A DNA stretch of 64,000 nucleotides, from assembly GCF_023218075.1 (NCBI RefSeq), contig NZ_JALPTB010000004.1, forward strand, positions 124,001-188,000. The letters run 5' to 3'. The stretch comes from Rhodococcus sp. HM1. Its GTDB lineage: Bacteria > Actinomycetota > Actinomycetes > Mycobacteriales > Mycobacteriaceae. The notes beneath the pieces are model-generated. The model had not been told where the DNA came from. It did not search any database and worked only from the letters and a program-made list of their open reading frames with translations. The number at the start of each line of letters is the position of its first letter. Position 1 is the stretch's first letter. The position numbers were made by a program, and so were the translations under genes. Below, in pieces: positions 1 to 64,000 of this stretch.

Positions 1-43
1 CTGTGATGTGGACCACCCCGAACAGGGAGAACAGTGATACGTC

Positions 44-49
44 TAGTCT
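44..49 (+). promoter_or_regulatory. -10 element (TAGTCT) of the MGLP methyltransferase operon
   Basis: TAGTCT fits the actinobacterial TAnnnT -10 consensus and ends 7 nt before the GTG at 57. Transcription would start at or next to that GTG, giving a leaderless message. This supports GTG 57 over the ATG codons at 3-8. I see no convincing -35 box. Confidence 0.45.
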
Positions 50-56
50 CTGGGCG

Positions 57-836
57 GTGAGCGACTCCACCGTCCGCGCAGACGAAGCGCAGCAACTGCC
101 CCTCACCGGCGAGCGAACCGTCCCCGGCATTGCCGAGGAGAACTACTGGTTCCGTCGCCATGAGGTGGTCTACCGCGAGCTGCTCGCGCGATGCACCGGA
201 CGAACCGTCCTCGAGGCCGGCTGCGGTGAGGGCTACGGCGCCGACATGATCGCCGACGTCGCCCGGCGCGTCATCGGACTCGACTACGACGAGAGCGCCG
301 TCGCCCACGTGCGCGCCCGCTACCCGCGCGTGGACATCCGCCAGGGCAACCTCGCCGACCTGCCCCTCGACGACGAATCGGTCGACGTGGTCGTCAATTT
401 CCAGGTCATCGAGCACCTCTGGGACCAGGCGCAATTCCTGCGCGAGTGCCACCGCGTCCTCGTCCCCGGCAGCGAACTGCTGGTGAGCACCCCGAACCGG
501 ATCACCTTCTCCCCCGGCCGCGACACCCCGCTCAACCCGTTCCACACCCGCGAACTGAACGCCGCCGAACTGACCGAACTGCTCGTAGAGGCCGGTTTCC
601 GCGTCGAACTGATGACCGGCGTGCACCACGGCCCCGCGCTGCGCGCCCTCGACGCCAAGCACGGCGGCTCGTTCATCGACGCGCAGATCGAACGCGCCCT
701 GGCAGGCGAGCCGTGGCCCGCCGATCTGACCGCCGACGTCGCGGGCGTCGCCGTGGACGACTTCGTCCTCGATCCCGAAAACATCGACGCGAGCCTGGAT
801 CTGGTCGCCATCGCGGTGAAGGACCCAGCGCGGTGA
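57..836 (+). CDS. SAM-dependent methyltransferase of the MGLP locus (Rv3030-like)
   Basis: Class I SAM-dependent methyltransferase of 259 aa. Motif I, VLEAGCGEGYGA, is at about residues 51-62, followed by GLDYD at 74-78 and VDVVVNFQVIEHLW, as in UbiE/COQ5-like enzymes. It is the first gene of a three-gene unit with a GH57 enzyme and a GT4 glucosyltransferase, the order of M. tuberculosis Rv3030-Rv3031-Rv3032, which is implicated in methylglucose lipopolysaccharide synthesis. By that synteny it probably O-methylates glucosyl residues of a cytosolic polymethylated glucan. GTG 57 is chosen because a -10 element lies 7 nt upstream; an earlier ATG at 3 exists but has no ribosome site. Its stop overlaps the next start (GTGA). 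The exact methylation position cannot be read from sequence. Confidence 0.85.
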   Translation: MSDSTVRADEAQQLPLTGERTVPGIAEENYWFRRHEVVYRELLARCTGRTVLEAGCGEGYGADMIADVARRVIGLDYDESAVAHVRARYPRVDIRQGNLADLPLDDESVDVVVNFQVIEHLWDQAQFLRECHRVLVPGSELLVSTPNRITFSPGRDTPLNPFHTRELNAAELTELLVEAGFRVELMTGVHHGPALRALDAKHGGSFIDAQIERALAGEPWPADLTADVAGVAVDDFVLDPENIDASLDLVAIAVKDPAR

Positions 837-2371
837 CCACCCGCGAACCGGGCATGTTCGCCCTCGTGCTGCACTCGCACCTGCCGTGGCTCGCCAATCA
901 CGGGCGTTGGCCCGTCGGCGAGGAATGGCTCTACCAGTCCTGGGCCGCAACGTATCTGCCGGTCACCGACGTCCTGCACCGGCTCGCCGCCGAAGGCCGC
1001 ACCCGGCTGCTCACCCTCGGCGTGACGCCCGTGCTCGCCGCCCAACTGGACGATCCGCACTGCCTGACCGGCATGCACCACTGGATCGGCAACTGGCAGT
1101 TGCGCGCTCACGAAGCGGCCGGGATGGCCGAGCAGTCGTACCGCGACCTCGGCGCCCGCGAGCACCGCCTCGCCGGCGAGGCGCTCGAACAGTTCGAAAC
1201 CCGTTGGCGCCACGGCGGTTCCGCGGTCATCCGCGGACTGATCGACGCCGACGCGATCGAACTGCTCGGAGGTCCGCTGGCCCATCCCTTCCAGCCGTTG
1301 CTCGATCCGCGCCTGCGCGCGTTCTCGTTGTCGGAAGGTCTGTACGACGCGCAGGCCCGCTGGCAGCACACCCCCCGGGGGATCTGGGGACCCGAGTGCG
1401 CCTTCACCCCCGGGATGGAGACCGGGTACGCCGCCGCCGGCGTCGAGCACTTCATGGTCGACGGACCCGCCCTGCGCGGCGACACCTCCCTGGGCCGCAC
1501 GGTGTGGGACTCCGACGTCGTGGCGTTCGGCCGCGATCTGCAGGTCTCCTACCGCGTGTGGTCACCGAAGTCCGGCTACCCCGGGCACGCCGCGTACCGG
1601 GACTTCCACACCTACTGCCACGACACCGGACTCAAGCCCGCCCGGGTCACCGGCCGCACCGTGCCCTCGCACGAAAAGGCGCCCTACGACCCGGATCTCG
1701 CATCCGCGACCGTCGACAAGCACGTCGCCGACTTCGTCGAGACCATCCGGAGACGGCTGCGCAGCGAGTCGGCCCGGATCGGCCGGGACGCGCTCGTCGT
1801 CGCCGCGTTCGACACCGAACTGTTCGGGCACTGGTGGTACGAGGGCCCACTGTTCCTGGAACGGCTGCTACGGGCGCTGCCCGAGGCCGGCATCGAGGTC
1901 GGCACTCTCGCCGACGCCCGCGACCGCGGCTACGTCGGCACCCCCGTCGAACTCCCCGACTCGTCGTGGGGATCCGGCAAGGACTGGCGGGTCTGGGCCG
2001 GCGAACAGGTCCAGGACCTGGTGCAACTCAACGACGAGGTCGTCCGCACCACCCTCGACACCCTCGACAAGGACCGCGCCACCGCCGCGCCCGGTCTGCC
2101 CGCGCTGCGCAACCGCGTCCACGACCAGATGCTGCGCGAGGCGCTGATGGCGGTCTCGAGCGACTGGGCGTTCATGGTCAGCAAGGACACCGCCGCCGGA
2201 TACGCCCGCGACCGCGCGCACAAGCACGCGCACGCACTGCGCGAGATCGCCGACGCCGTCGCGGCCGGCCGCCACGACGCGGCCGCGCGCCTCGCCGACG
2301 GCTGGAACCGCGCCGACAACCTGTTCCCCGCACTCGACGCACGTCGACTGCCGAACGGAGAGCCGACATGA
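833..2371 (+). CDS. Glycoside hydrolase family 57, putative alpha-glucan branching enzyme (Rv3031-like)
   Basis: 512 aa. GH57 motifs appear in order: HSHLPW at 14-19, WGPECAF with predicted nucleophile Glu188, AFDTELFGHWW with predicted acid/base Asp327, and a C-terminal SSDWAFMVSKDTAAGYARDR helix block typical of the family's branching-enzyme branch (domain of unknown function 1957 type). It likely introduces alpha-1,6 branches or remodels alpha-1,4-glucan in the cytosol for MGLP or glycogen-like polymers. It starts at GTG 833, which overlaps the upstream stop by 4 bp, and its own TGA overlaps the ATG of the glucosyltransferase, so the three genes should be translationally coupled. Branching versus hydrolytic activity cannot be settled here. 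Confidence 0.85.
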   Translation: MTTREPGMFALVLHSHLPWLANHGRWPVGEEWLYQSWAATYLPVTDVLHRLAAEGRTRLLTLGVTPVLAAQLDDPHCLTGMHHWIGNWQLRAHEAAGMAEQSYRDLGAREHRLAGEALEQFETRWRHGGSAVIRGLIDADAIELLGGPLAHPFQPLLDPRLRAFSLSEGLYDAQARWQHTPRGIWGPECAFTPGMETGYAAAGVEHFMVDGPALRGDTSLGRTVWDSDVVAFGRDLQVSYRVWSPKSGYPGHAAYRDFHTYCHDTGLKPARVTGRTVPSHEKAPYDPDLASATVDKHVADFVETIRRRLRSESARIGRDALVVAAFDTELFGHWWYEGPLFLERLLRALPEAGIEVGTLADARDRGYVGTPVELPDSSWGSGKDWRVWAGEQVQDLVQLNDEVVRTTLDTLDKDRATAAPGLPALRNRVHDQMLREALMAVSSDWAFMVSKDTAAGYARDRAHKHAHALREIADAVAAGRHDAAARLADGWNRADNLFPALDARRLPNGEPT

Positions 2372-3615
2372 GAATTCTCATCGTCTCGTGGGAGTACCCG
2401 CCGGTCGTCGTCGGCGGACTCGGTCGCCACGTCCACCACCTGGCCACCGAACTCGCCGCGGCCGGTCACGAGGTCGTCGTCCTGTCCCGGCGTCCCACCG
2501 GAACCGACGCGTCCACCCACCCCACCCTCACGCACATCGCGGAGGGCGTCCTGGTGGTCGCGGTCGCCGAGGACCCGCCGCACTTCGACTTCGGCGAGGA
2601 CATGCTCGGCTGGACCCTGGCCATGGGTCACGCGATGGTCCGTGCGGGTGTCGGCCTGAGCAAGGGCGGCATCGGCGAGGGCTGGACGCCCGACGTCGTG
2701 CACGCGCACGACTGGCTGGTCGCGCACCCCGCGATCGCGCTCGCCGAATACTTCGACGTGCCGCTCGTGTCCACCCTGCACGCCACCGAGGCCGGGCGGC
2801 ACAGCGGCTGGCTGTCCGGGAAGATGAACCGCCAGGTGCACTCGGTCGAGTGGTGGCTGGCGAACGAATCCGATTGGCTCATCACGTGTTCCGCCTCGAT
2901 GCGCGACGAGGTCGCGGAGCTGTACGGGCCGGATCTGCCGTCGATCTCGGTGATCCGCAACGGCATCGACGTCACCACGTGGTCGTACCGCGACCGCGAG
3001 CCCCGCACCGGTCCGGCGCGGCTGCTGTTCGTCGGACGGCTCGAATACGAGAAGGGTGTACAGGACGCGATCGCGGCGCTGCCGAAGATCCGGCGGTCGC
3101 ATCCGGGGACGACACTCGTCGTCGCCGGTGAAGGCACTCAGTTCGAATGGCTGCGCGAGCAGGCCCGCGTCCACCGGGTCGCCCGGTCGGTGACCTTCCT
3201 CGGCAACCTCGACCACACCGAACTGCTCGGCTGGCTGCACGGGGCCGACGCGATCGTGCTGCCGAGCCGCTACGAGCCGTTCGGGATCATCGCGCTCGAG
3301 GCCGCGGCCGCCGGCACCCCGCTCGTCGCCTCCACCGCCGGGGGTCTCGGCGAGGCCGTCGTCGACGGTGTCACCGGGCTGTCGTTCCAGCCGGGCGATG
3401 TGGCCGGGCTCGTCTCGGCGGTGCGGGAACTGCTCGACGACCCCGACGCCGCCCAGGAACGCGCACGCGCTGCCCGCGCGCGGCTCACCGACGACTTCGA
3501 CTGGCGGCAGGTCGCCGAGGAGACGGCCCAGGTGTACGCGGGCGCCAAGCGGCGGGTGCGGCATCCGCTGGCGCGTCCGAGCATCCCGCAACGTCCACTC
3601 CCCGATCGCGGATGA
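2368..3615 (+). CDS. GT4 alpha-1,4-glucosyltransferase of MGLP synthesis (Rv3032-like)
   Basis: 415 aa retaining glycosyltransferase of family GT4 with a GT-B fold. The N-terminal SWEYPPVVVGGLGRH loop is typical of glycogen-synthase-like enzymes. The C-terminal nucleotide-sugar site includes FVGRLEYEKG and, at about residues 299-315, PSRYEPFGIIALEAAAAGTP with the E-x7-E motif. In mycobacteria the counterpart Rv3032 elongates the alpha-1,4-glucan of methylglucose lipopolysaccharides. The ATG start lies in an ATGA overlap with the GH57 gene. Downstream is a palindromic element shared with the convergent amidase gene, a plausible bidirectional terminator. Confidence 0.88.
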   Translation: MRILIVSWEYPPVVVGGLGRHVHHLATELAAAGHEVVVLSRRPTGTDASTHPTLTHIAEGVLVVAVAEDPPHFDFGEDMLGWTLAMGHAMVRAGVGLSKGGIGEGWTPDVVHAHDWLVAHPAIALAEYFDVPLVSTLHATEAGRHSGWLSGKMNRQVHSVEWWLANESDWLITCSASMRDEVAELYGPDLPSISVIRNGIDVTTWSYRDREPRTGPARLLFVGRLEYEKGVQDAIAALPKIRRSHPGTTLVVAGEGTQFEWLREQARVHRVARSVTFLGNLDHTELLGWLHGADAIVLPSRYEPFGIIALEAAAAGTPLVASTAGGLGEAVVDGVTGLSFQPGDVAGLVSAVRELLDDPDAAQERARAARARLTDDFDWRQVAEETAQVYAGAKRRVRHPLARPSIPQRPLPDRG

Positions 3616-3620
3616 CCCGC

Positions 3621-3670
3621 GCCTCGTGCGCGTTTTCGGTAGCCCCCGCCACCGGAACCGCGCACGAGGC
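3621..3670. repeat. Palindromic intergenic repeat, copy 1 (possible bidirectional terminator)
   Basis: Arms 3621-3640 and 3651-3670 are complementary at 18 of 20 positions around a 10-nt loop. The core GCTCGTGCG/GTTTCCGGT-type sequence recurs at 31041-31092. Both copies lie between convergent genes. No T-run follows, so termination is an inference. Confidence 0.7.
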
Positions 3671-3672
3671 CG

Positions 3673-5160
3673 TCAGGCCGGGGCGAGCGGCGGCTGCCGG
3701 TCGGCCCACGGCCGGGCCTGTTCCAATTGCGCTGCGAGCGCGAGCAACAGGCCTTCCCCACCGAGCGGCGCGACGAACTGCACCCCGAGCGGTAGACCGT
3801 CGGGCGTCATGTACAGCGGCACCGAGATCGCCGGGCGCCCGGTGATGTTCGCCAGCTGCGTGTAGGGGGTCCGACCCAGGTTGTCGTCGACGATCGAGTC
3901 CAGGAGACCACCGAGCCGCGCGAGACGGCCGAGCCGGCCCGCGACGATCAGCCGGCTCAGAATCCGGACCATCGGCGGGGTGGTCAGTTCGCCGATGCGG
4001 ATCGGCGGCGACGCCAGCGTCGGTGTGAGGAGCAGGTCGTAGCGCTCGTGGAAGGCCACGAGCTGCTGCGTGTAACCGTTCCACCGCTGAAGGGCCGCAA
4101 GGTAATCCGGTGCCGACACCGACCGGCCGACGGCCGCGAGGACACGGGTGTCGAGTTCGAATCCGTCCGGGCCGCAATTGGTCCGGCGACGAGCATCGTC
4201 GACATCCTGCGCGAGCGAGGCGAACCACATCGTCAGGAAGTCCGTCGCGAGGCGCCGCTCGTCGATACCGGTCTCGGCGGGTTCGACGTGGTGCCCGAGC
4301 TCGTCGAGCAGCGCGATCGCGTCGTCGACGGCCGCGACCGCTTCCCGGTCGACGGGAGTGCCGAGCGGCGAGGCGGTCGCGTAGCCGATGCGCAGTTGCC
4401 GCGGTGGGCGGCTCGCGATCGCCGCATACGACTCCTCGGCGCGGGCACCGAGGTACGGACCGGTCGGGTCGGGGCCGGCGACGACGTCGAGCATCCCCGC
4501 CGCGTCCCGGACCGTGCGAGTGACGACCCCGTTGGACACCGCGCCGTGCAGCAACTCGCCGACGGCCGGGCCGCTGGGCACTACACCGCGCCCCGGTTTG
4601 AGCCCGACGAGTCCGCAGCAGGCGGCGGGGATCCGGATGGACCCGCCGCCGTCGTTCGCGCCGGCGGCGGGCACCACCCCCGCCGCGACCGCGGCGGCCG
4701 AACCACCCGACGATCCGCCGGGCGTGTGCTCCGGGTTCCACGGATTGCGCGTCGGCCCGTTCGCCTCCGGTTCGGTGATGTTCTTCGCCCCGAACTCCGG
4801 GGTGTTCGTCTTCCCGAACACGACCAGCCCCGCGTCGATCCAGCGGTCGACGACGAGCGCGTTGCGCGCGGCCGGCAGCGCGGCGAGGGCACGACTACCG
4901 CTTCCGGTCGGTGTGCCCACCACGTCCTGTGCGAGGTCCTTCACCAGGAACGGAACCCCGGCGAACGGCCCGGTGAGCCGGCCCTTGGCGCGGGTTCGGG
5001 CCCGCTCGTCGAGCCGGTACACCACCGTGTTCAGGACCGGTTCGACCGCGTCCAGGCGCGCGATCGCCGTCTCGAGCAGCTCCTCGGGGCCGACCTGACC
5101 GGTGGCGACGAGTTCGGCCAACCCCACCGCGTCGTAACGGCGGTAGTCGCAGTAGTCCAT
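3673..5160 (-). CDS. Amidase-signature family amidase
   Basis: 495 aa amidase of the Ser-cisSer-Lys class. The triad is visible as Lys74 (FLVKD), cis-Ser150 in GGSSGGS and nucleophile Ser174 in DGGGSIRIP, with the usual spacing. It should hydrolyse a carboxylic amide in the cytosol; the substrate is unknown. The start is ATG 5160 because GAGGGGAG sits at ribosome-site distance; an in-frame upstream ATG at 5190 has no such site. It lies on the opposite strand to the MGLP genes and 53 bp from the acyltransferase gene. It takes the position of Rv3033, but I do not claim it is that gene's counterpart. Confidence 0.85.
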   Translation of the reverse strand: MDYCDYRRYDAVGLAELVATGQVGPEELLETAIARLDAVEPVLNTVVYRLDERARTRAKGRLTGPFAGVPFLVKDLAQDVVGTPTGSGSRALAALPAARNALVVDRWIDAGLVVFGKTNTPEFGAKNITEPEANGPTRNPWNPEHTPGGSSGGSAAAVAAGVVPAAGANDGGGSIRIPAACCGLVGLKPGRGVVPSGPAVGELLHGAVSNGVVTRTVRDAAGMLDVVAGPDPTGPYLGARAEESYAAIASRPPRQLRIGYATASPLGTPVDREAVAAVDDAIALLDELGHHVEPAETGIDERRLATDFLTMWFASLAQDVDDARRRTNCGPDGFELDTRVLAAVGRSVSAPDYLAALQRWNGYTQQLVAFHERYDLLLTPTLASPPIRIGELTTPPMVRILSRLIVAGRLGRLARLGGLLDSIVDDNLGRTPYTQLANITGRPAISVPLYMTPDGLPLGVQFVAPLGGEGLLLALAAQLEQARPWADRQPPLAPA

Positions 5161-5214
5161 CCCGCAGCTCCCCTCACCCTCGTCGACCATCCCTCGTCGA
5201 CGACGGATACCGGA

Positions 5215-5979
5215 TCAGGCTCCGGCGTCCGCGCCTTCCGGCAGGTCGCCCGCCTTCTTGCGGGCGATGTCCTCGAGCGCCGCGATGTATTCGGCGCGCT
5301 GCGCAGCGCCGGCCTCCCAGTCGGCCTTCCGGTTCTTCACGGCCTTGGCCGGGGATCCGACGGCGATGCTGTAGTCCGGGATGTCGCCCTTGACCACGGC
5401 GTGCGCACCGAGCACGCAGCCGCGGCCGACGCGGGTACCGCGCAGCACGGTGACCTTCGCGGCGATCCAGGTGTCGGGCCCGATCCGCACCGGGCTTTTG
5501 ACGATGCCCTGATCCTTGATCGGGTAGGTGACGTCCTCGGTGCGGTGGTCGAAGTCGCAGATGTAGCACCAGTCCGCGACGAGGGTCGACGCACCGATCT
5601 CGATGTCGAGGTAGGTGTTGACGACGTTGTCCTTGCCGAAGACGACCTTGTCGCCGATGCGCAGCGACCCCTCGTGACAGCGGATGGCGTTGCCGTCACC
5701 GATGTGCACCCATCTGCCGATCTCGAGCCGCGACAGTTCCGGCGTCGAGTGGATCTCGACGTTCTTGCCGAGGAAGACCATGCCGCGCAGGATCACGTGC
5801 GGGTTCGCAAGCTTGAACTTCGCGAGTCGGTAGTACCGCACCAGGTACCAGGGTGTGTAGGCCTTGTTGGCCAGCACCCACCGCAGCGAGTCGACGGTCA
5901 GGAATTTCGCCTGGTCGGCGTCCCGGCGACGTGAACCACGCCACCTCGTGCGCAACGGTGCGCCCCACATGCTCGTCAT
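5215..5979 (-). CDS. Left-handed beta-helix (hexapeptide) acyltransferase, Rv3034c-like
   Basis: 254 aa. From about residue 75 onward the protein shows hexapeptide repeats (GDGNAIRCHEG, IGDKVVFGKDNVV, IGASTLVADW, VGRGCVLGAHAVVKGDIPDY), ending in the SIAVGSPAKAVKNRK cap characteristic of WbbJ/NodL-like O-acetyl- or acyltransferases. The gene order matches Rv3034c, the putative acyltransferase of the MGLP cluster, so acylation of methylglucose polysaccharide is the best guess. ATG 5979 is preferred because a TAGGCT -10 element (5993-5988) lies 8 nt upstream, implying a leaderless mRNA; ATG 5970 is the alternative. It is transcribed divergently from the beta-propeller lipoprotein. Confidence 0.8.
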   Translation of the reverse strand: MTSMWGAPLRTRWRGSRRRDADQAKFLTVDSLRWVLANKAYTPWYLVRYYRLAKFKLANPHVILRGMVFLGKNVEIHSTPELSRLEIGRWVHIGDGNAIRCHEGSLRIGDKVVFGKDNVVNTYLDIEIGASTLVADWCYICDFDHRTEDVTYPIKDQGIVKSPVRIGPDTWIAAKVTVLRGTRVGRGCVLGAHAVVKGDIPDYSIAVGSPAKAVKNRKADWEAGAAQRAEYIAALEDIARKKAGDLPEGADAGA

Positions 5980-5993
5980 AGCATGCCAGCCTA

Positions 5994-6042
5994 CGGTCAG
6001 CCTGGTGCGGAAAGCACGGGGCCCGGCCCGATAGGCTGACCG
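5994..6042. promoter_or_regulatory. Divergent promoter region with 10-bp inverted repeat
   Basis: CGGTCAGCCT (5994-6003) and its exact complement AGGCTGACCG (6033-6042) flank a 29-nt spacer. The right arm overlaps the TAGGCT -10 candidate of the lipoprotein gene (6032-6037). The left arm abuts the TAGGCT -10 candidate of the acyltransferase gene (5993-5988, minus strand). This could be an operator, or simply two similar promoters facing away from each other. Confidence 0.45.
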
Positions 6043-6075
6043 ACCGTATCCTTCGGGCCTGAGGAGAGATGTGTG

Positions 6076-7377
6076 ATGCGGGGTGTCCTGCGGACTGCAG
6101 TGCTGACGACGACGGCAGCACTCGCGTTGAGCGGATGCGGAAGCGGGGACGAACCCATCGACATCCTCTCCGAAGGAGCGTGGCCGGGCCGCTATTCCGA
6201 CGCCCGCAACAGCAGCACCGCGGTCGCGGACGGACTCTCGGACGTGTCGGTCGCCTGGACCCGATCGGTCGGCGGCGCGGTCGGATCACCGCCGTCGATC
6301 GCCGCCAACGGGCAGATCTTCGTCAGCGCATCCACCGACGCCGGCTGCAATCTGTTCGCGTTCCAGATCGACACCGGCCGCAAACGCTGGTGTACGCGTC
6401 TCGCGCCGGGCGTGGGCGTGGTCACGCCGGTCGCCGACACCGTCGCCAACGTCTATGTCGGCGAGGAGGGCGGTCTGTACTCGTTCAACGAGCACGGGCA
6501 GCGCCGCTGGCGTATCCCGGTGAGCGGCACACCGCGCAGCGCACAGTTCACCGGTGACGGAAACCTCTTGGTGGTCACGCACTTCGGTCAGGTCAACGTC
6601 GTCGATACGCAGACGGGCAGGCTCGTTGCCCCGATCTACGACATGGTGCCGATCCCGGGTGTGCAGGACGGCACGAACGTGCCCCGGCAGGCCCCCGACC
6701 ACGGACTGGCCGCGTGCTTCGGCGGCTCCCCTGACTGCCCGGTCGCGACGACGCCCGCGGTGGACGTGGCGACGGACCGCATCTTCGCCACCCTGTGGCG
6801 CCCGGGGACGGACCAGGCGGCACTGGTCGCGTTGCGCTACACCGGCGGTGACGACGCGCGCATCGCCGAGGAGTGGTCGCTCGCGGACCTTCCGGGCGGG
6901 GCGGTGACGAGCCCGGTGCTCTCCGCGGACGGCGCGACGGTGTACGTGCACGACGGCGACGGCACCCTCTGGGCGATCGACGCCGCGACGGGCTCGCCGC
7001 GCTGGAGCCACGATCCGGGTTTCGTCACCTCGACGGGACCGGCGGTGACGGCCGACGGGACGATCCTGCTCGCCGGGGGCGGCGCGGACGGTCCGCTCGT
7101 GGCGTTGCGCGACGCCGGGGATCACCCCGAATCCCTGTGGGAACGCGACGACGTGCGTCAACTCGGCGCACCGGCCGTCGCCGCGGACGGAGTGGGGTAC
7201 ACGGTGGTGCGGGTTCCGGACGGCCTCGCCGCGCTGGTCTTCGACACCTCCGACGGCAGCACTCTGGATCAGGAATCCCTGCCGGGGGCATCAGGTTTCG
7301 CGGTCGGCACCGCGATCGGACCGGACGGCGAACTGCTGGCGACCACGCTGCTCGGGGATCTCTACACGCTGCGCTGA
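6076..7377 (+). CDS. Lipoprotein with PQQ-like beta-propeller (Rv3035-like)
   Basis: 433 aa. A short signal peptide ends in lipobox ALSGC with lipidated Cys21. The rest is a repeated seven- or eight-bladed pattern with propeller motifs such as VYVGEEGGLYSF, VYVHDGDGTLWAIDAATG and LLGDLYTL, as in BamB/PQQ-like repeat proteins. It is predicted to sit on the outer face of the membrane as a scaffold; no enzyme residues are recognisable. GAGGAGAG at 6061-6068 places the start at ATG 6076 rather than GTG 6073. Position and family match Rv3035, downstream of the MGLP genes. A strong 15-bp hairpin follows. Confidence 0.8.
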   Translation: MRGVLRTAVLTTTAALALSGCGSGDEPIDILSEGAWPGRYSDARNSSTAVADGLSDVSVAWTRSVGGAVGSPPSIAANGQIFVSASTDAGCNLFAFQIDTGRKRWCTRLAPGVGVVTPVADTVANVYVGEEGGLYSFNEHGQRRWRIPVSGTPRSAQFTGDGNLLVVTHFGQVNVVDTQTGRLVAPIYDMVPIPGVQDGTNVPRQAPDHGLAACFGGSPDCPVATTPAVDVATDRIFATLWRPGTDQAALVALRYTGGDDARIAEEWSLADLPGGAVTSPVLSADGATVYVHDGDGTLWAIDAATGSPRWSHDPGFVTSTGPAVTADGTILLAGGGADGPLVALRDAGDHPESLWERDDVRQLGAPAVAADGVGYTVVRVPDGLAALVFDTSDGSTLDQESLPGASGFAVGTAIGPDGELLATTLLGDLYTLR

Positions 7378-7387
7378 GAGTGCCGAA

Positions 7388-7427
7388 CGGCCACACCACC
7401 GGGGCGTAGGCACCGGTGGTGTGGCCG
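7388..7427. terminator. Hairpin between convergent lipoprotein and OsmC genes
   Basis: A perfect 15-bp stem (7388-7402 with 7413-7427) around a 10-nt loop lies between two convergent genes. There is no T-run on either side. A bidirectional terminator is the simplest reading. Confidence 0.6.
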
Positions 7428-7440
7428 TAGGCCGGTCATC

Positions 7441-7869
7441 TCAGGAGGCGAGGACCGTCAACTCGATCCCGCTGCCCCGCCGGATCGTGTTGTAGATCGG
7501 GCAGGTCGCGACGAACCGCTCGCGCAGGACGTCCGCCGCAGCCTGATCCACCCCGGTCGTGGTGATCGTGACCCGGGTGAAGTCGTACCGGGTCGGATCC
7601 TCGCTGCCGCGGGCGTGCGAGGCCTCGACCCGGATCCCGGCGAGCGGCAGCTCCAGTTCCGTCGCGTTCGCCTCGAAGTTCGCCATCGCGCACGATGCGA
7701 GCGCCGACAGGAGCAGCTCCCCGGCCTGGATGGACTCACCGGGACCGAATCGCGAGTCGGTCACCAGATGATTGGCGCGGGCGTCGATCACGAACCGGCC
7801 GGGTACCCCGGCGATGGTGTGCCCCGAGACGGCCGCGATGTTCGACGCGGGCGCGGTGCCGGCGCTCAT
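7441..7869 (-). CDS. OsmC/Ohr-family protein
   Basis: 142 aa OsmC-like protein. It shows the family's central helix with the conserved cysteine, LLSALASCAMANFEANA, and a second cysteine near the end in ATCPIYNTIRRG, the usual peroxidatic/resolving pair that reduces organic hydroperoxides in the cytosol. ATG 7869 forms an ATGA overlap with the stop of the upstream monooxygenase, so the two are probably co-translated. Placed as the last gene of a sulfonate-type uptake operon, it may deal with peroxide or thiol by-products of flavin monooxygenation; that role is inference. Confidence 0.8.
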   Translation of the reverse strand: MSAGTAPASNIAAVSGHTIAGVPGRFVIDARANHLVTDSRFGPGESIQAGELLLSALASCAMANFEANATELELPLAGIRVEASHARGSEDPTRYDFTRVTITTTGVDQAAADVLRERFVATCPIYNTIRRGSGIELTVLAS

Positions 7870-9230
7870 CGGGCGGCGCTCGCGGGCTTGGGGATCCGGT
7901 TCTCCCATTCACGCGCAGCGGGACGCTCGAGTCCGAGGTTCTCGCGCAGGGTGGATCCCTCGTATTCGGTTCGGAACAGGCCGCGCTTCTGCAGCTCGGG
8001 GACGACCTGCCGGGTGAAGTCCTCGAATCCCCCGGGCTGGTAGGGAGCCTGCACCATGAAGCCGTCGCACGCGCCTCCGGTGAACCACTCCTCCAGGCCG
8101 TCGGCGACTTCCGTTGCGGTACCGATGAATCCGCCTTCGACGCGGCCACCGTACTGCTTGCCGAGCTCACGCAGCGTGAGGCCCTCGCGTTCGGTGATCT
8201 CGCGGACCTCGCGGTAGTGGCCCTCGACGCCGGGAACCTCGACGTCGGGCAGCCGCTCGTCGAGGGGGAACGTCGACAGGTCCACGTCCAGGTGGTAGGC
8301 GAGGGTCGAGAGTCCGCCCAGCGGCGGCACCAGTTCGAACAGCTCCTCGAAGGTCTGCTGCGCGATCGCGCTGGTGGCACCGATGACCGGGGCGATCGAC
8401 GGCAGGATCTTCACCTGACGGGGGTCGCGGCCGTGCGCGGCGGCCCGCTCCTTGATCTCGCGGTAGAAGTCCTGCGCCGACTCGAGCGACGCGTGGCTGC
8501 AGAAGATGACGTCGGACCAGCGGGCGGCGAAGTCCTTGCCCTTGGCGGAGGCGCCGGCCTGGATCACCACCGGGTATCCCTGCGGCGGCCGCGGCACGTT
8601 GAGCGGTCCCTGAACGGTGAACCACTCCCCCTTGTGGCCGATCGCGTGCACCTTCTCGGGGTCGGCGAACAACGGCGCCTCGGTGTCCAGGACCAGCGCG
8701 TCGTCCTCCCAGCTGTCCCAGAGCTTCGCCGCCACCTCGAGGAACTCGTCGGCGCGTTCGTAGCGCTTCTCGCGGGGGAACTGCTCGTCGAGGTTGAAAT
8801 TGCGCGCCTCGGACTCCTGGAACGAGGTCACCACGTTCCAGGCAGCGCGGCCGGCGGTGAGGTGGTCCAGGCTCGCGAACGAGCGGGCCACGGTGAACGG
8901 CTGCGCGTACGTGGTGGACACCGTCGCGGCGAGACCGAGGTGCCGGGTCACGGCACCCATCGACGACAGCACGTGCAGCGGGTCGAGACGCAACGAGCCG
9001 AGCGCGCCGTTGCGCAACTGGGTGTCGGTGCTCGACCCGAACCGGTCGGGCACCGAGAGGATGTCGGCGAAGAACGCGAGGTCGAACCTGCCGTCCTCGA
9101 GGGTGCGGGCGATGTTCTGGTAGTACTCCGCGGACAACCACCCGGGGACCGAGGCCGGGTAGCGCCAGCCACCGGGGCGGCCGGGGCCGGCGGTGATGAA
9201 CGCGGCGAGATGCATCTGGGAGTCGGACAT
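7866..9230 (-). CDS. FMNH2-dependent monooxygenase, NtaA/SnaA/DszA family
   Basis: 454 aa luciferase-fold monooxygenase. Family landmarks are WRYP near the start, YQNIARTLEDGRFDLAFFAD, GLAATVSTTYAQPF, RAAWNVVTS, EARNFNL and QAGASAKGKDFAARWSDVIF. Members oxidise nitrilotriacetate, sulfones or sulfur-containing organics with FMNH2 from a partner reductase. Linkage to an SsuABC-type importer and a sulfatase suggests cleavage of C-S bonds for sulfur supply, as in DszA or dimethylsulfide monooxygenase; the substrate is not determinable. ATG 9230 is chosen because homology begins MSDSQMHLAAF. There is no FMN reductase gene beside it, so reductant must come from elsewhere. Confidence 0.82.
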   Translation of the reverse strand: MSDSQMHLAAFITAGPGRPGGWRYPASVPGWLSAEYYQNIARTLEDGRFDLAFFADILSVPDRFGSSTDTQLRNGALGSLRLDPLHVLSSMGAVTRHLGLAATVSTTYAQPFTVARSFASLDHLTAGRAAWNVVTSFQESEARNFNLDEQFPREKRYERADEFLEVAAKLWDSWEDDALVLDTEAPLFADPEKVHAIGHKGEWFTVQGPLNVPRPPQGYPVVIQAGASAKGKDFAARWSDVIFCSHASLESAQDFYREIKERAAAHGRDPRQVKILPSIAPVIGATSAIAQQTFEELFELVPPLGGLSTLAYHLDVDLSTFPLDERLPDVEVPGVEGHYREVREITEREGLTLRELGKQYGGRVEGGFIGTATEVADGLEEWFTGGACDGFMVQAPYQPGGFEDFTRQVVPELQKRGLFRTEYEGSTLRENLGLERPAAREWENRIPKPASAAR

Positions 9231-9256
9231 GACGGTGCTGATACCTACTTCGAGAG

Positions 9257-10339
9257 TTACTGGACGTTCGAGAGTTCTTTGTCGATGACGGACTTGATCG
9301 AGTCGAACCGCGAATCCTGCAGCCACGACGTGACATCGACCTGCTCGGGGTAGATGCCGAGCCGGTGGAAGTTGTCGGCGAGATCCTGGGTGCCGGCGAT
9401 CGCGTCGGCACCGACCGAGGTGAACTGTCCCGCACCGGAGTACGAGAGCCGCTTCGTCTCGACGAGGTCGCGGTACACCTCGGCTTCCATCGCGTTGCCG
9501 CCGAAGCCGCCGAGCCGGGTGAACTCGTCGACGGCCGCGGCGGGGTTGGCCTCGATCCAGCGCTGTGCGTCGCGGACGTTGCGCACCAGCTTCGCCGCGA
9601 CCTCGGGGTGGCTGTTCGCGAAGGATTCACTCGCGACGAAGAACGCGTAGTCGTAGGTCTTCACGTCGGGCAGGGTCGCGGCGTTGTGCTTGCGCTTGGC
9701 GAGTTCGGCCATCGGCTGCCACGTGATCCAGGCGTCCACCTTGCCCTGCGCGAACGCGGCCTCGGCGTCCGCGGCGGTGAGGTTGACGTACTCGATGTCG
9801 TCGAGCGTCAGGCCCGCGGTCTCGAGGTACTTGACCAGGCTGTACGTGCCGGTCGTGCCGCGGTGGTCGGCGACCTTGCGGCCCTTCAGATCTGCGGCGG
9901 ACCGGATGGTGGAGCCCTGCGGGACCAGGACGTCCACCTCGTTGCTCGGCAGCGGGTACGCCACCAGCGGGACGATGGGAACGCCACCGCCGATCGCGTA
10001 GATGACGGCGGTCGCGGTGGCGAAGGAGAAGTCGACGCTGCCGGACTTGATCGCCTCCATCACCGGCAGGGACGCCGGGAATCCGGTGGGCCATTCCACC
10101 GGCACGCCGAGGTCGGCGGCGACGTCGAACCCACCGAGGCTGTTGCGCAGCACGGTGCCCGGTTCGGCGTTGCCGTCGCCGATCAGCGCGTACCGGACCT
10201 GGGTGAGCGGGCCGTCTTCGTCTGCTGCGGCGTCGGTGCTGCACCCGGCGAGGGACAGGGCGGTCAGGCCGAGGACACCGGCGCCGGTGGCCTTGAGGAA
10301 GCCGCGTCGGCTCAGCGACGAAGAGGTCAGGGGTGACAT
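9257..10339 (-). CDS. ssuA: SsuA-like ABC transporter substrate-binding lipoprotein
   Basis: 360 aa periplasmic-binding-type protein of the NrtA/SsuA/TauA family. It has a twin-arginine signal (SRRGFLKATG) followed by lipobox SLAGC, lipidated at Cys33, so it should be exported folded and anchored outside the membrane. Family motifs include PGTVLRNSLGGFDVAADLGV, SGSVDFSF, DLKGRKVADHRGTTG and QGKVDAWITWQP. It is followed by the monooxygenase and preceded by the ATPase and permease genes on the same strand. Aliphatic sulfonates are the likely cargo, but nitrate-, taurine- or thiamine-type relatives share the fold. Confidence 0.8.
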   Translation of the reverse strand: MSPLTSSSLSRRGFLKATGAGVLGLTALSLAGCSTDAAADEDGPLTQVRYALIGDGNAEPGTVLRNSLGGFDVAADLGVPVEWPTGFPASLPVMEAIKSGSVDFSFATATAVIYAIGGGVPIVPLVAYPLPSNEVDVLVPQGSTIRSAADLKGRKVADHRGTTGTYSLVKYLETAGLTLDDIEYVNLTAADAEAAFAQGKVDAWITWQPMAELAKRKHNAATLPDVKTYDYAFFVASESFANSHPEVAAKLVRNVRDAQRWIEANPAAAVDEFTRLGGFGGNAMEAEVYRDLVETKRLSYSGAGQFTSVGADAIAGTQDLADNFHRLGIYPEQVDVTSWLQDSRFDSIKSVIDKELSNVQ

Positions 10340-10391
10340 AGCGGGGGTGAAACCTTCCTACGGGTGGAGCGGGTGGATCGGAGGGGCAGTG

Positions 10392-11120
10392 TCAGGAATG
10401 GAGGGCGCGGTCGGCCTCGAGGAGCCCGTCGAGGAACTCCTCCTTCCAGGCCGCGAGGCGGGCGTCACCGCGGTGCCGGGGGCGGGCCTGGTCGATCCGG
10501 AGTTCACGGGTGATCCCGGATTCGGTGAGCAGCAGCACCCGGTCGGAGAGGATCAACGCTTCCTCGACGTCGTGGGTGACGAGCAGGACGGTGCGGGGCC
10601 GCTCGGCGAGCATCCGTTCGAGCAGTTGCTGCATCGTGACCCGGGTGATCGCGTCGAGCGCGCCGAACGGTTCGTCGAGGAGCAGCACGTCGGGGTGGTG
10701 CAGCAGGGCGCGGGCGAGCGCGACGCGCTGCCGCTGGCCGCCGGACAGTTCGGAGGGCCAGGCGTTCTCCCGACCGGCGAGTCCGACCTCGCGGAGCAGC
10801 GCGGCCGCTTCGTCGCGTCGTCCCTTGGTGCCGAGCTGGACGTTGTCGAGGACGTTGCGCCAGGGCAGGAGCCGGTCCTCCTGGAACATCATGCGCGAGA
10901 CGACGGGCCGGTCGACGGTCGGCTCGACGCGGCCCTCGGTCGGCTGCTCGAGCCCGGCGAGGATCCGGAGCAGGGTGGACTTGCCCACGCCGCTCGGTCC
11001 GAGGAACGTCACGAACTCGCCCGGCGCGATCGACAGGTCGATGTTGTTCAGGATGCGCTTGTCCTGGTAGCGGTGTCCGACGCCGAGCAGGTCGAGTCCG
11101 ACGAGGTCGTCACGGGACAT
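10392..11120 (-). CDS. ssuB: SsuB-like ABC transporter ATP-binding protein
   Basis: 242 aa ATPase. Walker A GPSGVGKST is at 41-49, the signature is LSGGQRQRVALARALL, Walker B is DVLLLDEPFGALD and the switch histidine is in LLVTHDVEEA. The short length and R-IDQARPRHR tail match SsuB/TauB/NrtD proteins that energise uptake of sulfonates and related anions. The ATG at 11120 shares one base with the permease stop (TGATG), so the two subunits are translationally coupled. Confidence 0.85.
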   Translation of the reverse strand: MSRDDLVGLDLLGVGHRYQDKRILNNIDLSIAPGEFVTFLGPSGVGKSTLLRILAGLEQPTEGRVEPTVDRPVVSRMMFQEDRLLPWRNVLDNVQLGTKGRRDEAAALLREVGLAGRENAWPSELSGGQRQRVALARALLHHPDVLLLDEPFGALDAITRVTMQQLLERMLAERPRTVLLVTHDVEEALILSDRVLLLTESGITRELRIDQARPRHRGDARLAAWKEEFLDGLLEADRALHS

Positions 11121-11971
11121 CAGCGAGTTCCCTTCCGGTAGTTGGGGTTCCAGCGGAGGACTCGCGCCTCGACCAGCCGGATGAGCTGATCGGCCAGGAG
11201 GCCGGCGAGCGCGTAGAGCACGATCGCGAGGACGATCCGGTCGTTGCGGAGCAGGTCGCGGCCGTTCTGGGCGAGGAAGCCGATGCCCTCGCTGGTCGCG
11301 ATGGTTTCGGCGATCACGAGCGTCAGCCAGGCCACGCCGAGCGCGTAGCGGATGCCGGTCAGGATCATCGGCATCGCGCCGGGCACGATGACCTGCCGGA
11401 TCAGCTCGCCGCGCCCGAGCCCGTACGAGCGGCCGAGCTGCACGAGCTTCGGATCGACGGTGCGGATACCCGCGACGGTGTTGAGGTAGACGGGGAAGAT
11501 GACGCCGAGGGTCACGAGCAGGACCTTCGGCAGCTCGCCGATGCCGAACGCCGCGATGAGCAGCGGGACGAGGGCGAGATGCGGCAGCGCACGCAGCATC
11601 TGCAGGGTCCGGTCGACGAGTCCTTCGGCGATGCGCGAGAGGCCGACGGCGAAGCCGAGGACGAGACCGATCCCGGCGCCGATGGTGAAGCCGATGACGA
11701 TGCGTCGCACACTCACCAGCAAGTGGGTCTGCAGTTCTCCCGCGGCCCAGAGGTTCCGGGCGGTGTCGAGCACCTTGCTCGGGGGCGGCAGGATCGACGC
11801 GGAGATCAGTCCGGTGGACGAGGCCCACTGCCAGCCGAGCAGCACGAGGGCCGGAACGACCCACGGCAGCAGCGCGGTCGCCCGCGGCGTCCGGATGACG
11901 CGGCGGGTGCGCGGCGGCTCGGCGGTGGGCGCAGGGGTAGCCGGTGCTGCGGAGACCGTGAGATCAGACAT
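11120..11971 (-). CDS. ssuC: SsuC-like ABC transporter permease
   Basis: 283 aa permease with about six membrane segments and the EAA-type cytoplasmic loop (LGRSYGLGRGELIRQVIVPG) that docks on the ATPase. It belongs to the SsuC/TauC/NrtB group. The basic, proline-rich N-terminus (residues 1-33) precedes the first segment LLPWVVPALVLLGWQW. The ATG at 11971 has no recognisable ribosome site of its own; a 14-codon leader ORF with a strong site overlaps its start, which suggests coupled initiation. It is the first large gene of the operon, facing the GntR regulator. Confidence 0.85.
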   Translation of the reverse strand: MSDLTVSAAPATPAPTAEPPRTRRVIRTPRATALLPWVVPALVLLGWQWASSTGLISASILPPPSKVLDTARNLWAAGELQTHLLVSVRRIVIGFTIGAGIGLVLGFAVGLSRIAEGLVDRTLQMLRALPHLALVPLLIAAFGIGELPKVLLVTLGVIFPVYLNTVAGIRTVDPKLVQLGRSYGLGRGELIRQVIVPGAMPMILTGIRYALGVAWLTLVIAETIATSEGIGFLAQNGRDLLRNDRIVLAIVLYALAGLLADQLIRLVEARVLRWNPNYRKGTR

Positions 11972-12008
11972 CGCCGGTCGCCGTCGGTGTGGGGGTGGTC
12001 GTGTTCAT
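11964..12008 (-). CDS. 14-aa leader ORF overlapping ssuC start
   Basis: The minus strand encodes MNTTTPTPTATGDV and a stop, 14 residues rich in Thr/Pro, starting at ATG 12008. GAGGAG lies 4 nt upstream, the best ribosome site in this area, and the stop overlaps the ssuC ATG region by 8 nt in another frame. ssuC itself lacks a ribosome site. I infer a real leader peptide that delivers ribosomes to ssuC. Its ribosome site lies in the 3' arm of a hairpin (12011-12040). Chance cannot be ruled out at this length. Confidence 0.4.
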   Translation of the reverse strand: MNTTTPTPTATGDV

Positions 12009-12010
12009 CG

Positions 12011-12040
12011 TTCTCCTCGCGGACAGCAGTGCGAGGAGCA
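12011..12040 (-). promoter_or_regulatory. Hairpin that can hide the leader ORF ribosome site
   Basis: On the minus strand TGCTCCTCGC and GCGAGGAGAA form a stem of 8-9 bp around 10 nt. The second arm contains GAGGAG, the ribosome site of the leader ORF. A TATAGT -10 candidate (12043-12038) would start transcription close to the first arm. Confidence 0.35.
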
Positions 12041-12073
12041 CTATAAATACAAACGACAACAAACGACGACAAC

Positions 12074-12081
12074 TGTATACA
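12074..12081. promoter_or_regulatory. Candidate GntR (FadR/FCD-type) operator TGTATACA
   Basis: TGTATACA is a perfect 8-bp palindrome in the divergent ssuC/gntR intergenic region, beside the imperfect direct repeat AAACGACAAC / AAACGACGACAAC at 12051-12073. FCD-type GntR regulators commonly bind GTATAC-centred palindromes. It is the only such site I noticed in this intergenic region. Confidence 0.45.
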
Positions 12082-12170
12082 CATGGATTCAAACCCTTCC
12101 CATCCGCGCGCTGCCCTGGTATGGGTTGGTTCGTCCACTTTTCTGCGCGTCTCGAGGAGGGAACCGACCG

Positions 12171-12794
12171 TTGGACGTCGACAGATCGCCGTACGCACAA
12201 CTGCGCGAACGCATTACGAACGGCGAATATGCGCCCGGCTCCATGCTGGTGCCGGCCGGCGTCGGCGCGGAGATGGGGCTGTCGCGGACACCCGTGCGGG
12301 AAGCGTTGCAGCGGCTCGAGTTCGACGGTCTGGTGATCAAGGTCACCCGCGGCTACATGGTGCGTGAGCGCACCGAGGAGGAGGTACTCGCGATCTGTGA
12401 CGCCCGGATCGCGCTGGAATCCGCTGCCGCGTTCGCCGCGGCGACCAGACGATCCGAGATCGATCTGGCCCGGCTGACGAGCCTGTTCGAGCGCGCCGTC
12501 GCGGCACCGGATCCGAAGAGCGCACTCCGCCTGCACAACGACTGGCACGCCGCGCTGCGCTCCGCCGCCCACAACCCGACCATCGCCGAGCTGATGGAAC
12601 GCCTGGACGCGCAACTGGCCGTCTACGACGCCGAGGCGTCCGCGGCTCCCGACAATCTCGACGCGATCGAGACGGAGCACCGCCACATCCTCGACGCGAT
12701 CGTCGCGGGGGACGGCGAGCGGGCGCGCGCCCTGATGACCGCCCACCAGGAGCGCACCCGCGATATCCGCATTTCTGCCATGGCGGCGCGCTAG
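12171..12794 (+). CDS. GntR-family regulator with FCD domain
   Basis: 207 aa. The N-terminal winged helix is clear: LRERITNGEYAPGSML, then LSRTPVREALQRLEFDGLV. The C-terminal FCD sensor domain carries the metal/ligand-binding pattern ALRLHNDWHAAL, HNPTIAEL, ETEHRHILDAI and AHQERT. It starts at TTG 12171, with GAGGAGG at 12154-12160; no in-frame ATG or GTG precedes the DNA-binding domain. It is divergent from the ssuC operon and followed by the FGE and sulfatase genes, so it is the obvious candidate to control both arms in response to a sulfur-related ligand. Confidence 0.85.
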   Translation: MDVDRSPYAQLRERITNGEYAPGSMLVPAGVGAEMGLSRTPVREALQRLEFDGLVIKVTRGYMVRERTEEEVLAICDARIALESAAAFAAATRRSEIDLARLTSLFERAVAAPDPKSALRLHNDWHAALRSAAHNPTIAELMERLDAQLAVYDAEASAAPDNLDAIETEHRHILDAIVAGDGERARALMTAHQERTRDIRISAMAAR

Positions 12795-12841
12795 CCGGGA
12801 ATCCCACCGACGGGCGCACGGACCGTGCGACGCTGATCCCC

Positions 12842-13795
12842 ATGACAAGGGCGCTACCGAAGAACGCAGTGCCGAAGAACATGGTCTTCATTCCGGGAGG
12901 CACGTTCTGGATGGGCTCGGAGGACTTCTATCCCGAGGAACGACCGGTCCACCAGGTAACGGTCGGCGGGTTCTGGATGGACGAGCACCCGGTGACGGTC
13001 GCCGAGTTCCGCCGCTTCGTGAAAGCGACCGGATATGTCACGACCGCGGAGGTCGCGCCCGACCCGGACCGGTACCCCGGGGCGGACCCGGCACTGCTCG
13101 TTCCCGGGTCACTGGTGTTCACCCCGCCCCGGGGCCCTGTTCCCCTCGACGACTACACCCGCTGGTGGTCCTTCACACCCGGCGCCGACTGGCGTCACCC
13201 CGAGGGTCCCGACAGCAATGTCGGAGGCAGGGAACGGCATCCGGTCACGCACGTGTCGTGGTTCGACGCCAGGGCGTACGCCGAGTGGGCCGGCAAGGAA
13301 CTGCCGACCGAGGCGGAGTGGGAGTTCGCCGCGCGCGGCGGCCTCGATCGCAAGATCTTCGTGTGGGGTGACGAGCACGAGCCGGGCGGCCGCCCCGGCG
13401 GGAACGTCTGGCAGGGCGAGTTCCCGTGGCAGAACCTCCTCGAGGACGAGTTCGCCGGAACCTCCCCCGTCGGGCATTTCCGGCCCAACGGGTATGGGCT
13501 CGACGACATGGCCGGCAACGTGTGGGAGTGGACGAGCGACCACTTCTCCCCCGACCACTCGGCGAGCGGCAAGAACGTCGCCCCGGCGTCGTCGTGCTGC
13601 ATTCCGGCGAATCCCCGCGTCGACGCTGCTGTGGTCCACGACCCGAACGAACCGTATGCGCGCCGCGTGATCAAGGGCGGCTCGCACCTGTGCGCGCCGA
13701 ACTACTGTCTTCGCTACCGCCCCGCTGCCCGGCAGGGTGAAACCGAGGAGACGTCGACCTGCCACATCGGCTTCCGGTGCATCCTCCGGCCGTGA
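12842..13795 (+). CDS. Formylglycine-generating enzyme (sulfatase-modifying factor)
   Basis: 317 aa FGE/SUMF1 fold. It opens with MVFIPGGTFWMGSEDF, has the FWMDEHPVTVAEFRRFV block, then THVSWFDARAYAEWAGKELPTEAEWEFAARGG. Near the end, GGSHLCAPNYCLRYRPAARQ carries the two copper-binding cysteines (Cys284 and Cys289). The enzyme oxidises the cysteine of CxPxR sulfatase motifs to formylglycine using O2. The next gene encodes exactly such a sulfatase, so the pair is self-sufficient. ATG 12842 is the first start; Met14 is an alternative. Confidence 0.93.
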   Translation: MTRALPKNAVPKNMVFIPGGTFWMGSEDFYPEERPVHQVTVGGFWMDEHPVTVAEFRRFVKATGYVTTAEVAPDPDRYPGADPALLVPGSLVFTPPRGPVPLDDYTRWWSFTPGADWRHPEGPDSNVGGRERHPVTHVSWFDARAYAEWAGKELPTEAEWEFAARGGLDRKIFVWGDEHEPGGRPGGNVWQGEFPWQNLLEDEFAGTSPVGHFRPNGYGLDDMAGNVWEWTSDHFSPDHSASGKNVAPASSCCIPANPRVDAAVVHDPNEPYARRVIKGGSHLCAPNYCLRYRPAARQGETEETSTCHIGFRCILRP

Positions 13796-13876
13796 CTTCC
13801 ATCTCGTAAACCCGTCTCCGCGACGACGAACCGGTGCTGTACTGGAACGGGTGGGCGGAGAAGGGGGCACACGGTC

Positions 13877-16204
13877 ATGGGCAAGGAACTCCGGGCAGCA
13901 CCGATACCCGGCGGGGATACCCTGCCGTTTCCCCCGACGCCGTCGGGGAGTATCGCGGGCCGCACCATGCAGGAATCGGTGTACAGCCCACACCCGAAGC
14001 AGCGCCGGCTGCCCGCCGACGCCCCGAACATCCTCGTCGTGCTGATCGACGACGCCGGTCCGGGTCTGCCGACAGGGTTCGGCGGCGAGGTGAACACCCC
14101 AACCCTCGACCGCATGCTCGACGAGGGCATCGGCTACAACCGCTTCCACACCACCGCGATGTGTTCGCCGACCCGCGCGTCGCTGCTCACCGGCCGCAAC
14201 CACCATCGCGTCGGCAACGGGCAGATCGCCGAGCTGGCCAACGACTGGGACGGGTATTCCGGCCACATCCCGAAGTCGAGTGCGACGGGAGCGGAGGTCC
14301 TGCGGCACTACGGGTACACCACCGCGGCGTTCGGCAAGTGGCACAACACCCCGGCCGAGGAGACCACGGCCGCCGGGCCCTACGACAACTGGCCCACCGG
14401 CGTCGGTTTCGACTACTTCTACGGCTTCCTCGCCGGTGAGGCATCGCAGTACGAGCCGAACCTCGTCCGCAACACCACCGTCGTCCTGCCACCGAAGACC
14501 CCCGAGCAGGGCTACCACCTCAGCGAGGACCTCGCGGACGACGCCATCGGCTGGTTGCGCCGCCACAAGGCGCTCGACGCCGACCGGCCCTTCTTCATGT
14601 ACTGGGCCAGCGGCTGCCTGCACGGCCCGCACCACATCATGAAGGACTGGGCAGACCGGTATTCGGGCAAGTTCGACGACGGCTGGGACGCCTACCGCGA
14701 GCGCGTGTTCGCCCGGGCCAAGGAGAAGGGCTGGATCCCACCGGAGGCCGAACTCACCGACCGCGATCCCACCATGGCGGCGTGGGACGACATCCCCGAG
14801 GAGGAGAAGCCGTTCCAGCGTCGCCTCATGGAGGTGGCGGCCGGGTACGCCGAGCACTGTGATGTGCAGGTCGGGCGGTTGTTCGACGAGCTGGACCGGC
14901 TCGGCTACCGCGACAACACCCTGGTCCTCTACATCTGGGGCGACAACGGCTCGTCCGGGGAGGGCCAGGAAGGGACCATCAGCGAACTGCTGGCGCAGAA
15001 CGGGATTCCGACGACCCCGGCGCAGCACATCGCCGCCCTCGAGGAACTCGGCGGACTCGACGTCCTCGGCTCTCCGAAGACCGACAACATGTACCACGCG
15101 GGATGGGCGTGGGCGGGCAGCACGCCCTACAAGGGCATGAAACTCCTCGCGTCGCATCTCGGGGGAACCCGCAATCCGATGGTGGCGCGGTGGCCCGCGA
15201 AGATCACCCCCGATCGGACCCCGCGAACCCAGTTCCTGCACTGCAACGATCTGGTGCCGACCTTCTACGACCTGCTCGGAATCACCCCGCCCCGCTCCGT
15301 GAACGGGATTCCGCAGGACCCCATCGACGGTGCCAGCTTCGCGGAGACCTTCGTCGACCGGGACGCGAAGGCGGGCAAGATCACCCAGTACTTCGAGATC
15401 ATGGGCAGCCGCGCGATCTACCACGACGGCTGGATGGCGTCCGCGTTCGGACCCCGGGCACCGTGGCTGCAGGGCATGCCCGGCGGGATCCGCGACTGGA
15501 ACCCCGACGACGACACCTGGGAGCTCTACAATCTCGACGAGGACTGGACCCAGAACCGCAATCTCGCCGAGCAGTATCCCGAGAAGCTGGCCCAGCTGCG
15601 GGAGTTGTTCGCGATCGAGGCGGCCAAGAACAACGCCCTGCCGATCGGCGGGGGGCTCTGGGTGGTGGCACTTCACCCCGAGCAGCGGATCACCACGCCG
15701 TACACCAGCTGGGAGTTCACCGGCGACGTCACCCGTATGCCCGAATTCTGTGCTCCCGCACTGGGAAACAGGAACAACCGCGTTGCCGTCGATCTGACCG
15801 TCCCCGAGCGGGCCGGCGGTGTCCTCTACGCTCTCGGCGGCAACGGCGGCGGGCTGACCTGTTTCATGGACGACGGCTACCTCTGCTACGAGTACAACCT
15901 GTTCATCCTGATGCGCACCAAGATGCGCTCGGCGGAGCCGATTCCGCCCGGCGAGCACAAACTCGAAGTGTTCACCGAGTACGCCGAGACCCGCCCCGGC
16001 GGCCCGCTGAACGTCCGGATGTGTGTCGACGGGCAGAAGGTCGGCGAGACGACCGTGCCGATCAGCGCGCCGTTGCTGTTCACGGCGAACGACTGTCTCG
16101 ACATCGGTACCTGCCTCGGGTCACCGGTGTCGCTCGACTACTACGATCGCGCGCCGTTCCCGTTCGACGGAACCATCGAGAAGGTCGTCGTCGACTACAT
16201 CTAG
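13877..16204 (+). CDS. Type I (formylglycine) arylsulfatase
   Basis: 775 aa sulfatase. Metal ligands begin at VVLIDDAG (Asp58, Asp59). The activation motif CSPTRASLLTGR has the target Cys96, to be converted to formylglycine by the adjacent FGE. Further family blocks are FGKWHNTP, WASGCLHGPHH and WGDNGSSGEGQEG. A long C-terminal part after about residue 600 is typical of larger bacterial arylsulfatases. No signal peptide is visible, so it is probably cytosolic, which agrees with co-occurrence with a cytosolic FGE and with importer genes nearby. It should release sulfate from sulfate esters. The stop overlaps that of the convergent methyltransferase gene within CTAG. Confidence 0.92.
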   Translation: MGKELRAAPIPGGDTLPFPPTPSGSIAGRTMQESVYSPHPKQRRLPADAPNILVVLIDDAGPGLPTGFGGEVNTPTLDRMLDEGIGYNRFHTTAMCSPTRASLLTGRNHHRVGNGQIAELANDWDGYSGHIPKSSATGAEVLRHYGYTTAAFGKWHNTPAEETTAAGPYDNWPTGVGFDYFYGFLAGEASQYEPNLVRNTTVVLPPKTPEQGYHLSEDLADDAIGWLRRHKALDADRPFFMYWASGCLHGPHHIMKDWADRYSGKFDDGWDAYRERVFARAKEKGWIPPEAELTDRDPTMAAWDDIPEEEKPFQRRLMEVAAGYAEHCDVQVGRLFDELDRLGYRDNTLVLYIWGDNGSSGEGQEGTISELLAQNGIPTTPAQHIAALEELGGLDVLGSPKTDNMYHAGWAWAGSTPYKGMKLLASHLGGTRNPMVARWPAKITPDRTPRTQFLHCNDLVPTFYDLLGITPPRSVNGIPQDPIDGASFAETFVDRDAKAGKITQYFEIMGSRAIYHDGWMASAFGPRAPWLQGMPGGIRDWNPDDDTWELYNLDEDWTQNRNLAEQYPEKLAQLRELFAIEAAKNNALPIGGGLWVVALHPEQRITTPYTSWEFTGDVTRMPEFCAPALGNRNNRVAVDLTVPERAGGVLYALGGNGGGLTCFMDDGYLCYEYNLFILMRTKMRSAEPIPPGEHKLEVFTEYAETRPGGPLNVRMCVDGQKVGETTVPISAPLLFTANDCLDIGTCLGSPVSLDYYDRAPFPFDGTIEKVVVDYI

Positions 16205-17358
16205 ACCGATGCCTCGCACACGAAAGCCTCTGCGGTGCGCCCGATCCGGGTCAGCACCACCGACAACGACCGCGTACCCCGGAGTTTGAGACGTGGCCGC
16301 AGCACCGCGGGGTCGACGTCGACTCCGCGGACGAGGATCTCGGCGACCCCGCAGTCGTGCTGCGCGAGCGCCTGTTTCAAAGCCTTCTCGGTGTACTTGA
16401 ACCGGTCGAGGATGCGGAAGCCGCGCACGCCCTCGGGCAGGGTGTCGCCGGTGAGATAGGCGATGCGCGGATCCAGTTGCCACAGACCGTGATACGCCGC
16501 CCAGTGCCGGACCAGGCCGGCCCGCACGATCGCGCCGTCGGGATCGACGATCCACTGCCCCGGAGGACGGTCGTCGATGTCGTCGGGCATCGCGTCGGTG
16601 ACCTCGAATCCCGTTCCATCCGAACGCAACACGCTTGCCCGGCGTCGGACACCGGGGCTCGACAGGCCCGGCGAGTACAGGCACGCCTCGCGGACACCGC
16701 CGTCGAGCGAGACGACCTCGACCTCCCCCGCCCAGTCGAGCGCGTCGAAATCCAGGCCCGGCGCGCACTTCACCGCGAGATCGCGTCCGGCATAGACGTC
16801 GAGCAGGTCCGGCAGCGGTGGTTGCAGCGCCGCCGGATCGTGCGTGCGCCGGCCGCCGGCGCGGCGTGCGGGATCGGCGATCACGGTGGTCCCGCGGGTG
16901 ACGGGCCGCAGCGCGTCGGCCCGGATCAGCGATGTGCCCGGCACGTTGTGCGCGGCCATCGCCAACCGCACCGGGTCCAGATCGCTGCCGATCACGAGGT
17001 CGGCGACACCCACGAGCGCCGCCAGTTCCGCGCCGATCGAACATGTCACGTCGTGCACGCGCCGCCCGGCCAGGCGCCGCGCCCGATGCGTGGCGACCAC
17101 GGCGGGGGTGGCCTGCTGCACCGCGTCGTCGGTGAGCAGCCATCCCCCGGCCTCCGGCAGTTTCGCGACAGCCTTGCGGCGCGCCAGCACGGTCTCGACG
17201 AGCAGGCCGGCACGGTCGCCGAAACGCGTACGCACCCAGCCGATGTCGGCCAGGCGTGTACGCGCGGACAGTTCCCGGCCGTCCACCTCGGTCAAGGCGG
17301 ACGCCGCCTCGTCCGACGCCAGATAGGCGACGTCGGCGAGGGTGAACTCGTATCCCAA
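16201..17358 (-). CDS. SAM-dependent methyltransferase with THUMP-like C-terminus (Rv3037c-like)
   Basis: 385 aa. The N-terminal region (LADVAYLASDEAASAL, then WLLTDDAVQQATP) precedes a Rossmann methyltransferase core with VHDVTCSIGAELAAL (motif I variant) and DLVIGSDLDPVRLAMAAHN. The C-terminus, EILVRGVDVDPAVLRPRLKL, resembles THUMP-like domains. In M. tuberculosis Rv3037c is listed as a second methyltransferase of the MGLP cluster; an RNA-methylation role is the alternative suggested by the domain. It starts with TTG 17358 directly after the upstream stop, with no gap, so it depends on translational coupling. Confidence 0.75.
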   Translation of the reverse strand: MGYEFTLADVAYLASDEAASALTEVDGRELSARTRLADIGWVRTRFGDRAGLLVETVLARRKAVAKLPEAGGWLLTDDAVQQATPAVVATHRARRLAGRRVHDVTCSIGAELAALVGVADLVIGSDLDPVRLAMAAHNVPGTSLIRADALRPVTRGTTVIADPARRAGGRRTHDPAALQPPLPDLLDVYAGRDLAVKCAPGLDFDALDWAGEVEVVSLDGGVREACLYSPGLSSPGVRRRASVLRSDGTGFEVTDAMPDDIDDRPPGQWIVDPDGAIVRAGLVRHWAAYHGLWQLDPRIAYLTGDTLPEGVRGFRILDRFKYTEKALKQALAQHDCGVAEILVRGVDVDPAVLRPRLKLRGTRSLSVVLTRIGRTAEAFVCEASV

Positions 17359-18336
17359 CTACTTGCCGGGCTTCACACCGGTGATCATGACGTTGTAGAA
17401 GAAGCTGCGCGGCACGACGTGCTTGAGCACCTTCTCGTCGACCCAGCTCAGCGTCTTCCAGCCACCGAACGCGAACTTCGCCCAGCCCCAGCCGAGCTTC
17501 TCCTCCGGCACGGCGGCCTCGAAGGTGCGCACGGGCCAGCCGAGCAACGCCGCGGCGAACTCCTCGCTCGACGCCTTCACCTCGACGGCACCGGCCGAGG
17601 TCGCGATCTTCTCGAGATCGGACGGATCGAAGGTGTGCAGGTCGACGACGGCTTCGAGGGCCGCGGCCCGGGAGGACTCGTCGAGTTCGGTCTGCGGACG
17701 GCGCCAGTCGCTCAGGAACGGCAGCTTGGTGATGTTGGTGGTCGCCTCCCAGGTGATGCGACCGAGCCACCGCGCGTAGAAGTTGCCGATCGTGCTGGGC
17801 TCACCGGCGAAGACGAACCGGCCGCCGGGCTTGAGAACGCGCAGGACCTCGCGCAGCGACTGCTCGACATCCGGGATGTGGTGCAGCACGGCGTGACCCA
17901 CGACGAGGTCGAAGGTGTCGTCCTCGTACGGGATGGTCTCGGCGTCGGCGACCCGGCCGTCGACGTCGAGTCCGAGATTCGCGGCGTTGCGCAGGGCGAC
18001 CTTGACCATGCCGGGCGACAGGTCCGTCACCGAACCGGACTTCGCGACGCCCGCCTGCATGAGGTTGAGCAGGAAGAAACCGGTGCCGCAGCCGAGTTCG
18101 AGCGCCTTCCCGTACGGAAGGGGCTGCTCACCCGCCGCCGCGTCGAAGCGGCCCTTGGCGTAGTCGATGCAACGTTCGTCGTAGGAGATTGACCACTTCT
18201 CGTCGTACGTCTCGGCTTCCCAGTCGTGGTAGAGCACCTGGGCGAGTTTGGTGTCCTCGAGCGCAGCGGCGACCTCTTCGGCGGTGGCGTGCGGGTTGGG
18301 CGCGGGATCGGTCCCGTCGGTCCTGCTTGCAGTCAT
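17359..18336 (-). CDS. Class I SAM-dependent methyltransferase (Rv3038c-like)
   Basis: 325 aa. Motif I is ALELGCGTGFFLLNLMQ, followed by GSVTDLSPGMVKVA and the post-motif blocks FDLVVGHAVLHHIPD and VLKPGGRFVFAGEPS, typical of small-molecule or lipid methyltransferases. Length and position match Rv3038c (327 aa). The acceptor is unknown; lipid or MGLP-related substrates are possible. ATG 18336 has TAGGAT 7 nt upstream and TTGTTC 16 nt before that, a good SigA-type promoter with the transcript starting at the ATG (leaderless). Confidence 0.83.
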   Translation of the reverse strand: MTASRTDGTDPAPNPHATAEEVAAALEDTKLAQVLYHDWEAETYDEKWSISYDERCIDYAKGRFDAAAGEQPLPYGKALELGCGTGFFLLNLMQAGVAKSGSVTDLSPGMVKVALRNAANLGLDVDGRVADAETIPYEDDTFDLVVGHAVLHHIPDVEQSLREVLRVLKPGGRFVFAGEPSTIGNFYARWLGRITWEATTNITKLPFLSDWRRPQTELDESSRAAALEAVVDLHTFDPSDLEKIATSAGAVEVKASSEEFAAALLGWPVRTFEAAVPEEKLGWGWAKFAFGGWKTLSWVDEKVLKHVVPRSFFYNVMITGVKPGK

Positions 18337-18343
18337 AGGTGTG

Positions 18344-18371
18344 ATCCTACCCATCGGTAAGCATGGAACAA
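18344..18371 (-). promoter_or_regulatory. SigA-type promoter of the Rv3038c-like methyltransferase
   Basis: Minus strand: TTGTTC (18371-18366), 16-nt spacer, TAGGAT (18349-18344), then 7 nt to ATG 18336. It is one of the two clearest -35/-10 pairs in the window, and it predicts a leaderless mRNA. Confidence 0.55.
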
Positions 18372-18388
18372 GTTCCAGTTTCGGCGGG

Positions 18389-19168
18389 CTATTCGCCGGT
18401 GAACGCGGCCTTGCCCGGGCCGTTCGCGATGAAGGACTCCATCCCGATCGTGCGGTCGGCCGTCGCGAACAGCGACGCGAACACATGCTGCTCGATCTTC
18501 AGTCCGGTGTCGAGATCCGTGTCCAGGCCCTGATCGATCGCAGCCTTCGCCGCCGCGAGCGCACGCGAGGCCGCTCCGGTGAACTGCGACGCCCACCTCC
18601 GCGCTGCGTTGTACACGTCATCGGGTGCGACGACCTCGTCGACCAACCCGATCGCGAGCGCCTCGTCCGGTCCGACGAACCGGCCCGTGAACACGATGTC
18701 CTTCGCCTTCGACGGACCGACGAGCCGCGCGAGCCGCTGCGTGCCGCCGCCCCCGGGGATGATGCCGAGCAGGATCTCCGGCGTCCCGAGCTTGACGTTG
18801 TCGCCGATGATCCTGCGGTCCGCGCCGAGCGCAAGTTCCAGGCCACCGCCGAGCGCGTAGCCGGTGATCGCCGCGACCGTCGGCTTCGGGATGTCGGCGA
18901 TCGACCCGAGCGCGGACTGCAGGTCCCCGATGATCTCGCTCATCTGCACGAAGCCGATCTCGGCGAGTTCCTTGATGTCGGCACCGGCGGCGAACACCTT
19001 CTCGCCGCCGTAGAGGATCACGGCCTTGACGTCCTTGCGTACCGTCGCCTCCCGGGCGGCGGCACGGATCTCCTCCTGCACCTGCCGGTTCAGTGCGTTC
19101 ATCGGCGGGCGGTCGAGCCGGATGGTCCCGATGCCGTCGGACACCTCGAGAGTGACGAATTCAGCCAT
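18389..19168 (-). CDS. echA17: Enoyl-CoA hydratase (EchA17-like)
   Basis: 259 aa crotonase. The acyl-CoA oxyanion motif is FAAGADIKEL. Both catalytic glutamates are present, in GGGLELALGAD and PEILLGIIPGGGGTQRLARL, which indicates true hydratase activity on 2-enoyl-CoA in beta-oxidation. Position between the Rv3038c- and Rv3040c-like genes matches echA17 (Rv3039c). A TAGCCT candidate (19181-19176) ends 7 nt before ATG 19168, so it may have its own leaderless start, although it lies only 15 bp after the upstream gene. Confidence 0.9.
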   Translation of the reverse strand: MAEFVTLEVSDGIGTIRLDRPPMNALNRQVQEEIRAAAREATVRKDVKAVILYGGEKVFAAGADIKELAEIGFVQMSEIIGDLQSALGSIADIPKPTVAAITGYALGGGLELALGADRRIIGDNVKLGTPEILLGIIPGGGGTQRLARLVGPSKAKDIVFTGRFVGPDEALAIGLVDEVVAPDDVYNAARRWASQFTGAASRALAAAKAAIDQGLDTDLDTGLKIEQHVFASLFATADRTIGMESFIANGPGKAAFTGE

Positions 19169-19183
19169 GCCGCTCAGGCTAGA

Positions 19184-20023
19184 TCAGATGTCGGTGCGCT
19201 TCGCCCAGGGGTGCGGCCCCCCGCGGGTGTAGTAGCCCTCGTCGCCGCCGAACGAGACGCGGATCTGTCCCTCGTCGTTGCGCGACAGGATCGGCAGGAT
19301 CGGTTCGATCACGACCTCGTCCGCGAGCACGTCCGCGACGGTGGCGTATGCGGCGAGCGAGGTGAGCTGGGCCCAGGTCGGCGGCAGCAGGATCGACGCA
19401 CCCGCCTGCCAGTCGTCGAGTGCTTCGGCCGCCGTGCGCCACTGCACGTGCTCGGCTTCGCTGGTGTCGCCGTCGGCGCGCTGCCCTTCGGGGACGGCCG
19501 CGACGAAGAAGTGGGTGTCGTAACGGCGGCGTTCACCGAGCGGGGTGATCCAGTTCGCGCGGGGGCGCAGCAGATCGGTGCGAACCACGAGTCCTTCGGC
19601 GGCGAGGAAGTCGCCGAACGACAGTTCCCGCGCCTCGAGGAGACGACGGGCCTGCGCGTACTGCGCGGTGTCGGCGACGACGGTGTCCTCGCTGGGTCCG
19701 GCCAGCAGCAGGCCGCACTCCTCGAACGTCTCGCGGACCGCGGCCAGCACGAGTGCCTGCGCGCGTCCCTCGGTGGTCGTGAACCGCTCGGCCCACCAGG
19801 CGATGGACGGGCCGGCCCAGCGCACGGACGCGGCGCTGTCGGAGGGGTCGACGCCACCGCCCGGGAACACCGTCATGCCGCCGGCGAAGTCCATGCCGAC
19901 GACGCGGCGCTGCAGGAATACCTCGATACCACGGTCGGAATCGCGGAGCAGAAGGACGGTGGAGGCGTCCTTGATCGGCACCGCGGCCGGATCGAAGGGG
20001 GCTGCAGAGCGTTCGGTAGACAT
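19184..20023 (-). CDS. Nudix hydrolase (Rv3040c-like)
   Basis: 279 aa Nudix protein with a long insertion. The N-terminal strand is ASTVLLLRDSDRGIEVFLQRR, then VFPGGGVDPSD, and the helix AAVRETFEECGLLL carries the REx2EE metal-binding residues, separated from the glycine by an insertion, as in the subfamily near acyl-CoA genes (NUDT7/NUDT19-like). Hydrolysis of CoA derivatives is possible but unproven. TAGTTT (20035-20030) lies 6 nt before ATG 20023, suggesting a leaderless transcript. Confidence 0.82.
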   Translation of the reverse strand: MSTERSAAPFDPAAVPIKDASTVLLLRDSDRGIEVFLQRRVVGMDFAGGMTVFPGGGVDPSDSAASVRWAGPSIAWWAERFTTTEGRAQALVLAAVRETFEECGLLLAGPSEDTVVADTAQYAQARRLLEARELSFGDFLAAEGLVVRTDLLRPRANWITPLGERRRYDTHFFVAAVPEGQRADGDTSEAEHVQWRTAAEALDDWQAGASILLPPTWAQLTSLAAYATVADVLADEVVIEPILPILSRNDEGQIRVSFGGDEGYYTRGGPHPWAKRTDI

Positions 20024-20058
20024 GCGTACAAACTACGTGACGGGGTGATCCGCGTCGC

Positions 20059-20090
20059 ATCGGGACCGGCATCGAGACGCCGGTCCCGAT
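20059..20090 (-). terminator. Hairpin downstream of the ABC ATPase gene
   Basis: A perfect 12-bp stem (20059-20070 with 20079-20090) with an 8-nt loop lies just after the ABC gene stop at 20097 and before the promoter of the Nudix gene. There is no U-run. It is probably an intrinsic or structural transcript end. Confidence 0.5.
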
Positions 20091-20096
20091 CCGGAA

Positions 20097-20933
20097 TCAG
20101 ACGTGCACGCGGTGCCGGCCCGGCTCCCGGGTGCGGCGCGCGAAGAAGCGCCCGTCCACCCGATCGAGCGTGATCGACTGGCTGAACGCGGTGCTCAGGT
20201 TCTCGGAGGTGATCACGTCGTCGATCAGCCCCTGCGCGACCACCTGCCCCTCCTTGAGGAGCATCGCGTGGGTGAAGCCCGGCGGGATCTCCTCGACGTG
20301 ATGGGTGATCAGCACCGTCGCGGGGGCATCCGGGTCCGCGGCGAGCGTCGCCAGACGCGCGACGAGTTCCTCACGGCCACCGAGGTCCAGACCCGCCGCG
20401 GGTTCGTCGAGCAGCAGCAGTTCCGGATCGGTCATCAACGCCCGGGCGATGAGGACCCGCTTGCGTTCCCCCTCCGACAGGGTGCCGTACATGCGGTCGG
20501 CGAGGTGTTCGGCGCCGAGGCTCTCGAGCATCTCCGTAGCCCGCTCGGTGTCCATCGCGTCGTACTTCTCCCGCCACCGGCCGAGCACGCCGTACCCGGC
20601 GGAAACCACCAGATCGGAGACCTTCTCGTCGGCCGGAACGCGGTTGGCCAGCGCCGACGACGACATGCCGATGCGCGGTCGCAGTTCGGACAGGTCGGTG
20701 CGCCCGAACCGCTCGGCCAGCACGCTCGCCGTGCCGGAGGTCGGGAACGTCTCCGCGGCCGCGACCCGCAGCAACGAGGTCTTGCCGGCGCCGTTCGGCC
20801 CCAGCACCACCCAGCGTTCGTCCAGCTCCACCTTCCAGGTCACGGGTCCGACCAGGACGTTGCCGCCCCGCCGCACCAACACGTCGTCGAATTCGATGAG
20901 CAGATCGGGATCAGGTTGTGCCACGCCGTCCAT
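20097..20933 (-). CDS. ABC transporter ATP-binding protein (Rv3041c-like)
   Basis: 278 aa stand-alone ATPase. Walker A GPNGAGKTSLL, signature LSEGERKRVLIARAL, Walker B ELLLLDEPAAGLD and switch TVLITHHVEEIP are all intact. No permease gene is adjacent, as in the Rv3041c neighbourhood. The closest family look is the YlmA/ModF-like group of orphan ATPases; the cargo is unknown. It is divergent from glgX, 42 bp away. Confidence 0.85.
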   Translation of the reverse strand: MDGVAQPDPDLLIEFDDVLVRRGGNVLVGPVTWKVELDERWVVLGPNGAGKTSLLRVAAAETFPTSGTASVLAERFGRTDLSELRPRIGMSSSALANRVPADEKVSDLVVSAGYGVLGRWREKYDAMDTERATEMLESLGAEHLADRMYGTLSEGERKRVLIARALMTDPELLLLDEPAAGLDLGGREELVARLATLAADPDAPATVLITHHVEEIPPGFTHAMLLKEGQVVAQGLIDDVITSENLSTAFSQSITLDRVDGRFFARRTREPGRHRVHV

Positions 20934-20975
20934 CTTGGACTACCCCGGCAGCCGATTCACCGGCAGGATCGTTTC

Positions 20976-23129
20976 GTGTCGCTCTCCCCCACCGATCCCA
21001 CCGCGCCGCCGGTGGCGCGCGCCGACCGCGGTCCGTTCCCGCTCGGGGCGACCGCCCTCGAAGCCGACGACCCCGACGCGGGCACCCACTTCTCGGTGCA
21101 CGCCCCGCACAGCGACCGTGTGCAGGTCTGCCTGATCGACGACGACGGGCGGGAACAGCGGATCGACCTGCCGGACCGGACCTTCGGAATCTGGCACGGC
21201 ACGGTGCCCGGGGTCGGTCCCGGGCAGCGCTACGGCTACCGGGCGCACGGCCCGTGGCAGCCGAGCACCGGGCTGCGCACCAACCCGCACAAGCTGCTGC
21301 TCGACCCGTGGGCCCGCCGCCTGACCGGCGCCATCGGTGATCCGCGACGCCTGCTCGCCTACGATGACGATCCCTTCGGCGCACCCTCGACCGTCGATTC
21401 CCTCGGCCACGTCCCGTTGTCGGTGGTCACCGAACCGGCCGGAACGGTCCGGCACGACCGCCCCGGCACCGCGTGGGAGCAGACGGTGCTCTACGAACTG
21501 CACGTCGGGTCCTACACGGCACGCCATCCCGGGGTGCCGCCCGAACACCGCGGCACCTATCTCGGGCTGACCGCGCCGGCCGTCCTCGAGCATCTCGTCG
21601 GGCTCGGGGTGACCGCCGTCGAACTGCTGCCGGTGCACGCGTTCCTCACCGAACCCCCGGTACGGGCACGCGGGATGCGCAACCACTGGGGCTATTCGAC
21701 CGCCGCCTGTTTCGCGCCGCACCCCGGGTACGCGAGCGTGCCCGGCGCGGAGATCGACGAGTTCCGGGCCATGGTGGCGGCGCTGCACGCCGCCGGGATC
21801 GAGGTGATCCTCGACGTCGTCTACAACCACACGTGCGAATGGTCGGTGGCCGGGCCGAGCCTGTCCTGGCGCGGACTCGACGCGCGCGGCTACTACCTGT
21901 TGGACGAGCAGGGGCTCGACATCGACCTGACCGGCTGCGGCAACACCGTCGACGCCACCTCGCCGATCGCGGTGCGGATGGTGTGCGACAGCCTGCGCTA
22001 CTGGGCCACCGAGATGGGGGTCGACGGGTTCCGGTTCGATCTGGCCAGCGCGCTGGGCCGTCCGCGCGGCGGCACGTTCGACTCGCGGGCCGCGCTGCTC
22101 ACCGCGATCACCACCGATCCGGTGCTGACGGATCTGAAGCTGATCGCCGAACCGTGGGACGCGACCGTCCACGGTTACCGGCTCGGCGAGTTCGGCGCGC
22201 AGTGGTCGGAATGGAACGATCGGTACCGCGACACGGTCCGCCGGTTCTGGGCGGGACGGTCCGGGATCCGCGAGATCGCCTCGCGTCTCGCCGGTTCCGA
22301 GGACCTCTACGACCGGACCGTGCGGCAGCCGTGGATGTCGATCAATTTCGTCGCCGCGCACGACGGGTTCCCCGTGGCCGATCTGGTCGCCTACGAACGC
22401 AAGCACAACGAGGCCAACGGCGAGGACGGACGGGACGGCGCCGACCACAACGAGTCGGTCAACCACGGTGTGGAGGGGCCGACGGACGACCCGGAGATCG
22501 TCGCCGCCCGCGACCGGCACGTGCGGGCATTGCTGGCCACGCTGCTGCTGTCCACCGGCACCCCGATGCTGCTCGCCGGCGACGAATTCGGACACAGCCA
22601 GGGCGGCAACAACAACGCCTATTGCGTCCCGGCGGACACCCCGGTGACCGATGCGTGGCCGCTGGACTGGTCGTCGGCCGACACCACCCGGATCGCATTC
22701 GTGCGACAGCTGCTGCAGTTCCGCAAGGTCGTGCCGGTGCTGCGTCAGCGCCGTTTCTTCGACGGCCGCGCCCGCACCGTCGGCTATCCCGACCTGGTGT
22801 GGTTCGGCGGTGACGGCCTCGAACTCGACGAGGCCGGCTGGCACGACGACGACCGGCGCACCCTGCAGGCGTGGGTGGACGGGTCGCAACTGGGCACGGT
22901 CACGCGGGCCGGGGTGCCGCTCGCGGACAGCAGCGGCCTGATCGTGCTGCATGCTGCCGGCCCGGCGACGCTCGTGCTCGCCGGACCCGAGTGGTATCAG
23001 GGTCGGGTGGTGTGCGTGTTCGACTCGAGCGCACCCGACGGTGCACCCGCCGACGCGTCGCCTCGACCCGTCGGCTCCGAGTGGGAGGTGACCGGACCGA
23101 CCGTGCTGATGTTCCGGAAGGACGGCTGA
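20976..23129 (+). CDS. glgX: Glycogen debranching enzyme GlgX
   Basis: 717 aa. An N-terminal carbohydrate-binding module 48 region (THFSVHAPHSDRVQVCL, then YGYRAHGPW) is followed by a GH13_11 isoamylase barrel: DVVYNHTCE, DGFRFDLASALGR (nucleophile Asp), LIAEPWD (acid/base Glu) and FVAAHDGF. LLAGDEFGHSQGGNNNAYC is the usual GlgX signature. It removes short alpha-1,6-linked branches of glycogen or of related glucans in the cytosol. It starts at GTG 20976 with GGCAGG upstream. Its neighbours do not otherwise concern glycogen, but the MGLP genes lie within 5-20 kb and pgm is in the same window. Confidence 0.93.
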   Translation: MSLSPTDPTAPPVARADRGPFPLGATALEADDPDAGTHFSVHAPHSDRVQVCLIDDDGREQRIDLPDRTFGIWHGTVPGVGPGQRYGYRAHGPWQPSTGLRTNPHKLLLDPWARRLTGAIGDPRRLLAYDDDPFGAPSTVDSLGHVPLSVVTEPAGTVRHDRPGTAWEQTVLYELHVGSYTARHPGVPPEHRGTYLGLTAPAVLEHLVGLGVTAVELLPVHAFLTEPPVRARGMRNHWGYSTAACFAPHPGYASVPGAEIDEFRAMVAALHAAGIEVILDVVYNHTCEWSVAGPSLSWRGLDARGYYLLDEQGLDIDLTGCGNTVDATSPIAVRMVCDSLRYWATEMGVDGFRFDLASALGRPRGGTFDSRAALLTAITTDPVLTDLKLIAEPWDATVHGYRLGEFGAQWSEWNDRYRDTVRRFWAGRSGIREIASRLAGSEDLYDRTVRQPWMSINFVAAHDGFPVADLVAYERKHNEANGEDGRDGADHNESVNHGVEGPTDDPEIVAARDRHVRALLATLLLSTGTPMLLAGDEFGHSQGGNNNAYCVPADTPVTDAWPLDWSSADTTRIAFVRQLLQFRKVVPVLRQRRFFDGRARTVGYPDLVWFGGDGLELDEAGWHDDDRRTLQAWVDGSQLGTVTRAGVPLADSSGLIVLHAAGPATLVLAGPEWYQGRVVCVFDSSAPDGAPADASPRPVGSEWEVTGPTVLMFRKDG

Positions 23130-23142
23130 GCCCGGCGGGGCG

Positions 23143-23890
23143 TCAGCCGGCGACCGCGATCACCGTCATCGAACCCGGTGCGACCTCCGTGAAACCGGCG
23201 TCGCGGACCGCGGCGACCGGGCCCCGGCCCGCCTCGGCGCGGGCGCGCAGTTCCTTCCACCGTTCGGGGTCCGCGTCGCGCACGGCGCAGCGGTAGCCGT
23301 CCGCGGCCCACGCCCGCACCGCGTCCTCGTCGAGAACCCCGGCGAGCAGCATCACCGCGTGCCCGACCTGCGCCGCGGCCTTGCCCACGGTCATGTCGAG
23401 GCCGGCGTCGATCCACAGCACCGGAATGCCGGGATCCGGGTCGCCGGGATCGTCGTGCGGCAGGTCGGTGCCACCGATCTGCAGCCGTGAGATGCGCGGG
23501 TCCAGGTCACCGACCGGACCCGGCACGAGCGCGCGGGCCTGGGCGCCGTCGTGGTCGACGGTGATCCCGTCGACGTCCTGCGCGGCGAGCCACTGCGCGC
23601 CCCGGGCACGGCGGCTGACCTTCCGGATGCGGGCGTCGCTCCAGGCGAGGTAGGCGTCCTGCCACGGACCGGGCTGTCCGTCCGCGTCCGGTCCGACGCG
23701 CGGGTCCAGGCACAGGGCGATCGTCGCCATCGCCGCGGCCTCGAGCAGTGCGCTGCGCCGCGGCGGGTTCTGCTTGGGGATGTGCAGCACGATCGGCATC
23801 GCGAGGACCGCGGCCGGGTCGTCCGGGTCGGGCCGATGCCCGTATCCGCGGGTGAGCACCCGGTGGCGGGCACCGAACCCGGCGTCGGTG

Positions 23891-23898
<8 letters not shown>
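23143..23898 (-). CDS. Protein with C-terminal Pth2-type peptidyl-tRNA hydrolase domain
   Basis: 251 aa. The last ~95 residues match the Pth2 fold: VLWIDAGLDMTVGKAAAQVGHA, then GPVAAVRDAGFTEVAPGSMTVIA, which resembles the Pth2 K-x-A-x-Q-x-H-A and DAG-x-T motifs. The first ~130 residues show a weaker, possibly degenerate second copy (PIVLHIPKQNPPRRSALLEA). Members of this actinobacterial group are annotated as peptidyl-tRNA hydrolases, but activity is untested as far as I know. It starts at GTG 23898, 5 nt after the serB stop, inside a 13-bp tandem repeat. Confidence 0.7.
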
Positions 23899-25229
<1,331 letters not shown>

Positions 25230-25234
25230 TCACG

Positions 25235-25271
25235 CGCAAGGCCCCGCCCGAGCATCGGGCGGGGCCTTGCG
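25235..25271 (-). terminator. Strong GC hairpin downstream of ctaD
   Basis: A perfect 16-bp stem (25235-25250 with 25256-25271), loop of 5 nt, lies 19 nt after the ctaD stop and 100 nt before serB. It has no U-run, as usual for actinobacterial terminators. Confidence 0.65.
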
Positions 25272-25289
25272 TCACATCGGGTTACCGAC

Positions 25290-27035
25290 TTACTTCAGGG
25301 CTTCCCTGTCTGCACCCTCGTGCACGGCCACGTTGTGCTTGTGGCTGCCCGGGCCGACGTGGGCCTCGGCCCGCATCCGCTCGACCATGTGCGGGTAGTG
25401 CAGCTCGAACGCCGGACGCTCCGACCGGATGCGCGGCAGCTCGGTGAAGTTGTGGCGCGGCGGCGGGCAGGAGGTGGCCCACTCGAGCGAGTTGCCGTAG
25501 CCCCACGGGTCGTCGACCGTGACGACCTGGCCGTACCGGTAGCTCTTGAAGACGTTCCACAGGAACGGCAGCGTCGAGGCACCGAGGATGAACGAGCCGA
25601 TCGTCGAGATGGTGTTCAGCGTGGTGAAGCCGTCGGTGGGCAGGTAGTCGGCGTAGCGACGCGGCATGCCCTCGTTGCCCAGCCAGTGCTGCACCAGGAA
25701 CGTGGTGTGGAAGCCGATGAACGTGAGCCAGAAGTGCCAGCGGGCGAGACGCTCGTCGAGCATGCGGCCGGTCATCTTCGGGAACCAGAAGTAGATGCCC
25801 GCGTAGGTGGCGAACACGATGGTGCCGAAGAGCACGTAGTGGAAGTGCGCGACCACGAAGTACGAGTCGTGCAGGTGGAAGTCCAGCGGCGGGCTCGCGA
25901 GGATGACGCCGGTCAGACCACCGAAGAGGAACGTGATGATGAAGCCGACCGAGAACAGCATCGGCGATTCGAAGGTCAGCTGACCCTTCCACATCGTCAG
26001 GATCCAGTTGAAGAACTTCACGCCGGTCGGGACGGCGATGAGGAACGTCATGAACGAGAAGTACGGCAGCAGCACGGCGCCGGTGGCGTACATGTGGTGT
26101 GCCCACACCGCGATGGACAGGGCCGCGATCGCCAGGGTCGCGTAGACCAGGCCGGTGTAACCGAAGATCGGCTTACGGGAGAAGACCGGGAAGATCTCCG
26201 AGACGATGCCGAAGAACGGCAGCGCGATGACGTACACCTCGGGGTGGCCGAAGAACCAGAACAGGTGCTGCCACAGCAGGACGCCACCGGTGGCCGGGTC
26301 GAAGATGTGGCCACCGAGGTGACGGTCGACGAACAGACCGAAGAACGCGGCGGTGAGCAGCGGGAAGACCAGCAGGATCAGCAGGCTGGTGATGAGGATG
26401 TTCCAGGTGAAGATCGGCATCCGGAACATGGTCATGCCGGGGGCGCGCAGGCAGACGACGGTGGTCGTGAAGTTGACCGCACCGAGGATCGTGCCCAGAC
26501 CCATGACGCCGAGGCCCAGGACCCAGAAGTCGGCGCCGACGCCCGGCGAGTGCAGCTCGCTCGTCAGCGGGGTGTAGGCGGTCCAGCCGAAGTCCGCGGC
26601 ACCACCGGGGGTGATGAAGCCGGCGAGCACGATGGTCGCGCCGAACAGGTACAGCCAGTAGCTGAAGGAGTTCAGACGCGGGAACGCGACGTCGGGGGCG
26701 CCGATCTGCAGCGGGACGATGTAGTTCGCGAACGCGAACACGACCGGCGTCGCGTACATGAGCAGCATGATCGTGCCGTGCATGGTGAACAGCTGGTTGA
26801 ACTGCTCGTTCGAAAGGAACTGCAGGCCGGGGACCGCGAGCTCGCTGCGCATCAGGAGGGCCATGAGGCCACCGATGAGGAAGAACGAGAACGAGGTGAT
26901 GAGGTACATGATCCCGAGCAGCTTGGGATCTGTAGTCGTGATCATCTTGTAGATGAACGAACCCTTGGGTCCCTGCCGCGGCGGGTACGGCCTTGCTGCA
27001 GCTATCGGGACTGGCTGGGGCGCTACGGCAGTCAC
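25290..27035 (-). CDS. ctaD: Cytochrome c oxidase (aa3) subunit I
   Basis: 581 aa with about 12 membrane helices. The haem a ligand is in [15 protein letters not shown]. The CuB and cross-linked Tyr site is [14 protein letters not shown], further CuB ligands are in WAHHMYATG, and the haem pair is in [14 protein letters not shown]. It is the proton-pumping terminal oxidase core of the actinobacterial bcc-aa3 supercomplex. It starts at GTG 27035, with AGGAGG at ideal distance. The other cta and qcr genes are not in this window, as in mycobacteria, where ctaD also stands alone next to serB2. Confidence 0.97.
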
Positions 27036-27356
27036 TAATCCTCCTGAATGCGCGCTCGACCTCGGGCTGGAGGCGAGCGGTCTCTGGCTTGCGCTGAGTC
27101 GAATCGTAGACCGTGCACACAGCGGTCGCCCACCGGGTCCTACTCAGTGTCGTACTCGGTGCGACAGCGTACCTCGAGGTGCTGTCACGACCAGGGTGTT
27201 GTTCGTGAGCAGAACCCTCGTGAGCCCCTTCCCCGGCGTGTCGCGCGCCGCCCCCGCGCGCGGATGATGTACGTCACATCGGACAGGGATTTAGGGTAGC
27301 GAAACCTTATCAGGCTAGTGTTGCGTCGTTGTTGCCCCGCTCCGAAAGTCCGAGGT
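27036..27356. other. Intergenic region between divergent ctaD and fecB
   Basis: This 321-bp region carries the upstream sequences of both genes. I can identify the IdeR-like box at 27291-27309 and a TAGTGT -10 candidate at 27316-27321 for fecB. The ctaD side shows only its ribosome site, and I cannot place its promoter. No coding potential is evident. Confidence 0.5.
27291..27309. promoter_or_regulatory. Predicted IdeR/DtxR iron box upstream of fecB
   Basis: TTAGGGTAGCGAAACCTTA matches the 19-bp IdeR consensus TTAGGTTAGGCTAACCTAA at 14 positions, and both outer half-sites are nearly intact. It overlaps the expected -35 region of the promoter with -10 TAGTGT (27316-27321), so Fe-IdeR binding would repress. 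The cargo of the downstream genes (iron/haem) agrees. Confidence 0.7.
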
Positions 27357-28361
27357 ATGGACGTGCTCCCTCGATTCCGCCGCCGCGCGACCGTCGCGCT
27401 CGCATCGGCACTCACCGCCGCAGTCGCCCTCGCCGGCTGCTCCGCCGACAACACCGAGCCGGAAACGTCCGTCTCGTCGACCGAGGGCTTCCCGCGCACG
27501 GTCGAACACTTCCGCGGCTCGACCACGCTCGACGAGGCTCCCCTGCGGGTCGTCGCGCTCGACACCAGCTACGCCGACGCGACGCTGCTGCTCGAGAGCG
27601 AACTCGTCGGCTACGTCGACTACCGCACCGAAGGACTGCCCGACTACCTCGGCGACGCCCCGGAGAAGTACGCCGCGAACGCCGTCTCGGTCGGCAAGGT
27701 CGCCGACGTGAGCCTGGAGAAGATCGCCGCCCTCGAGCCCGACCTGATCCTGTCCGCCGAGGTGCGCAACGGTGAGCAGTACGAGGAGCTGTCGGCGATC
27801 GCTCCCACCGTCTTCTCCCAGTCCACCGGACCGACCTGGAAGGACAACATCCGGCTCGCCGCCCGGGCGCTCGGCAAGGAGGACCTCGCCGAGCAGAAGA
27901 TCGGCGAGTACGAGGCACGAGCGAAGGCGATCGGCGACGAGATCAACGCCTCGGCGAACAACCCGACCGTCTCGGTCGTGCGCTTCGCCGGTGAGCCGAC
28001 CGCGCGCCTGTACCGCACCACCTCGTTCAGCGGCATCGTCCTCGAGGACGCGGGTCTGGCCCGGCCCGAGAGCCAGGGTCCGGATCCGGCCGACCCGAGC
28101 AGCATCATGAACGCCATCAGCCCCGAGCTGATCGCCCAGGCGGACGCCGACGTCATCTTCGTCTCGATGTACCGCGACGGCGACGGGAAGTCGGAGGGCG
28201 CCGCTCAGCCGTTCCTGACCAACCCGCTGTGGGGGAACCTCCGGGGCCGCAAGATCGACGTCGACGACAGCCTGTGGATGACTCCCGTCAGCATCCAGGG
28301 GGCCCACCTGATCCTCGACGACCTCGCGGAGGCGTTCGGGGTCGATCCGCACAAGGGATAA
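27357..28361 (+). CDS. fecB: Iron-siderophore ABC substrate-binding lipoprotein (FecB-like, Rv3044)
   Basis: 334 aa class III (BtuF-fold) binding protein. The signal peptide ends in lipobox ALAGC (Cys28). The body shows GFPRTVEHFRG, then LRVVALDTSYADATLLL, EKIAALEPDLILS and the long central helix region, typical of Fe3+-siderophore binders. ATG 27357 is chosen because the signal peptide begins there (MDVLPRFRRR). Position next to ctaD matches fecB (Rv3044). An IdeR box upstream predicts induction under iron limitation. No permease or ATPase genes follow. Confidence 0.9.
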   Translation: MDVLPRFRRRATVALASALTAAVALAGCSADNTEPETSVSSTEGFPRTVEHFRGSTTLDEAPLRVVALDTSYADATLLLESELVGYVDYRTEGLPDYLGDAPEKYAANAVSVGKVADVSLEKIAALEPDLILSAEVRNGEQYEELSAIAPTVFSQSTGPTWKDNIRLAARALGKEDLAEQKIGEYEARAKAIGDEINASANNPTVSVVRFAGEPTARLYRTTSFSGIVLEDAGLARPESQGPDPADPSSIMNAISPELIAQADADVIFVSMYRDGDGKSEGAAQPFLTNPLWGNLRGRKIDVDDSLWMTPVSIQGAHLILDDLAEAFGVDPHKG

Positions 28362-28394
28362 CCTGGACCGTCCCCGAAACAGGAAGTGGTCGAA

Positions 28395-29459
28395 TTGCCC
28401 GTTGTGCACCGGTCCCGAACTGCCGTCCTCGCCGCCGTCACCGTGGCGACGCTCGCCCTCGCGGGGTGCGGGGAAACCACGGACGATCCGGCGGACAGCA
28501 TCGTGCGCACGACCACCCGCATCGCCGGGGCCGCGGTCGTCGGTGTCGATCGCGACACCACGACCGCGTGCCCGCTCCCCTCTCCCCTCGACGCGGGGCA
28601 GCCGGCCACCGGCACCCGGACCGTCGTGCACACCGCGGGCACCGCAGAGGTTCCCGCGGACCCGCAGCGCATCGTCGTTCTCGACCTCGCGACGATGGAC
28701 GCGGTGTGCGCGCTCGGTTTGTGGGAGCGGGTGGTCGGTGTGGCGTTCACCCCGATCGACCCCGGCTACTTCGACTACCTCGGCACCGGCATCGCCGAGT
28801 TGCCGTCGGTCGGTTCCGGCGACCTGCCCGATCTCGACCTGGTCGCGCAGGCGCAGCCGGATCTGATCCTGGGCTCGTCGGTCGATTCCGATCTGTACGG
28901 CCGGCTCGACGCGATCGCGCCGACCGTGACCGTGGGATCCGACCCCGTGTTCTGGCGGGAGCAGTTCCTGCGCGTCGGCGACGCCCTCGGCCGCCGGGAA
29001 GCCGCGCAGCAGGTGCTCGACGACTACCTCCTCGCCGCCGCCGAAGTCGGCCGCGAACTCGCCTCGTCCCAGACGCAGGCGTCGATCGTCCGGTTCACCG
29101 CCGACGGGCCCGTCGTGGAAGGCACCGCGTCGTTCGCCGGCCAGGTGATGGCCGACGCCGGCGCCGCCCGGCCCCCCGCCCAGCGCTTCGGCGTCGTCGA
29201 CGGCCGGTCGTTCGAACCCGTCGACACCGACGATCCGGCGGCGGCGGACGCGGACGTGCTCTTCGTCCGCTTCGACGGCGACACCGGTCTCGCGGAGGGC
29301 ACCGAATACATGGAAACGGACCGCTGGCTCGATCTCGGCGCCGTGAGCGACCACCGGTTGTTCGCGGTGACCGACGACGTGTGGTCCACGCCCGGCCCGG
29401 TCGCGGCCCGGGCGGTCCTCACCGACCTGAAGGTAGCGCTCAATGGCTATTCGAACTGA
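28395..29459 (+). CDS. Second FecB-like siderophore/haem-binding lipoprotein
   Basis: 354 aa from TTG 28395, the codon placed 8 nt after AGGAAG; GTG 28386 overlaps that site and GTG 28404 is too far. Lipobox TLALAGC is lipidated at Cys25. The fold is as in fecB ([51 protein letters not shown]), but the sequence is clearly diverged, so this is an old duplication or a different ligand. Its end overlaps the next gene by 17 bp. It probably shares the IdeR-controlled promoter upstream of fecB. Confidence 0.82.
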
Positions 29460-30537
29460 ATTCGGCCGACCCGCCGTGCGGGTCGGCGCTGTACTCGCAG
29501 GCTTGCTCGCAACCGTGCTTCCGGCGGCCGCGCCGGCGTCGGCGCAACCGGAGACCCCGGCCATCGAGGTGTTCGCCGCCGACGGCGTCACCCCGCTCGG
29601 CGACCTGCCGGTGCACGAGGGCGACATCGTCGTCGTGCGCGGAACCGGTTTCGACCCGGAGGCGAACCGCACCGGTGGCCTGCCGGTGCCGGTACCGCCG
29701 GGAGTGCCGCACGGCACCTTCGTCTCGTTCGGCGGCTTCTCCGAGCACTGGCGTCCTTCCGAGGGTGCCCCCACCGCGAACCGCGCGACCGTACGATCCA
29801 CCAACGCGTGGGTGCTGTCCGAACGCGCACTGAACCAGGTGCCCAACGTGCCGTTCGACATGCGCCGCACCGTCCGGCAGCAGTGGGTTCCGCTGTCCGA
29901 CGACGGCTCGTTCACCGCGACCCTCACGATCGACGCTCCCGCCACCGTGCCCGCCGACGCGGTGTACGGCATCTACACCTACGGCGCCGCCGACGCGGTC
30001 AACGCCGAGCAGGAACTGTCCGTGCCGGTGAACTTCGATCCCTCGCCCGGCCCGAACGCTCCCGTCCCCGCGTCGCAGGACCTGGTGTGGGGATTCGCGC
30101 CCGGCTACACGGACCTGGTCACCGACACCACGCAGGGTTCGGTCGTCGGGAAGAACGGCGCGACCGTCAACCCGGACGGCACGCTCGCATTCGAACTGGC
30201 CGAGGCGCAGATCGACCCGGAGACCGGGCTCGGCCGGATCGAGTACCGCGGCACCGTCGTCTCGTTCACGCGCTTCCATCTCCTCGAGATCGCGCTGGCC
30301 GATCCGTGGATCGAGTTCACCGAGGACGGCACCTGCCTCACCGCCGAATCGTCGACCGGCGATCAGGTCGGGACCGACTCGATGAGCCGGATCACCGTCG
30401 CACGTCTCGATGCTGCCGCCGACGCGAGCCGCACCGAGTGGGACGGCGTTCCCGCCCGCTTCTCGGTGCCGCTGCAGCCGTCGGTGCTGCTGCCGTACTC
30501 CGGTGGGCAGGCCGCACCCGTGACCTTCCGCTACTGA
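29443..30537 (+). CDS. Secreted HtaA-like (haem-binding type) protein
   Basis: 364 aa with a Sec signal peptide, predicted cleavage after ASA at residue 34. The middle region has an Ig-like segment ([20 protein letters not shown], then [15 protein letters not shown]). The C-terminal region starting [14 protein letters not shown], with [14 protein letters not shown] and [12 protein letters not shown], resembles HtaA domains that bind haem in corynebacteria. There is no C-terminal membrane anchor, so it is released or wall-associated. It is translationally coupled to the preceding binding protein by a 17-bp overlap. Haem capture with hand-over to the lipoproteins is a reasonable but untested model. 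Confidence 0.7.
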
Positions 30538-30545
30538 CGGCCGTC

Positions 30546-31022
30546 GTGCCCGTCCCCGAGTTCGTCGCCGCGCTGCGCGCTCACGTCGGTACCGCCCCCT
30601 TGTGGCTGTCCGGCGTGAGCGCCGTCGTGCGCGACGACCACGGCCGGCTCCTGCTGACCCGTCGCGCCGACAACGGTCGCTGGGCGATCGTGTCAGGCAT
30701 CCTCGAGCCCGGTGAGGAACCTGCGGTCGCGGCGGTCCGCGAGGTCGCGGAGGAAACCGGGGTGGTCGCCGACGTCGTGCGCCTGACGAGTGTGGACGTG
30801 ACCGCGCCGATCACCTACCCGAACGGCGACGTCGCGCAGTACCTGGACGTGTGCTTCCTGCTGCGCGCGACCGGCGGCTCGGCGCGCGTGGCCGACGACG
30901 AGAACCTCGAGGTCGCGTGGTTCGCGACGGACGCGCTGCCCGCCGATCTGACGGACACCTCGGCGCTGCGCATCGACAAGGCGCTGCGCGACGTGCCCGA
31001 GGCGTGGTTCCGCCGCCCCTGA
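30546..31022 (+). CDS. Nudix hydrolase (MutT-like)
   Basis: 158 aa with an intact Nudix box, GILEPGEEPAVAAVREVAEETGV split as G-x5-E-x7-REV-x-EE-x-G. SAVVRDDHGRLLLTRRADNG precedes it. It hydrolyses a nucleoside diphosphate linked to X; the substrate is unknown. It begins at GTG 30546, 8 nt after the HtaA-like gene stop, and is the last gene of the iron cluster. It may just be read through from upstream. It is followed by a long palindrome. Confidence 0.82.
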   Translation: MPVPEFVAALRAHVGTAPLWLSGVSAVVRDDHGRLLLTRRADNGRWAIVSGILEPGEEPAVAAVREVAEETGVVADVVRLTSVDVTAPITYPNGDVAQYLDVCFLLRATGGSARVADDENLEVAWFATDALPADLTDTSALRIDKALRDVPEAWFRRP

Positions 31023-31040
31023 AACGCCCCGGAAACGCCT

Positions 31041-31092
31041 GCGCTCGTGCGTGTTTCCGGTAGCGGGTGCTACCGGAAACGCGCACGAGCGC
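31041..31092. repeat. Palindromic intergenic repeat, copy 2 (near-perfect)
   Basis: Arms of 24 nt (31041-31064 and 31069-31092) differ at one position around the loop GGGT. The sequence shares its CTCGTGCGyGTTTcCGGTAGC core with the 3621-3670 copy. It lies between the convergent Nudix and nrdF genes. It could be a REP-like family or a bidirectional terminator. Confidence 0.85.
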
Positions 31093-31114
31093 GGGGGTTA
31101 CGTGGACAGTCGGG

Positions 31115-34337
<3,223 letters not shown>

Positions 34338-34445
34338 GGTGTTTGCTCCCACTGTGAGTATCGGGTAACGGCGAGTTACGTCTGCGGCCGCGCACCCGGC
34401 TTGCCGGTTCGCGGTCGTTCGAGGCGTGGAGACCACGCGGGGCGG

Positions 34446-34892
34446 CTAGGCGGTCTGCAGTGACCGATCCCAGAACTGCGCGAGTCCCGCCCGGACGCGT
34501 TCGACGTCCTCGGCGGTTCCCATCAGTTCGAATCGATAGAGGTACGGAACCTTGCACTTTCGCGAAACGATATCGCCTGCAAAGCAATACGACTCGCCGA
34601 AGTTGGTGTTCCCCGCGGCGATGACGCCCCGGATCAGTGCGCGGTTGTGTTCGTTGTTGAGGAATCGGATGACCTGTTTGGGAACGAAGCTCGTGTCCCG
34701 TCCGGTCACGGTGGTGCCGCCTCCGTAGGTCGGCACGATCAGGACGTACGGCTCGTGCACCTCGAACGAGCCGTCACGGTCGTGCAGCGGGATCCGGTGC
34801 GCCGGCAACCCGAGCCGCTCGACGAATCGATGGGTGTTCTCCGACGCACTCGAGAAGTACACGAGGCGCGTTCCTGTGGGTGCTGAACTCAT
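34446..34892 (-). CDS. nrdI: NrdI flavodoxin-like protein
   Basis: 148 aa flavodoxin-like protein. FMN-binding segments are [29 protein letters not shown] and [18 protein letters not shown]. It supplies oxidant to NrdF to assemble the dimanganese-tyrosyl cofactor. It starts at ATG 34892, with GGTGAG upstream. It lies between nrdH and nrdE, the standard class Ib order. Confidence 0.95.
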
Positions 34893-34998
34893 CGGTACTC
34901 ACCATCTGCTCGCTCGCTCGGAAGGACCGGCCCCACACACCCGGTCCTTCACACACAAGGGGTTGTGCCGGTGCCGCCGGAGGCGGCACCGGGGAACA

Positions 34999-35229
34999 TC
35001 AGGCCGCGACCGCGAGCTGCTTGATGCGATCGGGACGGAAACCCGACCAGTGGTCGTCACCGGCGACGACAACGGGCGCCTGGAGGTAACCCAGGGCCAT
35101 CACGTAGTCACGAGCCTCCGGGTTCTCGGAGATGTCGACGACGTCGTACTCGATACCGGCCTTGTCGAGGGCACGGTAGGTGGCATTGCACTGGACGCAA
35201 GCAGGCTTGGTGTAGACGGTGATGTTCAT
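34999..35229 (-). CDS. nrdH: NrdH redoxin
   Basis: 76 aa glutaredoxin-like protein with a thioredoxin-type active site CVQC at residues 11-14 in VYTKPACVQCNATYRAL, and the family's C-terminal WSGFRPDRIKQL, which is read by thioredoxin reductase. It reduces the NrdE active-site disulfide. ATG 35229 follows AGGGG. It is the first gene of the nrd operon; a predicted NrdR box lies about 135 bp upstream. Confidence 0.95.
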   Translation of the reverse strand: MNITVYTKPACVQCNATYRALDKAGIEYDVVDISENPEARDYVMALGYLQAPVVVAGDDHWSGFRPDRIKQLAVAA

Positions 35230-35363
35230 AGGAGCCCCTTTTGTTCCAACGGGCCGAAACGGCCTGGCGACTGACTGCTGCGTGGTGCTCGAACGGCCGT
35301 CGAATCGAGTCGATCCTTCTTCCCCAGAGGGACCGGTGATGTTGTGGCCTTCCAGCGGTCTAG

Positions 35364-35379
35364 ACACTACACCTTGTGG
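35364..35379. promoter_or_regulatory. Predicted NrdR box at the nrdHIEF promoter
   Basis: ACACTACACCTTGTGG matches the 16-bp NrdR consensus (ACACwATATATwGTGT) at 12 positions. On the minus strand its end is TAGTGT, a plausible -10 for nrdH, so NrdR binding would block transcription when dATP is high. A weak second half-match lies about 33 bp upstream (35397-35412). Confidence 0.6.
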
Positions 35380-35429
35380 CAGACAGATTCACCAAACCCA
35401 GGATGTTGTGAACTACATTCTTGGTATTC

Positions 35430-35460
35430 CCAGGTCGCGCATGTCCGACCTGGGCGTTTT
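35430..35460 (+). terminator. Hairpin with short T-run in the nrdH/aldehyde oxidoreductase gap
   Basis: A 9-bp stem (35430-35438 with 35447-35455) with an 8-nt loop is followed on the plus strand by CGTTTT. No plus-strand gene precedes it, so it may instead end minus-strand transcription from the oxidoreductase operon, or be neutral. Confidence 0.3.
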
Positions 35461-35587
35461 CCACCCCCTTCCGGCGTGTCGCGCGCCGTCCGTCGGGGTG
35501 TGCGTTCGACCACACCGCGAGGCGCGTCCGAGGACAGTGTGGCGCAGCCCACCGACACGTTCCGTGGGCGTCGCGCGAGGCGTTCTT

Positions 35588-37675
35588 CTAGGGCAGTGCC
35601 GGCAGCAGATCGTCGAGCCGCACGGGCAGTGCTCGCACCCTCGTCCCCGTCGCATGCCAGACCGCGTTGACCACCGCGGCGGCGCTGCCGACGATGCCGA
35701 TCTCCCCCGTGCCGCGCGAGCCCATCGGGGTGGCGCGCCGATCGTCCTCGTCGAGCCATGCGGCATCGACGTCGCCGATGTCGGCGTGGGTCGGAATCAG
35801 GTATTCGGCGAGATCGTGGTTGACGATGTGGCCCAGCCGGGCGTCGCGGTGGCTCTCCTCGAACAGCGCCATCGAGATCCCGAAGCTCATGCCGCCGATG
35901 AACTGCGAGCGGGCGGTGCGCGGATTGACCACCCGCCCCACCGAGAACATCCCGAACATCCGGGGGACCCGGATCTCGCCGGTGTCCACGTCGACCCGCA
36001 CCTCCGCGAAGTGCGCGCCGTACGAGTGGATGCTGTAGTGCTCGAGTTCCGGAGCCTTGCCCGCGGTCGCACTCGCCTCGGCGCCCGGCTCGGGGTCGCC
36101 GCCGAACCGCTTGTGGAACTCGTCCGCCGCCGCGACGATCGCGCTCCCCCACGACGACGTGCCGGACGACCCGCCCGCGACCGTCGCGTTCGGCAGTGCG
36201 GTGTCGCCGATCTCGACGTCCACGTCCTCAGGACGGCAGCCGAGCGCATCGGCGGCAACGAGGGTCAGTGCCGTCCAGGCGCCGGTCCCGATGTCGGCGG
36301 CGCCGGTGCGCACCGAGTACCGGCCCTCACCGAGGTGTCGGACGGTGACCTCCGAACCCGGGGCGACCATGTGCGGGTAGGTCGCGGAGGCGACCCCGGT
36401 CCCGACCAGCCAGCGACCGTCGCGCCGGATCCCGGGTTCGCGATCGTCGGGGTTCCACCCGAACCGGCGGGCGCCTTCGCGCAGGCACTCGACCAGACGT
36501 CGCGACGACCACGGCTTCCCGGACTCGGGATCGATTTCGGGTTCGTTGCGGATGCGCAGCTCGATCGGGTCCACGCCGCAGCGGTGTGCGAGTTCGTCGA
36601 GCGCGACCTCGAGCGCGAACATTCCCGGCGCCTCCCCGGGGGCGCGCATCCAGAACGGTGCCGGTACGTCGAGGGGGACGGCGCGGTGGGTGGTGCGCAG
36701 GTTGCCGGTGGCGTACATGGTGCGGGCGGGAACCGCGGCCTGCTCGACGAATTCGTCGACGTGGGAGGACTGCACGACGCTGTCGTGAGAGACCGCGACC
36801 AAGCGGCCGTCGTGGTCGGCGCCCAGGCGCACCCGCGATACGGTCGGAGCGCGGTAGCCGACGTAGCCGAACATGTCGCGGCGCGGCACCGCGAACTTCA
36901 CCGCGCGGCCGGGCAGTTTCCGCGCGGCCATCGCGGTGAGCACGTCGTGGGCGTGCGGGCCGCCCTTCGACCCGAATCCGCCGCCGACGTAGGGCGCGAC
37001 CACCCGGATCCGCTCCTGCTCGATGCCCAGTGCGGACGCGAGCGCCGCGGCGACTCCGTGCGGGTGCTGGGTGGAGTCGTAGACGGTGAGCCGGTCGTCG
37101 GCCCACACCGCGACCGCGGTGTGCGGCTCGAGCGGATTGTTGTGTTCCTCGGGGGTGGAATAGGTTTCGTCGACGACCACGTCCGCATGGGCGAGGGCGT
37201 TGTCGACGTCTCCGCGCGCGGTGTCCGGCGGGAATCCGCCGTTGACCTTCTCCGGCGTGTAGCGGTCGGGGTGGTCCGCCCGGAACACGACGTCGTGGGG
37301 CTGTTCGTCGTACTCGACGGCGATCAGGTCGCACGCCTCCTGTGCGACCTCGGGTGTCTCGGCGACGACGGCGGCGACGATCTGCCCGCGGAACGCGACC
37401 TCGAAGCTCTGCAGCACGCGATGCTCGCCGCGGGCAGGTTCGACGAGCCGGGGTGCGTTCTGCGGGGTGAGCACGGTGAGGACCCCGGGTACGGCCAGCG
37501 CGGCGTCGGTGTCGATGGCCCGGATCGTCCCGCGGGCGACGGCCGCGGTCAGCGGAACCAGGTAGGCCGGATGATCGACGGGATGTTCGTATGCGTACGG
37601 CGCTGTGCCCGCGACCTTCTGCGGGCCGTCGACGCGCGGCGTCGAGGTTCCGATCGCCATGTGCGATGCGGTCAC
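35588..37675 (-). CDS. paoC: Molybdo-aldehyde oxidoreductase, molybdenum-binding subunit (PaoC-like)
   Basis: 695 aa xanthine-oxidase family large subunit. Features include VVAPYVGGGFGSKGG, PAPFWMRAPGEAPGMFALE, GTGAWTALTLVAADALG, GGSSGTSSWGS and, near the end, GSRGTGEIGIVG, which contains the base-catalyst glutamate. It resembles the E. coli YagR/PaoC type, which oxidises aromatic aldehydes, rather than xanthine dehydrogenase. GTG 37675 overlaps the FAD-subunit stop (GTGA). It is probably cytosolic. It needs molybdenum cofactor, whose synthesis genes lie 7-11 kb away. Confidence 0.85.
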   Translation of the reverse strand: MTASHMAIGTSTPRVDGPQKVAGTAPYAYEHPVDHPAYLVPLTAAVARGTIRAIDTDAALAVPGVLTVLTPQNAPRLVEPARGEHRVLQSFEVAFRGQIVAAVVAETPEVAQEACDLIAVEYDEQPHDVVFRADHPDRYTPEKVNGGFPPDTARGDVDNALAHADVVVDETYSTPEEHNNPLEPHTAVAVWADDRLTVYDSTQHPHGVAAALASALGIEQERIRVVAPYVGGGFGSKGGPHAHDVLTAMAARKLPGRAVKFAVPRRDMFGYVGYRAPTVSRVRLGADHDGRLVAVSHDSVVQSSHVDEFVEQAAVPARTMYATGNLRTTHRAVPLDVPAPFWMRAPGEAPGMFALEVALDELAHRCGVDPIELRIRNEPEIDPESGKPWSSRRLVECLREGARRFGWNPDDREPGIRRDGRWLVGTGVASATYPHMVAPGSEVTVRHLGEGRYSVRTGAADIGTGAWTALTLVAADALGCRPEDVDVEIGDTALPNATVAGGSSGTSSWGSAIVAAADEFHKRFGGDPEPGAEASATAGKAPELEHYSIHSYGAHFAEVRVDVDTGEIRVPRMFGMFSVGRVVNPRTARSQFIGGMSFGISMALFEESHRDARLGHIVNHDLAEYLIPTHADIGDVDAAWLDEDDRRATPMGSRGTGEIGIVGSAAAVVNAVWHATGTRVRALPVRLDDLLPALP

Positions 37676-38673
37676 GATCGTTCCTCCCGGGTCGCTCGTG
37701 CAGTGAGGTCGCGCAGCACCGCCACGGTGGTGCGGCGCAGCAGCGGCACCTTGAAGGCGTTGCCGTCGAGGGGCCGGGCGTCGGCGAGTTCGGCGTCGGC
37801 GGCCGCGGCGAACGTCGTGTCGTCGGGTGCGTGGCCGAGCACGACCTCCTCGGCGCGGTGGGCGCGCCACGGCCGGGTTGCGACGCCGCCGTAGGCGAGA
37901 CGGCAGCCGGTGACGGTGCCGGCCGAGACGGTGAGGTCCGCGGCGACGGACACCAGCGCGAACGCGTACGACGCCCGGTCGCGCACCTTCCGATAGCAGG
38001 CGACCGCGTTCTGCGGCGGGGGAAGCTCCACCGCGACGACGAGATCGTCGTGGTCGAGAACGGTGTCGCTCTGCGGGTCGTCCCCGGGCAGCCGGTAGAA
38101 CTCCTCGAGCGGGATGTGCCGCTCCCCTGTCGTGCCCAGCACCACGACGACCGCGTCGAGCGCGACCATCGCCACGGCCATGTCGGACGGGTGGGTCGCC
38201 ACGCACCGGTCGGAGCCGCCGAGGACCGCGTGCTGGCGGTTGAATCCGCCGAGGGCCGCGCAGCCGCTGCCGGGGTCTCGTTTGTTGCACGGGGTGGTCG
38301 GGTCCCGGAAGTACACGCAGCGGGTGCGCTGGAGCAGATTGCCGCCGACGGTGGCGGCGTTGCGGATCTGCGCGGAGGCACCGGAGAGAAGGGCCTGCGA
38401 CAGTCCGGGATAGAGGTCGCGGAGGGTGGGATGCACCGCGAGGTCGGTGTTGGAGACGGTCGCGCCGATCCGCACTCCCCCGTCGGCGGTCGGTTCGATC
38501 CCGTCGAGCGGCAGGCGGGAGATGTCGACGAGCAGATCGGGGGCGGTGACGCCGAGTTTGAGGTGGTCGACGAGGTTCGTCCCGCCGGCGAGGTACGCGC
38601 CGCCGGGCGCGGAGTGCATGGCGGCGACCGCTGCCTCGGGATTCTCCGGCCGGAGGTACTGCAGTGGTCTCAC
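37672..38673 (-). CDS. paoB: Molybdo-aldehyde oxidoreductase, FAD-binding subunit (PaoB-like)
   Basis: 333 aa CO dehydrogenase/xanthine dehydrogenase-type FAD subunit. FAD motifs are AGGTNLVDHLKLGV and TVGGNLLQRTRC. Unlike most members it carries the cysteine-rich insert RTRCVYFRDPTTPCNKR plus SGC and DRC, which in PaoB/HcrB-like proteins holds an additional [4Fe-4S] cluster. GTG 38673 overlaps the stop of the iron-sulfur subunit (GTGA), and its own end overlaps the large subunit, so all three are tightly coupled. Confidence 0.87.
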   Translation of the reverse strand: MRPLQYLRPENPEAAVAAMHSAPGGAYLAGGTNLVDHLKLGVTAPDLLVDISRLPLDGIEPTADGGVRIGATVSNTDLAVHPTLRDLYPGLSQALLSGASAQIRNAATVGGNLLQRTRCVYFRDPTTPCNKRDPGSGCAALGGFNRQHAVLGGSDRCVATHPSDMAVAMVALDAVVVVLGTTGERHIPLEEFYRLPGDDPQSDTVLDHDDLVVAVELPPPQNAVACYRKVRDRASYAFALVSVAADLTVSAGTVTGCRLAYGGVATRPWRAHRAEEVVLGHAPDDTTFAAAADAELADARPLDGNAFKVPLLRRTTVAVLRDLTARATREERS

Positions 38674-39221
38674 GGCCTGGCCTCCCGGTTCGCGGCGACG
38701 CTGCGCACCGCGGCGACGATGTTGGGATAGGCGGCGCAGCGGCACAGGTTGCCGCTCAGCCGCTCCCGGATCTCGGCGTCGTCGAGCTCGGGTGAACCGC
38801 CCGGAGAGGTGACGGCACTGGGGTCGCCGCGGTCGAACTCGGCGAGCATGCCTGTCGCCGAACAGATCTGGCCGGGGGTGCAGTAGCCGCACTGGAACGC
38901 GTCGTGGTCGACGAACGCGTCGTGCAGCGGATGTCTCGGCCGTTCGGCGAGTCCGGCGGCGGTGACGATGTCGGCGCCGTCGTGCGAGACGGCGAGGGCC
39001 AGGCAGGTCACGACGCGGCGGGAGTCGAGCAGGACCGTGCACGAACCGCACTGGCCGTGATCGCAACCCTTCTTCGGGGACATGCAGCCGATGCGGTCGC
39101 GCAGGGCGTCGAGCAGGGTGGTGCGCACGTCCACGACGATGCGCCGTTCGTGTCCGTCGACGCGCAGGGTGACGGTGTGCCAGTGGTCGCCGGTCTCCGG
39201 GTGGTCCGCGCCGTTCGACAT
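38670..39221 (-). CDS. paoA: Molybdo-aldehyde oxidoreductase, [2Fe-2S] subunit (PaoA-like)
   Basis: 183 aa. The plant-type cluster motif is CMSPKKGCDHGQCGSC with C at VTCLAL, and the second cluster motif is CGYCTPG plus LCRCAAYPNI. Unlike E. coli PaoA there is no twin-arginine signal, so the complex should remain in the cytosol. ATG 39221 has GGAGGG just upstream. It is the first gene of the three-gene operon. Confidence 0.88.
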   Translation of the reverse strand: MSNGADHPETGDHWHTVTLRVDGHERRIVVDVRTTLLDALRDRIGCMSPKKGCDHGQCGSCTVLLDSRRVVTCLALAVSHDGADIVTAAGLAERPRHPLHDAFVDHDAFQCGYCTPGQICSATGMLAEFDRGDPSAVTSPGGSPELDDAEIRERLSGNLCRCAAYPNIVAAVRSVAANREARP

Positions 39222-39303
39222 GTTCCCTCCGATCCGTGTGTCTTCGGATGGAGTTCCCCCGATTCGGGGCCGGAAACCCGGCTCGGCGCGGTACCGGACG
39301 ACG

Positions 39304-39340
39304 CAGGCCCCCGACATCGCGGATGCGATGCGGGGGCCTG
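39304..39340 (-). terminator. Hairpin downstream of the FMN reductase gene
   Basis: CAGGCCCCCG with CGGGGGCCTG and an inner CATCG/CGATG extension form a long stem with one bulge (39304-39340), immediately after the reductase stop at 39359 on the minus strand. No U-run is present. Confidence 0.55.
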
Positions 39341-39358
39341 TGAAGTGCGACGGAGATG

Positions 39359-39922
39359 TCAGGCGTCGACGAGGGCCTTCTCGGCGGCGAGAAGGTTGAC
39401 GAGAACCTCGGTGAGCTGGCCGACGGTCTCGGCGTGCTCCTTCGGGTGCGCCTCACCGAACTTGCCGATGGTGCCGCCGACGGACAGCGAGCCGCCCTCG
39501 ACGACCTTGCCGCCGGCGATGCCGACGGACTTGACGGTGTCCTCGAGCGCCCACTTGGCGGCGTTGCTGCTCGGGGAGGCGCTCACGACCGCGACGGGCT
39601 TGCCGGCGATGGCGCCGGAGCCGTAGGGGCGCGACAGCCAGTCGATGGCGTTCTTCAGCACGGCCGGGATGGTGCCGTTGTATTCGGGGGTGAACAGCAC
39701 GACGGCGTCGGCGGCGGCACCGGCTTCACGCAGCGCGACCGCCGCGGCCGGGGCGTTCTCGCCGTCGATGTCCTCGTTGTAGAAGGGAACGTCGGCCAGG
39801 CCTTCGTAGATGACGACCTCGGCGCCCTCGGGTGCGAGTTCGGCGGCGGCCTCGGCGAGCTTACGGTTGACGGAGGCGGAGCGGAGGCTGCCGACGAGAG
39901 CGAGAATGCGCGTCTGGGACAT
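39359..39922 (-). CDS. NAD(P)H-dependent FMN reductase
   Basis: 187 aa flavodoxin-fold reductase. It has the NADPH/FMN-binding start ALVGSLRSASVNRKLAEA, then VLFTPEYNGTIPAVLKNAIDWLSRP and VAVVSASPSSNAAKWALE. It reduces FMN, azo dyes or quinones. AAGGAT precedes ATG 39922. A TetR gene is divergent 100 bp away with a palindrome between them, so it is likely the regulated target. It could be a source of FMNH2 for monooxygenases such as the one at 7866-9230, but nothing links them directly. Confidence 0.88.
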   Translation of the reverse strand: MSQTRILALVGSLRSASVNRKLAEAAAELAPEGAEVVIYEGLADVPFYNEDIDGENAPAAAVALREAGAAADAVVLFTPEYNGTIPAVLKNAIDWLSRPYGSGAIAGKPVAVVSASPSSNAAKWALEDTVKSVGIAGGKVVEGGSLSVGGTIGKFGEAHPKEHAETVGQLTEVLVNLLAAEKALVDA

Positions 39923-39978
39923 GGGTCATCCTTCGTTTTGATCCAGGGGTGGGCCGGTTACCCACGACAAGCATAAAC

Positions 39979-39990
39979 GGACCGCGGTCC
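39979..39990. promoter_or_regulatory. Candidate TetR operator GGACCGCGGTCC
   Basis: A perfect 12-bp palindrome lies between the FMN reductase and tetR starts. It sits about 20 bp upstream of the tetR -10 (TATTGT, 40011-40016). Size and place suit a TetR dimer that controls both genes. Confidence 0.55.
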
Positions 39991-40010
39991 ACTTTCATTC
40001 CCGGGGCGGC

Positions 40011-40016
40011 TATTGT
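40011..40016 (+). promoter_or_regulatory. -10 element of tetR (TATTGT)
   Basis: TATTGT ends 6 nt before GTG 40023, so the transcript would begin at the start codon. No ribosome site is present. Confidence 0.45.
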
Positions 40017-40022
40017 GATGAC

Positions 40023-40661
40023 GTGAACACCATCCCCCTGCCCCGGGCGGACGACGAGCACACCGCCGAGCGATGCGATGCCGCCCGCAACCGGCGCCTT
40101 CTCCTCGACGCCGCGACCCTCCTGGTGAGCGAACGCGGTGTCGATGCCGTGACGATGGAAGCCGTCGCGGCCCGGGCCGGGGTCGGCAAGGGCACCGTGT
40201 TCCGCCGTTTCGGATCGCGCGGCGGCCTGATGCAGGCGCTGCTCGACCACACCGAACGCGAATTCCAGGAAGCGTTCATGACCGGTCCCCCGCCGCTGGG
40301 CCCCGGCGCCGATCCCGTCGACCGGCTGATCGCGTTCGGCCGGGCCCGGATCGCCCTCGTCGAGGTGCAGGGCGAGTTGCTGCGCGCGGCGGAGGCGTCC
40401 AGTTCCAATCGGTTCGACGCACCCGCCCGGGCGGTCACCCGCACCCACATCGAGACGCTGCTGCGGGCCGCGGACGTCGGCGGCGACGTGCCTCTGCTGG
40501 CGCACTCCCTGTGCGCTTCCCTCGAGGCGACCCTCGTGCTGCACCAGTGGCGCAACCTCGGCTACAGCCTCGACCGGCTCTCCGACAACTGGTCCGATCT
40601 GGTGCGCCGCGTCGCAGCCTCCCCCGATTCGGACGATCCGGACCGTACTGTGACGGCATGA
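40023..40661 (+). CDS. TetR-family transcriptional regulator
   Basis: 212 aa. The N-terminal helix-turn-helix is LLLDAATLLVSERGVDAVTMEAVAARAGVGKGTVFRRFGSRGGLMQALL (residues ~26-74). The C-terminal ligand domain is unremarkable. It starts at GTG 40023, with no ribosome site but a -10 at leaderless distance. It is divergent from the FMN reductase and coupled by an ATGA overlap to the META-domain lipoprotein, so it probably represses itself, the reductase and the lipoprotein. Confidence 0.9.
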   Translation: MNTIPLPRADDEHTAERCDAARNRRLLLDAATLLVSERGVDAVTMEAVAARAGVGKGTVFRRFGSRGGLMQALLDHTEREFQEAFMTGPPPLGPGADPVDRLIAFGRARIALVEVQGELLRAAEASSSNRFDAPARAVTRTHIETLLRAADVGGDVPLLAHSLCASLEATLVLHQWRNLGYSLDRLSDNWSDLVRRVAASPDSDDPDRTVTA

Positions 40662-41458
40662 GCCGCACCTTCGGAGTTCTTGCCGCACTTGCTCTCACCG
40701 TCGTCGCGACCGCCTGCAGCAGCGACGAGGGCGCCGACGCCACATCGTCCGCAACGGACCCCGCCGCCCTGATCGGCCGCACGTTCGTCTCCACCGAAGT
40801 CACCGGCACCCCGATCCCGGGCGAGGGTCCGCTCGTCGTCGAATTCCCGGAGCCGGGCCGGATCGCGGCCACCGCCGGATGCAACCGTGCGGTCGGCGAG
40901 GTCGATCTCGCGGACGGGGTGCTGCGCACCGATCGGCTGGCGAGCACGATGATGGCCTGCCCGCCCCCGAAGGACGGCGCCGACGCGTGGCTGACCGGAC
41001 TGTTCGACGCCGATCCACAGTGGTCCGTCGACGGCGACGTGCTCACCCTCACCGGCGACGCGGTGACCGTCTCGCTCACCGACAAGAAGGTCGTCGATCC
41101 GGACCGGCCGCTGACCGGCACCGAATGGGTCGCCACCACGATGTACACCCCGGACGCGACCGTCACGTCGGTGGCGCTCGAGCGGTCCGCGCCCAGCCTG
41201 CTCGTCGACGAGGACGGGTCGGTCAGCGGCAGCACCGGATGCAATCAGTTCACCGGCACCGCGCAGATCGGCGACGGCACCTTGACGTTCGGGCCGCTCG
41301 CCACGACCCGCATGGCGTGCCCGGACCCGGAGGTGGCCGCCGTCGAGAACCACGTGCTGGCGGTGCTGGCCGGCGAGACCGTCTACGAGATCGACGCCGC
41401 CACGATGCGGATCACCGCCCCCAACGGCGTGGACGGGCTCGGCTTCACCGCCCGGTAG
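40658..41458 (+). CDS. Lipoprotein with two META domains
   Basis: 266 aa. A signal peptide with lipobox-like VVATAC (Cys20) is followed by two META (HslJ-type) repeats: about 35-135, with AATAGCNRAVGEVDL and ASTMMACPPP; and about 150-260, with GSTGCNQFTGTAQI and TTRMACPDPEVAAVE. In HslJ-type proteins the paired cysteines may form a disulfide. The function of META lipoproteins is poorly known (envelope stress, novobiocin resistance in E. coli). It is co-transcribed with the TetR gene by overlap. Confidence 0.83.
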   Translation: MSRTFGVLAALALTVVATACSSDEGADATSSATDPAALIGRTFVSTEVTGTPIPGEGPLVVEFPEPGRIAATAGCNRAVGEVDLADGVLRTDRLASTMMACPPPKDGADAWLTGLFDADPQWSVDGDVLTLTGDAVTVSLTDKKVVDPDRPLTGTEWVATTMYTPDATVTSVALERSAPSLLVDEDGSVSGSTGCNQFTGTAQIGDGTLTFGPLATTRMACPDPEVAAVENHVLAVLAGETVYEIDAATMRITAPNGVDGLGFTAR

Positions 41459-41462
41459 CGGC

Positions 41463-42011
41463 TCAGTACCGGTCGGCCAGCCAGGTCGCGAGAATCCGGG
41501 CGCTCTCGTCGACCTGCGCCGGCCAGTCCAGCGCGGACTCGTCGGCGTGATCGCTGACGTGCTTCACGAGCCGGCACCGCGCGCCCATGCGGGCGGCAGC
41601 GAACGCGATCGCGAACCCCTCCATGTCGACGAGATCGGCGCGGGTCGCGAGCGCGTCGCGCACCTCGGCGTCGGAGACGAACGCGTCCCCGGTGGCCAGC
41701 ACCGTGCCGTCGCCGTCGGGCAGCTCGAGCACGTCCTGCACGGGATGTCCGAGGCTGCGCAGGATCTCGCTGCTGATGTCGTGGTTGATCACCGTCGACG
41801 GCACGTACAGGCCGCCGTGGTGCGAATGCAGCGCACCGGCGGTTCCGATGTTGACGACCAGCGGCCGCGCGTCCCGCGGATACGCGGCCAGCGCCTCGGT
41901 CACCGCGACCGCCGCCGCGACCTTCCCGATGTCCGTGATCACGGTCTCGAAGCGCTTCGGCACATGGGCGGCCTCGCTCTTGGTGGCGGCGACGACAAGA
42001 ATCCCGTTCAC
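41463..42011 (-). CDS. Short nucleosidase/phosphorylase (MTA/SAH nucleosidase-like)
   Basis: 182 aa member of the PNP/UDP phosphorylase superfamily. ILVVAATKSEAAHVP starts the fold, PLVVNIGTAGALH is the ribose/base loop, and DLVDMEGFAIAFA contains the conserved MExxA nucleoside-binding glutamate. It is shorter than typical MTA/SAH nucleosidases (about 230-255 aa). Cleavage of an adenine nucleoside is likely, but substrate is unassigned. GTG 42011 overlaps the fructosamine-kinase-like stop (GTGA). Confidence 0.75.
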   Translation of the reverse strand: MNGILVVAATKSEAAHVPKRFETVITDIGKVAAAVAVTEALAAYPRDARPLVVNIGTAGALHSHHGGLYVPSTVINHDISSEILRSLGHPVQDVLELPDGDGTVLATGDAFVSDAEVRDALATRADLVDMEGFAIAFAAARMGARCRLVKHVSDHADESALDWPAQVDESARILATWLADRY

Positions 42012-42784
42012 GTGCGTTCTCCGATGTCGAGGGTCGCGAGCGCCGCCCGGTGCAGCGCTCGCCCGTATCCGGAACCGTATCCTGCGGCGTGCACCGCCAG
42101 CGGATGCAGCTGGTGCAGCGGCACCCGCTCGCGCCACCCGGGTCGCAGCGGATGCGCGGAGTCGTAACCGGCGAGCACGTCGTCCAGGTACGGGCAGCCG
42201 AACAGCGCGAGCATCGCGAGATCGGTTTCGCGGTGCCCGCCGTGTGCCGCGGGATCGATGACCACCACCCCGTCGGGCGACCACAGCACGTTGCCGTTCC
42301 ACAGGTCGCCGTGCAGCCGGGCGGGCGGTTCGTCGTCGTCGAAGGCCCCGGACGCGACGAGCGCGCACGCCCGCTCGATGTCGGGCAGCTGCCGCGCGGT
42401 CACGTGGCCGGCCTCGACCGCGATCCCGACGAAGGGCAGGACGCGTTCCATCGCGTAGAACTCGCCCCAGCCCGCGTGCACCGTGCTGCTCATCGGTCGA
42501 CGGCCGATGAAGATCTGGCCGTCGAATCCGTCGGGCGCGCAACCGAACCCGTCGGCGCCGGCATCGTGCGCGATCGCCAGGCGTGCCCCGAACTCCCGGG
42601 CCGCCGCCGCATCCGGCGCGGTCTCGGTGATCCGCTCGAGTTCGATGGACCGGGCGTCGACGCGGTGCACCCGCGGCACCCGCAGCCCGGCCCGCGCGAG
42701 CCATTCCAGACCGGCCGCCTCGGCGCGGTAGAAGTCCGGGTGCGCACCCGGATCGTGTTTGCGAAAGACACGGTCGCTGTTCAC
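42008..42784 (-). CDS. Fructosamine/ketosamine kinase family protein
   Basis: 258 aa from GTG 42784; ATG 42814 is an alternative, and neither has a good ribosome site. The kinase-like fold shows [15 protein letters not shown] (catalytic loop) and [25 protein letters not shown] (metal loop), typical of fructosamine-3-kinases that remove sugar adducts from proteins by phosphorylation. The next gene, a nucleosidase, overlaps by 4 bp. The pairing suggests a repair or salvage role, but there is no direct evidence. Confidence 0.78.
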
Positions 42785-42841
42785 CGCACCGAGTCTGCCC
42801 GGTGTGCCGGACATAGGCGCGCGGCGCCGCAACGACACCGC

Positions 42842-42847
42842 TAGGGT
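42842..42847 (+). promoter_or_regulatory. -10 element of nadE (TAGGGT)
   Basis: TAGGGT ends 7 nt before ATG 42855, implying a leaderless mRNA. There is no ribosome site upstream of the ATG. Confidence 0.45.
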
Positions 42848-42854
42848 TTTGCGA

Positions 42855-43694
42855 ATGACGACTCTTCGCGCCCAGATCATCGAAGAACTCGGCGTCAAGC
42901 CGACGATCGACCCGCAGGCCGAGATCCGACTGCGGGTGGACTTCCTCAAAGACTACCTGCGCAGCACGTTCGCCAAAGGATTCGTCCTCGGCATCAGCGG
43001 TGGCCAGGACAGCACGCTGGCCGGCCGGCTGACACAGCTCGCCGTCGAGGAACTGCGCGCCGAACACTACGACGTCGAGTTCGTCGCCGTTCGCCTGCCC
43101 TACGGTGAGCAGGCCGACGAACACGACGCGCAGATCGCGCTCGACTTCATCCGGCCGGACCGGTCGCTGCGGGTCAACGTCAAGCCCGGGGCCGACGCGA
43201 GCGCCGCCGAAGCCGGCGAGGCGATGGCGGAGATCTTCGGTGAGGGGATCCGGCTGCGCGACTTCGTGCGCGGCAACATCAAGGCCCGCGAGCGGATGAT
43301 GCTGCAGTACGCGATCGCCGGGGAACTCGGCTATCTCGTCGTCGGCACCGACCACGCCGCGGAGGCCGTCACCGGCTTCTTCACCAAGTTCGGCGACGGC
43401 GGTGTCGATCTCACGCCGTTGACGGGCCTGACCAAGCGTCAGGGCGCGGAACTCCTGCGTGAACTCGGCGCGCCGGACAGCACGTGGAAGAAGGTTCCCA
43501 CCGCCGACCTCGAGGACGACCGTCCGGCACTGCCGGACGAGGCGGCGCTCGGCATGACCTACAACGAGATCGACGACTACCTCGAGGGCAAGCCCGTCAC
43601 CGACGAACTGGCCGCCAAGGTCGAGGAGGTCTTCCTCAAGACCCGGCACAAGCGCACCGTCCCGGTCACGCCGTACGACACCTGGTGGCGCTGA
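42855..43694 (+). CDS. nadE: NH3-dependent NAD synthetase
   Basis: 279 aa. The ATP pyrophosphatase P-loop SGGQDST is in [15 protein letters not shown]; further conserved parts are [33 protein letters not shown] and [19 protein letters not shown]. It amidates deamido-NAD to NAD+. The length and lack of an N-terminal glutaminase (nitrilase) domain mark the ammonia-using E. coli/Bacillus type, whereas M. tuberculosis has a large glutamine-dependent NadE. It starts at ATG 42855 with a -10 directly upstream. Confidence 0.95.
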
Positions 43695-43726
43695 CGGGTC
43701 CCGCACCCGCCCGACGGGAGGGAACG

Positions 43727-44515
43727 ATGGCGACGGTACTGGTGGCCGGTGGCACCGGCGAGGCAGGCGCGGCGGTGGTGGCGGAACTGCTCGGCCGCGG
43801 CCACGACGTGCGGGTGCTCAGCCGGCGCGGCGGCAGCCCGATCGCGGGTGCGCAACCGGCCCCTGCCGACCTGATCTCCGGGTCGGGGCTGGCCGAGGCG
43901 CTCACCGGCGTCGAGGTCGTGGTCGACACCACCGACGGCAAATCGCGGCGGGCGCGGCCCGTGCTGACGACCGGCGCGGCGAATCTGCTCGCCGCGGCCG
44001 GCGCCGCGCACGTGACGCGGATGGTGCTGCTGTCGATCGTGAACGTCGATCGCGGTCCGCTGGCCTACTACCGGGCCAAGAGCGAGCAGGAACGGCGCTA
44101 CCGGGACTCCGGCCTCGACACCCGGATCGTGCGGGCCACGCAGTTCCACAGCTTCGTGCCGATGCTGTGCGGCCCGGCCGCGCGGGTCGGGCTGCTACCC
44201 GCGTTCACCGACACCGCGTTCCAGCCCATCGACGTCCGGGACGTCGCCCGCGCGCTCGCCGACGCCGCGGACGCTCCGCCGGACGAACCCGGCCGGGCGG
44301 GCGTCCCGCAGATCGTGGGAGGTCCGGAGATCCTGCCGATGCACGACCTCGTGCGGGAGTGGAAGCGCGCGGCCGGCGTCCGCGGGGTGGTGGCGCCGAT
44401 CCGGCTGCCCGGTGGTCTCGGACGCTTCTGGCGTGCCGGGGAGAACCTCGTCCCCGACCACCGGGACGGCACGATCACCTTCACGCAGTGGCTCGCGGAG
44501 CGGACCGCCGGCTGA
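43727..44515 (+). CDS. NmrA/atypical SDR-family NAD(P)-binding protein
   Basis: 262 aa Rossmann protein. The nucleotide motif is VLVAGGTGEAGAAVVAELL, then DVRVLSRRGG; it lacks a classical YxxxK pair but has AYYRAKSEQERRYRDSGLDT at the matching place, as in atypical SDRs. Substrate is unknown; NADPH sensing or a reductase role are both possible. GGGAGGGAACG precedes ATG 43727. It lies 32 bp after nadE and may be co-transcribed. Confidence 0.82.
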   Translation: MATVLVAGGTGEAGAAVVAELLGRGHDVRVLSRRGGSPIAGAQPAPADLISGSGLAEALTGVEVVVDTTDGKSRRARPVLTTGAANLLAAAGAAHVTRMVLLSIVNVDRGPLAYYRAKSEQERRYRDSGLDTRIVRATQFHSFVPMLCGPAARVGLLPAFTDTAFQPIDVRDVARALADAADAPPDEPGRAGVPQIVGGPEILPMHDLVREWKRAAGVRGVVAPIRLPGGLGRFWRAGENLVPDHRDGTITFTQWLAERTAG

Positions 44516-44524
44516 CCGGGTGGG

Positions 44525-44797
44525 TTATCCCCCGGCGAACGGGGGCAGCACGTCGACGCGCTCCCCGGCGGGGCGGGCGAGGTCGCGGGTGAGCTCGGCG
44601 TCCGGACCCGATCCGACGAGGAATGCGGCCACCTTCAGGACCCGTTCCATGTCCGGGCCGTGCCGCTCGATCAACGCCGCCTTCAACGCACCCAGATCCG
44701 CCGGCGACGCCAGCTCGACGGTTTCCTTCTCCCGGCCCGCCGCGTCGACGGCCGCCGCGAAGTACCGCACCTCGATGCCGGTCACCTGATCACCCAC
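44525..44797 (-). CDS. moaD: Molybdopterin synthase sulfur carrier MoaD
   Basis: 90 aa ubiquitin-like protein with [20 protein letters not shown] and the C-terminal ...PPFAGG tail, whose Gly-Gly end is thiocarboxylated to donate sulfur to MoaE. GTG 44797 overlaps the moaA stop by 8 bp; GTG 44785 is the alternative, with GGTGGGTG as ribosome site. It is the second gene of the moaA-moaD unit; its partner moaE is in the divergent unit. Confidence 0.85.
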
Positions 44798-45848
44798 CGA
44801 TAGCTCCCATACTGCGTTGCGGCGGGGCGAAATCCGCCGCGTCGATGCCGTGCCCGGCCCACTTGTTCCACATCGCGCCGCGCCACACCGCGGCAAGCTC
44901 CTCGTCGCTCGCACCGCCGCGCAACGCCGCCCGCAGATCGGTCTCGGTGTCGCTGAACAGGCAGGACCGCACCGTGCCCTCGGACGTGAGGCGGGTGCGG
45001 TCGCAGTCCGAGCAGAACGACCGGGTCACCGAGGCGATGATGCCGACCGTGGCGGGACCGCCGTTCACCAGCCACCGTTCCGCGGGAGCGGACGGATCCT
45101 CCCGGCCGGTCTCGGTGAGCTCGAACCGTTCCCCGAGGACGTCGAGCAGCCGCTGCGCGGTGACCATGTTCTCCCGCGCCCACGCGTGGTCGGCGTCGAG
45201 CGGCATCTCCTCGATGAACCGCAGTTCGACCTGCTCGTCGAGGCACCACTGCAGCAGGTCGGCGGCGCCGGCGAGCGTGTCGGGCATGAGCACCGCGTTG
45301 ATCTTCACCCGCGTGAATCCGGCGCTGTTGGCGGCGCGGATGCCGGCGAGCACCGAATCGAGGCGGTCGCGGCGGGTCAGCCGCGCGAAGTGGTCGCGGT
45401 CGACGGTGTCGAGGGAGATGTTCACGCGGGTCAGACCGGCCGCCGCCAGCCCCGCCGCGCGATGCGCGAGCCCGACCGCGTTCGTGGTCACGGCCAGCGG
45501 AGTGCCCGGCGCGACCTCGGCGCATCCGGCGATGATCTCCTCGAGGTCGCGGCGCATGAGCGGTTCGCCGCCGGTGAAGCGGACCTCCTCGATGCCGAGC
45601 AGGTGGACCCCGATCCCGACGAGCCGGACGATCTCCGCCGCGGTGAGCAGGTTCTCGCGCGGAATCGCGGGCAACCCCTCTTCCGGCATGCAGTACGTGC
45701 AGCGCAGGGAGCACTTCTCCGTGATCGACACGCGCAGGTCGCGGGCCACGCGACCGAAGCGGTCCACCAGTTCCGGTGTGTCGGGACGATCGGACACGTC
45801 GTCCGTGGCGACTCGCACGGACGGAATCCCCACATCGATCGTCGTCAT
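44790..45848 (-). CDS. moaA: GTP 3',8-cyclase MoaA
   Basis: 352 aa radical SAM enzyme. The N-terminal [4Fe-4S] motif is CSLRCTYC in [31 protein letters not shown] follows. The C-terminal second cluster is CSDCDRTR with a third cysteine in VRSCLFS, and the chain ends in the typical Gly-Gly (IGG). It converts GTP to 3',8-cyclo-GTP in molybdenum cofactor synthesis. ATG 45848 is overlapped by the stop of a six-codon leader ORF. It is divergent from moeA. Confidence 0.96.
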
Positions 45849-45865
45849 CGGATCACCGCCGTCAT
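45845..45865 (-). CDS. Six-codon leader ORF overlapping moaA start
   Basis: MTAVIR and a stop, with TGA overlapping the moaA ATG (ATGA). A CATACT -10-like hexamer (45877-45872) ends 6 nt before its ATG, so the transcript may start exactly at this ORF. If it is real, moaA is translated by coupling. The evidence is limited to position. Confidence 0.3.
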
Positions 45866-45995
45866 GACGCCAGTATGCCGCTCCCGTCCGATTCGCGGCG
45901 GAAGACACCTCCCCCGGCCGGTCGCCGGAGGCTGTCCGGGGTCCCCTCCTGCGCGTCGCACGGCCTACCGCAACGGTCTCCGCGCGCGGTGTGCC

Positions 45996-46001
45996 TAGGA
46001 T
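45996..46001 (+). promoter_or_regulatory. -10 element of moeA (TAGGAT)
   Basis: TAGGAT ends 7 nt before ATG 46009; no ribosome site is present. It indicates a leaderless moeA-moaCB-moaE transcript. Confidence 0.5.
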
Positions 46002-46008
46002 TGCGGGC

Positions 46009-47214
46009 ATGACAGGCGGCAGGCGGTCCGTGGAGGAACACGTGGAGCACGTCGCGGCGCTCTTGGCGCCGCTGCGAACGAGGCCGACGGTGAAGGTGCC
46101 GCTCGCCCGGGCCCTGAACCGGGTGCTGGCCGAACCGATCCTCGCACCCATCGATCTGCCCGCCTTCCGCAACTCCCAGATGGACGGCTACGCCGTCGAC
46201 GCCGCCGCGGTCGCGACCGTGCCGGTGACGCTGCCGGTGCGCGGAGTGCTCGCCGCCGGTGCCGGGATGTCCGTCCACGAGGCGGGCACCGCGCGGAAGA
46301 TCATGACCGGCGCTCCGATCCCCGAGGGCGCGGACGCCGTCGTCCCCGTCGAGGACACCACCGACAACAGCTCCACCGACGGGCAACCGGCCACCGTCAC
46401 CGTGCACCGGTCCGTCACGGCCGGCACCTATGTGCGCGAACGCGGCAGCGACATCGCCGCCGGCGCCGAACTGCTCCCGGCCGGACAGGTCCTCGCGCCC
46501 CGGCACATCGCCGCGCTCGCCGCGGTCGGCATGACCGAGGTTCCGGTGCGCGCCCTGCCTCGGGTCGCGGTGATCTCCACCGGCAGCGAACTCGTCTTCG
46601 GCGGCACCGATCTCGGTCCGGGCAAGATCTTCAACTCCAACGGGCCGGCGCTCGCGGCCAGCGCGCTCGCCAACGGAGCCGAGGTCGTGTCCGTCGACCA
46701 CAGCGACGACGACGCCGAGGAATTCGCCCTGAAGCTCACGCACGCCGCGGACGTCGCCGAAGTCGTGATCACCTCCGGTGGCGTCTCCAAGGGCGACTTC
46801 GAGGTCGTCAAGGACGTGCTCGGTCCCCGCGGCGGCGAGTTCGTGTCGGTGGCGATGCAGCCCGGCGGTCCACAGGGCACCGCGGTCGTCGACGGGATTC
46901 CGGTTCTGGCGTTCCCCGGCAATCCCGTCAGCGCGCTGATCTCGTTCGAGGTGTTCACCCGGCCGCTGCTGCGCGCCGCCGCGGGACTGCCCGCGATCGA
47001 GCCGCTGACGCTGCCGCTCACCGCCGATCTGACCTCGGTGGCGGGTAAGCGCCAGTTCTTCCGGGCCCGCCGCGACGGTGACGGCGTGACCGTCGTGTCC
47101 GGACCCGGATCACACCTCATCGCCGGGATGTCGGGCGCCGACGCGCTGCTCGACGTCGCGGCCGACACCACCTCCCTCCGCGCCGGAGATCTCGTGAAAG
47201 TACTTCCGCTGTGA
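46009..47214 (+). CDS. moeA: Molybdopterin molybdenumtransferase MoeA
   Basis: 401 aa. Domain order is typical: [24 protein letters not shown] near the start, [20 protein letters not shown], then the MogA-like domain with [17 protein letters not shown] and [13 protein letters not shown], and [15 protein letters not shown] before the C-terminal domain. It inserts molybdate into adenylated molybdopterin. ATG 46009 follows a -10 by 7 nt. The stop overlaps the GTG of moaCB. It belongs to the same pathway as moaA/moaD on the other strand. Confidence 0.95.
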
Positions 47215-48185
47215 GCGATCTGAGTCATCTCGACGACCAGGGCCGGGCCCGCATGGTCGACGTCTCCGCCAAGGCCGACACCACCCGGGTCGCGGTCGCC
47301 GCAGGTGAGCTGGTCACCACCCCCGAGGTGGTGTCGCTGGTACGGGCCGACGACATGCCCAAGGCCGACGTCCTCGCGACCGCGCGCATAGCGGGAATCG
47401 CTGCCGCCAAACGCACTTGGGAACTCATCCCGCTGTGCCACCAGCTGGCGTTGTCGTCGGTGAAGGTGTCGTTCGGATTCACCGACACGTCGATCACCGT
47501 GGAGGCGACCGCGAAGACGAAGGGACCCACCGGTGTCGAGATGGAAGCGCTGACCGCGGTCGCGGTCGCGGGACTGACCCTGCACGACATGGTCAAGGCC
47601 GTCGACCCCGCGGCCGTGATGAACGGGGTGCGGCTGATCTCGAAGGAGGGCGGCAAGCGCGGACACTGGACCCGCGACGAGTCACCCGTTGCGGATTCTG
47701 CGGTGCCACAGGAACGTTCGGCGGTGGTGCTGGTGTCGTCGACCGGGGTCGCGGCCGGCACCCGCGAGGACACCACCGGACCGGTCATCGTCCGGTGGCT
47801 GAGCGAGCGCGGATTCGCGGTGCGCGGACCCCTCGTGTACCCGGACGCGCGGATCGCCGAGGGACTGGCCGACGCGCTCACCGGTGCGCCCGCCCTGGTG
47901 CTGACCACCGGCGGCACCGGCGCGTCCCCGACCGATGCGACCCCGGAAGCGACACTGGCCGTGCTCGATCGGGAACTGCCCGGCGTCGCCGACGCGATCC
48001 GTCGCCGCGGTCTCGACGTCACCCCGCACGCGGTGCTCTCGCGCGGGGTCGCCGGACTGGTCGGCCGTACCGTGGTGGTGAACATGCCCGGGTCGCCGGG
48101 CGGGGTCAAGGACGGACTGGCCGCGCTCGAACCGATCCTCGATCATCTTCTGGCGCAGGTTTCGGGAGGCGGAGCTCATGAGTGA
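47211..48185 (+). CDS. moaCB: Fused MoaC-MogA/MoaB molybdenum cofactor protein
   Basis: 324 aa fusion. Residues ~1-158 are MoaC (cyclic pyranopterin monophosphate synthase): LIPLCHQLALSSVKV, TGVEMEALTAVAVAGLTLHD and LISKEGGKRGHW. Residues ~165-320 are a MogA/MoaB domain (molybdopterin adenylyltransferase): LTTGGTGASPTDATPEAT and NMPGSPGGVKDGL. It thus joins an early and a late step of cofactor synthesis in one chain. It starts at GTG 47211 in a GTGA overlap with moeA and overlaps moaE by 8 bp. Confidence 0.93.
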   Translation: MSDLSHLDDQGRARMVDVSAKADTTRVAVAAGELVTTPEVVSLVRADDMPKADVLATARIAGIAAAKRTWELIPLCHQLALSSVKVSFGFTDTSITVEATAKTKGPTGVEMEALTAVAVAGLTLHDMVKAVDPAAVMNGVRLISKEGGKRGHWTRDESPVADSAVPQERSAVVLVSSTGVAAGTREDTTGPVIVRWLSERGFAVRGPLVYPDARIAEGLADALTGAPALVLTTGGTGASPTDATPEATLAVLDRELPGVADAIRRRGLDVTPHAVLSRGVAGLVGRTVVVNMPGSPGGVKDGLAALEPILDHLLAQVSGGGAHE

Positions 48186-48591
48186 ACTGCTGGCACGGAT
48201 TTCGTCGGAGCCGCTCGACCCGGCAGCGGTGGATGCCGCGGTCGCCGGACCCGAGCACGGAGCCGTCGTCGTGTTCACCGGCGTCGTCCGCAACCACGAC
48301 GGCGGGCAGGCCGTGACCGCACTGGAGTACCAGGCGCACCCGGACGCGGAGACCTTCCTGCGCAACTGCTGCGAACAGGTGGCCGCCGAATCGGGTCTGC
48401 CGGTCGCCGCGGTGCACCGAGTGGGCCATCTCACCATCGGGGACCTCGCGCTCGTCGCGGCGGTCGCGGCCCCGCACCGCGCGGAAGCGTTCGCCACCTG
48501 CGCGGAACTGGTCGAACGCATCAAACGGGAAGTGCCGATCTGGAAGCGCCAGGCGTTCACCGACGGCGCGTCGGAGTGGGTCGGACTCTGA
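48178..48591 (+). CDS. moaE: Molybdopterin synthase catalytic subunit MoaE
   Basis: 137 aa. Features are VVVFTGVVRNHDGG, LEYQAHPDAE, VHRVGHLTIGDLAL and the active-site lysine region IKREVPIWKRQAF. With MoaD it inserts the dithiolene sulfurs. ATG 48178 overlaps the end of moaCB, so moeA-moaCB-moaE form one coupled unit. Confidence 0.95.
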   Translation: MSELLARISSEPLDPAAVDAAVAGPEHGAVVVFTGVVRNHDGGQAVTALEYQAHPDAETFLRNCCEQVAAESGLPVAAVHRVGHLTIGDLALVAAVAAPHRAEAFATCAELVERIKREVPIWKRQAFTDGASEWVGL

Positions 48592-48798
48592 GACGCGTCC
48601 GGCGGCGTCCTGAACATGCGGTAGGCTGACCCGGTTCGAGTGTCACGACGACACTCACCGTCGTGGGATACCGGCGGCCCGGGATCGTGCCCGGCCCGCA
48701 CGCAATGCAGCATCGGCCTTCCTCGCGGCGATCCACCGCACACCACCGGAACTTCCGGTCGCGTGCACACACGCCGCATCGAAAGGCAGCGCCGTACC
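48592..48798 (+). promoter_or_regulatory. Promoter and long structured leader of the DEAD-box gene
   Basis: A TAGGCT -10 candidate (48622-48627) would give a leader of about 165 nt. It contains a 7-bp hairpin with arms GAGTGTC and GACACTC (5-nt loop) and a GCCCGGG/CCCGGC-type stem near 48677-48693. DEAD-box helicase genes often have regulatory leaders, but I cannot match this one to a known RNA family. Confidence 0.35.
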
Positions 48799-50259
48799 TT
48801 GACCACATCCTTTTCCGATCTCGGTGTCCCGAGGACGCTCGTCGCGACCCTCGGCGACAACGGCATCACCGCGCCGTTCCCGATCCAGGTCGACACCCTC
48901 CCCGACACTCTGGCCGGACGCGACGTCCTCGGTCGCGGCCGCACCGGCAGCGGCAAGACCCTCGCGTTCTCGATTCCGCTGACCGCCCGCCTCGCCGGCG
49001 GTTCGTCGCGCGCGGCGGGACGGCCGCGCGGTCTCGTGCTGGCTCCGACCCGCGAACTGGCGACCCAGATCGCCGCGACGGTCGAGCCGCTCGCCCACAC
49101 CACGGGCCTGCGCGTCACCACCATTTTCGGTGGCGTGTCCCAGAACCGGCAGGTCGAGGCGCTGCGCCGCGGCGTCGACATCGTCATCGCGTGCCCGGGT
49201 CGCCTCGAGGACCTGATGCGTCAGGGCTTCGTCACGCTCGACGCAGTCGAGATCACCGTGCTCGACGAGGCCGATCACATGGCCGATCTCGGGTTCCTGC
49301 CCGGCGTCACCCGGATCCTAGACGCGACCCCGCAGAACGGTCAGCGGCTGCTGTTCTCCGCGACCCTGGACAACGGTGTCGACAAGCTCGTCAAGCGCTT
49401 CCTGCACGACCCGGTGATGCACTCGGTCGACGAGGCCCATTCGCCGGTGGCGGCGATGACCCACCACGTGTTCGACGTCGACAGCGTCGACTCGAAGAAG
49501 GCACTGGTGCGGACCCTCGCGTCGGGGACCGGACGCCGGATCCTGTTCATGCGCACCAAGCATCAGGCCCGCAAACTGGCCCGCCAGCTCACCGAGTCGG
49601 GTATCCCGGCCGTGGATCTGCACGGCAACCTGTCGCAGAACGCCCGCGACCGGAACCTCGCGGCGTTCGCGTCGGGTGAGGCGCGGGTGCTGGTCGCGAC
49701 CGACGTTGCGGCGCGCGGTGTGCACGTCGACGACGTCGAGCTGGTCGTGCACGTCGATCCGCCGGCCGAGCACAAGGCGTACCTGCACCGGTCCGGCCGC
49801 ACGGCGCGCGCCGGCAGCACCGGTGACGTGGTGACGGTCGTACTTCCGGACCAGCGCAAGGACCTTCAGGTCATCATGCGCAAGGCCGCGATCACGGTGT
49901 CGCCGATCCGCGTGACCGCGGACTCGGAGCACGTGCTGAAGCTCGTCGGCGAGGTCGCACCGCACGTGCCGCCGGCTCCGAAGGCGGCTGCGGCCCCGTC
50001 GCGGCCGCAGCGCTCGGGCGGTCAGGGTCGTCGCGGAGGCGCACGTCACGGCGAAGGTTCCCGTCAGGGTGGATCGCGTCAGGGTGGTACGCGTCAGGGC
50101 GCCACGTCGCGTCAGGGCTCCGGCACCCGCCAGGGCACCGGCACGCGTCAGGGCACCGGCACGCGTCAGGGCGGATCCGGACAGAGCCGGTCCGGCCAGG
50201 CCGGTTCGGGTCAGGGCGCGGGCCGGCGTCGCGCGCAGCGCAATTCGGCTGCGCGGTAA
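48799..50259 (+). CDS. DEAD-box RNA helicase (RhlE/CshA-like) with RQG-repeat tail
   Basis: 486 aa from TTG 48799 (GAAAGG about 12 nt upstream); an in-frame GTG at 48640 would add a sequence with no helicase homology. Motifs are PFPIQ (Q motif), GRTGSGKT, PTRELATQ, DEAD in VLDEADHMA, SAT, VATDVAARGVHVDDVELVVHVD and [10 protein letters not shown]. After about residue 410 the tail is low-complexity, with many RQG repeats that probably bind RNA. It unwinds short RNA duplexes in ribosome assembly or decay. Confidence 0.93.
   Translation: MTTSFSDLGVPRTLVATLGDNGITAPFPIQVDTLPDTLAGRDVLGRGRTGSGKTLAFSIPLTARLAGGSSRAAGRPRGLVLAPTRELATQIAATVEPLAHTTGLRVTTIFGGVSQNRQVEALRRGVDIVIACPGRLEDLMRQGFVTLDAVEITVLDEADHMADLGFLPGVTRILDATPQNGQRLLFSATLDNGVDKLVKRFLHDPVMHSVDEAHSPVAAMTHHVFDVDSVDSKKALVRTLASGTGRRILFMRTKHQARKLARQLTESGIPAVDLHGNLSQNARDRNLAAFASGEARVLVATDVAARGVHVDDVELVVHVDPPAEHKAYLHRSGRTARAGSTGDVVTVVLPDQRKDLQVIMRKAAITVSPIRVTADSEHVLKLVGEVAPHVPPAPKAAAAPSRPQRSGGQGRRGGARHGEGSRQGGSRQGGTRQGATSRQGSGTRQGTGTRQGTGTRQGGSGQSRSGQAGSGQGAGRRRAQRNSAAR
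50128..50163 (+). repeat. 18-bp tandem repeats encoding RQGTGT
   Basis: Two 18-bp units (50128-50145, 50146-50163) differ at one base, and a partial third follows. They lie in the RQG-rich tail of the helicase and could expand or contract by slippage. Confidence 0.75.
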
Positions 50260-50277
50260 CCTTTTTCGCAGACCGGG

Positions 50278-51297
50278 TCAGCGTGGCGTGAACCGGTGGA
50301 CGGCGTACATCGCGTCCGCCGACACCGGTTCCACCGGAACGCAACCCTCCAGCCGCTCGCGCACCGAATCGGCGTCGAGGTCGGCGCCGATCACGACGAG
50401 TTCGGTGGTCGCGGGCGCCTCACCTTTCCGGGCCGGTTCGAACCTGATGTAGTCGCCGACGGTGTGCACCAGGTAGGCGCGGCTGCGCAGGCCCGCGGCC
50501 ACGTGCACGTATCCCTTGATGCGGAACACCCCGGCCGGTTGCGCCTCGAGGAAGTCCACGAACAGCCGCGGATGCAGCGGCTTCGCCGACGTGAACGTGA
50601 CGGCGTCGTATCCGTCGTGCAGGTGCGTGTGTTCACCCTCGTGCTCGTCGTAGAGCAGGCTGTCGAGGGTGAACTGCTCCCCCGGCTGCGGTTCCGGACG
50701 GTCCGGGATGTCGAACAACAGGCCCGGATCCATCCGGGAATGCTCGGTGGAGACGACCGCCGCGCGCCGGTTCAGCGCGCACAGCCGCCCCAGCAGTTCG
50801 TCGTGCGCGTCCGCGTCGATGCGGTCGGTCTTGTTGAGCAGCAACAGATCTGCGAGTGCAACGTGCTGTTCCAGTTCGGGATGGCGGGCGCAGGCGTCGT
50901 CGAACTCGGCGGCATCGACGACCAGAACCAGTCCCCCGTACGTGATGTACTCGTTCGCCGATCCGGTGACGAGCCGGATCATGTTGCGCGGCTCGGCCAG
51001 ACCGCTCGCCTCGACGACGATGACGTCGAGATCCGAGGACCGGTGGGCGAGCTTGTCGAGCATCGCGTCCATGTCGCTGACGTCGACGGCGCAGCACAGG
51101 CAGCCGTTGCTGAGCGAGACCATCGAGTCGACCTGACCCGCGACCATCATCGAATCGATGTTGACGGAACCGAAGTCGTTGACGATCACGCCGATGCGCG
51201 CGCCCCGGGTATTGCGCAGCAGGTGGTTGAGCAGCGTCGTCTTCCCGGAGCCGAGGAAGCCCGCCACCACGATGACGGGAATCTTCTTGTTCGCCAT
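50278..51297 (-). CDS. COG0523 (CobW/ZNG1-type) metallochaperone GTPase
   Basis: 339 aa G3E GTPase. Walker A is AGFLGSGKTTLL; the metal-binding GCLCC is in SNGCLCCAV; guanine specificity is LNKTD; a His-rich HEGEHTHLHDGYD segment sits before the C-terminal CobW_C domain. Such proteins deliver zinc or other metals to client enzymes. TACGCT (51309-51304) ends 6 nt before ATG 51297, suggesting a leaderless mRNA. It is 23 bp upstream of the end of the phnA gene and convergent with the helicase gene. The cognate metal is not evident, and no Zur box is visible. Confidence 0.9.
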   Translation of the reverse strand: MANKKIPVIVVAGFLGSGKTTLLNHLLRNTRGARIGVIVNDFGSVNIDSMMVAGQVDSMVSLSNGCLCCAVDVSDMDAMLDKLAHRSSDLDVIVVEASGLAEPRNMIRLVTGSANEYITYGGLVLVVDAAEFDDACARHPELEQHVALADLLLLNKTDRIDADAHDELLGRLCALNRRAAVVSTEHSRMDPGLLFDIPDRPEPQPGEQFTLDSLLYDEHEGEHTHLHDGYDAVTFTSAKPLHPRLFVDFLEAQPAGVFRIKGYVHVAAGLRSRAYLVHTVGDYIRFEPARKGEAPATTELVVIGADLDADSVRERLEGCVPVEPVSADAMYAVHRFTPR

Positions 51298-51320
51298 GGA
51301 TCGAGCGTAACGGCGCCGGG

Positions 51321-51671
51321 TCAGGCCTTTCGGACCACGCTCGACTTGAGCTGCATGGGTCCGAATCCGTCGACCTTGCAGTCGATGTCGTGCCCGTCCA
51401 CGCCGTTCACCAGGCGGATGTTGCGGACCTTGGTGCCCGCCTTGATCCCCGTGGCGCTGCCCTTGACCTTCAGGGTCTTGACCACCGTGACGGTGTCACC
51501 GTCGGCCAGCACGTTGCCCACCGCGTCCCGGATCACGCCGTCGGCGGTGTCCTCCGCCGACTCGGACGTACGCGCCCACTCGTGCGCGCACTCCGGGCAC
51601 ACGAGCAACGACCCCATCTCGTAGGTGTACTCGCAGGAACATTCGGGGCACGGCGGCAGGGTCTCGTCCAT
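51321..51671 (-). CDS. phnA: PhnA/YjdM-type zinc-ribbon protein
   Basis: 116 aa. The N-terminal zinc ribbon has CPECSCEYTY and LLVCPECAHEW; the C-terminal PhnA domain has DAVGNVLADGDTVTVVKTLK and MQLKSSVVRKA. It is widespread and of uncertain role despite the alkylphosphonate name. TATGAT (51683-51678), close to an ideal -10, ends 6 nt before ATG 51671, indicating a leaderless transcript. Confidence 0.9.
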   Translation of the reverse strand: MDETLPPCPECSCEYTYEMGSLLVCPECAHEWARTSESAEDTADGVIRDAVGNVLADGDTVTVVKTLKVKGSATGIKAGTKVRNIRLVNGVDGHDIDCKVDGFGPMQLKSSVVRKA

Positions 51672-51739
51672 CCGGACATCATACGGCGGTGCGTCCGTCC
51701 GGCTGCGAGGGCCGACCGGCGGACGCACCGCCCGTATCG

Positions 51740-52375
51740 TCAGGATCCGGCCCGGATCCACTCCTCCAGGTGCGGGGATTCGGTACCGATCGTGGTGCCG
51801 TCACCGTGCCCGGTGTGCACGACCGTCTCGGCAGGCAGCGCGAACAGTTTGTCGCGGATCGAGCCGATGATCGTCGGGAAATCCGAGAACGACCGGCCCG
51901 TCGCACCGGGACCACCGGAGAACAGCGTGTCGCCGGTGAACAGCTCCCCCGCCTCCGGCAGATACAGGCAGGTCGAGCCGGGCGAATGTCCCGGCGTCGC
52001 GATCGCCTGGATCTCGGTGCCGGCGACCGCGATCCGCTGCCCGTCCTCGAGCGTGCCGTGCGCGACGCCCGGATGGGTCATCTCCCACAGCACGTCGTCG
52101 GCCGGGTTGAGCAGGATCGGCGCGTCGAGCCGCTCGGACAGCTCCGGGGCGACGGTGATGTGGTCGTTGTGGGCGTGCGTGCACACGATCGCCACGACCT
52201 TCCGGCCCGCGACCGCGTCGACGATCGGCTGCGCGGTGTGCGCGGCGTCGATGACCACGACCTCGTCGTCGTTGCCGACGAGCCAGATGTTGTTGTCGAC
52301 CTGCCACTCGCCACCGTCGAGCGCGAACGTGCCCGAGGTGACGACCCGGTCGACGCGGATCGGCGTGACGCTCAC
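51740..52375 (-). CDS. Metallo-beta-lactamase fold hydrolase, partner of MscR (Rv2260-like)
   Basis: 211 aa. Metal-binding motif CTHAHNDH, then [22 protein letters not shown] and a distal [11 protein letters not shown], as in glyoxalase-II-like hydrolases. GTG 52375 overlaps the stop of the formaldehyde dehydrogenase gene (GTGA). M. tuberculosis has the same order (Rv2259-Rv2260). Hydrolysis of S-formylmycothiol to formate is a logical function that completes formaldehyde oxidation, but this is inference from the pairing. Confidence 0.85.
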
Positions 52376-53457
52376 AGGACCACCACCGAACGCAGCACCT
52401 CACCGCGGTGCATGGTCTCGAACGCCTTCTCCACGTCGTCGATGCCGATGCGCTCGGTGACGAACTTCTCGAGCGGCAACCGGCCCTGCTGGTAGAGGTC
52501 GACGTAGGTCGGGAAGTCCCGCTCGGGCAGGCAGTCGCCGTACCAGGAGGACTTGAGCGAGCCGCCGCGGGAGAAGAAGTCGATCAGCGGCATCTCGAGG
52601 GTCATGTCCGGGGTCGGGACGCCGACCAACACGACGGTGCCGGCCAGGTCGCGGGCGTAGAACGCCTGCTTCCAGGTTTCCGGGCGGCCCACGGCGTCGA
52701 TGACGACGTCCGCGCCGAAGCCGCCGGTCAGTTCCTGGATCGCCTCGACGGCATCGACCGAGGTGGAGTTGATCGTGTGAGTGGCGCCGAGGTCGGTGGC
52801 CCACTCGAGCTTCTTGTCGTCGCGGTCGACGGCGATGATCGTGCCGGCACCGGCCAGGCGGGCGCCCATGATCGCGGCGTCGCCGACCCCGCCGCAACCG
52901 ATCACGGCGACGGACTGGCCGCGGGTGACCCCGCCGGTGTTCACCGCCGCGCCGAGACCGGCCATCACGCCGCAGCCGAGCAGGCCCACGACGGCCGGGT
53001 CCGCGGTCGGATCGACCTTGGTGCACTGTCCGGCGTGCACGAGGGTCTTGTCGGCGAAGGCGCCGATGCCCAGCGCCGGGGTCAGCTCGGTGCCGTCCTC
53101 GAGGGTCATCTTCTGCGTCGCGTTGAACGTGTCGAAGCAGTACTGCGGCTGACCGCGCTTACAGGCGCGGCACTGCCCGCACACCGCCCGCCAGTTCAGG
53201 ACGACGAAGTCGCCGACCGCGACGGACTCGACACCCTCGCCGACCGATTCGACGACGCCGGCGGCCTCGTGGCCGAGCAGGAACGGGAATTCGTCGTTGA
53301 TGCCGCCCTCCCGGTAGTGCAGGTCGGTGTGGCACACCCCGCACGCGGCCACCGCGACGACGACCTCGCCCGGTCCCGGATCCGGGATCACGATGGGCAC
53401 GACCTCGACGGGTGCACCCTTCGCGCGAGCAACGACGCCCCGAACTGTCTGCGGCAT
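52372..53457 (-). CDS. mscR: S-(hydroxymethyl)mycothiol dehydrogenase (MscR)
   Basis: 361 aa zinc-dependent medium-chain dehydrogenase. Catalytic zinc residues are in [10 protein letters not shown] and [11 protein letters not shown]; structural zinc cysteines are [15 protein letters not shown]; the NAD-binding site is [12 protein letters not shown]. It matches mycothiol-dependent formaldehyde dehydrogenase/nitrosothiol reductase (AdhE2, Rv2259), also in its [17 protein letters not shown] segment. It detoxifies formaldehyde as its mycothiol adduct. AAGGAG precedes ATG 53457. Confidence 0.93.
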
Positions 53458-53594
53458 GACGGTGTCTCCTTCTGCTGTGGATCGATCCTGCCCACCGTAT
53501 CCAGCCCGGACCGCCCGCGTACCTGATCGAACGGACTGATCGACCTACTCGAAAGACCAGATCGAACTTTGTCCTCAAAAATACCTAAGTGGTG

Positions 53595-53623
53595 TTGTGC
53601 ACGGTTCTAAGTTCGGCTAACGT
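53595..53623 (+). promoter_or_regulatory. SigA-type promoter of the whiB gene
   Basis: TTGTGC (53595-53600), a 17-nt spacer and TAACGT (53618-53623) form a good promoter. The transcript would start about 53630 and include GAGGAG before ATG 53659. Confidence 0.5.
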
Positions 53624-53658
53624 CGGATTCACGTTCGCCCCCGGCCCCGAGGAGTGCA

Positions 53659-53973
53659 ATGTCGATCGTCAACACGGTGACCCTCCCCCGCCCCCACACC
53701 GACGTGTGGGACTGGCAACGCGACGCGGCCTGCCGCGGATTCGAGTCGTCGGCGTTCTTCCACCCCGACGGCGAACGCGGACACGCCCGCGAACAGCGCG
53801 AACTGCGCGCCAAGCTCGTCTGCGCCGGATGCCCCGTACTGGAGATGTGCCGCGAGCACGCCCTGTCCGTCGGCGAGCCCTACGGCGTGTGGGGTGGCCT
53901 GTCCGAAACCGAACGCCGGGCCCGCACCAACGCGGCCGGCCGCGCGCGGCGCTGGACTGCCTTGCACCGCTGA
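53659..53973 (+). CDS. WhiB-family [4Fe-4S] regulator, WhiB3-like
   Basis: 104 aa with the four iron-sulfur cysteines Cys25, Cys55, Cys58 and Cys64 (C-x29-C-x2-C-x5-C), and the G(V/I)WGG turn in EPYGVWGGLSETER followed by a basic C-terminus (RAGR-like RRARTNAAGRARR) for DNA contact. FFHPDGERG and the spacing resemble WhiB3, a redox regulator that binds SigA. GAGGAG lies at ribosome-site distance. It is divergent from mscR and convergent with the LuxR-type gene. Confidence 0.88.
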   Translation: MSIVNTVTLPRPHTDVWDWQRDAACRGFESSAFFHPDGERGHAREQRELRAKLVCAGCPVLEMCREHALSVGEPYGVWGGLSETERRARTNAAGRARRWTALHR

Positions 53974-53993
53974 CCGTTCCGCCGTACGCGGCC

Positions 53994-55271
53994 CTACAGC
54001 GCGGCTTTGACCCCCGCCTCCGCGCCGAGCGCCGCAGCCTCGCCACGGCTGCCGGCCCCGAGTTTCCTGAGCACGCTCGCCACATGGAATTTCACGGTCG
54101 ACTCGCTGACGCCGAGCCGTTCGGCGATCGCCTTGTTCCGTCGGCCCGCGACGAGGTGTTCGAGCACCTCGACCTCACGCGGACCGAGTTCGGCGAGTGC
54201 GTCGAGAGCCGGACCGCCCGGCGAGGGCGCCGCCAGATCCAGCGGCAGCCGTGCCGCGACCCGGCAACCCCAGCCGGGTGTCGCCTCGGATTCGATACTG
54301 CCACCGAGGGTTTCGACCCGATCACGGAGCTGGCGCCCGAGTTCGGCGGCGTCGAGCCGGCCGTCTCCGTCGTCGCGGATGTCGATGGACAGGCTCTCAC
54401 CGTCGCAGTGCCACGCCACCCGGATCCGCGTGACCCCGGGCTGTTCCGCGAGCGCGAGTACCGCGCCGCGTGCGACGGCCCGTGCCGCGTGCGCGACCTC
54501 ACCGGGCATCCCGCGACCGTGCGCCGAGGGTTCGACCATCTCCAGCGTCAACGGCCGGTGCCGAACCAGCCCGCGCAGTTCACCGTGCATTCTGGCGAAC
54601 GCGGTGGTTACGGCCTCCTCCGCGAACTCGCGGTGACGATCCACCGCCGAGCGAAGTCCGATCAGCGCGTTCGTCGCCGTCTCCCGGGCGGTCGTGCGAG
54701 CGCGGGTGTCGTCGAGATCGTTCGACCGGAGCGTCGCCAGGATCGTCTCGAGTGTCACCGCATGCGCCTCGGTGAGTTCGGCGACCGTGCGTGCCCGTTC
54801 CGTGGACGCCGCGCGCGACTCGGCGAGATAGGCCGGGCTCGCTTCCTGTACCTGGAGCTGGATCCCGGTCGCGACGACGGTGAACAACGCCCGGACGAGT
54901 TCGAATCGTTGCGCCGGCGGCCATGATCCGCGCGGCACGAGCACGAGCAGCGTGTCGGTGCGGTCGAGGATCGCGCACACCTCCCGGCTGCGGCCGCCGA
55001 TCACGGCGGGGCCGCGTCTGATCTGACCGGCGACGAGTTCGCTTCGGACACGGTCGAGTTCGGCGATCGTCACCCGGTCCACTACGGCGGGGTCGCCCGC
55101 GACCTTCCGGGGCCGGCCCGTGCATTCCCGGGTGAAGACGACGAGCGCGTCGTGCGCAACGAGATCGGTGAGCAGCGCCGAGAAGCGCTGGCCGATGTCG
55201 GTGAGCGGGCCGACCAGCACGTCGCGCAGCGCGGTGATCAGGGGGCCGGCTTCGGGGTTCGTCGTGCTCAC
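53994..55271 (-). CDS. LuxR-type regulator fused to a GAF-like and a degenerate HATPase region
   Basis: 425 aa. N-terminal ~1-150 looks GAF-like (FSALLTDLVAHDALVVFTRE). A central coiled segment (~165-230) has no H-box. A histidine-kinase-like ATPase region follows (~240-350), with DDGDG at ~299-303, DRVETLGGSIESEATPGWGC and RLPL, but its N-box helix (ARGAVLALAEQ) lacks the usual asparagine. The C-terminal LuxR HTH is LGPREVEVLEHLVAGRRNKAIAERLGVSESTVKFHVASVLRKLGA. It is thus a one-chain sensor/output protein. TATCGT (55283-55278) ends 6 nt before GTG 55271. It is divergent from the acyl-AMP ligase. Confidence 0.8.
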   Translation of the reverse strand: MSTTNPEAGPLITALRDVLVGPLTDIGQRFSALLTDLVAHDALVVFTRECTGRPRKVAGDPAVVDRVTIAELDRVRSELVAGQIRRGPAVIGGRSREVCAILDRTDTLLVLVPRGSWPPAQRFELVRALFTVVATGIQLQVQEASPAYLAESRAASTERARTVAELTEAHAVTLETILATLRSNDLDDTRARTTARETATNALIGLRSAVDRHREFAEEAVTTAFARMHGELRGLVRHRPLTLEMVEPSAHGRGMPGEVAHAARAVARGAVLALAEQPGVTRIRVAWHCDGESLSIDIRDDGDGRLDAAELGRQLRDRVETLGGSIESEATPGWGCRVAARLPLDLAAPSPGGPALDALAELGPREVEVLEHLVAGRRNKAIAERLGVSESTVKFHVASVLRKLGAGSRGEAAALGAEAGVKAAL

Positions 55272-55355
55272 CGCCCCACGATATCGGGGGCCGGCACTCG
55301 GCCCGCTGCCGTGCACCGGCGGCTACGATTTCGGAGCAGGAAGCAGGAGGTGCCC

Positions 55356-56885
55356 GTGGGGTCCGCAGCACACTACGACGCTGCTCGCGGCACTGTGCCC
55401 CGCCTGCTGTTCGACCGGGTGGCCGACACTCCGGGCCGCGAGGCCTACCGATTCCCGGATTCCGGCGGCTGGGCGAGTGTGACGTGGGCGGAGGTCGGTT
55501 CGCGCGTCACGACGCTCGCGGCCGGGCTCGTCGCGCGGGGTGTCGCACCGGGCGCCCGGATAGCGATCCGCGCGGCCACCAGCTATCGGGCGATCCTCGC
55601 CGATCTCGCGGTCGCGTGCGCGGGCGCGGTCTCGGTGCCGGTGTATGCCCCGACCCGCGACGACGAGGTCCGCGACCTGGCACGGCACTGCGACGCGGCG
55701 CTGACCGTCACCGACCGGGACTTGGACGCACGCGTGCTGCACCTCGATCGGCTCGCCGAACTCGCGGCGGACGGTGATGCGCTGCTCGACACCGACCCGG
55801 ACGCCGTCGACGCCCGGATCGCGGAGGTCACCCCCGACTCGGCCGCGTGCCTGATCTACACCGCGTGTGACGACGGAAGCGCCAAGGGCGCGATCCTGTC
55901 GCACGGCGCGGTCGCGTACACGGCGCGGGCCATGGCGGAGGTGGGCATGATCGGCCCGCGGGACCTGCAGTTGCTGTGGCTTCCGCTGTCGCACGTGTTC
56001 GGCCGGGCGCTGCTGTTCGTGGCGATGCAGGTGGGCCTGCCCACCGCGGTGGACGGCCGGGCCGATCGGGTCGTGGAGAATCTGCGGTCGGTGCGCCCGA
56101 CGTTCCTCGGTTCCGTGCCGCACGTGCTCGCGAAGATCGGCGCCGCCGCTGCGGCGGACAGGTCGGCGCTCGGCGGCCGGCTGCGGTTTCTCATCTCGGG
56201 GTCGGCGCGGTTGCCACGCGACCTCGCGAAGCGATTGGAGGATCTCGGCGTCCCGGTGTTCGAGGGATACGGGATCACCGAGACCGCCGGGCCCGTGTGT
56301 GTCAACCGTCCCGACGCGCACAAACCCGGCTCGGTGGGTCTGCCGTTGCCGGGCACCGAGGTCCGGATCGCCGACGACTGCGAACTTCTCATTCGCGGTC
56401 CGTCCCTGATGACGGCCTACCACGCCGATCCGGTGGCGACCGCGGCCGCGCTCGACGCCGACGGCTGGTTCCACACCGGCGACTGCGCGACGGTCGACGC
56501 GGACGGGTTCGTCTCGATGCGTGGCCGCAAGAAGGACGTGTTCAAGACGACCACCGGGAAGTACGTGGCACCGAACGCGATCGCCGAGCGGTTCCGCGCG
56601 TTGTGTCCGGGCGCGGAGATCGTAGTGGTCGGCGAGGGTCGCTCCCACTGCATCGGTCTCGTCTTTCCCAGCGACCCGGACTTTCCCGGTGACCCTGACG
56701 CCGACGTGCACGCGGCCGTCGAGCAGCTCAACGGCGAGCTGAACAGGTGGGAACGCATCCGGCGGGTCGCGCTCGTGGACCGGCCGCTCGGCGCCGGTGA
56801 TCGGGACGAGACCGGCGCGCCGCAGCGTGCAGTGGTCCTCGAGCGGTTCGCGGACGTGATCGATCGGCTCTACGACGAGCATTGA
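55356..56885 (+). CDS. Atypical long-chain acyl-CoA synthetase/AMP-binding protein (FadD-like)
   Basis: 509 aa ANL-superfamily enzyme. C-terminal motifs are intact: EGYGITETAGP, DGWFHTGDCATVDADGFVSMRGRKKD, and TTTGKYVAPNAIAERF with the expected lysine region. The ATP P-loop at 168-178, normally YTSGTTGxPKG, reads YTACDDGSAKG here, missing the Ser/Thr triad. It resembles the long-chain ligase FadD15/FadD11 group in layout but is about 90 aa shorter. GTG 55356 follows AGGAGG by 5 nt. It may be impaired, or specialised for a different nucleotide or acyl substrate. Confidence 0.82.
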   Translation: MGSAAHYDAARGTVPRLLFDRVADTPGREAYRFPDSGGWASVTWAEVGSRVTTLAAGLVARGVAPGARIAIRAATSYRAILADLAVACAGAVSVPVYAPTRDDEVRDLARHCDAALTVTDRDLDARVLHLDRLAELAADGDALLDTDPDAVDARIAEVTPDSAACLIYTACDDGSAKGAILSHGAVAYTARAMAEVGMIGPRDLQLLWLPLSHVFGRALLFVAMQVGLPTAVDGRADRVVENLRSVRPTFLGSVPHVLAKIGAAAAADRSALGGRLRFLISGSARLPRDLAKRLEDLGVPVFEGYGITETAGPVCVNRPDAHKPGSVGLPLPGTEVRIADDCELLIRGPSLMTAYHADPVATAAALDADGWFHTGDCATVDADGFVSMRGRKKDVFKTTTGKYVAPNAIAERFRALCPGAEIVVVGEGRSHCIGLVFPSDPDFPGDPDADVHAAVEQLNGELNRWERIRRVALVDRPLGAGDRDETGAPQRAVVLERFADVIDRLYDEH

Positions 56886-56886
56886 C

Positions 56887-56910
56887 ATATGCAGCCGATT
56901 GGCTGCATAT
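56887..56910. promoter_or_regulatory. 24-bp perfect palindrome, candidate ArsR-type operator
   Basis: ATATGCAGCC, GATT, GGCTGCATAT: two perfect 10-bp arms with a 4-nt centre, placed 1 nt after the acyl ligase stop and 7 nt before the start of the ArsR-type gene. Autoregulation is the natural reading. Confidence 0.7.
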
Positions 56911-56917
56911 TGGAGGA

Positions 56918-57742
56918 GTGGATGAGGACGCGGTGTTCAAGGCCCTCGCCGACCCCACCCGCCGCAGCCTCCTCGATTCGCTGCGCGCGCATCCGGGGAG
57001 CACCCTGGGCGAGTTGTGCGACGGCCTCGACATGCGCCGCCAGTCCGTGAGCAAGCACCTGGAAATTCTCGAGCTCGCGAATCTGGTGACCACGATCCGG
57101 GACGGCCGCCGCAAGCTGCACTATCCGAATCCTGTTCCCATCCACGAGATCCGGAACCGCTGGATCTCGAAGTTCGACGAACCCCGGGTGCTCGCCCTGG
57201 ACGCGATCGCTCGACGCGCGGAGGAGCTCGCGATGACCTCGACAGACGCACACACCATTCCCGACTACGTCTACACCACCTACATCCGCGCCACCGCCGA
57301 GGACGTGTGGCACGCACTCACCGACGCCGACCTGACCGCGCGCTACTGGGGGCACGCCCAGGTCTCCGACTGGACGCCGGGCAGCAGGGTCGAGCACGTC
57401 CGCACCGACGGCTCGGGCATCGCGGACTGCGCCGGCCGGGTGATCGAGGCCGACCGCCCCCGGCGTCTGACGTTCGGTTTCGACGACCCCGCACGGGTCG
57501 ATAACCCGGACTTCGAGCCGAGCGTCGTGACATTCGAGATCGAACCGCACCGGGACATCGTCAAACTCACGGTGGTGCACCGGAAGCTGCGGAACGCCGA
57601 CGATCTGCACGCGATCGGCCAGGGCTGGCCCGCCGTGCTCGCCAACCTCAAGACGCTGCTGGAAACGGGCGAGGTGCTGCCTCAGGCGCCGTGGGAGTTC
57701 CATGCCGAGGAACGCGCCGCGCACATGGCGCAGAACGGGTGA
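56918..57742 (+). CDS. ArsR-type HTH fused to SRPBCC (AHSA1) domain
   Basis: 274 aa. The N-terminal ~1-95 winged helix reads VFKALADPTRRSLLDSLRAHPGSTLGELC then MRRQSVSKHLEILELANLV. The C-terminal ~110-260 is an AHSA1/START-like lipid- or ligand-binding domain (YTTYIRATAEDVWHALTDADLTARYWG, then GWPAVLANLKTLLETGE). Such fusions couple hydrophobic-ligand sensing with DNA binding. The start is taken as GTG 56918; GGAGG is almost on top of it, and an in-frame TTG at 56882 lies before the operator. It follows the acyl ligase and may respond to its substrate or product. Confidence 0.85.
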   Translation: MDEDAVFKALADPTRRSLLDSLRAHPGSTLGELCDGLDMRRQSVSKHLEILELANLVTTIRDGRRKLHYPNPVPIHEIRNRWISKFDEPRVLALDAIARRAEELAMTSTDAHTIPDYVYTTYIRATAEDVWHALTDADLTARYWGHAQVSDWTPGSRVEHVRTDGSGIADCAGRVIEADRPRRLTFGFDDPARVDNPDFEPSVVTFEIEPHRDIVKLTVVHRKLRNADDLHAIGQGWPAVLANLKTLLETGEVLPQAPWEFHAEERAAHMAQNG

Positions 57743-57772
57743 GACGCCTTTCCTGCGGCCGCGGATCTGCCA

Positions 57773-59284
57773 CTAAGGAACCTCTCCGGTGTCGACATCT
57801 CCGGTAGGTACCCGCATCCATTGCCGCCGGTGTTCCCGCAGCTCGGTTTCGCGGCGGGCGCGGTAGTGCGCCAACGCCGCCGACAGCAGATCACCGAGGT
57901 GATGCCGGTGATTGATCCGAGGTCTCTGCTCCGGGTCGATGTGCGGTGGCGGGATCCACTCCGTGCGACCCGGGTGCTCGGAGTTGGCCGACGCGACGCG
58001 TGTTTCCCAGCCGCCGGGCCCGTCGTGCACCAGCGCGTGGCAGGCATCGCAGGCGAGGTCCTCGTTGGTGATGTCGGTGGGTCCGCCGTCCTGCCATTCG
58101 GTGATGTGGTGGACCGCGGTGAGTGTCGCGGGGGCGTCGCAGCCCGGGCGGGTGCAGCCACCGGACGCGGCGATCAACGCCAGCCGCTGATCGGCCGACG
58201 CCAAGCGTTTCGCGCGACCGAGATGCAACGACCGGCCGTGGTGATCGAAAATCGCCAGCACCGGATGGGCGCGTTCTGCCATCCGCAGCGCGTCCCGGAT
58301 CGGCACCAGCCCACCGGAGGCGGTGGTCACGATGCCGGTCGCTTCCTCGAGTTGCCTGACGGTCATGGTCAGGATCGCGGTCACCGGCAACCCGCGGTGG
58401 CTGCCGAGCACGCCCGACGACAACAACTGCCGCAGGGCGACTTTCAGTCCGTCGTGGTTGCGTTGCACCGCGGTGCGGGTGTCGCGGGCGGCGGCCTTGG
58501 CGAGCGCGTCGCGGTCCAGGGTCTCGGATTCGACGTCACCGGAAGGTGATTCGGGGTCGTCCGGGTTGTTCATGCCGGGGCGGGCGAGTTTCGCCAGGAC
58601 CGGTTCGAGCAGCGCCCGGGTTTCCGGATCGATCAGCCCGGAGATCGGGGTCATGAGATCGACGCCCTGCTTGCCGATCCGCAGACCGCGACGACGTTTG
58701 CGTTCCTTCTCGTCCGGCACGTCCCCGTCCGGATTCAGGTAGGCGAGCAGATGCGCGCCGAGTTTCACCAAGTCGTCGGGCGTGACCGAGCAGGCCGCGT
58801 CCGCGAGGATCTTTTCGGCGACGGTGATCTCGTCGAATCCGACCCCGTGCGGCACCTTCCGCATCACCTTCGCGACCGCGGCGACATGGTCGGATCCGAT
58901 GGTCCCGGTCTTCACAGCGGCCGCGGTGGCCGGCAGTTCCGGTTCGATGTCCTCGCCGTCGAGGGAACGCCAGGTGCCGACCTTCTTCGCGCCCTTGACC
59001 CGCCGGGCCGCGTCGGCGGCGGAGATCCGCAGCGCGCCGACCAGGAGATCGTTGACCGACCGGCACCCGAGATGCCCGGGAATTATGCGTTCGGTGGCCT
59101 CGACGACCAGTCGGTGCCCGACCGCGGAGGCCTTGCGCAGCGTGACCTCCAGGCGTTGCAGGACCTCGACGATGTCGTCGTTCGACAGGCCCGACAGATC
59201 GTCGCCGAGCAGGCCGTCGACCGCGGCGTCGAGCGCGGACAGCCGCGCCTCGACCACCGCACCCCCCACCTGGCTCGAAAGCAT
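57773..59284 (-). CDS. 13E12-type DUF222/HNH endonuclease-domain protein
   Basis: 503 aa. N-terminal DUF222 region (~1-330: VVEATERIIPGHLGCRSVNDLL, RISAADAARRVKGAKKVG) plus a C-terminal HNH site: ASGGCTRPGCDAPATLTAVHH, then CDACHALVHDGPGGW, with intact HNH and zinc cysteines. It belongs to the multicopy 13E12/REP family of actinobacteria, whose function is unknown and whose members may be mobile or domesticated nucleases. TACACT (59297-59292) lies 7 nt before ATG 59284. It sits beside tRNA-Ala genes. Confidence 0.9.
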   Translation of the reverse strand: MLSSQVGGAVVEARLSALDAAVDGLLGDDLSGLSNDDIVEVLQRLEVTLRKASAVGHRLVVEATERIIPGHLGCRSVNDLLVGALRISAADAARRVKGAKKVGTWRSLDGEDIEPELPATAAAVKTGTIGSDHVAAVAKVMRKVPHGVGFDEITVAEKILADAACSVTPDDLVKLGAHLLAYLNPDGDVPDEKERKRRRGLRIGKQGVDLMTPISGLIDPETRALLEPVLAKLARPGMNNPDDPESPSGDVESETLDRDALAKAAARDTRTAVQRNHDGLKVALRQLLSSGVLGSHRGLPVTAILTMTVRQLEEATGIVTTASGGLVPIRDALRMAERAHPVLAIFDHHGRSLHLGRAKRLASADQRLALIAASGGCTRPGCDAPATLTAVHHITEWQDGGPTDITNEDLACDACHALVHDGPGGWETRVASANSEHPGRTEWIPPPHIDPEQRPRINHRHHLGDLLSAALAHYRARRETELREHRRQWMRVPTGDVDTGEVP

Positions 59285-59312
59285 GTTCGAAAGTGTAGCG
59301 ACGGGGCCCGAC

Positions 59313-59344
59313 AAAAAATCCCTCCGACGTATGTCGGAGGGATT
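59313..59344 (-). terminator. Intrinsic terminator of tRNA-Ala copy 1
   Basis: On the minus strand a perfect 12-bp stem (AATCCCTCCGAC/GTCGGAGGGATT, 59344-59317, loop 4 nt) is followed by a run of six T. It is the only textbook rho-independent terminator in the window and lies 15 nt downstream of the tRNA. Confidence 0.88.
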
Positions 59345-59358
59345 CGTTGCGAGAACTG

Positions 59359-59431
59359 TGGAGCTAAGGGGACTCGAACCCCTGACCCCCACACTGCCAG
59401 TGTGGTGCGCTACCAGCTGCGCCATAGCCCC
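59359..59431 (-). tRNA. tRNA-Ala (GGC), copy 1
   Basis: 73 nt, no encoded CCA. Acceptor stem GGGGCTA pairs with TAGCTCC and contains the G3-U70 pair that identifies alanine tRNAs; discriminator A. D arm GCGC/GCGC, anticodon loop CTGGCAG with anticodon GGC at 59398-59396, and T arm GGGGTTCGAGTCCCC. Sequence is identical to copy 2. Confidence 0.97.
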
Positions 59432-59481
59432 TTGTGAAAATGTCCAGTGAACATGTCCACCGTGAAACTGTCTCTTCTCAA

Positions 59482-59517
59482 GACTACAGGCGAGAGTGTG
59501 AACTCTCGCCTGTAGTC
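59482..59517 (-). terminator. Hairpin between the two tRNA-Ala genes
   Basis: A perfect 15-bp stem (59482-59496 with 59503-59517), loop 6 nt, lies 5 nt downstream of copy 2. It separates the tRNA genes into two transcription units; the U-run is poor. Confidence 0.7.
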
Positions 59518-59522
59518 GGAAG

Positions 59523-59595
59523 TGGAGCTAAGGGGACTCGAACCCCTGACCCCCACACTGCCAGTGTGGTGCGCTACCAGCTGCGCCATAGCCCC
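59523..59595 (-). tRNA. tRNA-Ala (GGC), copy 2
   Basis: 73 nt, identical to copy 1 at 59359-59431, 164 bp away. It has the same G3-U70 identity pair and anticodon GGC (59562-59560), reading GCC/GCU codons, which are abundant in this genome. No CCA is encoded. Confidence 0.97.
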
Positions 59596-59731
59596 GTATT
59601 CAGTTCCTTGCTTCGCGTCCGGGGGCGAGCCCCTCGCGCTGAAAGAAAGCTACACCATCGCGCTCGGCGTCAACAAATCGGCTGGTCAGCGCGGTGATGC
59701 CGGGATCGTCTCCCGGCATCACCGCGAGTCG

Positions 59732-60478
59732 TCAGCCGAGTTCGGCGACCCAGTTCTCGTTGCCGAGGGCGTCGATCACGACACCGTTGTGAACGACGGC
59801 GGGGGTGCCGGCGGCACCGGTCGTGGCGAGCAACTGCCGGCCGGCCTCGGCGTCGGCGCGGGCCTGCTCGACCCGGGTGCCGTCGGCGATGCACTGCGCC
59901 GCCTCGTCGGAGACGCCGGCGTCACGTGCCATCTGCGCGAGATCTTCGTTGCTGTGGTCGCTGTCGCCGCGCTCGGCGGGCTGGTTGTCCGGGGACATCA
60001 GCGCGGAATGGAACGCCGAGTACGCGATGGCGTCACCGCTCTGCGCGACGCACTGCAGCGCCGCGACTGCACGGGTCGAGTAGTCGCCGCTGGCGGAGAG
60101 CTGATCGAGGAACGCGAGCATGTGGTAGCGCACGGCGACCCGGCCATCGTCGATCGCCTGGGCCAGTTCCTGACCGTGCTTGTGCTCGAGCTCACCGCAG
60201 TAGGGGCACATCGGGTCTTCGAACAGGTCGATGGTGGTCGCCGCGTCGGGCCGGCCGAGCAGGGCGACACCGTTGTCCGCGACCGTGACCTGCACCGCGG
60301 AGTTCTGCACACCGCCGTATCCCTCGTTGCGGGCCTTACCGCTGTTGGACTGCCACAGCACACCGCCGATGACGAGCGCGGCGATGACGAGAAGGGCGAG
60401 ACCACCGAGGATGAAGGTGGACTTGCTGGACGTCGGCTCCGGCGAATACTTGACCGGCTTGACCTTCTTCGCGCTCAC
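59732..60478 (-). CDS. Membrane-anchored DsbA-like thiol oxidoreductase
   Basis: 248 aa. A basic cytoplasmic N-terminus and one membrane helix (~22-43) anchor a thioredoxin-fold domain with active site CPYC in DLFEDPMCPYCGELE and the cis-Pro segment AAGTPAVVHNG. A second cysteine pair (ALQCVAQ, AQCIADG) is present, as in mycobacterial DsbA. It introduces disulfides in exported proteins. It starts at GTG 60478. The gene upstream encodes a MauE/DoxX-like membrane protein that may reoxidise or partner it. Confidence 0.87.
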   Translation of the reverse strand: MSAKKVKPVKYSPEPTSSKSTFILGGLALLVIAALVIGGVLWQSNSGKARNEGYGGVQNSAVQVTVADNGVALLGRPDAATTIDLFEDPMCPYCGELEHKHGQELAQAIDDGRVAVRYHMLAFLDQLSASGDYSTRAVAALQCVAQSGDAIAYSAFHSALMSPDNQPAERGDSDHSNEDLAQMARDAGVSDEAAQCIADGTRVEQARADAEAGRQLLATTGAAGTPAVVHNGVVIDALGNENWVAELG

Positions 60479-60518
60479 GGTTACTGCCCTTCGCTGCTCG
60501 GGGATTGCTGACGGGATC

Positions 60519-61004
60519 TCACTCTGCCATCGCGGGCTGAGCGGTAGCTGAGGACGCGCGTGAGCCCGGTCCCAGTGCCACGGGGCTGCGCGGGAACACG
60601 ATCAGCCAGGCCGATAGGGCAAGGAACCCGAGGTCACGCAGGATTTCGCGGGCGTAGTCCCAGCTGTCGACGTCCGCGGCGCCACCGCCGCCGAAGCAAC
60701 CGCAGTCGATGGACAGTCCCCGCGCCCACGCCGACAGGATCGCGGCGATCAGGGTGACGAGCACGACGGCGCTCACCGCGGCGACCGGACGTACCGCCAG
60801 GCCGATCAGCAGCAGCAGGCCGAGCACGAGTTCGAGCATCGGCAGCCCGGCCGCGACCGGGCGCACGATGTCCTCGGGCAGCAGTTGGTAGGCCCGGACG
60901 GCGACGATCGTCTGGGTGGGATCGGAGAACTTGATCCACCCGGAGACCAACCAGATGGCGGCCAGACCGAGCCGGGCGATCAGGCTGACGATGCGAATCC
61001 ACAC
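60519..61004 (-). CDS. MauE/DoxX-family membrane protein
   Basis: 161 aa with four predicted membrane helices (LIARLGLAAIWLVSGW; PMLELVLGLLLLIGLAV; AVSAVVLVTLIAAILSAW; LGFLALSAWLIVF). Between helices 3 and 4 it has the MauE-type DCGCFGGGG loop with two cysteines. MauE-like proteins accompany disulfide-forming proteins. It lies 40 bp upstream of the DsbA-like gene on the same strand and probably serves as its redox partner in place of VKOR. It starts at GTG 61004. Confidence 0.82.
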   Translation of the reverse strand: MWIRIVSLIARLGLAAIWLVSGWIKFSDPTQTIVAVRAYQLLPEDIVRPVAAGLPMLELVLGLLLLIGLAVRPVAAVSAVVLVTLIAAILSAWARGLSIDCGCFGGGGAADVDSWDYAREILRDLGFLALSAWLIVFPRSPVALGPGSRASSATAQPAMAE

Positions 61005-61029
61005 CTCGTCGAGGGTACCGAGCGCGGGC

Positions 61030-62253
61030 TCAACGGCGTATGTCGTCGGTCACCACCGGCTCGGTGACCACACCGGGCGGTGCGGTGCGCGCGAGCAGCG
61101 CCCACGGCAGTACCGCGGCGAGCAGGATCGCGCCGGTCACCGTGAACGCGACCTCGAAGGACAGGCGTTCCGCGAGCAGGCCACCGACGACCGGCCCGAC
61201 CACCGATCCGACGTCGGCGGTCATCTGGAACGCCGCCAGCACCGGACCGCCACGCGCCTTGCTGCCCACGACGTCGGCGACGGCGGCCTGCTGCGGCGGG
61301 CCGAGCAGACCGGATCCGATCCCGGCGACGAGAGAGGTGACGAAGAACAGCGGCACGTCGTCGGTCAGTCCCATCCCGATCGTGGCCGCGCCGCACACCA
61401 GCAGCCCGATCAGCACGAACGGCCGCCGCCCGTAGCGGTCGGACAGGCGACCGGAGGACATGAGCACGAGGGCATTGCCGACCGCGAACACCGTCAGCGC
61501 CACGCCCGCGAGGGACGCGTCGCGCTGCAGGACCTCGACGACGAACAGCGGCATCATCGCGACCCGCACCCCGAACACGGCCCATCCGTTGGCGAAGTTC
61601 GATCCCAGCGCCGCGCGATACATCGGCACGCGCAGTGCGTCGCGCAGCCGCAGCGCCGGGGCACCGTCGGCCGCGGCCGGTTCGGCGAGTGCGGATCCGC
61701 GCAGGCTGATACCGACCACGGCAGCGGCCACCAGCAACGCGATCGCGTAGATCACGAACGGGACCCGCAGGCCGAAGCCGACCAGGGCGCCGCCGACCAG
61801 CGGTCCGCCGATGTTGCCGAGCAGGAAACTCGTCGCGTACAGACCGGAGACGCGTCCGCGCGCATCCGGCGGCGCGATCCGGATGATCAGGCCCAGTGCG
61901 GAGACGGTGAACATCGTCGAACCGATACCGCCGAGCCCCCGGAACACCAGCAGTTGCCAGTAGTTCTGCGCGAACGCGCACGCGCCGGTGGACAACGCGA
62001 CGATGAGCACGCCGGTGATGTAGACGGGCCGCTCCCCCAGCTTCTGCACGAGGGCACCGCTGGCCGGCGCGAACGCCAGCCGCATCGCGGCGAACGCGGA
62101 GACGACGACGGTCGCGGCGGTGATGCCGACGTCGAAGCTGCGGGCGAACTGCGGCAGTGCCGGGGCGACGAGTCCGAACCCGAGGGCGATGACGAAGCTG
62201 GCGCTGACCAGCACCCAGATCTCCCGCGGCAGCGCCGCGTCACGTGTGCGCAT
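61030..62253 (-). CDS. MFS multidrug-type transporter
   Basis: 407 aa with 12 predicted membrane helices. Motif A-like SGRLSDRYGRRPFVLIG lies between helices 8 and 9, and GLVAPALPQFAR is in helix 1, typical of drug/H+ antiporters. Substrate unknown. TAACAT (62268-62263) ends 9 nt before ATG 62253, so the leader is very short or absent. It lies 25 bp upstream of the MauE-like gene and may be co-transcribed. Confidence 0.87.
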   Translation of the reverse strand: MRTRDAALPREIWVLVSASFVIALGFGLVAPALPQFARSFDVGITAATVVVSAFAAMRLAFAPASGALVQKLGERPVYITGVLIVALSTGACAFAQNYWQLLVFRGLGGIGSTMFTVSALGLIIRIAPPDARGRVSGLYATSFLLGNIGGPLVGGALVGFGLRVPFVIYAIALLVAAAVVGISLRGSALAEPAAADGAPALRLRDALRVPMYRAALGSNFANGWAVFGVRVAMMPLFVVEVLQRDASLAGVALTVFAVGNALVLMSSGRLSDRYGRRPFVLIGLLVCGAATIGMGLTDDVPLFFVTSLVAGIGSGLLGPPQQAAVADVVGSKARGGPVLAAFQMTADVGSVVGPVVGGLLAERLSFEVAFTVTGAILLAAVLPWALLARTAPPGVVTEPVVTDDIRR

Positions 62254-62283
62254 GATGAGCCGATGTTAGCTTCGCGCACGACA

Positions 62284-62301
62284 CGACCGGGGGGCCGGTC
62301 G
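62284..62301 (-). terminator. Possible hairpin terminator after pgm
   Basis: CGACCGG and CCGGTCG form a 7-bp stem around GGGG, 24 nt after the pgm stop. It is short and lacks a U-run. Confidence 0.3.
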
Positions 62302-62324
62302 GTCGAGCACGACCGGCGTACGGG

Positions 62325-63953
62325 TCAACCGAGCACGCTCGACACCAGTTCGCGCGCGGCGTCTTGCACCTGCTTCAGATGGTCGGCGCCGAGGAACGAT
62401 TCCGCATAGATCTTGTAGACGTCCTCGGTGCCGGACGGCCGGGCCGCGAACCACGCGTTCTCCGTGGTGACCTTGAGTCCGCCGATCGCGGCGCCGTTGC
62501 CCGGCGCCTCGGTCAACGTCGCCGTGATCGGCTCCCCGGCCAGCTCGGTGGCACCGACCTGGTCCGCGGACAGCTTCGCGAGCACCGCCTTCTGGGCGCG
62601 GTCCGCCGGGGCGTCGACCCGCGCGTACGCGGGGCTTCCGTAGCGGGCCGCCAGATCCGCGTATCGCTGCGACGGGGTCTGCCCGGTCACCGCGATGATC
62701 TCGGAGGCCAGCAGCGCCAGCAGGATGCCGTCCTTGTCGGTGGTCCACACCGAGCCGTCCTTGCGAAGGAACGACGCGCCGGCGCTCTCCTCCCCACCGA
62801 ACCCGAGGCTGCCGTCGAGCAGACCCGGCACGAACCATTTGAACCCGACGGGCACCTCGAGCAGGTCGTGGCCCAGACCCGCGGCGACCCGGTCGATCAT
62901 CGAGGAACTGACCAGCGTCTTGCCGACCTTCGCGTCGGTCGGCCAGCCGGGCCGGTGCCCGTAGAGGTAGTCGATGGCGACGGCGAGGTAGTGATTGGGG
63001 TTGAGCAGGCCACCGTCGGGGGTGACGATGCCGTGCCGGTCGGCGTCCGCGTCGTTGCCCGTCGCGACGTCGAACTTCGCGCGCGCCCCGATCAGCGACG
63101 CCATCGCGTTCGGCGACGAGCAGTCCATCCGGATCTTGCCGTCCGTGTCCAGGGTCATGAACCGCCAGGTCGCGTCGACGAGCGGGTTGACGACCGTCAG
63201 GTCCAGGCGGTGCCGTTCGGCGATCGCGGCCCAGTAGTCGACGCTGGCGCCGCCGAGCGGATCGGCGCCGATCCGCACCCCGGCCTCGCGCACCGCGTCG
63301 AGATCGACGACGTTCGGCAGGTCGTCGATGTACGCGGCGAGGAAGTCGTGCCGGCCCGCGGTCGCGAGGGCGCGCGTGGCGGGCACCCGGCGGACCCCGT
63401 CGAGGCCGGCTGCGAGCAGCTCGTTGGCGCGGGCCGCGATGACGGTGGTGGCGTCGGTGTCGGCGGGACCACCGTGCGGCGGGTTGTACTTGAAGCCGCC
63501 GTCGCGCGGCGGATTGTGCGAGGGCGTCACGACGATGCCGTCGGCACGCGGCCCGGTGCCGGCGTTGTGCTGCAGGATCGCGTGGCTCACCGCGGGGGTC
63601 GGGGTGTAGCGGTCGCGGGCGTCGACGACGACCTCGACGCCGCCCGCGACGAGCACCTCGAGCGCGGTCGTCCATGCCGGCTCGGACAACGCGTGGGTGT
63701 CGCGCCCGAGGAACAACGGCCCGGTGATGCCTTGCGCGGCACGATATTCGACGATCGCCTGGGTGGTCGCGAGGATGTGCTGTTCGTTGAACGCACCGTC
63801 GAGGCTCGATCCCCGATGCCCGGAGGTGCCGAACACTACCTGCTGCAGCGGATCCTGCGGATCGGGCTGCACGGTGTAGTAGGCGGTGACCAGGTGCGCG
63901 AGGTCCTCGAGGTCGCCGGGTTCTGCCGGTTGTCCTGCTCGTTCGTGCACCAT
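62325..63953 (-). CDS. pgm: Phosphoglucomutase (alpha-D-glucose specific)
   Basis: 542 aa alpha-phosphohexomutase. Phosphoserine loop [13 protein letters not shown], metal loop [12 protein letters not shown], sugar loop [10 protein letters not shown] and phosphate-binding [15 protein letters not shown] are all intact. It interconverts glucose 1-phosphate and glucose 6-phosphate, feeding glycogen, MGLP and trehalose synthesis. GAGGAGG lies 5 nt before ATG 63953. Only 47 bp of upstream sequence is present, with no clear promoter. Confidence 0.97.
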
Positions 63954-64000
63954 GGGGTCCTCCTCGTCGACAGCGGTGTCGCTCTCATGCAGCAGCGTCG

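Follow-up and report, generated by a model that had tools for sequence, protein, structure and literature searches.

A probable composite of two sulfur-related accessory cassettes at a variable site in the genome of Rhodococcus sp. HM1

Introduction

The described systems closest to the locus analyzed here are the two-component FMN-dependent monooxygenases of the NtaA/DmoA/DszA family, among them Rhodococcus DszA of the Dsz 4S pathway, the alkanesulfonate system SsuEADCB, and type I sulfatases with their formylglycine-generating enzyme (FGE), such as the P. aeruginosa arylsulfatase 1hdh and the FGE 6s07. Moreover, the proteins raised on dibenzothiophene in Rhodococcus IGTS8 comprise AtsA1-TauD with a ROK regulator as well as Ssu proteins, and thus a sulfatase and sulfonate-type uptake under scarce sulfate (PMC8557817).

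A block of eight genes resembling these systems was found in Rhodococcus sp. HM1, within a stretch of 64,000 nucleotides of contig NZ_JALPTB010000004.1 that is referred to as the window. Its monooxygenase matches the DszA family over the full length and has DszA as best solved relative, but neither DszB and DszC nor a flavin reductase were found among the eight block genes by Pfam and NCBIfam, and an SsuABC-like importer, an OsmC-family protein and a GntR regulator are present instead. The three importer proteins (binding protein, ATPase, permease) are SsuA-, SsuB- and SsuC-like, whereas the same searches of the eight genes revealed neither SsuD nor SsuE, the monooxygenase belongs to a different family and the importer scores stay under the equivalog-level cut-offs. 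The sulfatase and FGE share with the known enzymes the CxPxR motif, the PF00884 and FGE domains and the C-terminal cysteine pair; however, the best solved relatives of the sulfatase span only residues 49-576 or so of its 775 aa. In IGTS8 the sulfatase and Ssu genes are described as forming separate operons with another regulator (PMC8557817). The block is, in all likelihood, made up of two accessory cassettes independent of one another, here named A and B, which occupy a variable position between two core genes in convergent orientation. Neighbouring sulfur genes do not constitute a module merely by touching, and an attractive but misleading reading of the locus is corrected here.

Results

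Gene content and chromosomal site of the block

Pfam and NCBIfam searches confirmed all eight gene families that the initial annotation had named for an 8.8-kb block at 7441-16204 (OsmC, NtaA/DszA-type monooxygenase, SsuABC-type importer, GntR, FGE and type I sulfatase; Table 1), and the block was found between genes which we take to be Rv3035- and Rv3037c-like, the Rv numbers of the other flanking genes being assumed in the same way. The left flank runs in the order methyltransferase, GH57, GT4, hexapeptide transferase and PQQ-type protein and also contains an amidase gene (3673-5190), while the block is followed by genes for a THUMP-like protein, a methyltransferase, an enoyl-CoA hydratase, a NUDIX protein and an ABC ATPase; judged by gene families, this matches in kind the kept flanking order that had been described. 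An Rfam scan of the window returned two tRNAs and nothing else.

Table 1. Features of the block, with positions in the window
Feature	Cassette	Position	Strand	Remarks
OsmC-family protein	A	7441..7908	-	155 aa; Pfam OsmC PF02566, 49.2 bits
NtaA/DmoA/DszA-family FMN-dependent monooxygenase	A	7866..9236	-	TIGR03860
SsuA-like substrate-binding protein	A	9257..10339	-	TIGR01728, 153.2 bits, just below cut-off 163.5
SsuB-like ATPase	A	10392..11120	-	start uncertain, 11120-11141; Pfam, NCBIfam
SsuC-like permease	A	11120..11971	-	Pfam, NCBIfam
Putative GntR operator YTGTATACASATGRATYYRAA	A	12073..12093	+	in the divergent promoter region
GntR/FCD regulator	A	12171..12794	+	divergent from the importer operon; PF00392 and PF07729
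Formylglycine-generating enzyme (FGE)	B	12842..13795	+	PF03781, 276.5 bits
Type I sulfatase	B	13877..16204	+	775 aa; PF00884, 178.5 bits

That the block is an insertion, as had been proposed, is borne out by 18 genomes of the same genus, 11 of which have merely 15-49 bp between the Rv3035- and THUMP-like genes, measured from the ends of the protein matches. Three genomes carry other DNA at this position (773, 773 and 1891 bp), a contig end interrupts the site in one (G009), and the whole block or part of it is present in three (G000, G012 and G008). In G008 the site holds cassette A, and on a separate contig an AraC-type gene and another open frame, not cassette B, lie ahead of the THUMP gene. 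The site between the two convergent core genes is variable. One mobile element as explanation of the whole block was rejected, as no recombinase or transposase is present among the eight genes, all of which belong to other families by Pfam, and the boundaries of A and B differ.

Distribution of the two cassettes

Cassette A occurs as a unit, its gene order unchanged, in 7 of the 18 genus genomes, in four of them elsewhere than at the site (loci L187 and L191-L193), and gntR is linked to the importer operon in all seven genomes that have it. The two cassettes adjoin in G000 and G012 (R. phenolicus), whereas G006 and G017 carry both in separate places. Five further genomes have one cassette only, namely A in G007, G008 and G011 and B in G002 and G004. 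The same genes were therefore found unlinked in close relatives, a result that had been set beforehand as refuting the initial annotation; of the self-contained accessory module proposed there, the accessory insertion and the sulfur-related families stand, while the notion of one module does not. A and B do not co-occur significantly across the 18 genomes (one-sided Fisher test, p = 0.12), and cassette A lies beside the sulfatase at one of 80 named sulfatase loci. DNA alignment of loci outside the site to the window revealed a break of homology between gntR and fge, with cassette-A loci aligning with 7453 to 12763-12788 and cassette-B loci with 12873-12876 to 16202.

In all four genomes with B outside the site (G002, G004, G006 and G017) the fge-sulfatase pair is flanked by ligase and aldo-keto reductase genes, so that no regulator gene adjoins it there (Pfam on L188). 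Movement of B from this position within G000 and G012 was not supported: an aldo-keto reductase homolog (79-80% identity) exists in G012 and, as a partial match, in G000, and the stretches fetched around it contained no ligase, fge or sulfatase. In the monooxygenase and GntR trees G012 groups with G008 and not with G000, which would allow for a loss of B in G008 instead of a late joining.

On a wider scale, cassette A was detected among 348 genomes of the order in G000, G012 and, in diverged form, G156 (gntR E <= 1e-42, monooxygenase E <= 1e-140; best 9 or 4 candidates per listed genome), among 394 genomes of the class in G000 alone (E <= 1e-138; again the best 9 or 4 candidates per listed genome), and among 17 genomes of the family of G156 in G156 alone. 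Plasmids searched with the monooxygenase, GntR and permease yielded a remnant but no whole cassette A.

Cassette A and its possible substrates

The monooxygenase, the start of which is not fixed because its open frame extends to 9326, matches TIGR03860 with 538.4 bits against a cut-off of 279.7 (NCBIfam), and its best solved relative is DszA 5tlc (433.3 bits). SsuD function was rejected for this enzyme (TIGR03565, 42.8 bits vs 518.2), as was SfnG function (67.5 bits vs 382.95); it is a probable C-S-cutting enzyme. The binding protein begins, as judged by eye, with an RR signal that terminates at a cysteine of the lipoprotein type and has SsuA 2x26 as best solved relative. The NCBIfam scores and cut-offs of the importer were 107.7/299 bits for SsuA, 270.8/395 for SsuB, 269.5/347 for SsuC and 153.2/163.5 for SsuA_fam. 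The OsmC-family protein has two cysteines, Cys73 and Cys136, and its gene overlaps the end of the monooxygenase gene. From these families cassette A would be a transferable sulfur-acquisition unit, in which the SsuABC-like importer would carry an organosulfur compound into the cell, the reduced-flavin-dependent NtaA/DszA-type monooxygenase would cleave a C-S bond, OsmC may handle peroxide or a sulfur by-product, and the divergent GntR would govern the cassette via one operator.

A 'sulfonate' label for this unit is unproven, as it rests on the importer and the monooxygenase is not SsuD. A sulfur heterocycle is a serious rival substrate, because relatives of the monooxygenase and of GntR adjoin genes for rhodanese and hydroxyethylthiazole kinase. 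Tentatively, cassette A may serve the desulfurisation of a thiazole-like heterocycle, with the monooxygenase opening or oxidising the ring, GntR sensing the ring or its product, and OsmC taking the place of rhodanese. Among the non-orthologous monooxygenases found, the four closest (55-63% identity; L198, L220, L221 and L224) each have a rhodanese gene after them, three of them are accompanied by hydroxyethylthiazole kinase, two by an amidase, one by RidA and three by a GntR at 43-45%, and in the monooxygenase tree cassette A is sister to these four with a support of 94/94, just under the star of the tool. Of the 16 nearest GntR paralogs in the genus (42-43%), 15 have thiM within ~5 kb, the sixteenth pair (G012) being split over different contigs, and rhodanese adjoins in all 15 looked at, one of which is the L198 cassette. 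Additionally, eight related loci scanned with Rfam gave no match and hence no TPP riboswitch, and a GTATAC core is common to the promoter motifs of cassette A and of the rhodanese/hydroxyethylthiazole kinase/flavin monooxygenase/GntR cassettes.

Compared with such cassettes (L198, L220 and L199), cassette A has a related GntR and a monooxygenase that is sister to those of L198 and L220, the L199 enzyme being of the SsuD-like kind, but it carries OsmC at the rhodanese position, and neither rhodanese nor hydroxyethylthiazole kinase (thiM) was found among the eight block genes by Pfam. The thiazole substrate is further weakened by the SsuABC-like sequence of the importer, by an identity of 55-63%, at which the substrate may differ, and by the GntR tree, in which the L220 and G156 regulators are the only ones to group with that of cassette A (81/87), the L198 regulator standing elsewhere, with a long-branch warning. 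The two kinases tested exceeded one of two NCBIfam kinase cut-offs (scores of 232 and 200, cut-off 180) and fell short of the second (scores of 190 and 193, cut-off 256), the sample consists of four cassettes, and the kinase may serve plain thiamine salvage.

It is rather doubtful that cassette A belongs to an undescribed family of thiazole-ring-breaking sulfur cassettes of which the window holds a derived, mobile member. Such a family would combine an importer, a DszA-/SsuD-like monooxygenase, rhodanese or OsmC, often hydroxyethylthiazole kinase, and a GntR subfamily with a GTATAC-type operator. Among the literature matches listed for monooxygenase/rhodanese/thiazole kinase cassettes, the titles and abstract starts describe no such cassette. 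If the heterocycle were the true substrate, soil actinobacteria would have a testable route to thiazole-type sulfur, as in thiamine fragments, natural products and some agrochemicals.

With less than even confidence, cassette A could instead be, in line with the initial annotation, a sulfonate or sulfone operon, with SsuABC-type uptake of an alkane-/arylsulfonate or sulfone and cleavage to sulfite. The best solved relatives of the binding protein and the monooxygenase point in this direction, as do two expression studies: Ssu proteins, a nitrilotriacetate-monooxygenase-like protein and sulfatases were higher on dibenzothiophene than on sulfate in Rhodococcus IGTS8 (PMC8557817), and two nitrilotriacetate-monooxygenase genes were up in Gordonia NB4-1Y with fluorotelomer sulfur sources, and one of the two likewise rose with OCT, the sulfonate control (PMC7661421). 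Evidence to the contrary is the distance of the enzyme from SsuD and SfnG, the SsuA, SsuB and SsuC scores below the equivalog-level cut-offs, the lack of flavin reductase, DszB and DszC in the block, and the nearest monooxygenase relatives, which point to rhodanese and thiazole kinase.

Cassette B and its relation to the GntR regulator

Cassette B consists of a type I sulfatase, probably cytoplasmic, and the FGE that would activate it. The sulfatase carries the FGE target motif CSPTRASLLTG (Cys96; CxPxR-type, CSPTR) and is the sole match in the genome of the window at E <= 0.001, as is FGE at E <= 1e-30. Cys284 and Cys289 of FGE align with the C-terminal cysteine pair of a solved FGE, presumably the active-site pair. 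No signal peptide was seen by eye at the start of the sulfatase, and its substrate would therefore have to be intracellular. Of 80 named loci with this type of sulfatase, 10 had fge within the fetched stretch, and ten named Rhodococcus/Prescottella loci (L032-L041, sulfatase 79-90%) had no fge in the stretch fetched. SsuBC-like importer genes are located ~1-2 kb upstream of this sulfatase type at three loci of Agromyces (for L094 confirmed by Pfam as well), so importer and sulfatase can be a functional pair.

The operator-like motif is kept in 7/7 cassette-A promoters, and no copy with 0-2 mismatches was found outside cassette A in the 18 genomes searched; GntR control of B would thus need read-through. 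Of the claim that one divergent regulator governs all genes, the part holds that GntR travels with the importer/monooxygenase operon, and the motif data do not extend it to B. The gap between gntR and fge is 47 bp, both genes are on the same strand, and the arrangement is kept in two genomes. Judging from this layout, B may be read from the gntR promoter in the genome of the window and one sister, and the coupling of gntR and fge may have become functional; one genome pair cannot separate selection from descent for the kept adjacency. A single integrated module, with GntR governing both arms and the importer also supplying the cytoplasmic sulfatase with sulfate esters, is improbable, since the contiguity in two genomes with its short same-strand gap, the apparently intracellular substrate and the Agromyces loci are set against the unlinked positions in G006 and G017, the five further genomes with one cassette lacking the other, the non-significant co-occurrence and the restriction of the motif to A.

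Sulfur content of the encoded proteins

Low Cys/Met content counts in favour of two separate cassettes but was rejected as proof. Among the 48 called genes of the window, the monooxygenase (15th percentile), binding protein (10th) and permease (6th) are sulfur-poor, whereas osmC (71st), the ATPase (42nd) and gntR (83rd) are not, nor are the sulfatase (83rd) and FGE (77th) of cassette B. The sulfur content of the monooxygenase is 1.32% and no poorer than that of 19 distant homologs (mean 1.25%); DszA of IGTS8 is described as having no cysteine and five methionines (PMC8557817).

Genomic context and insertion site of the block

In contig C192 of strain HM1 (G000) the eight-gene block is bounded by a PQQ-type gene and a THUMP-type gene. 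The left flank carries methyltransferase, GH57, GT4 and hexapeptide transferase genes, and the right flank carries methyltransferase, enoyl-CoA hydratase, NUDIX and ABC ATPase genes. The flank genes are named after the Rv genes (Rv3035, Rv3037c and others) which we take to be their counterparts. The inverted repeat (19 nt, 95%, 4-nt loop) where osmC and the Rv3035-like gene converge has a terminator-like position, and the two adjacent tRNA-Ala (GGC) genes found far downstream have equal Rfam scores.

Coordinates and arrangement of the features of the window and of compared loci
Feature	Sequence	Coordinates	Arrangement
amidase gene	window	3673-5190	left flank, between GT4 and hexapeptide transferase genes
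Rv3035-like PQQ-type gene	window	6073-7377	left border of block
inverted repeat	window	7387-7428	between Rv3035-like gene and osmC
osmC, NtaA/DmoA/DszA-family monooxygenase, SsuA-, SsuB- and SsuC-like importer genes	window		minus strand of block
gntR (FCD type), fge, type I sulfatase genes	window		plus strand of block
Rv3037c-like THUMP-type gene	window	16201-17358	right border of block
tRNA-Ala (GGC), two copies	window	59358-59595	adjacent
LysR and DHDPS-family genes	G013, L204	7524-9396	Rv3035|THUMP site
AraC-type gene and second open frame, before THUMP gene	G008, C14, L201	1-1714	near contig end
gntR-rhodanese-thiazole kinase cluster	G000, C182, L199	3271-8752
gntR and permease halves	JS3073 plasmid, L226	14742-15549	adjoining
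near relative of cassette-A monooxygenase	G008, C3, L198
near relative of cassette-A monooxygenase	Pseudonocardia plasmid, L220
near relative of cassette-A monooxygenase	Paracoccaceae plasmid, L221
near relative of cassette-A monooxygenase	G156, L224

The site between the Rv3035- and THUMP-like genes was compared in 18 genomes of the genus, G000 included, with gaps taken from the ends of protein matches. In 11 genomes a gap of 15-49 bp separates the two genes, other DNA (773, 773 and 1891 bp; LysR and DHDPS-family genes in G013) lies between them in three, a contig end breaks the site in one, and the whole or partial block is present in three. In G008 osmC through gntR stand at the site at a contig end. 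The THUMP gene is close to an end of a different contig, where not fge and sulfatase but an AraC-type gene and a further open frame come before it; the two contigs are likely adjacent. The block has thus been inserted at a site that varies: since different genes are found there (AraC-type in G008, LysR and DHDPS-family in G013), the site accepts different inserts. The initial annotation had described the block as accessory within a conserved gene order; the short gap in most genomes bears out the former, and the order of the flanks was the same in kind on both sides.

The block consists of two cassettes

The block is composed of cassette A (osmC, monooxygenase, importer and divergent gntR) and cassette B (fge, for formylglycine-generating enzyme, and sulfatase). 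Cassette A occurs in 7/18 genomes, at the Rv3035|THUMP site in G000, G012 (R. phenolicus) and G008 and at other loci in G006, G007, G011 and G017, in the last between an AAA-ATPase gene and a CoxE-type gene. In all four of G002, G004, G006 and G017, cassette B (identity of fge 85-87%, of sulfatase 89%) is flanked by ligase and aldo-keto reductase genes; G014 has fge (83%) without sulfatase between these two genes. DNA alignments to the window follow the same division: cassette-A loci outside the site cover 7453 to 12763-12788 except for the promoter region, where the alignment is interrupted, and B-type loci cover 12873-12876 to 16202.

Cassette B was found in six genomes and both cassettes in four, joined in two; their co-occurrence is non-significant (p = 0.12). 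Among 80 named sulfatase loci (flanks shortened in 19), cassette A stands beside the sulfatase in one, that of R. phenolicus, and fge was matched in ten. Ten Rhodococcus or Prescottella loci (L032-L041, sulfatase identity 79-90%) have no fge within the fetched stretch; B is therefore not always a pair. The observation behind the initial annotation is sound and its reading half right: the link of GntR to the importer operon holds along with the accessory character, and the single self-contained module is not supported.

In two relatives, G001 (C21) and G005 (C58, C137, C141), sulfatase homologs were matched piecewise or with an internal stop, through decay or assembly error. In three Agromyces loci (L094, L097, L101), genes for an SsuBC-like importer precede the same sulfatase type by about 1-2 kb and may make up an independent importer-sulfatase pair with it; L094, the sole one checked by Pfam, encodes binding protein, ATPase and permease. 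On a 1.39-Mb plasmid of Rhodococcus sp. JS3073 (NZ_CP113952.1), half a gntR (62%) adjoins half a permease gene (84%), probably a decayed remnant of cassette A.

Promoter motif and sulfur content

The motif YTGTATACASATGRATYYRAA is present in the divergent promoter region of all seven A cassettes. When up to 3 mismatches were allowed in a search of the 18 genomes, every one of the 7 carriers had exactly one perfect site, a match given by construction because the pattern was derived from these sites; the informative part is the absence of other close sites, with none at 1 or 2 mismatches and one match each at 3 mismatches in three other genomes. The reversed control pattern gave 6 matches in 4 genomes. 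For GntR to control fge in the window, transcription of gntR, which lies 47 bp before fge in the same orientation, would have to read through.

For Cys+Met content, genes were ranked within the set of 48 that a simple composition-based script called in the window. Monooxygenase (15th percentile), binding protein (10th) and permease (6th) rank low; ATPase (42nd), osmC (71st), fge (77th), gntR and sulfatase (both 83rd) follow. Against 19 distant homologs each, the monooxygenase is average for its family (11/19 lower or equal) and the sulfatase equals or exceeds every one. DszA, DszB, DszC and MetY of Rhodococcus strain IGTS8 are described in PMC8557817 as having few or no sulfur residues. The low percentiles are a mild sign that parts of cassette A are produced during sulfur scarcity; cassette B gave no such sign.

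Kinship of cassette A with rhodanese and thiazole kinase cassettes

The closest solved structure to the monooxygenase is DszA, and SsuD and SfnG are both far from it; the importer resembles SsuABC, yet scores under equivalog-level cut-offs. Of most interest is that cassette A is related to cassettes encoding rhodanese and hydroxyethylthiazole kinase. The four nearest monooxygenases found outside cassette A (55-63% identity; L198, L220, L221, L224) are each followed by a rhodanese gene, with the kinase nearby in three, an amidase in two and a GntR of 43-45% identity in three; by their appearance these loci would be a family for heterocycle desulfurisation. In the monooxygenase tree the four form the sister clade of cassette A (support 94/94); in the GntR tree cassette A groups with the L220 and G156 regulators (81/87), and that of L198 is placed elsewhere.

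GntR paralogs of the genus (42-43%) have the kinase within about 5 kb in 15/16 cases, the gene pair of the sixteenth being split over two contigs, and rhodanese adjoins in 15/15 inspected. In the five loci studied in detail (L199, L266-L269), gntR is divergent from genes for rhodanese, the kinase and, after it, a further flavin monooxygenase; that of L199 is SsuD-like, far under the SsuD cut-off (121.7 vs 518.2). G003 and G009, both without this GntR, possess the kinase, with no rhodanese or L199-type monooxygenase match nearby. A literature search revealed no description of such cassettes, although one may still be in print.

These neighbours and kin point to sulfur heterocycles as a substrate class for the wider family, and cassette A might act on such compounds too. 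It contains neither rhodanese nor kinase and has OsmC at the rhodanese position, so this reading is kept as an alternative. L199 and L266 gave no Rfam matches; GTATACGCAAGTAT is a conserved promoter motif of L199-type clusters, present in 6/6 promoters aligned.
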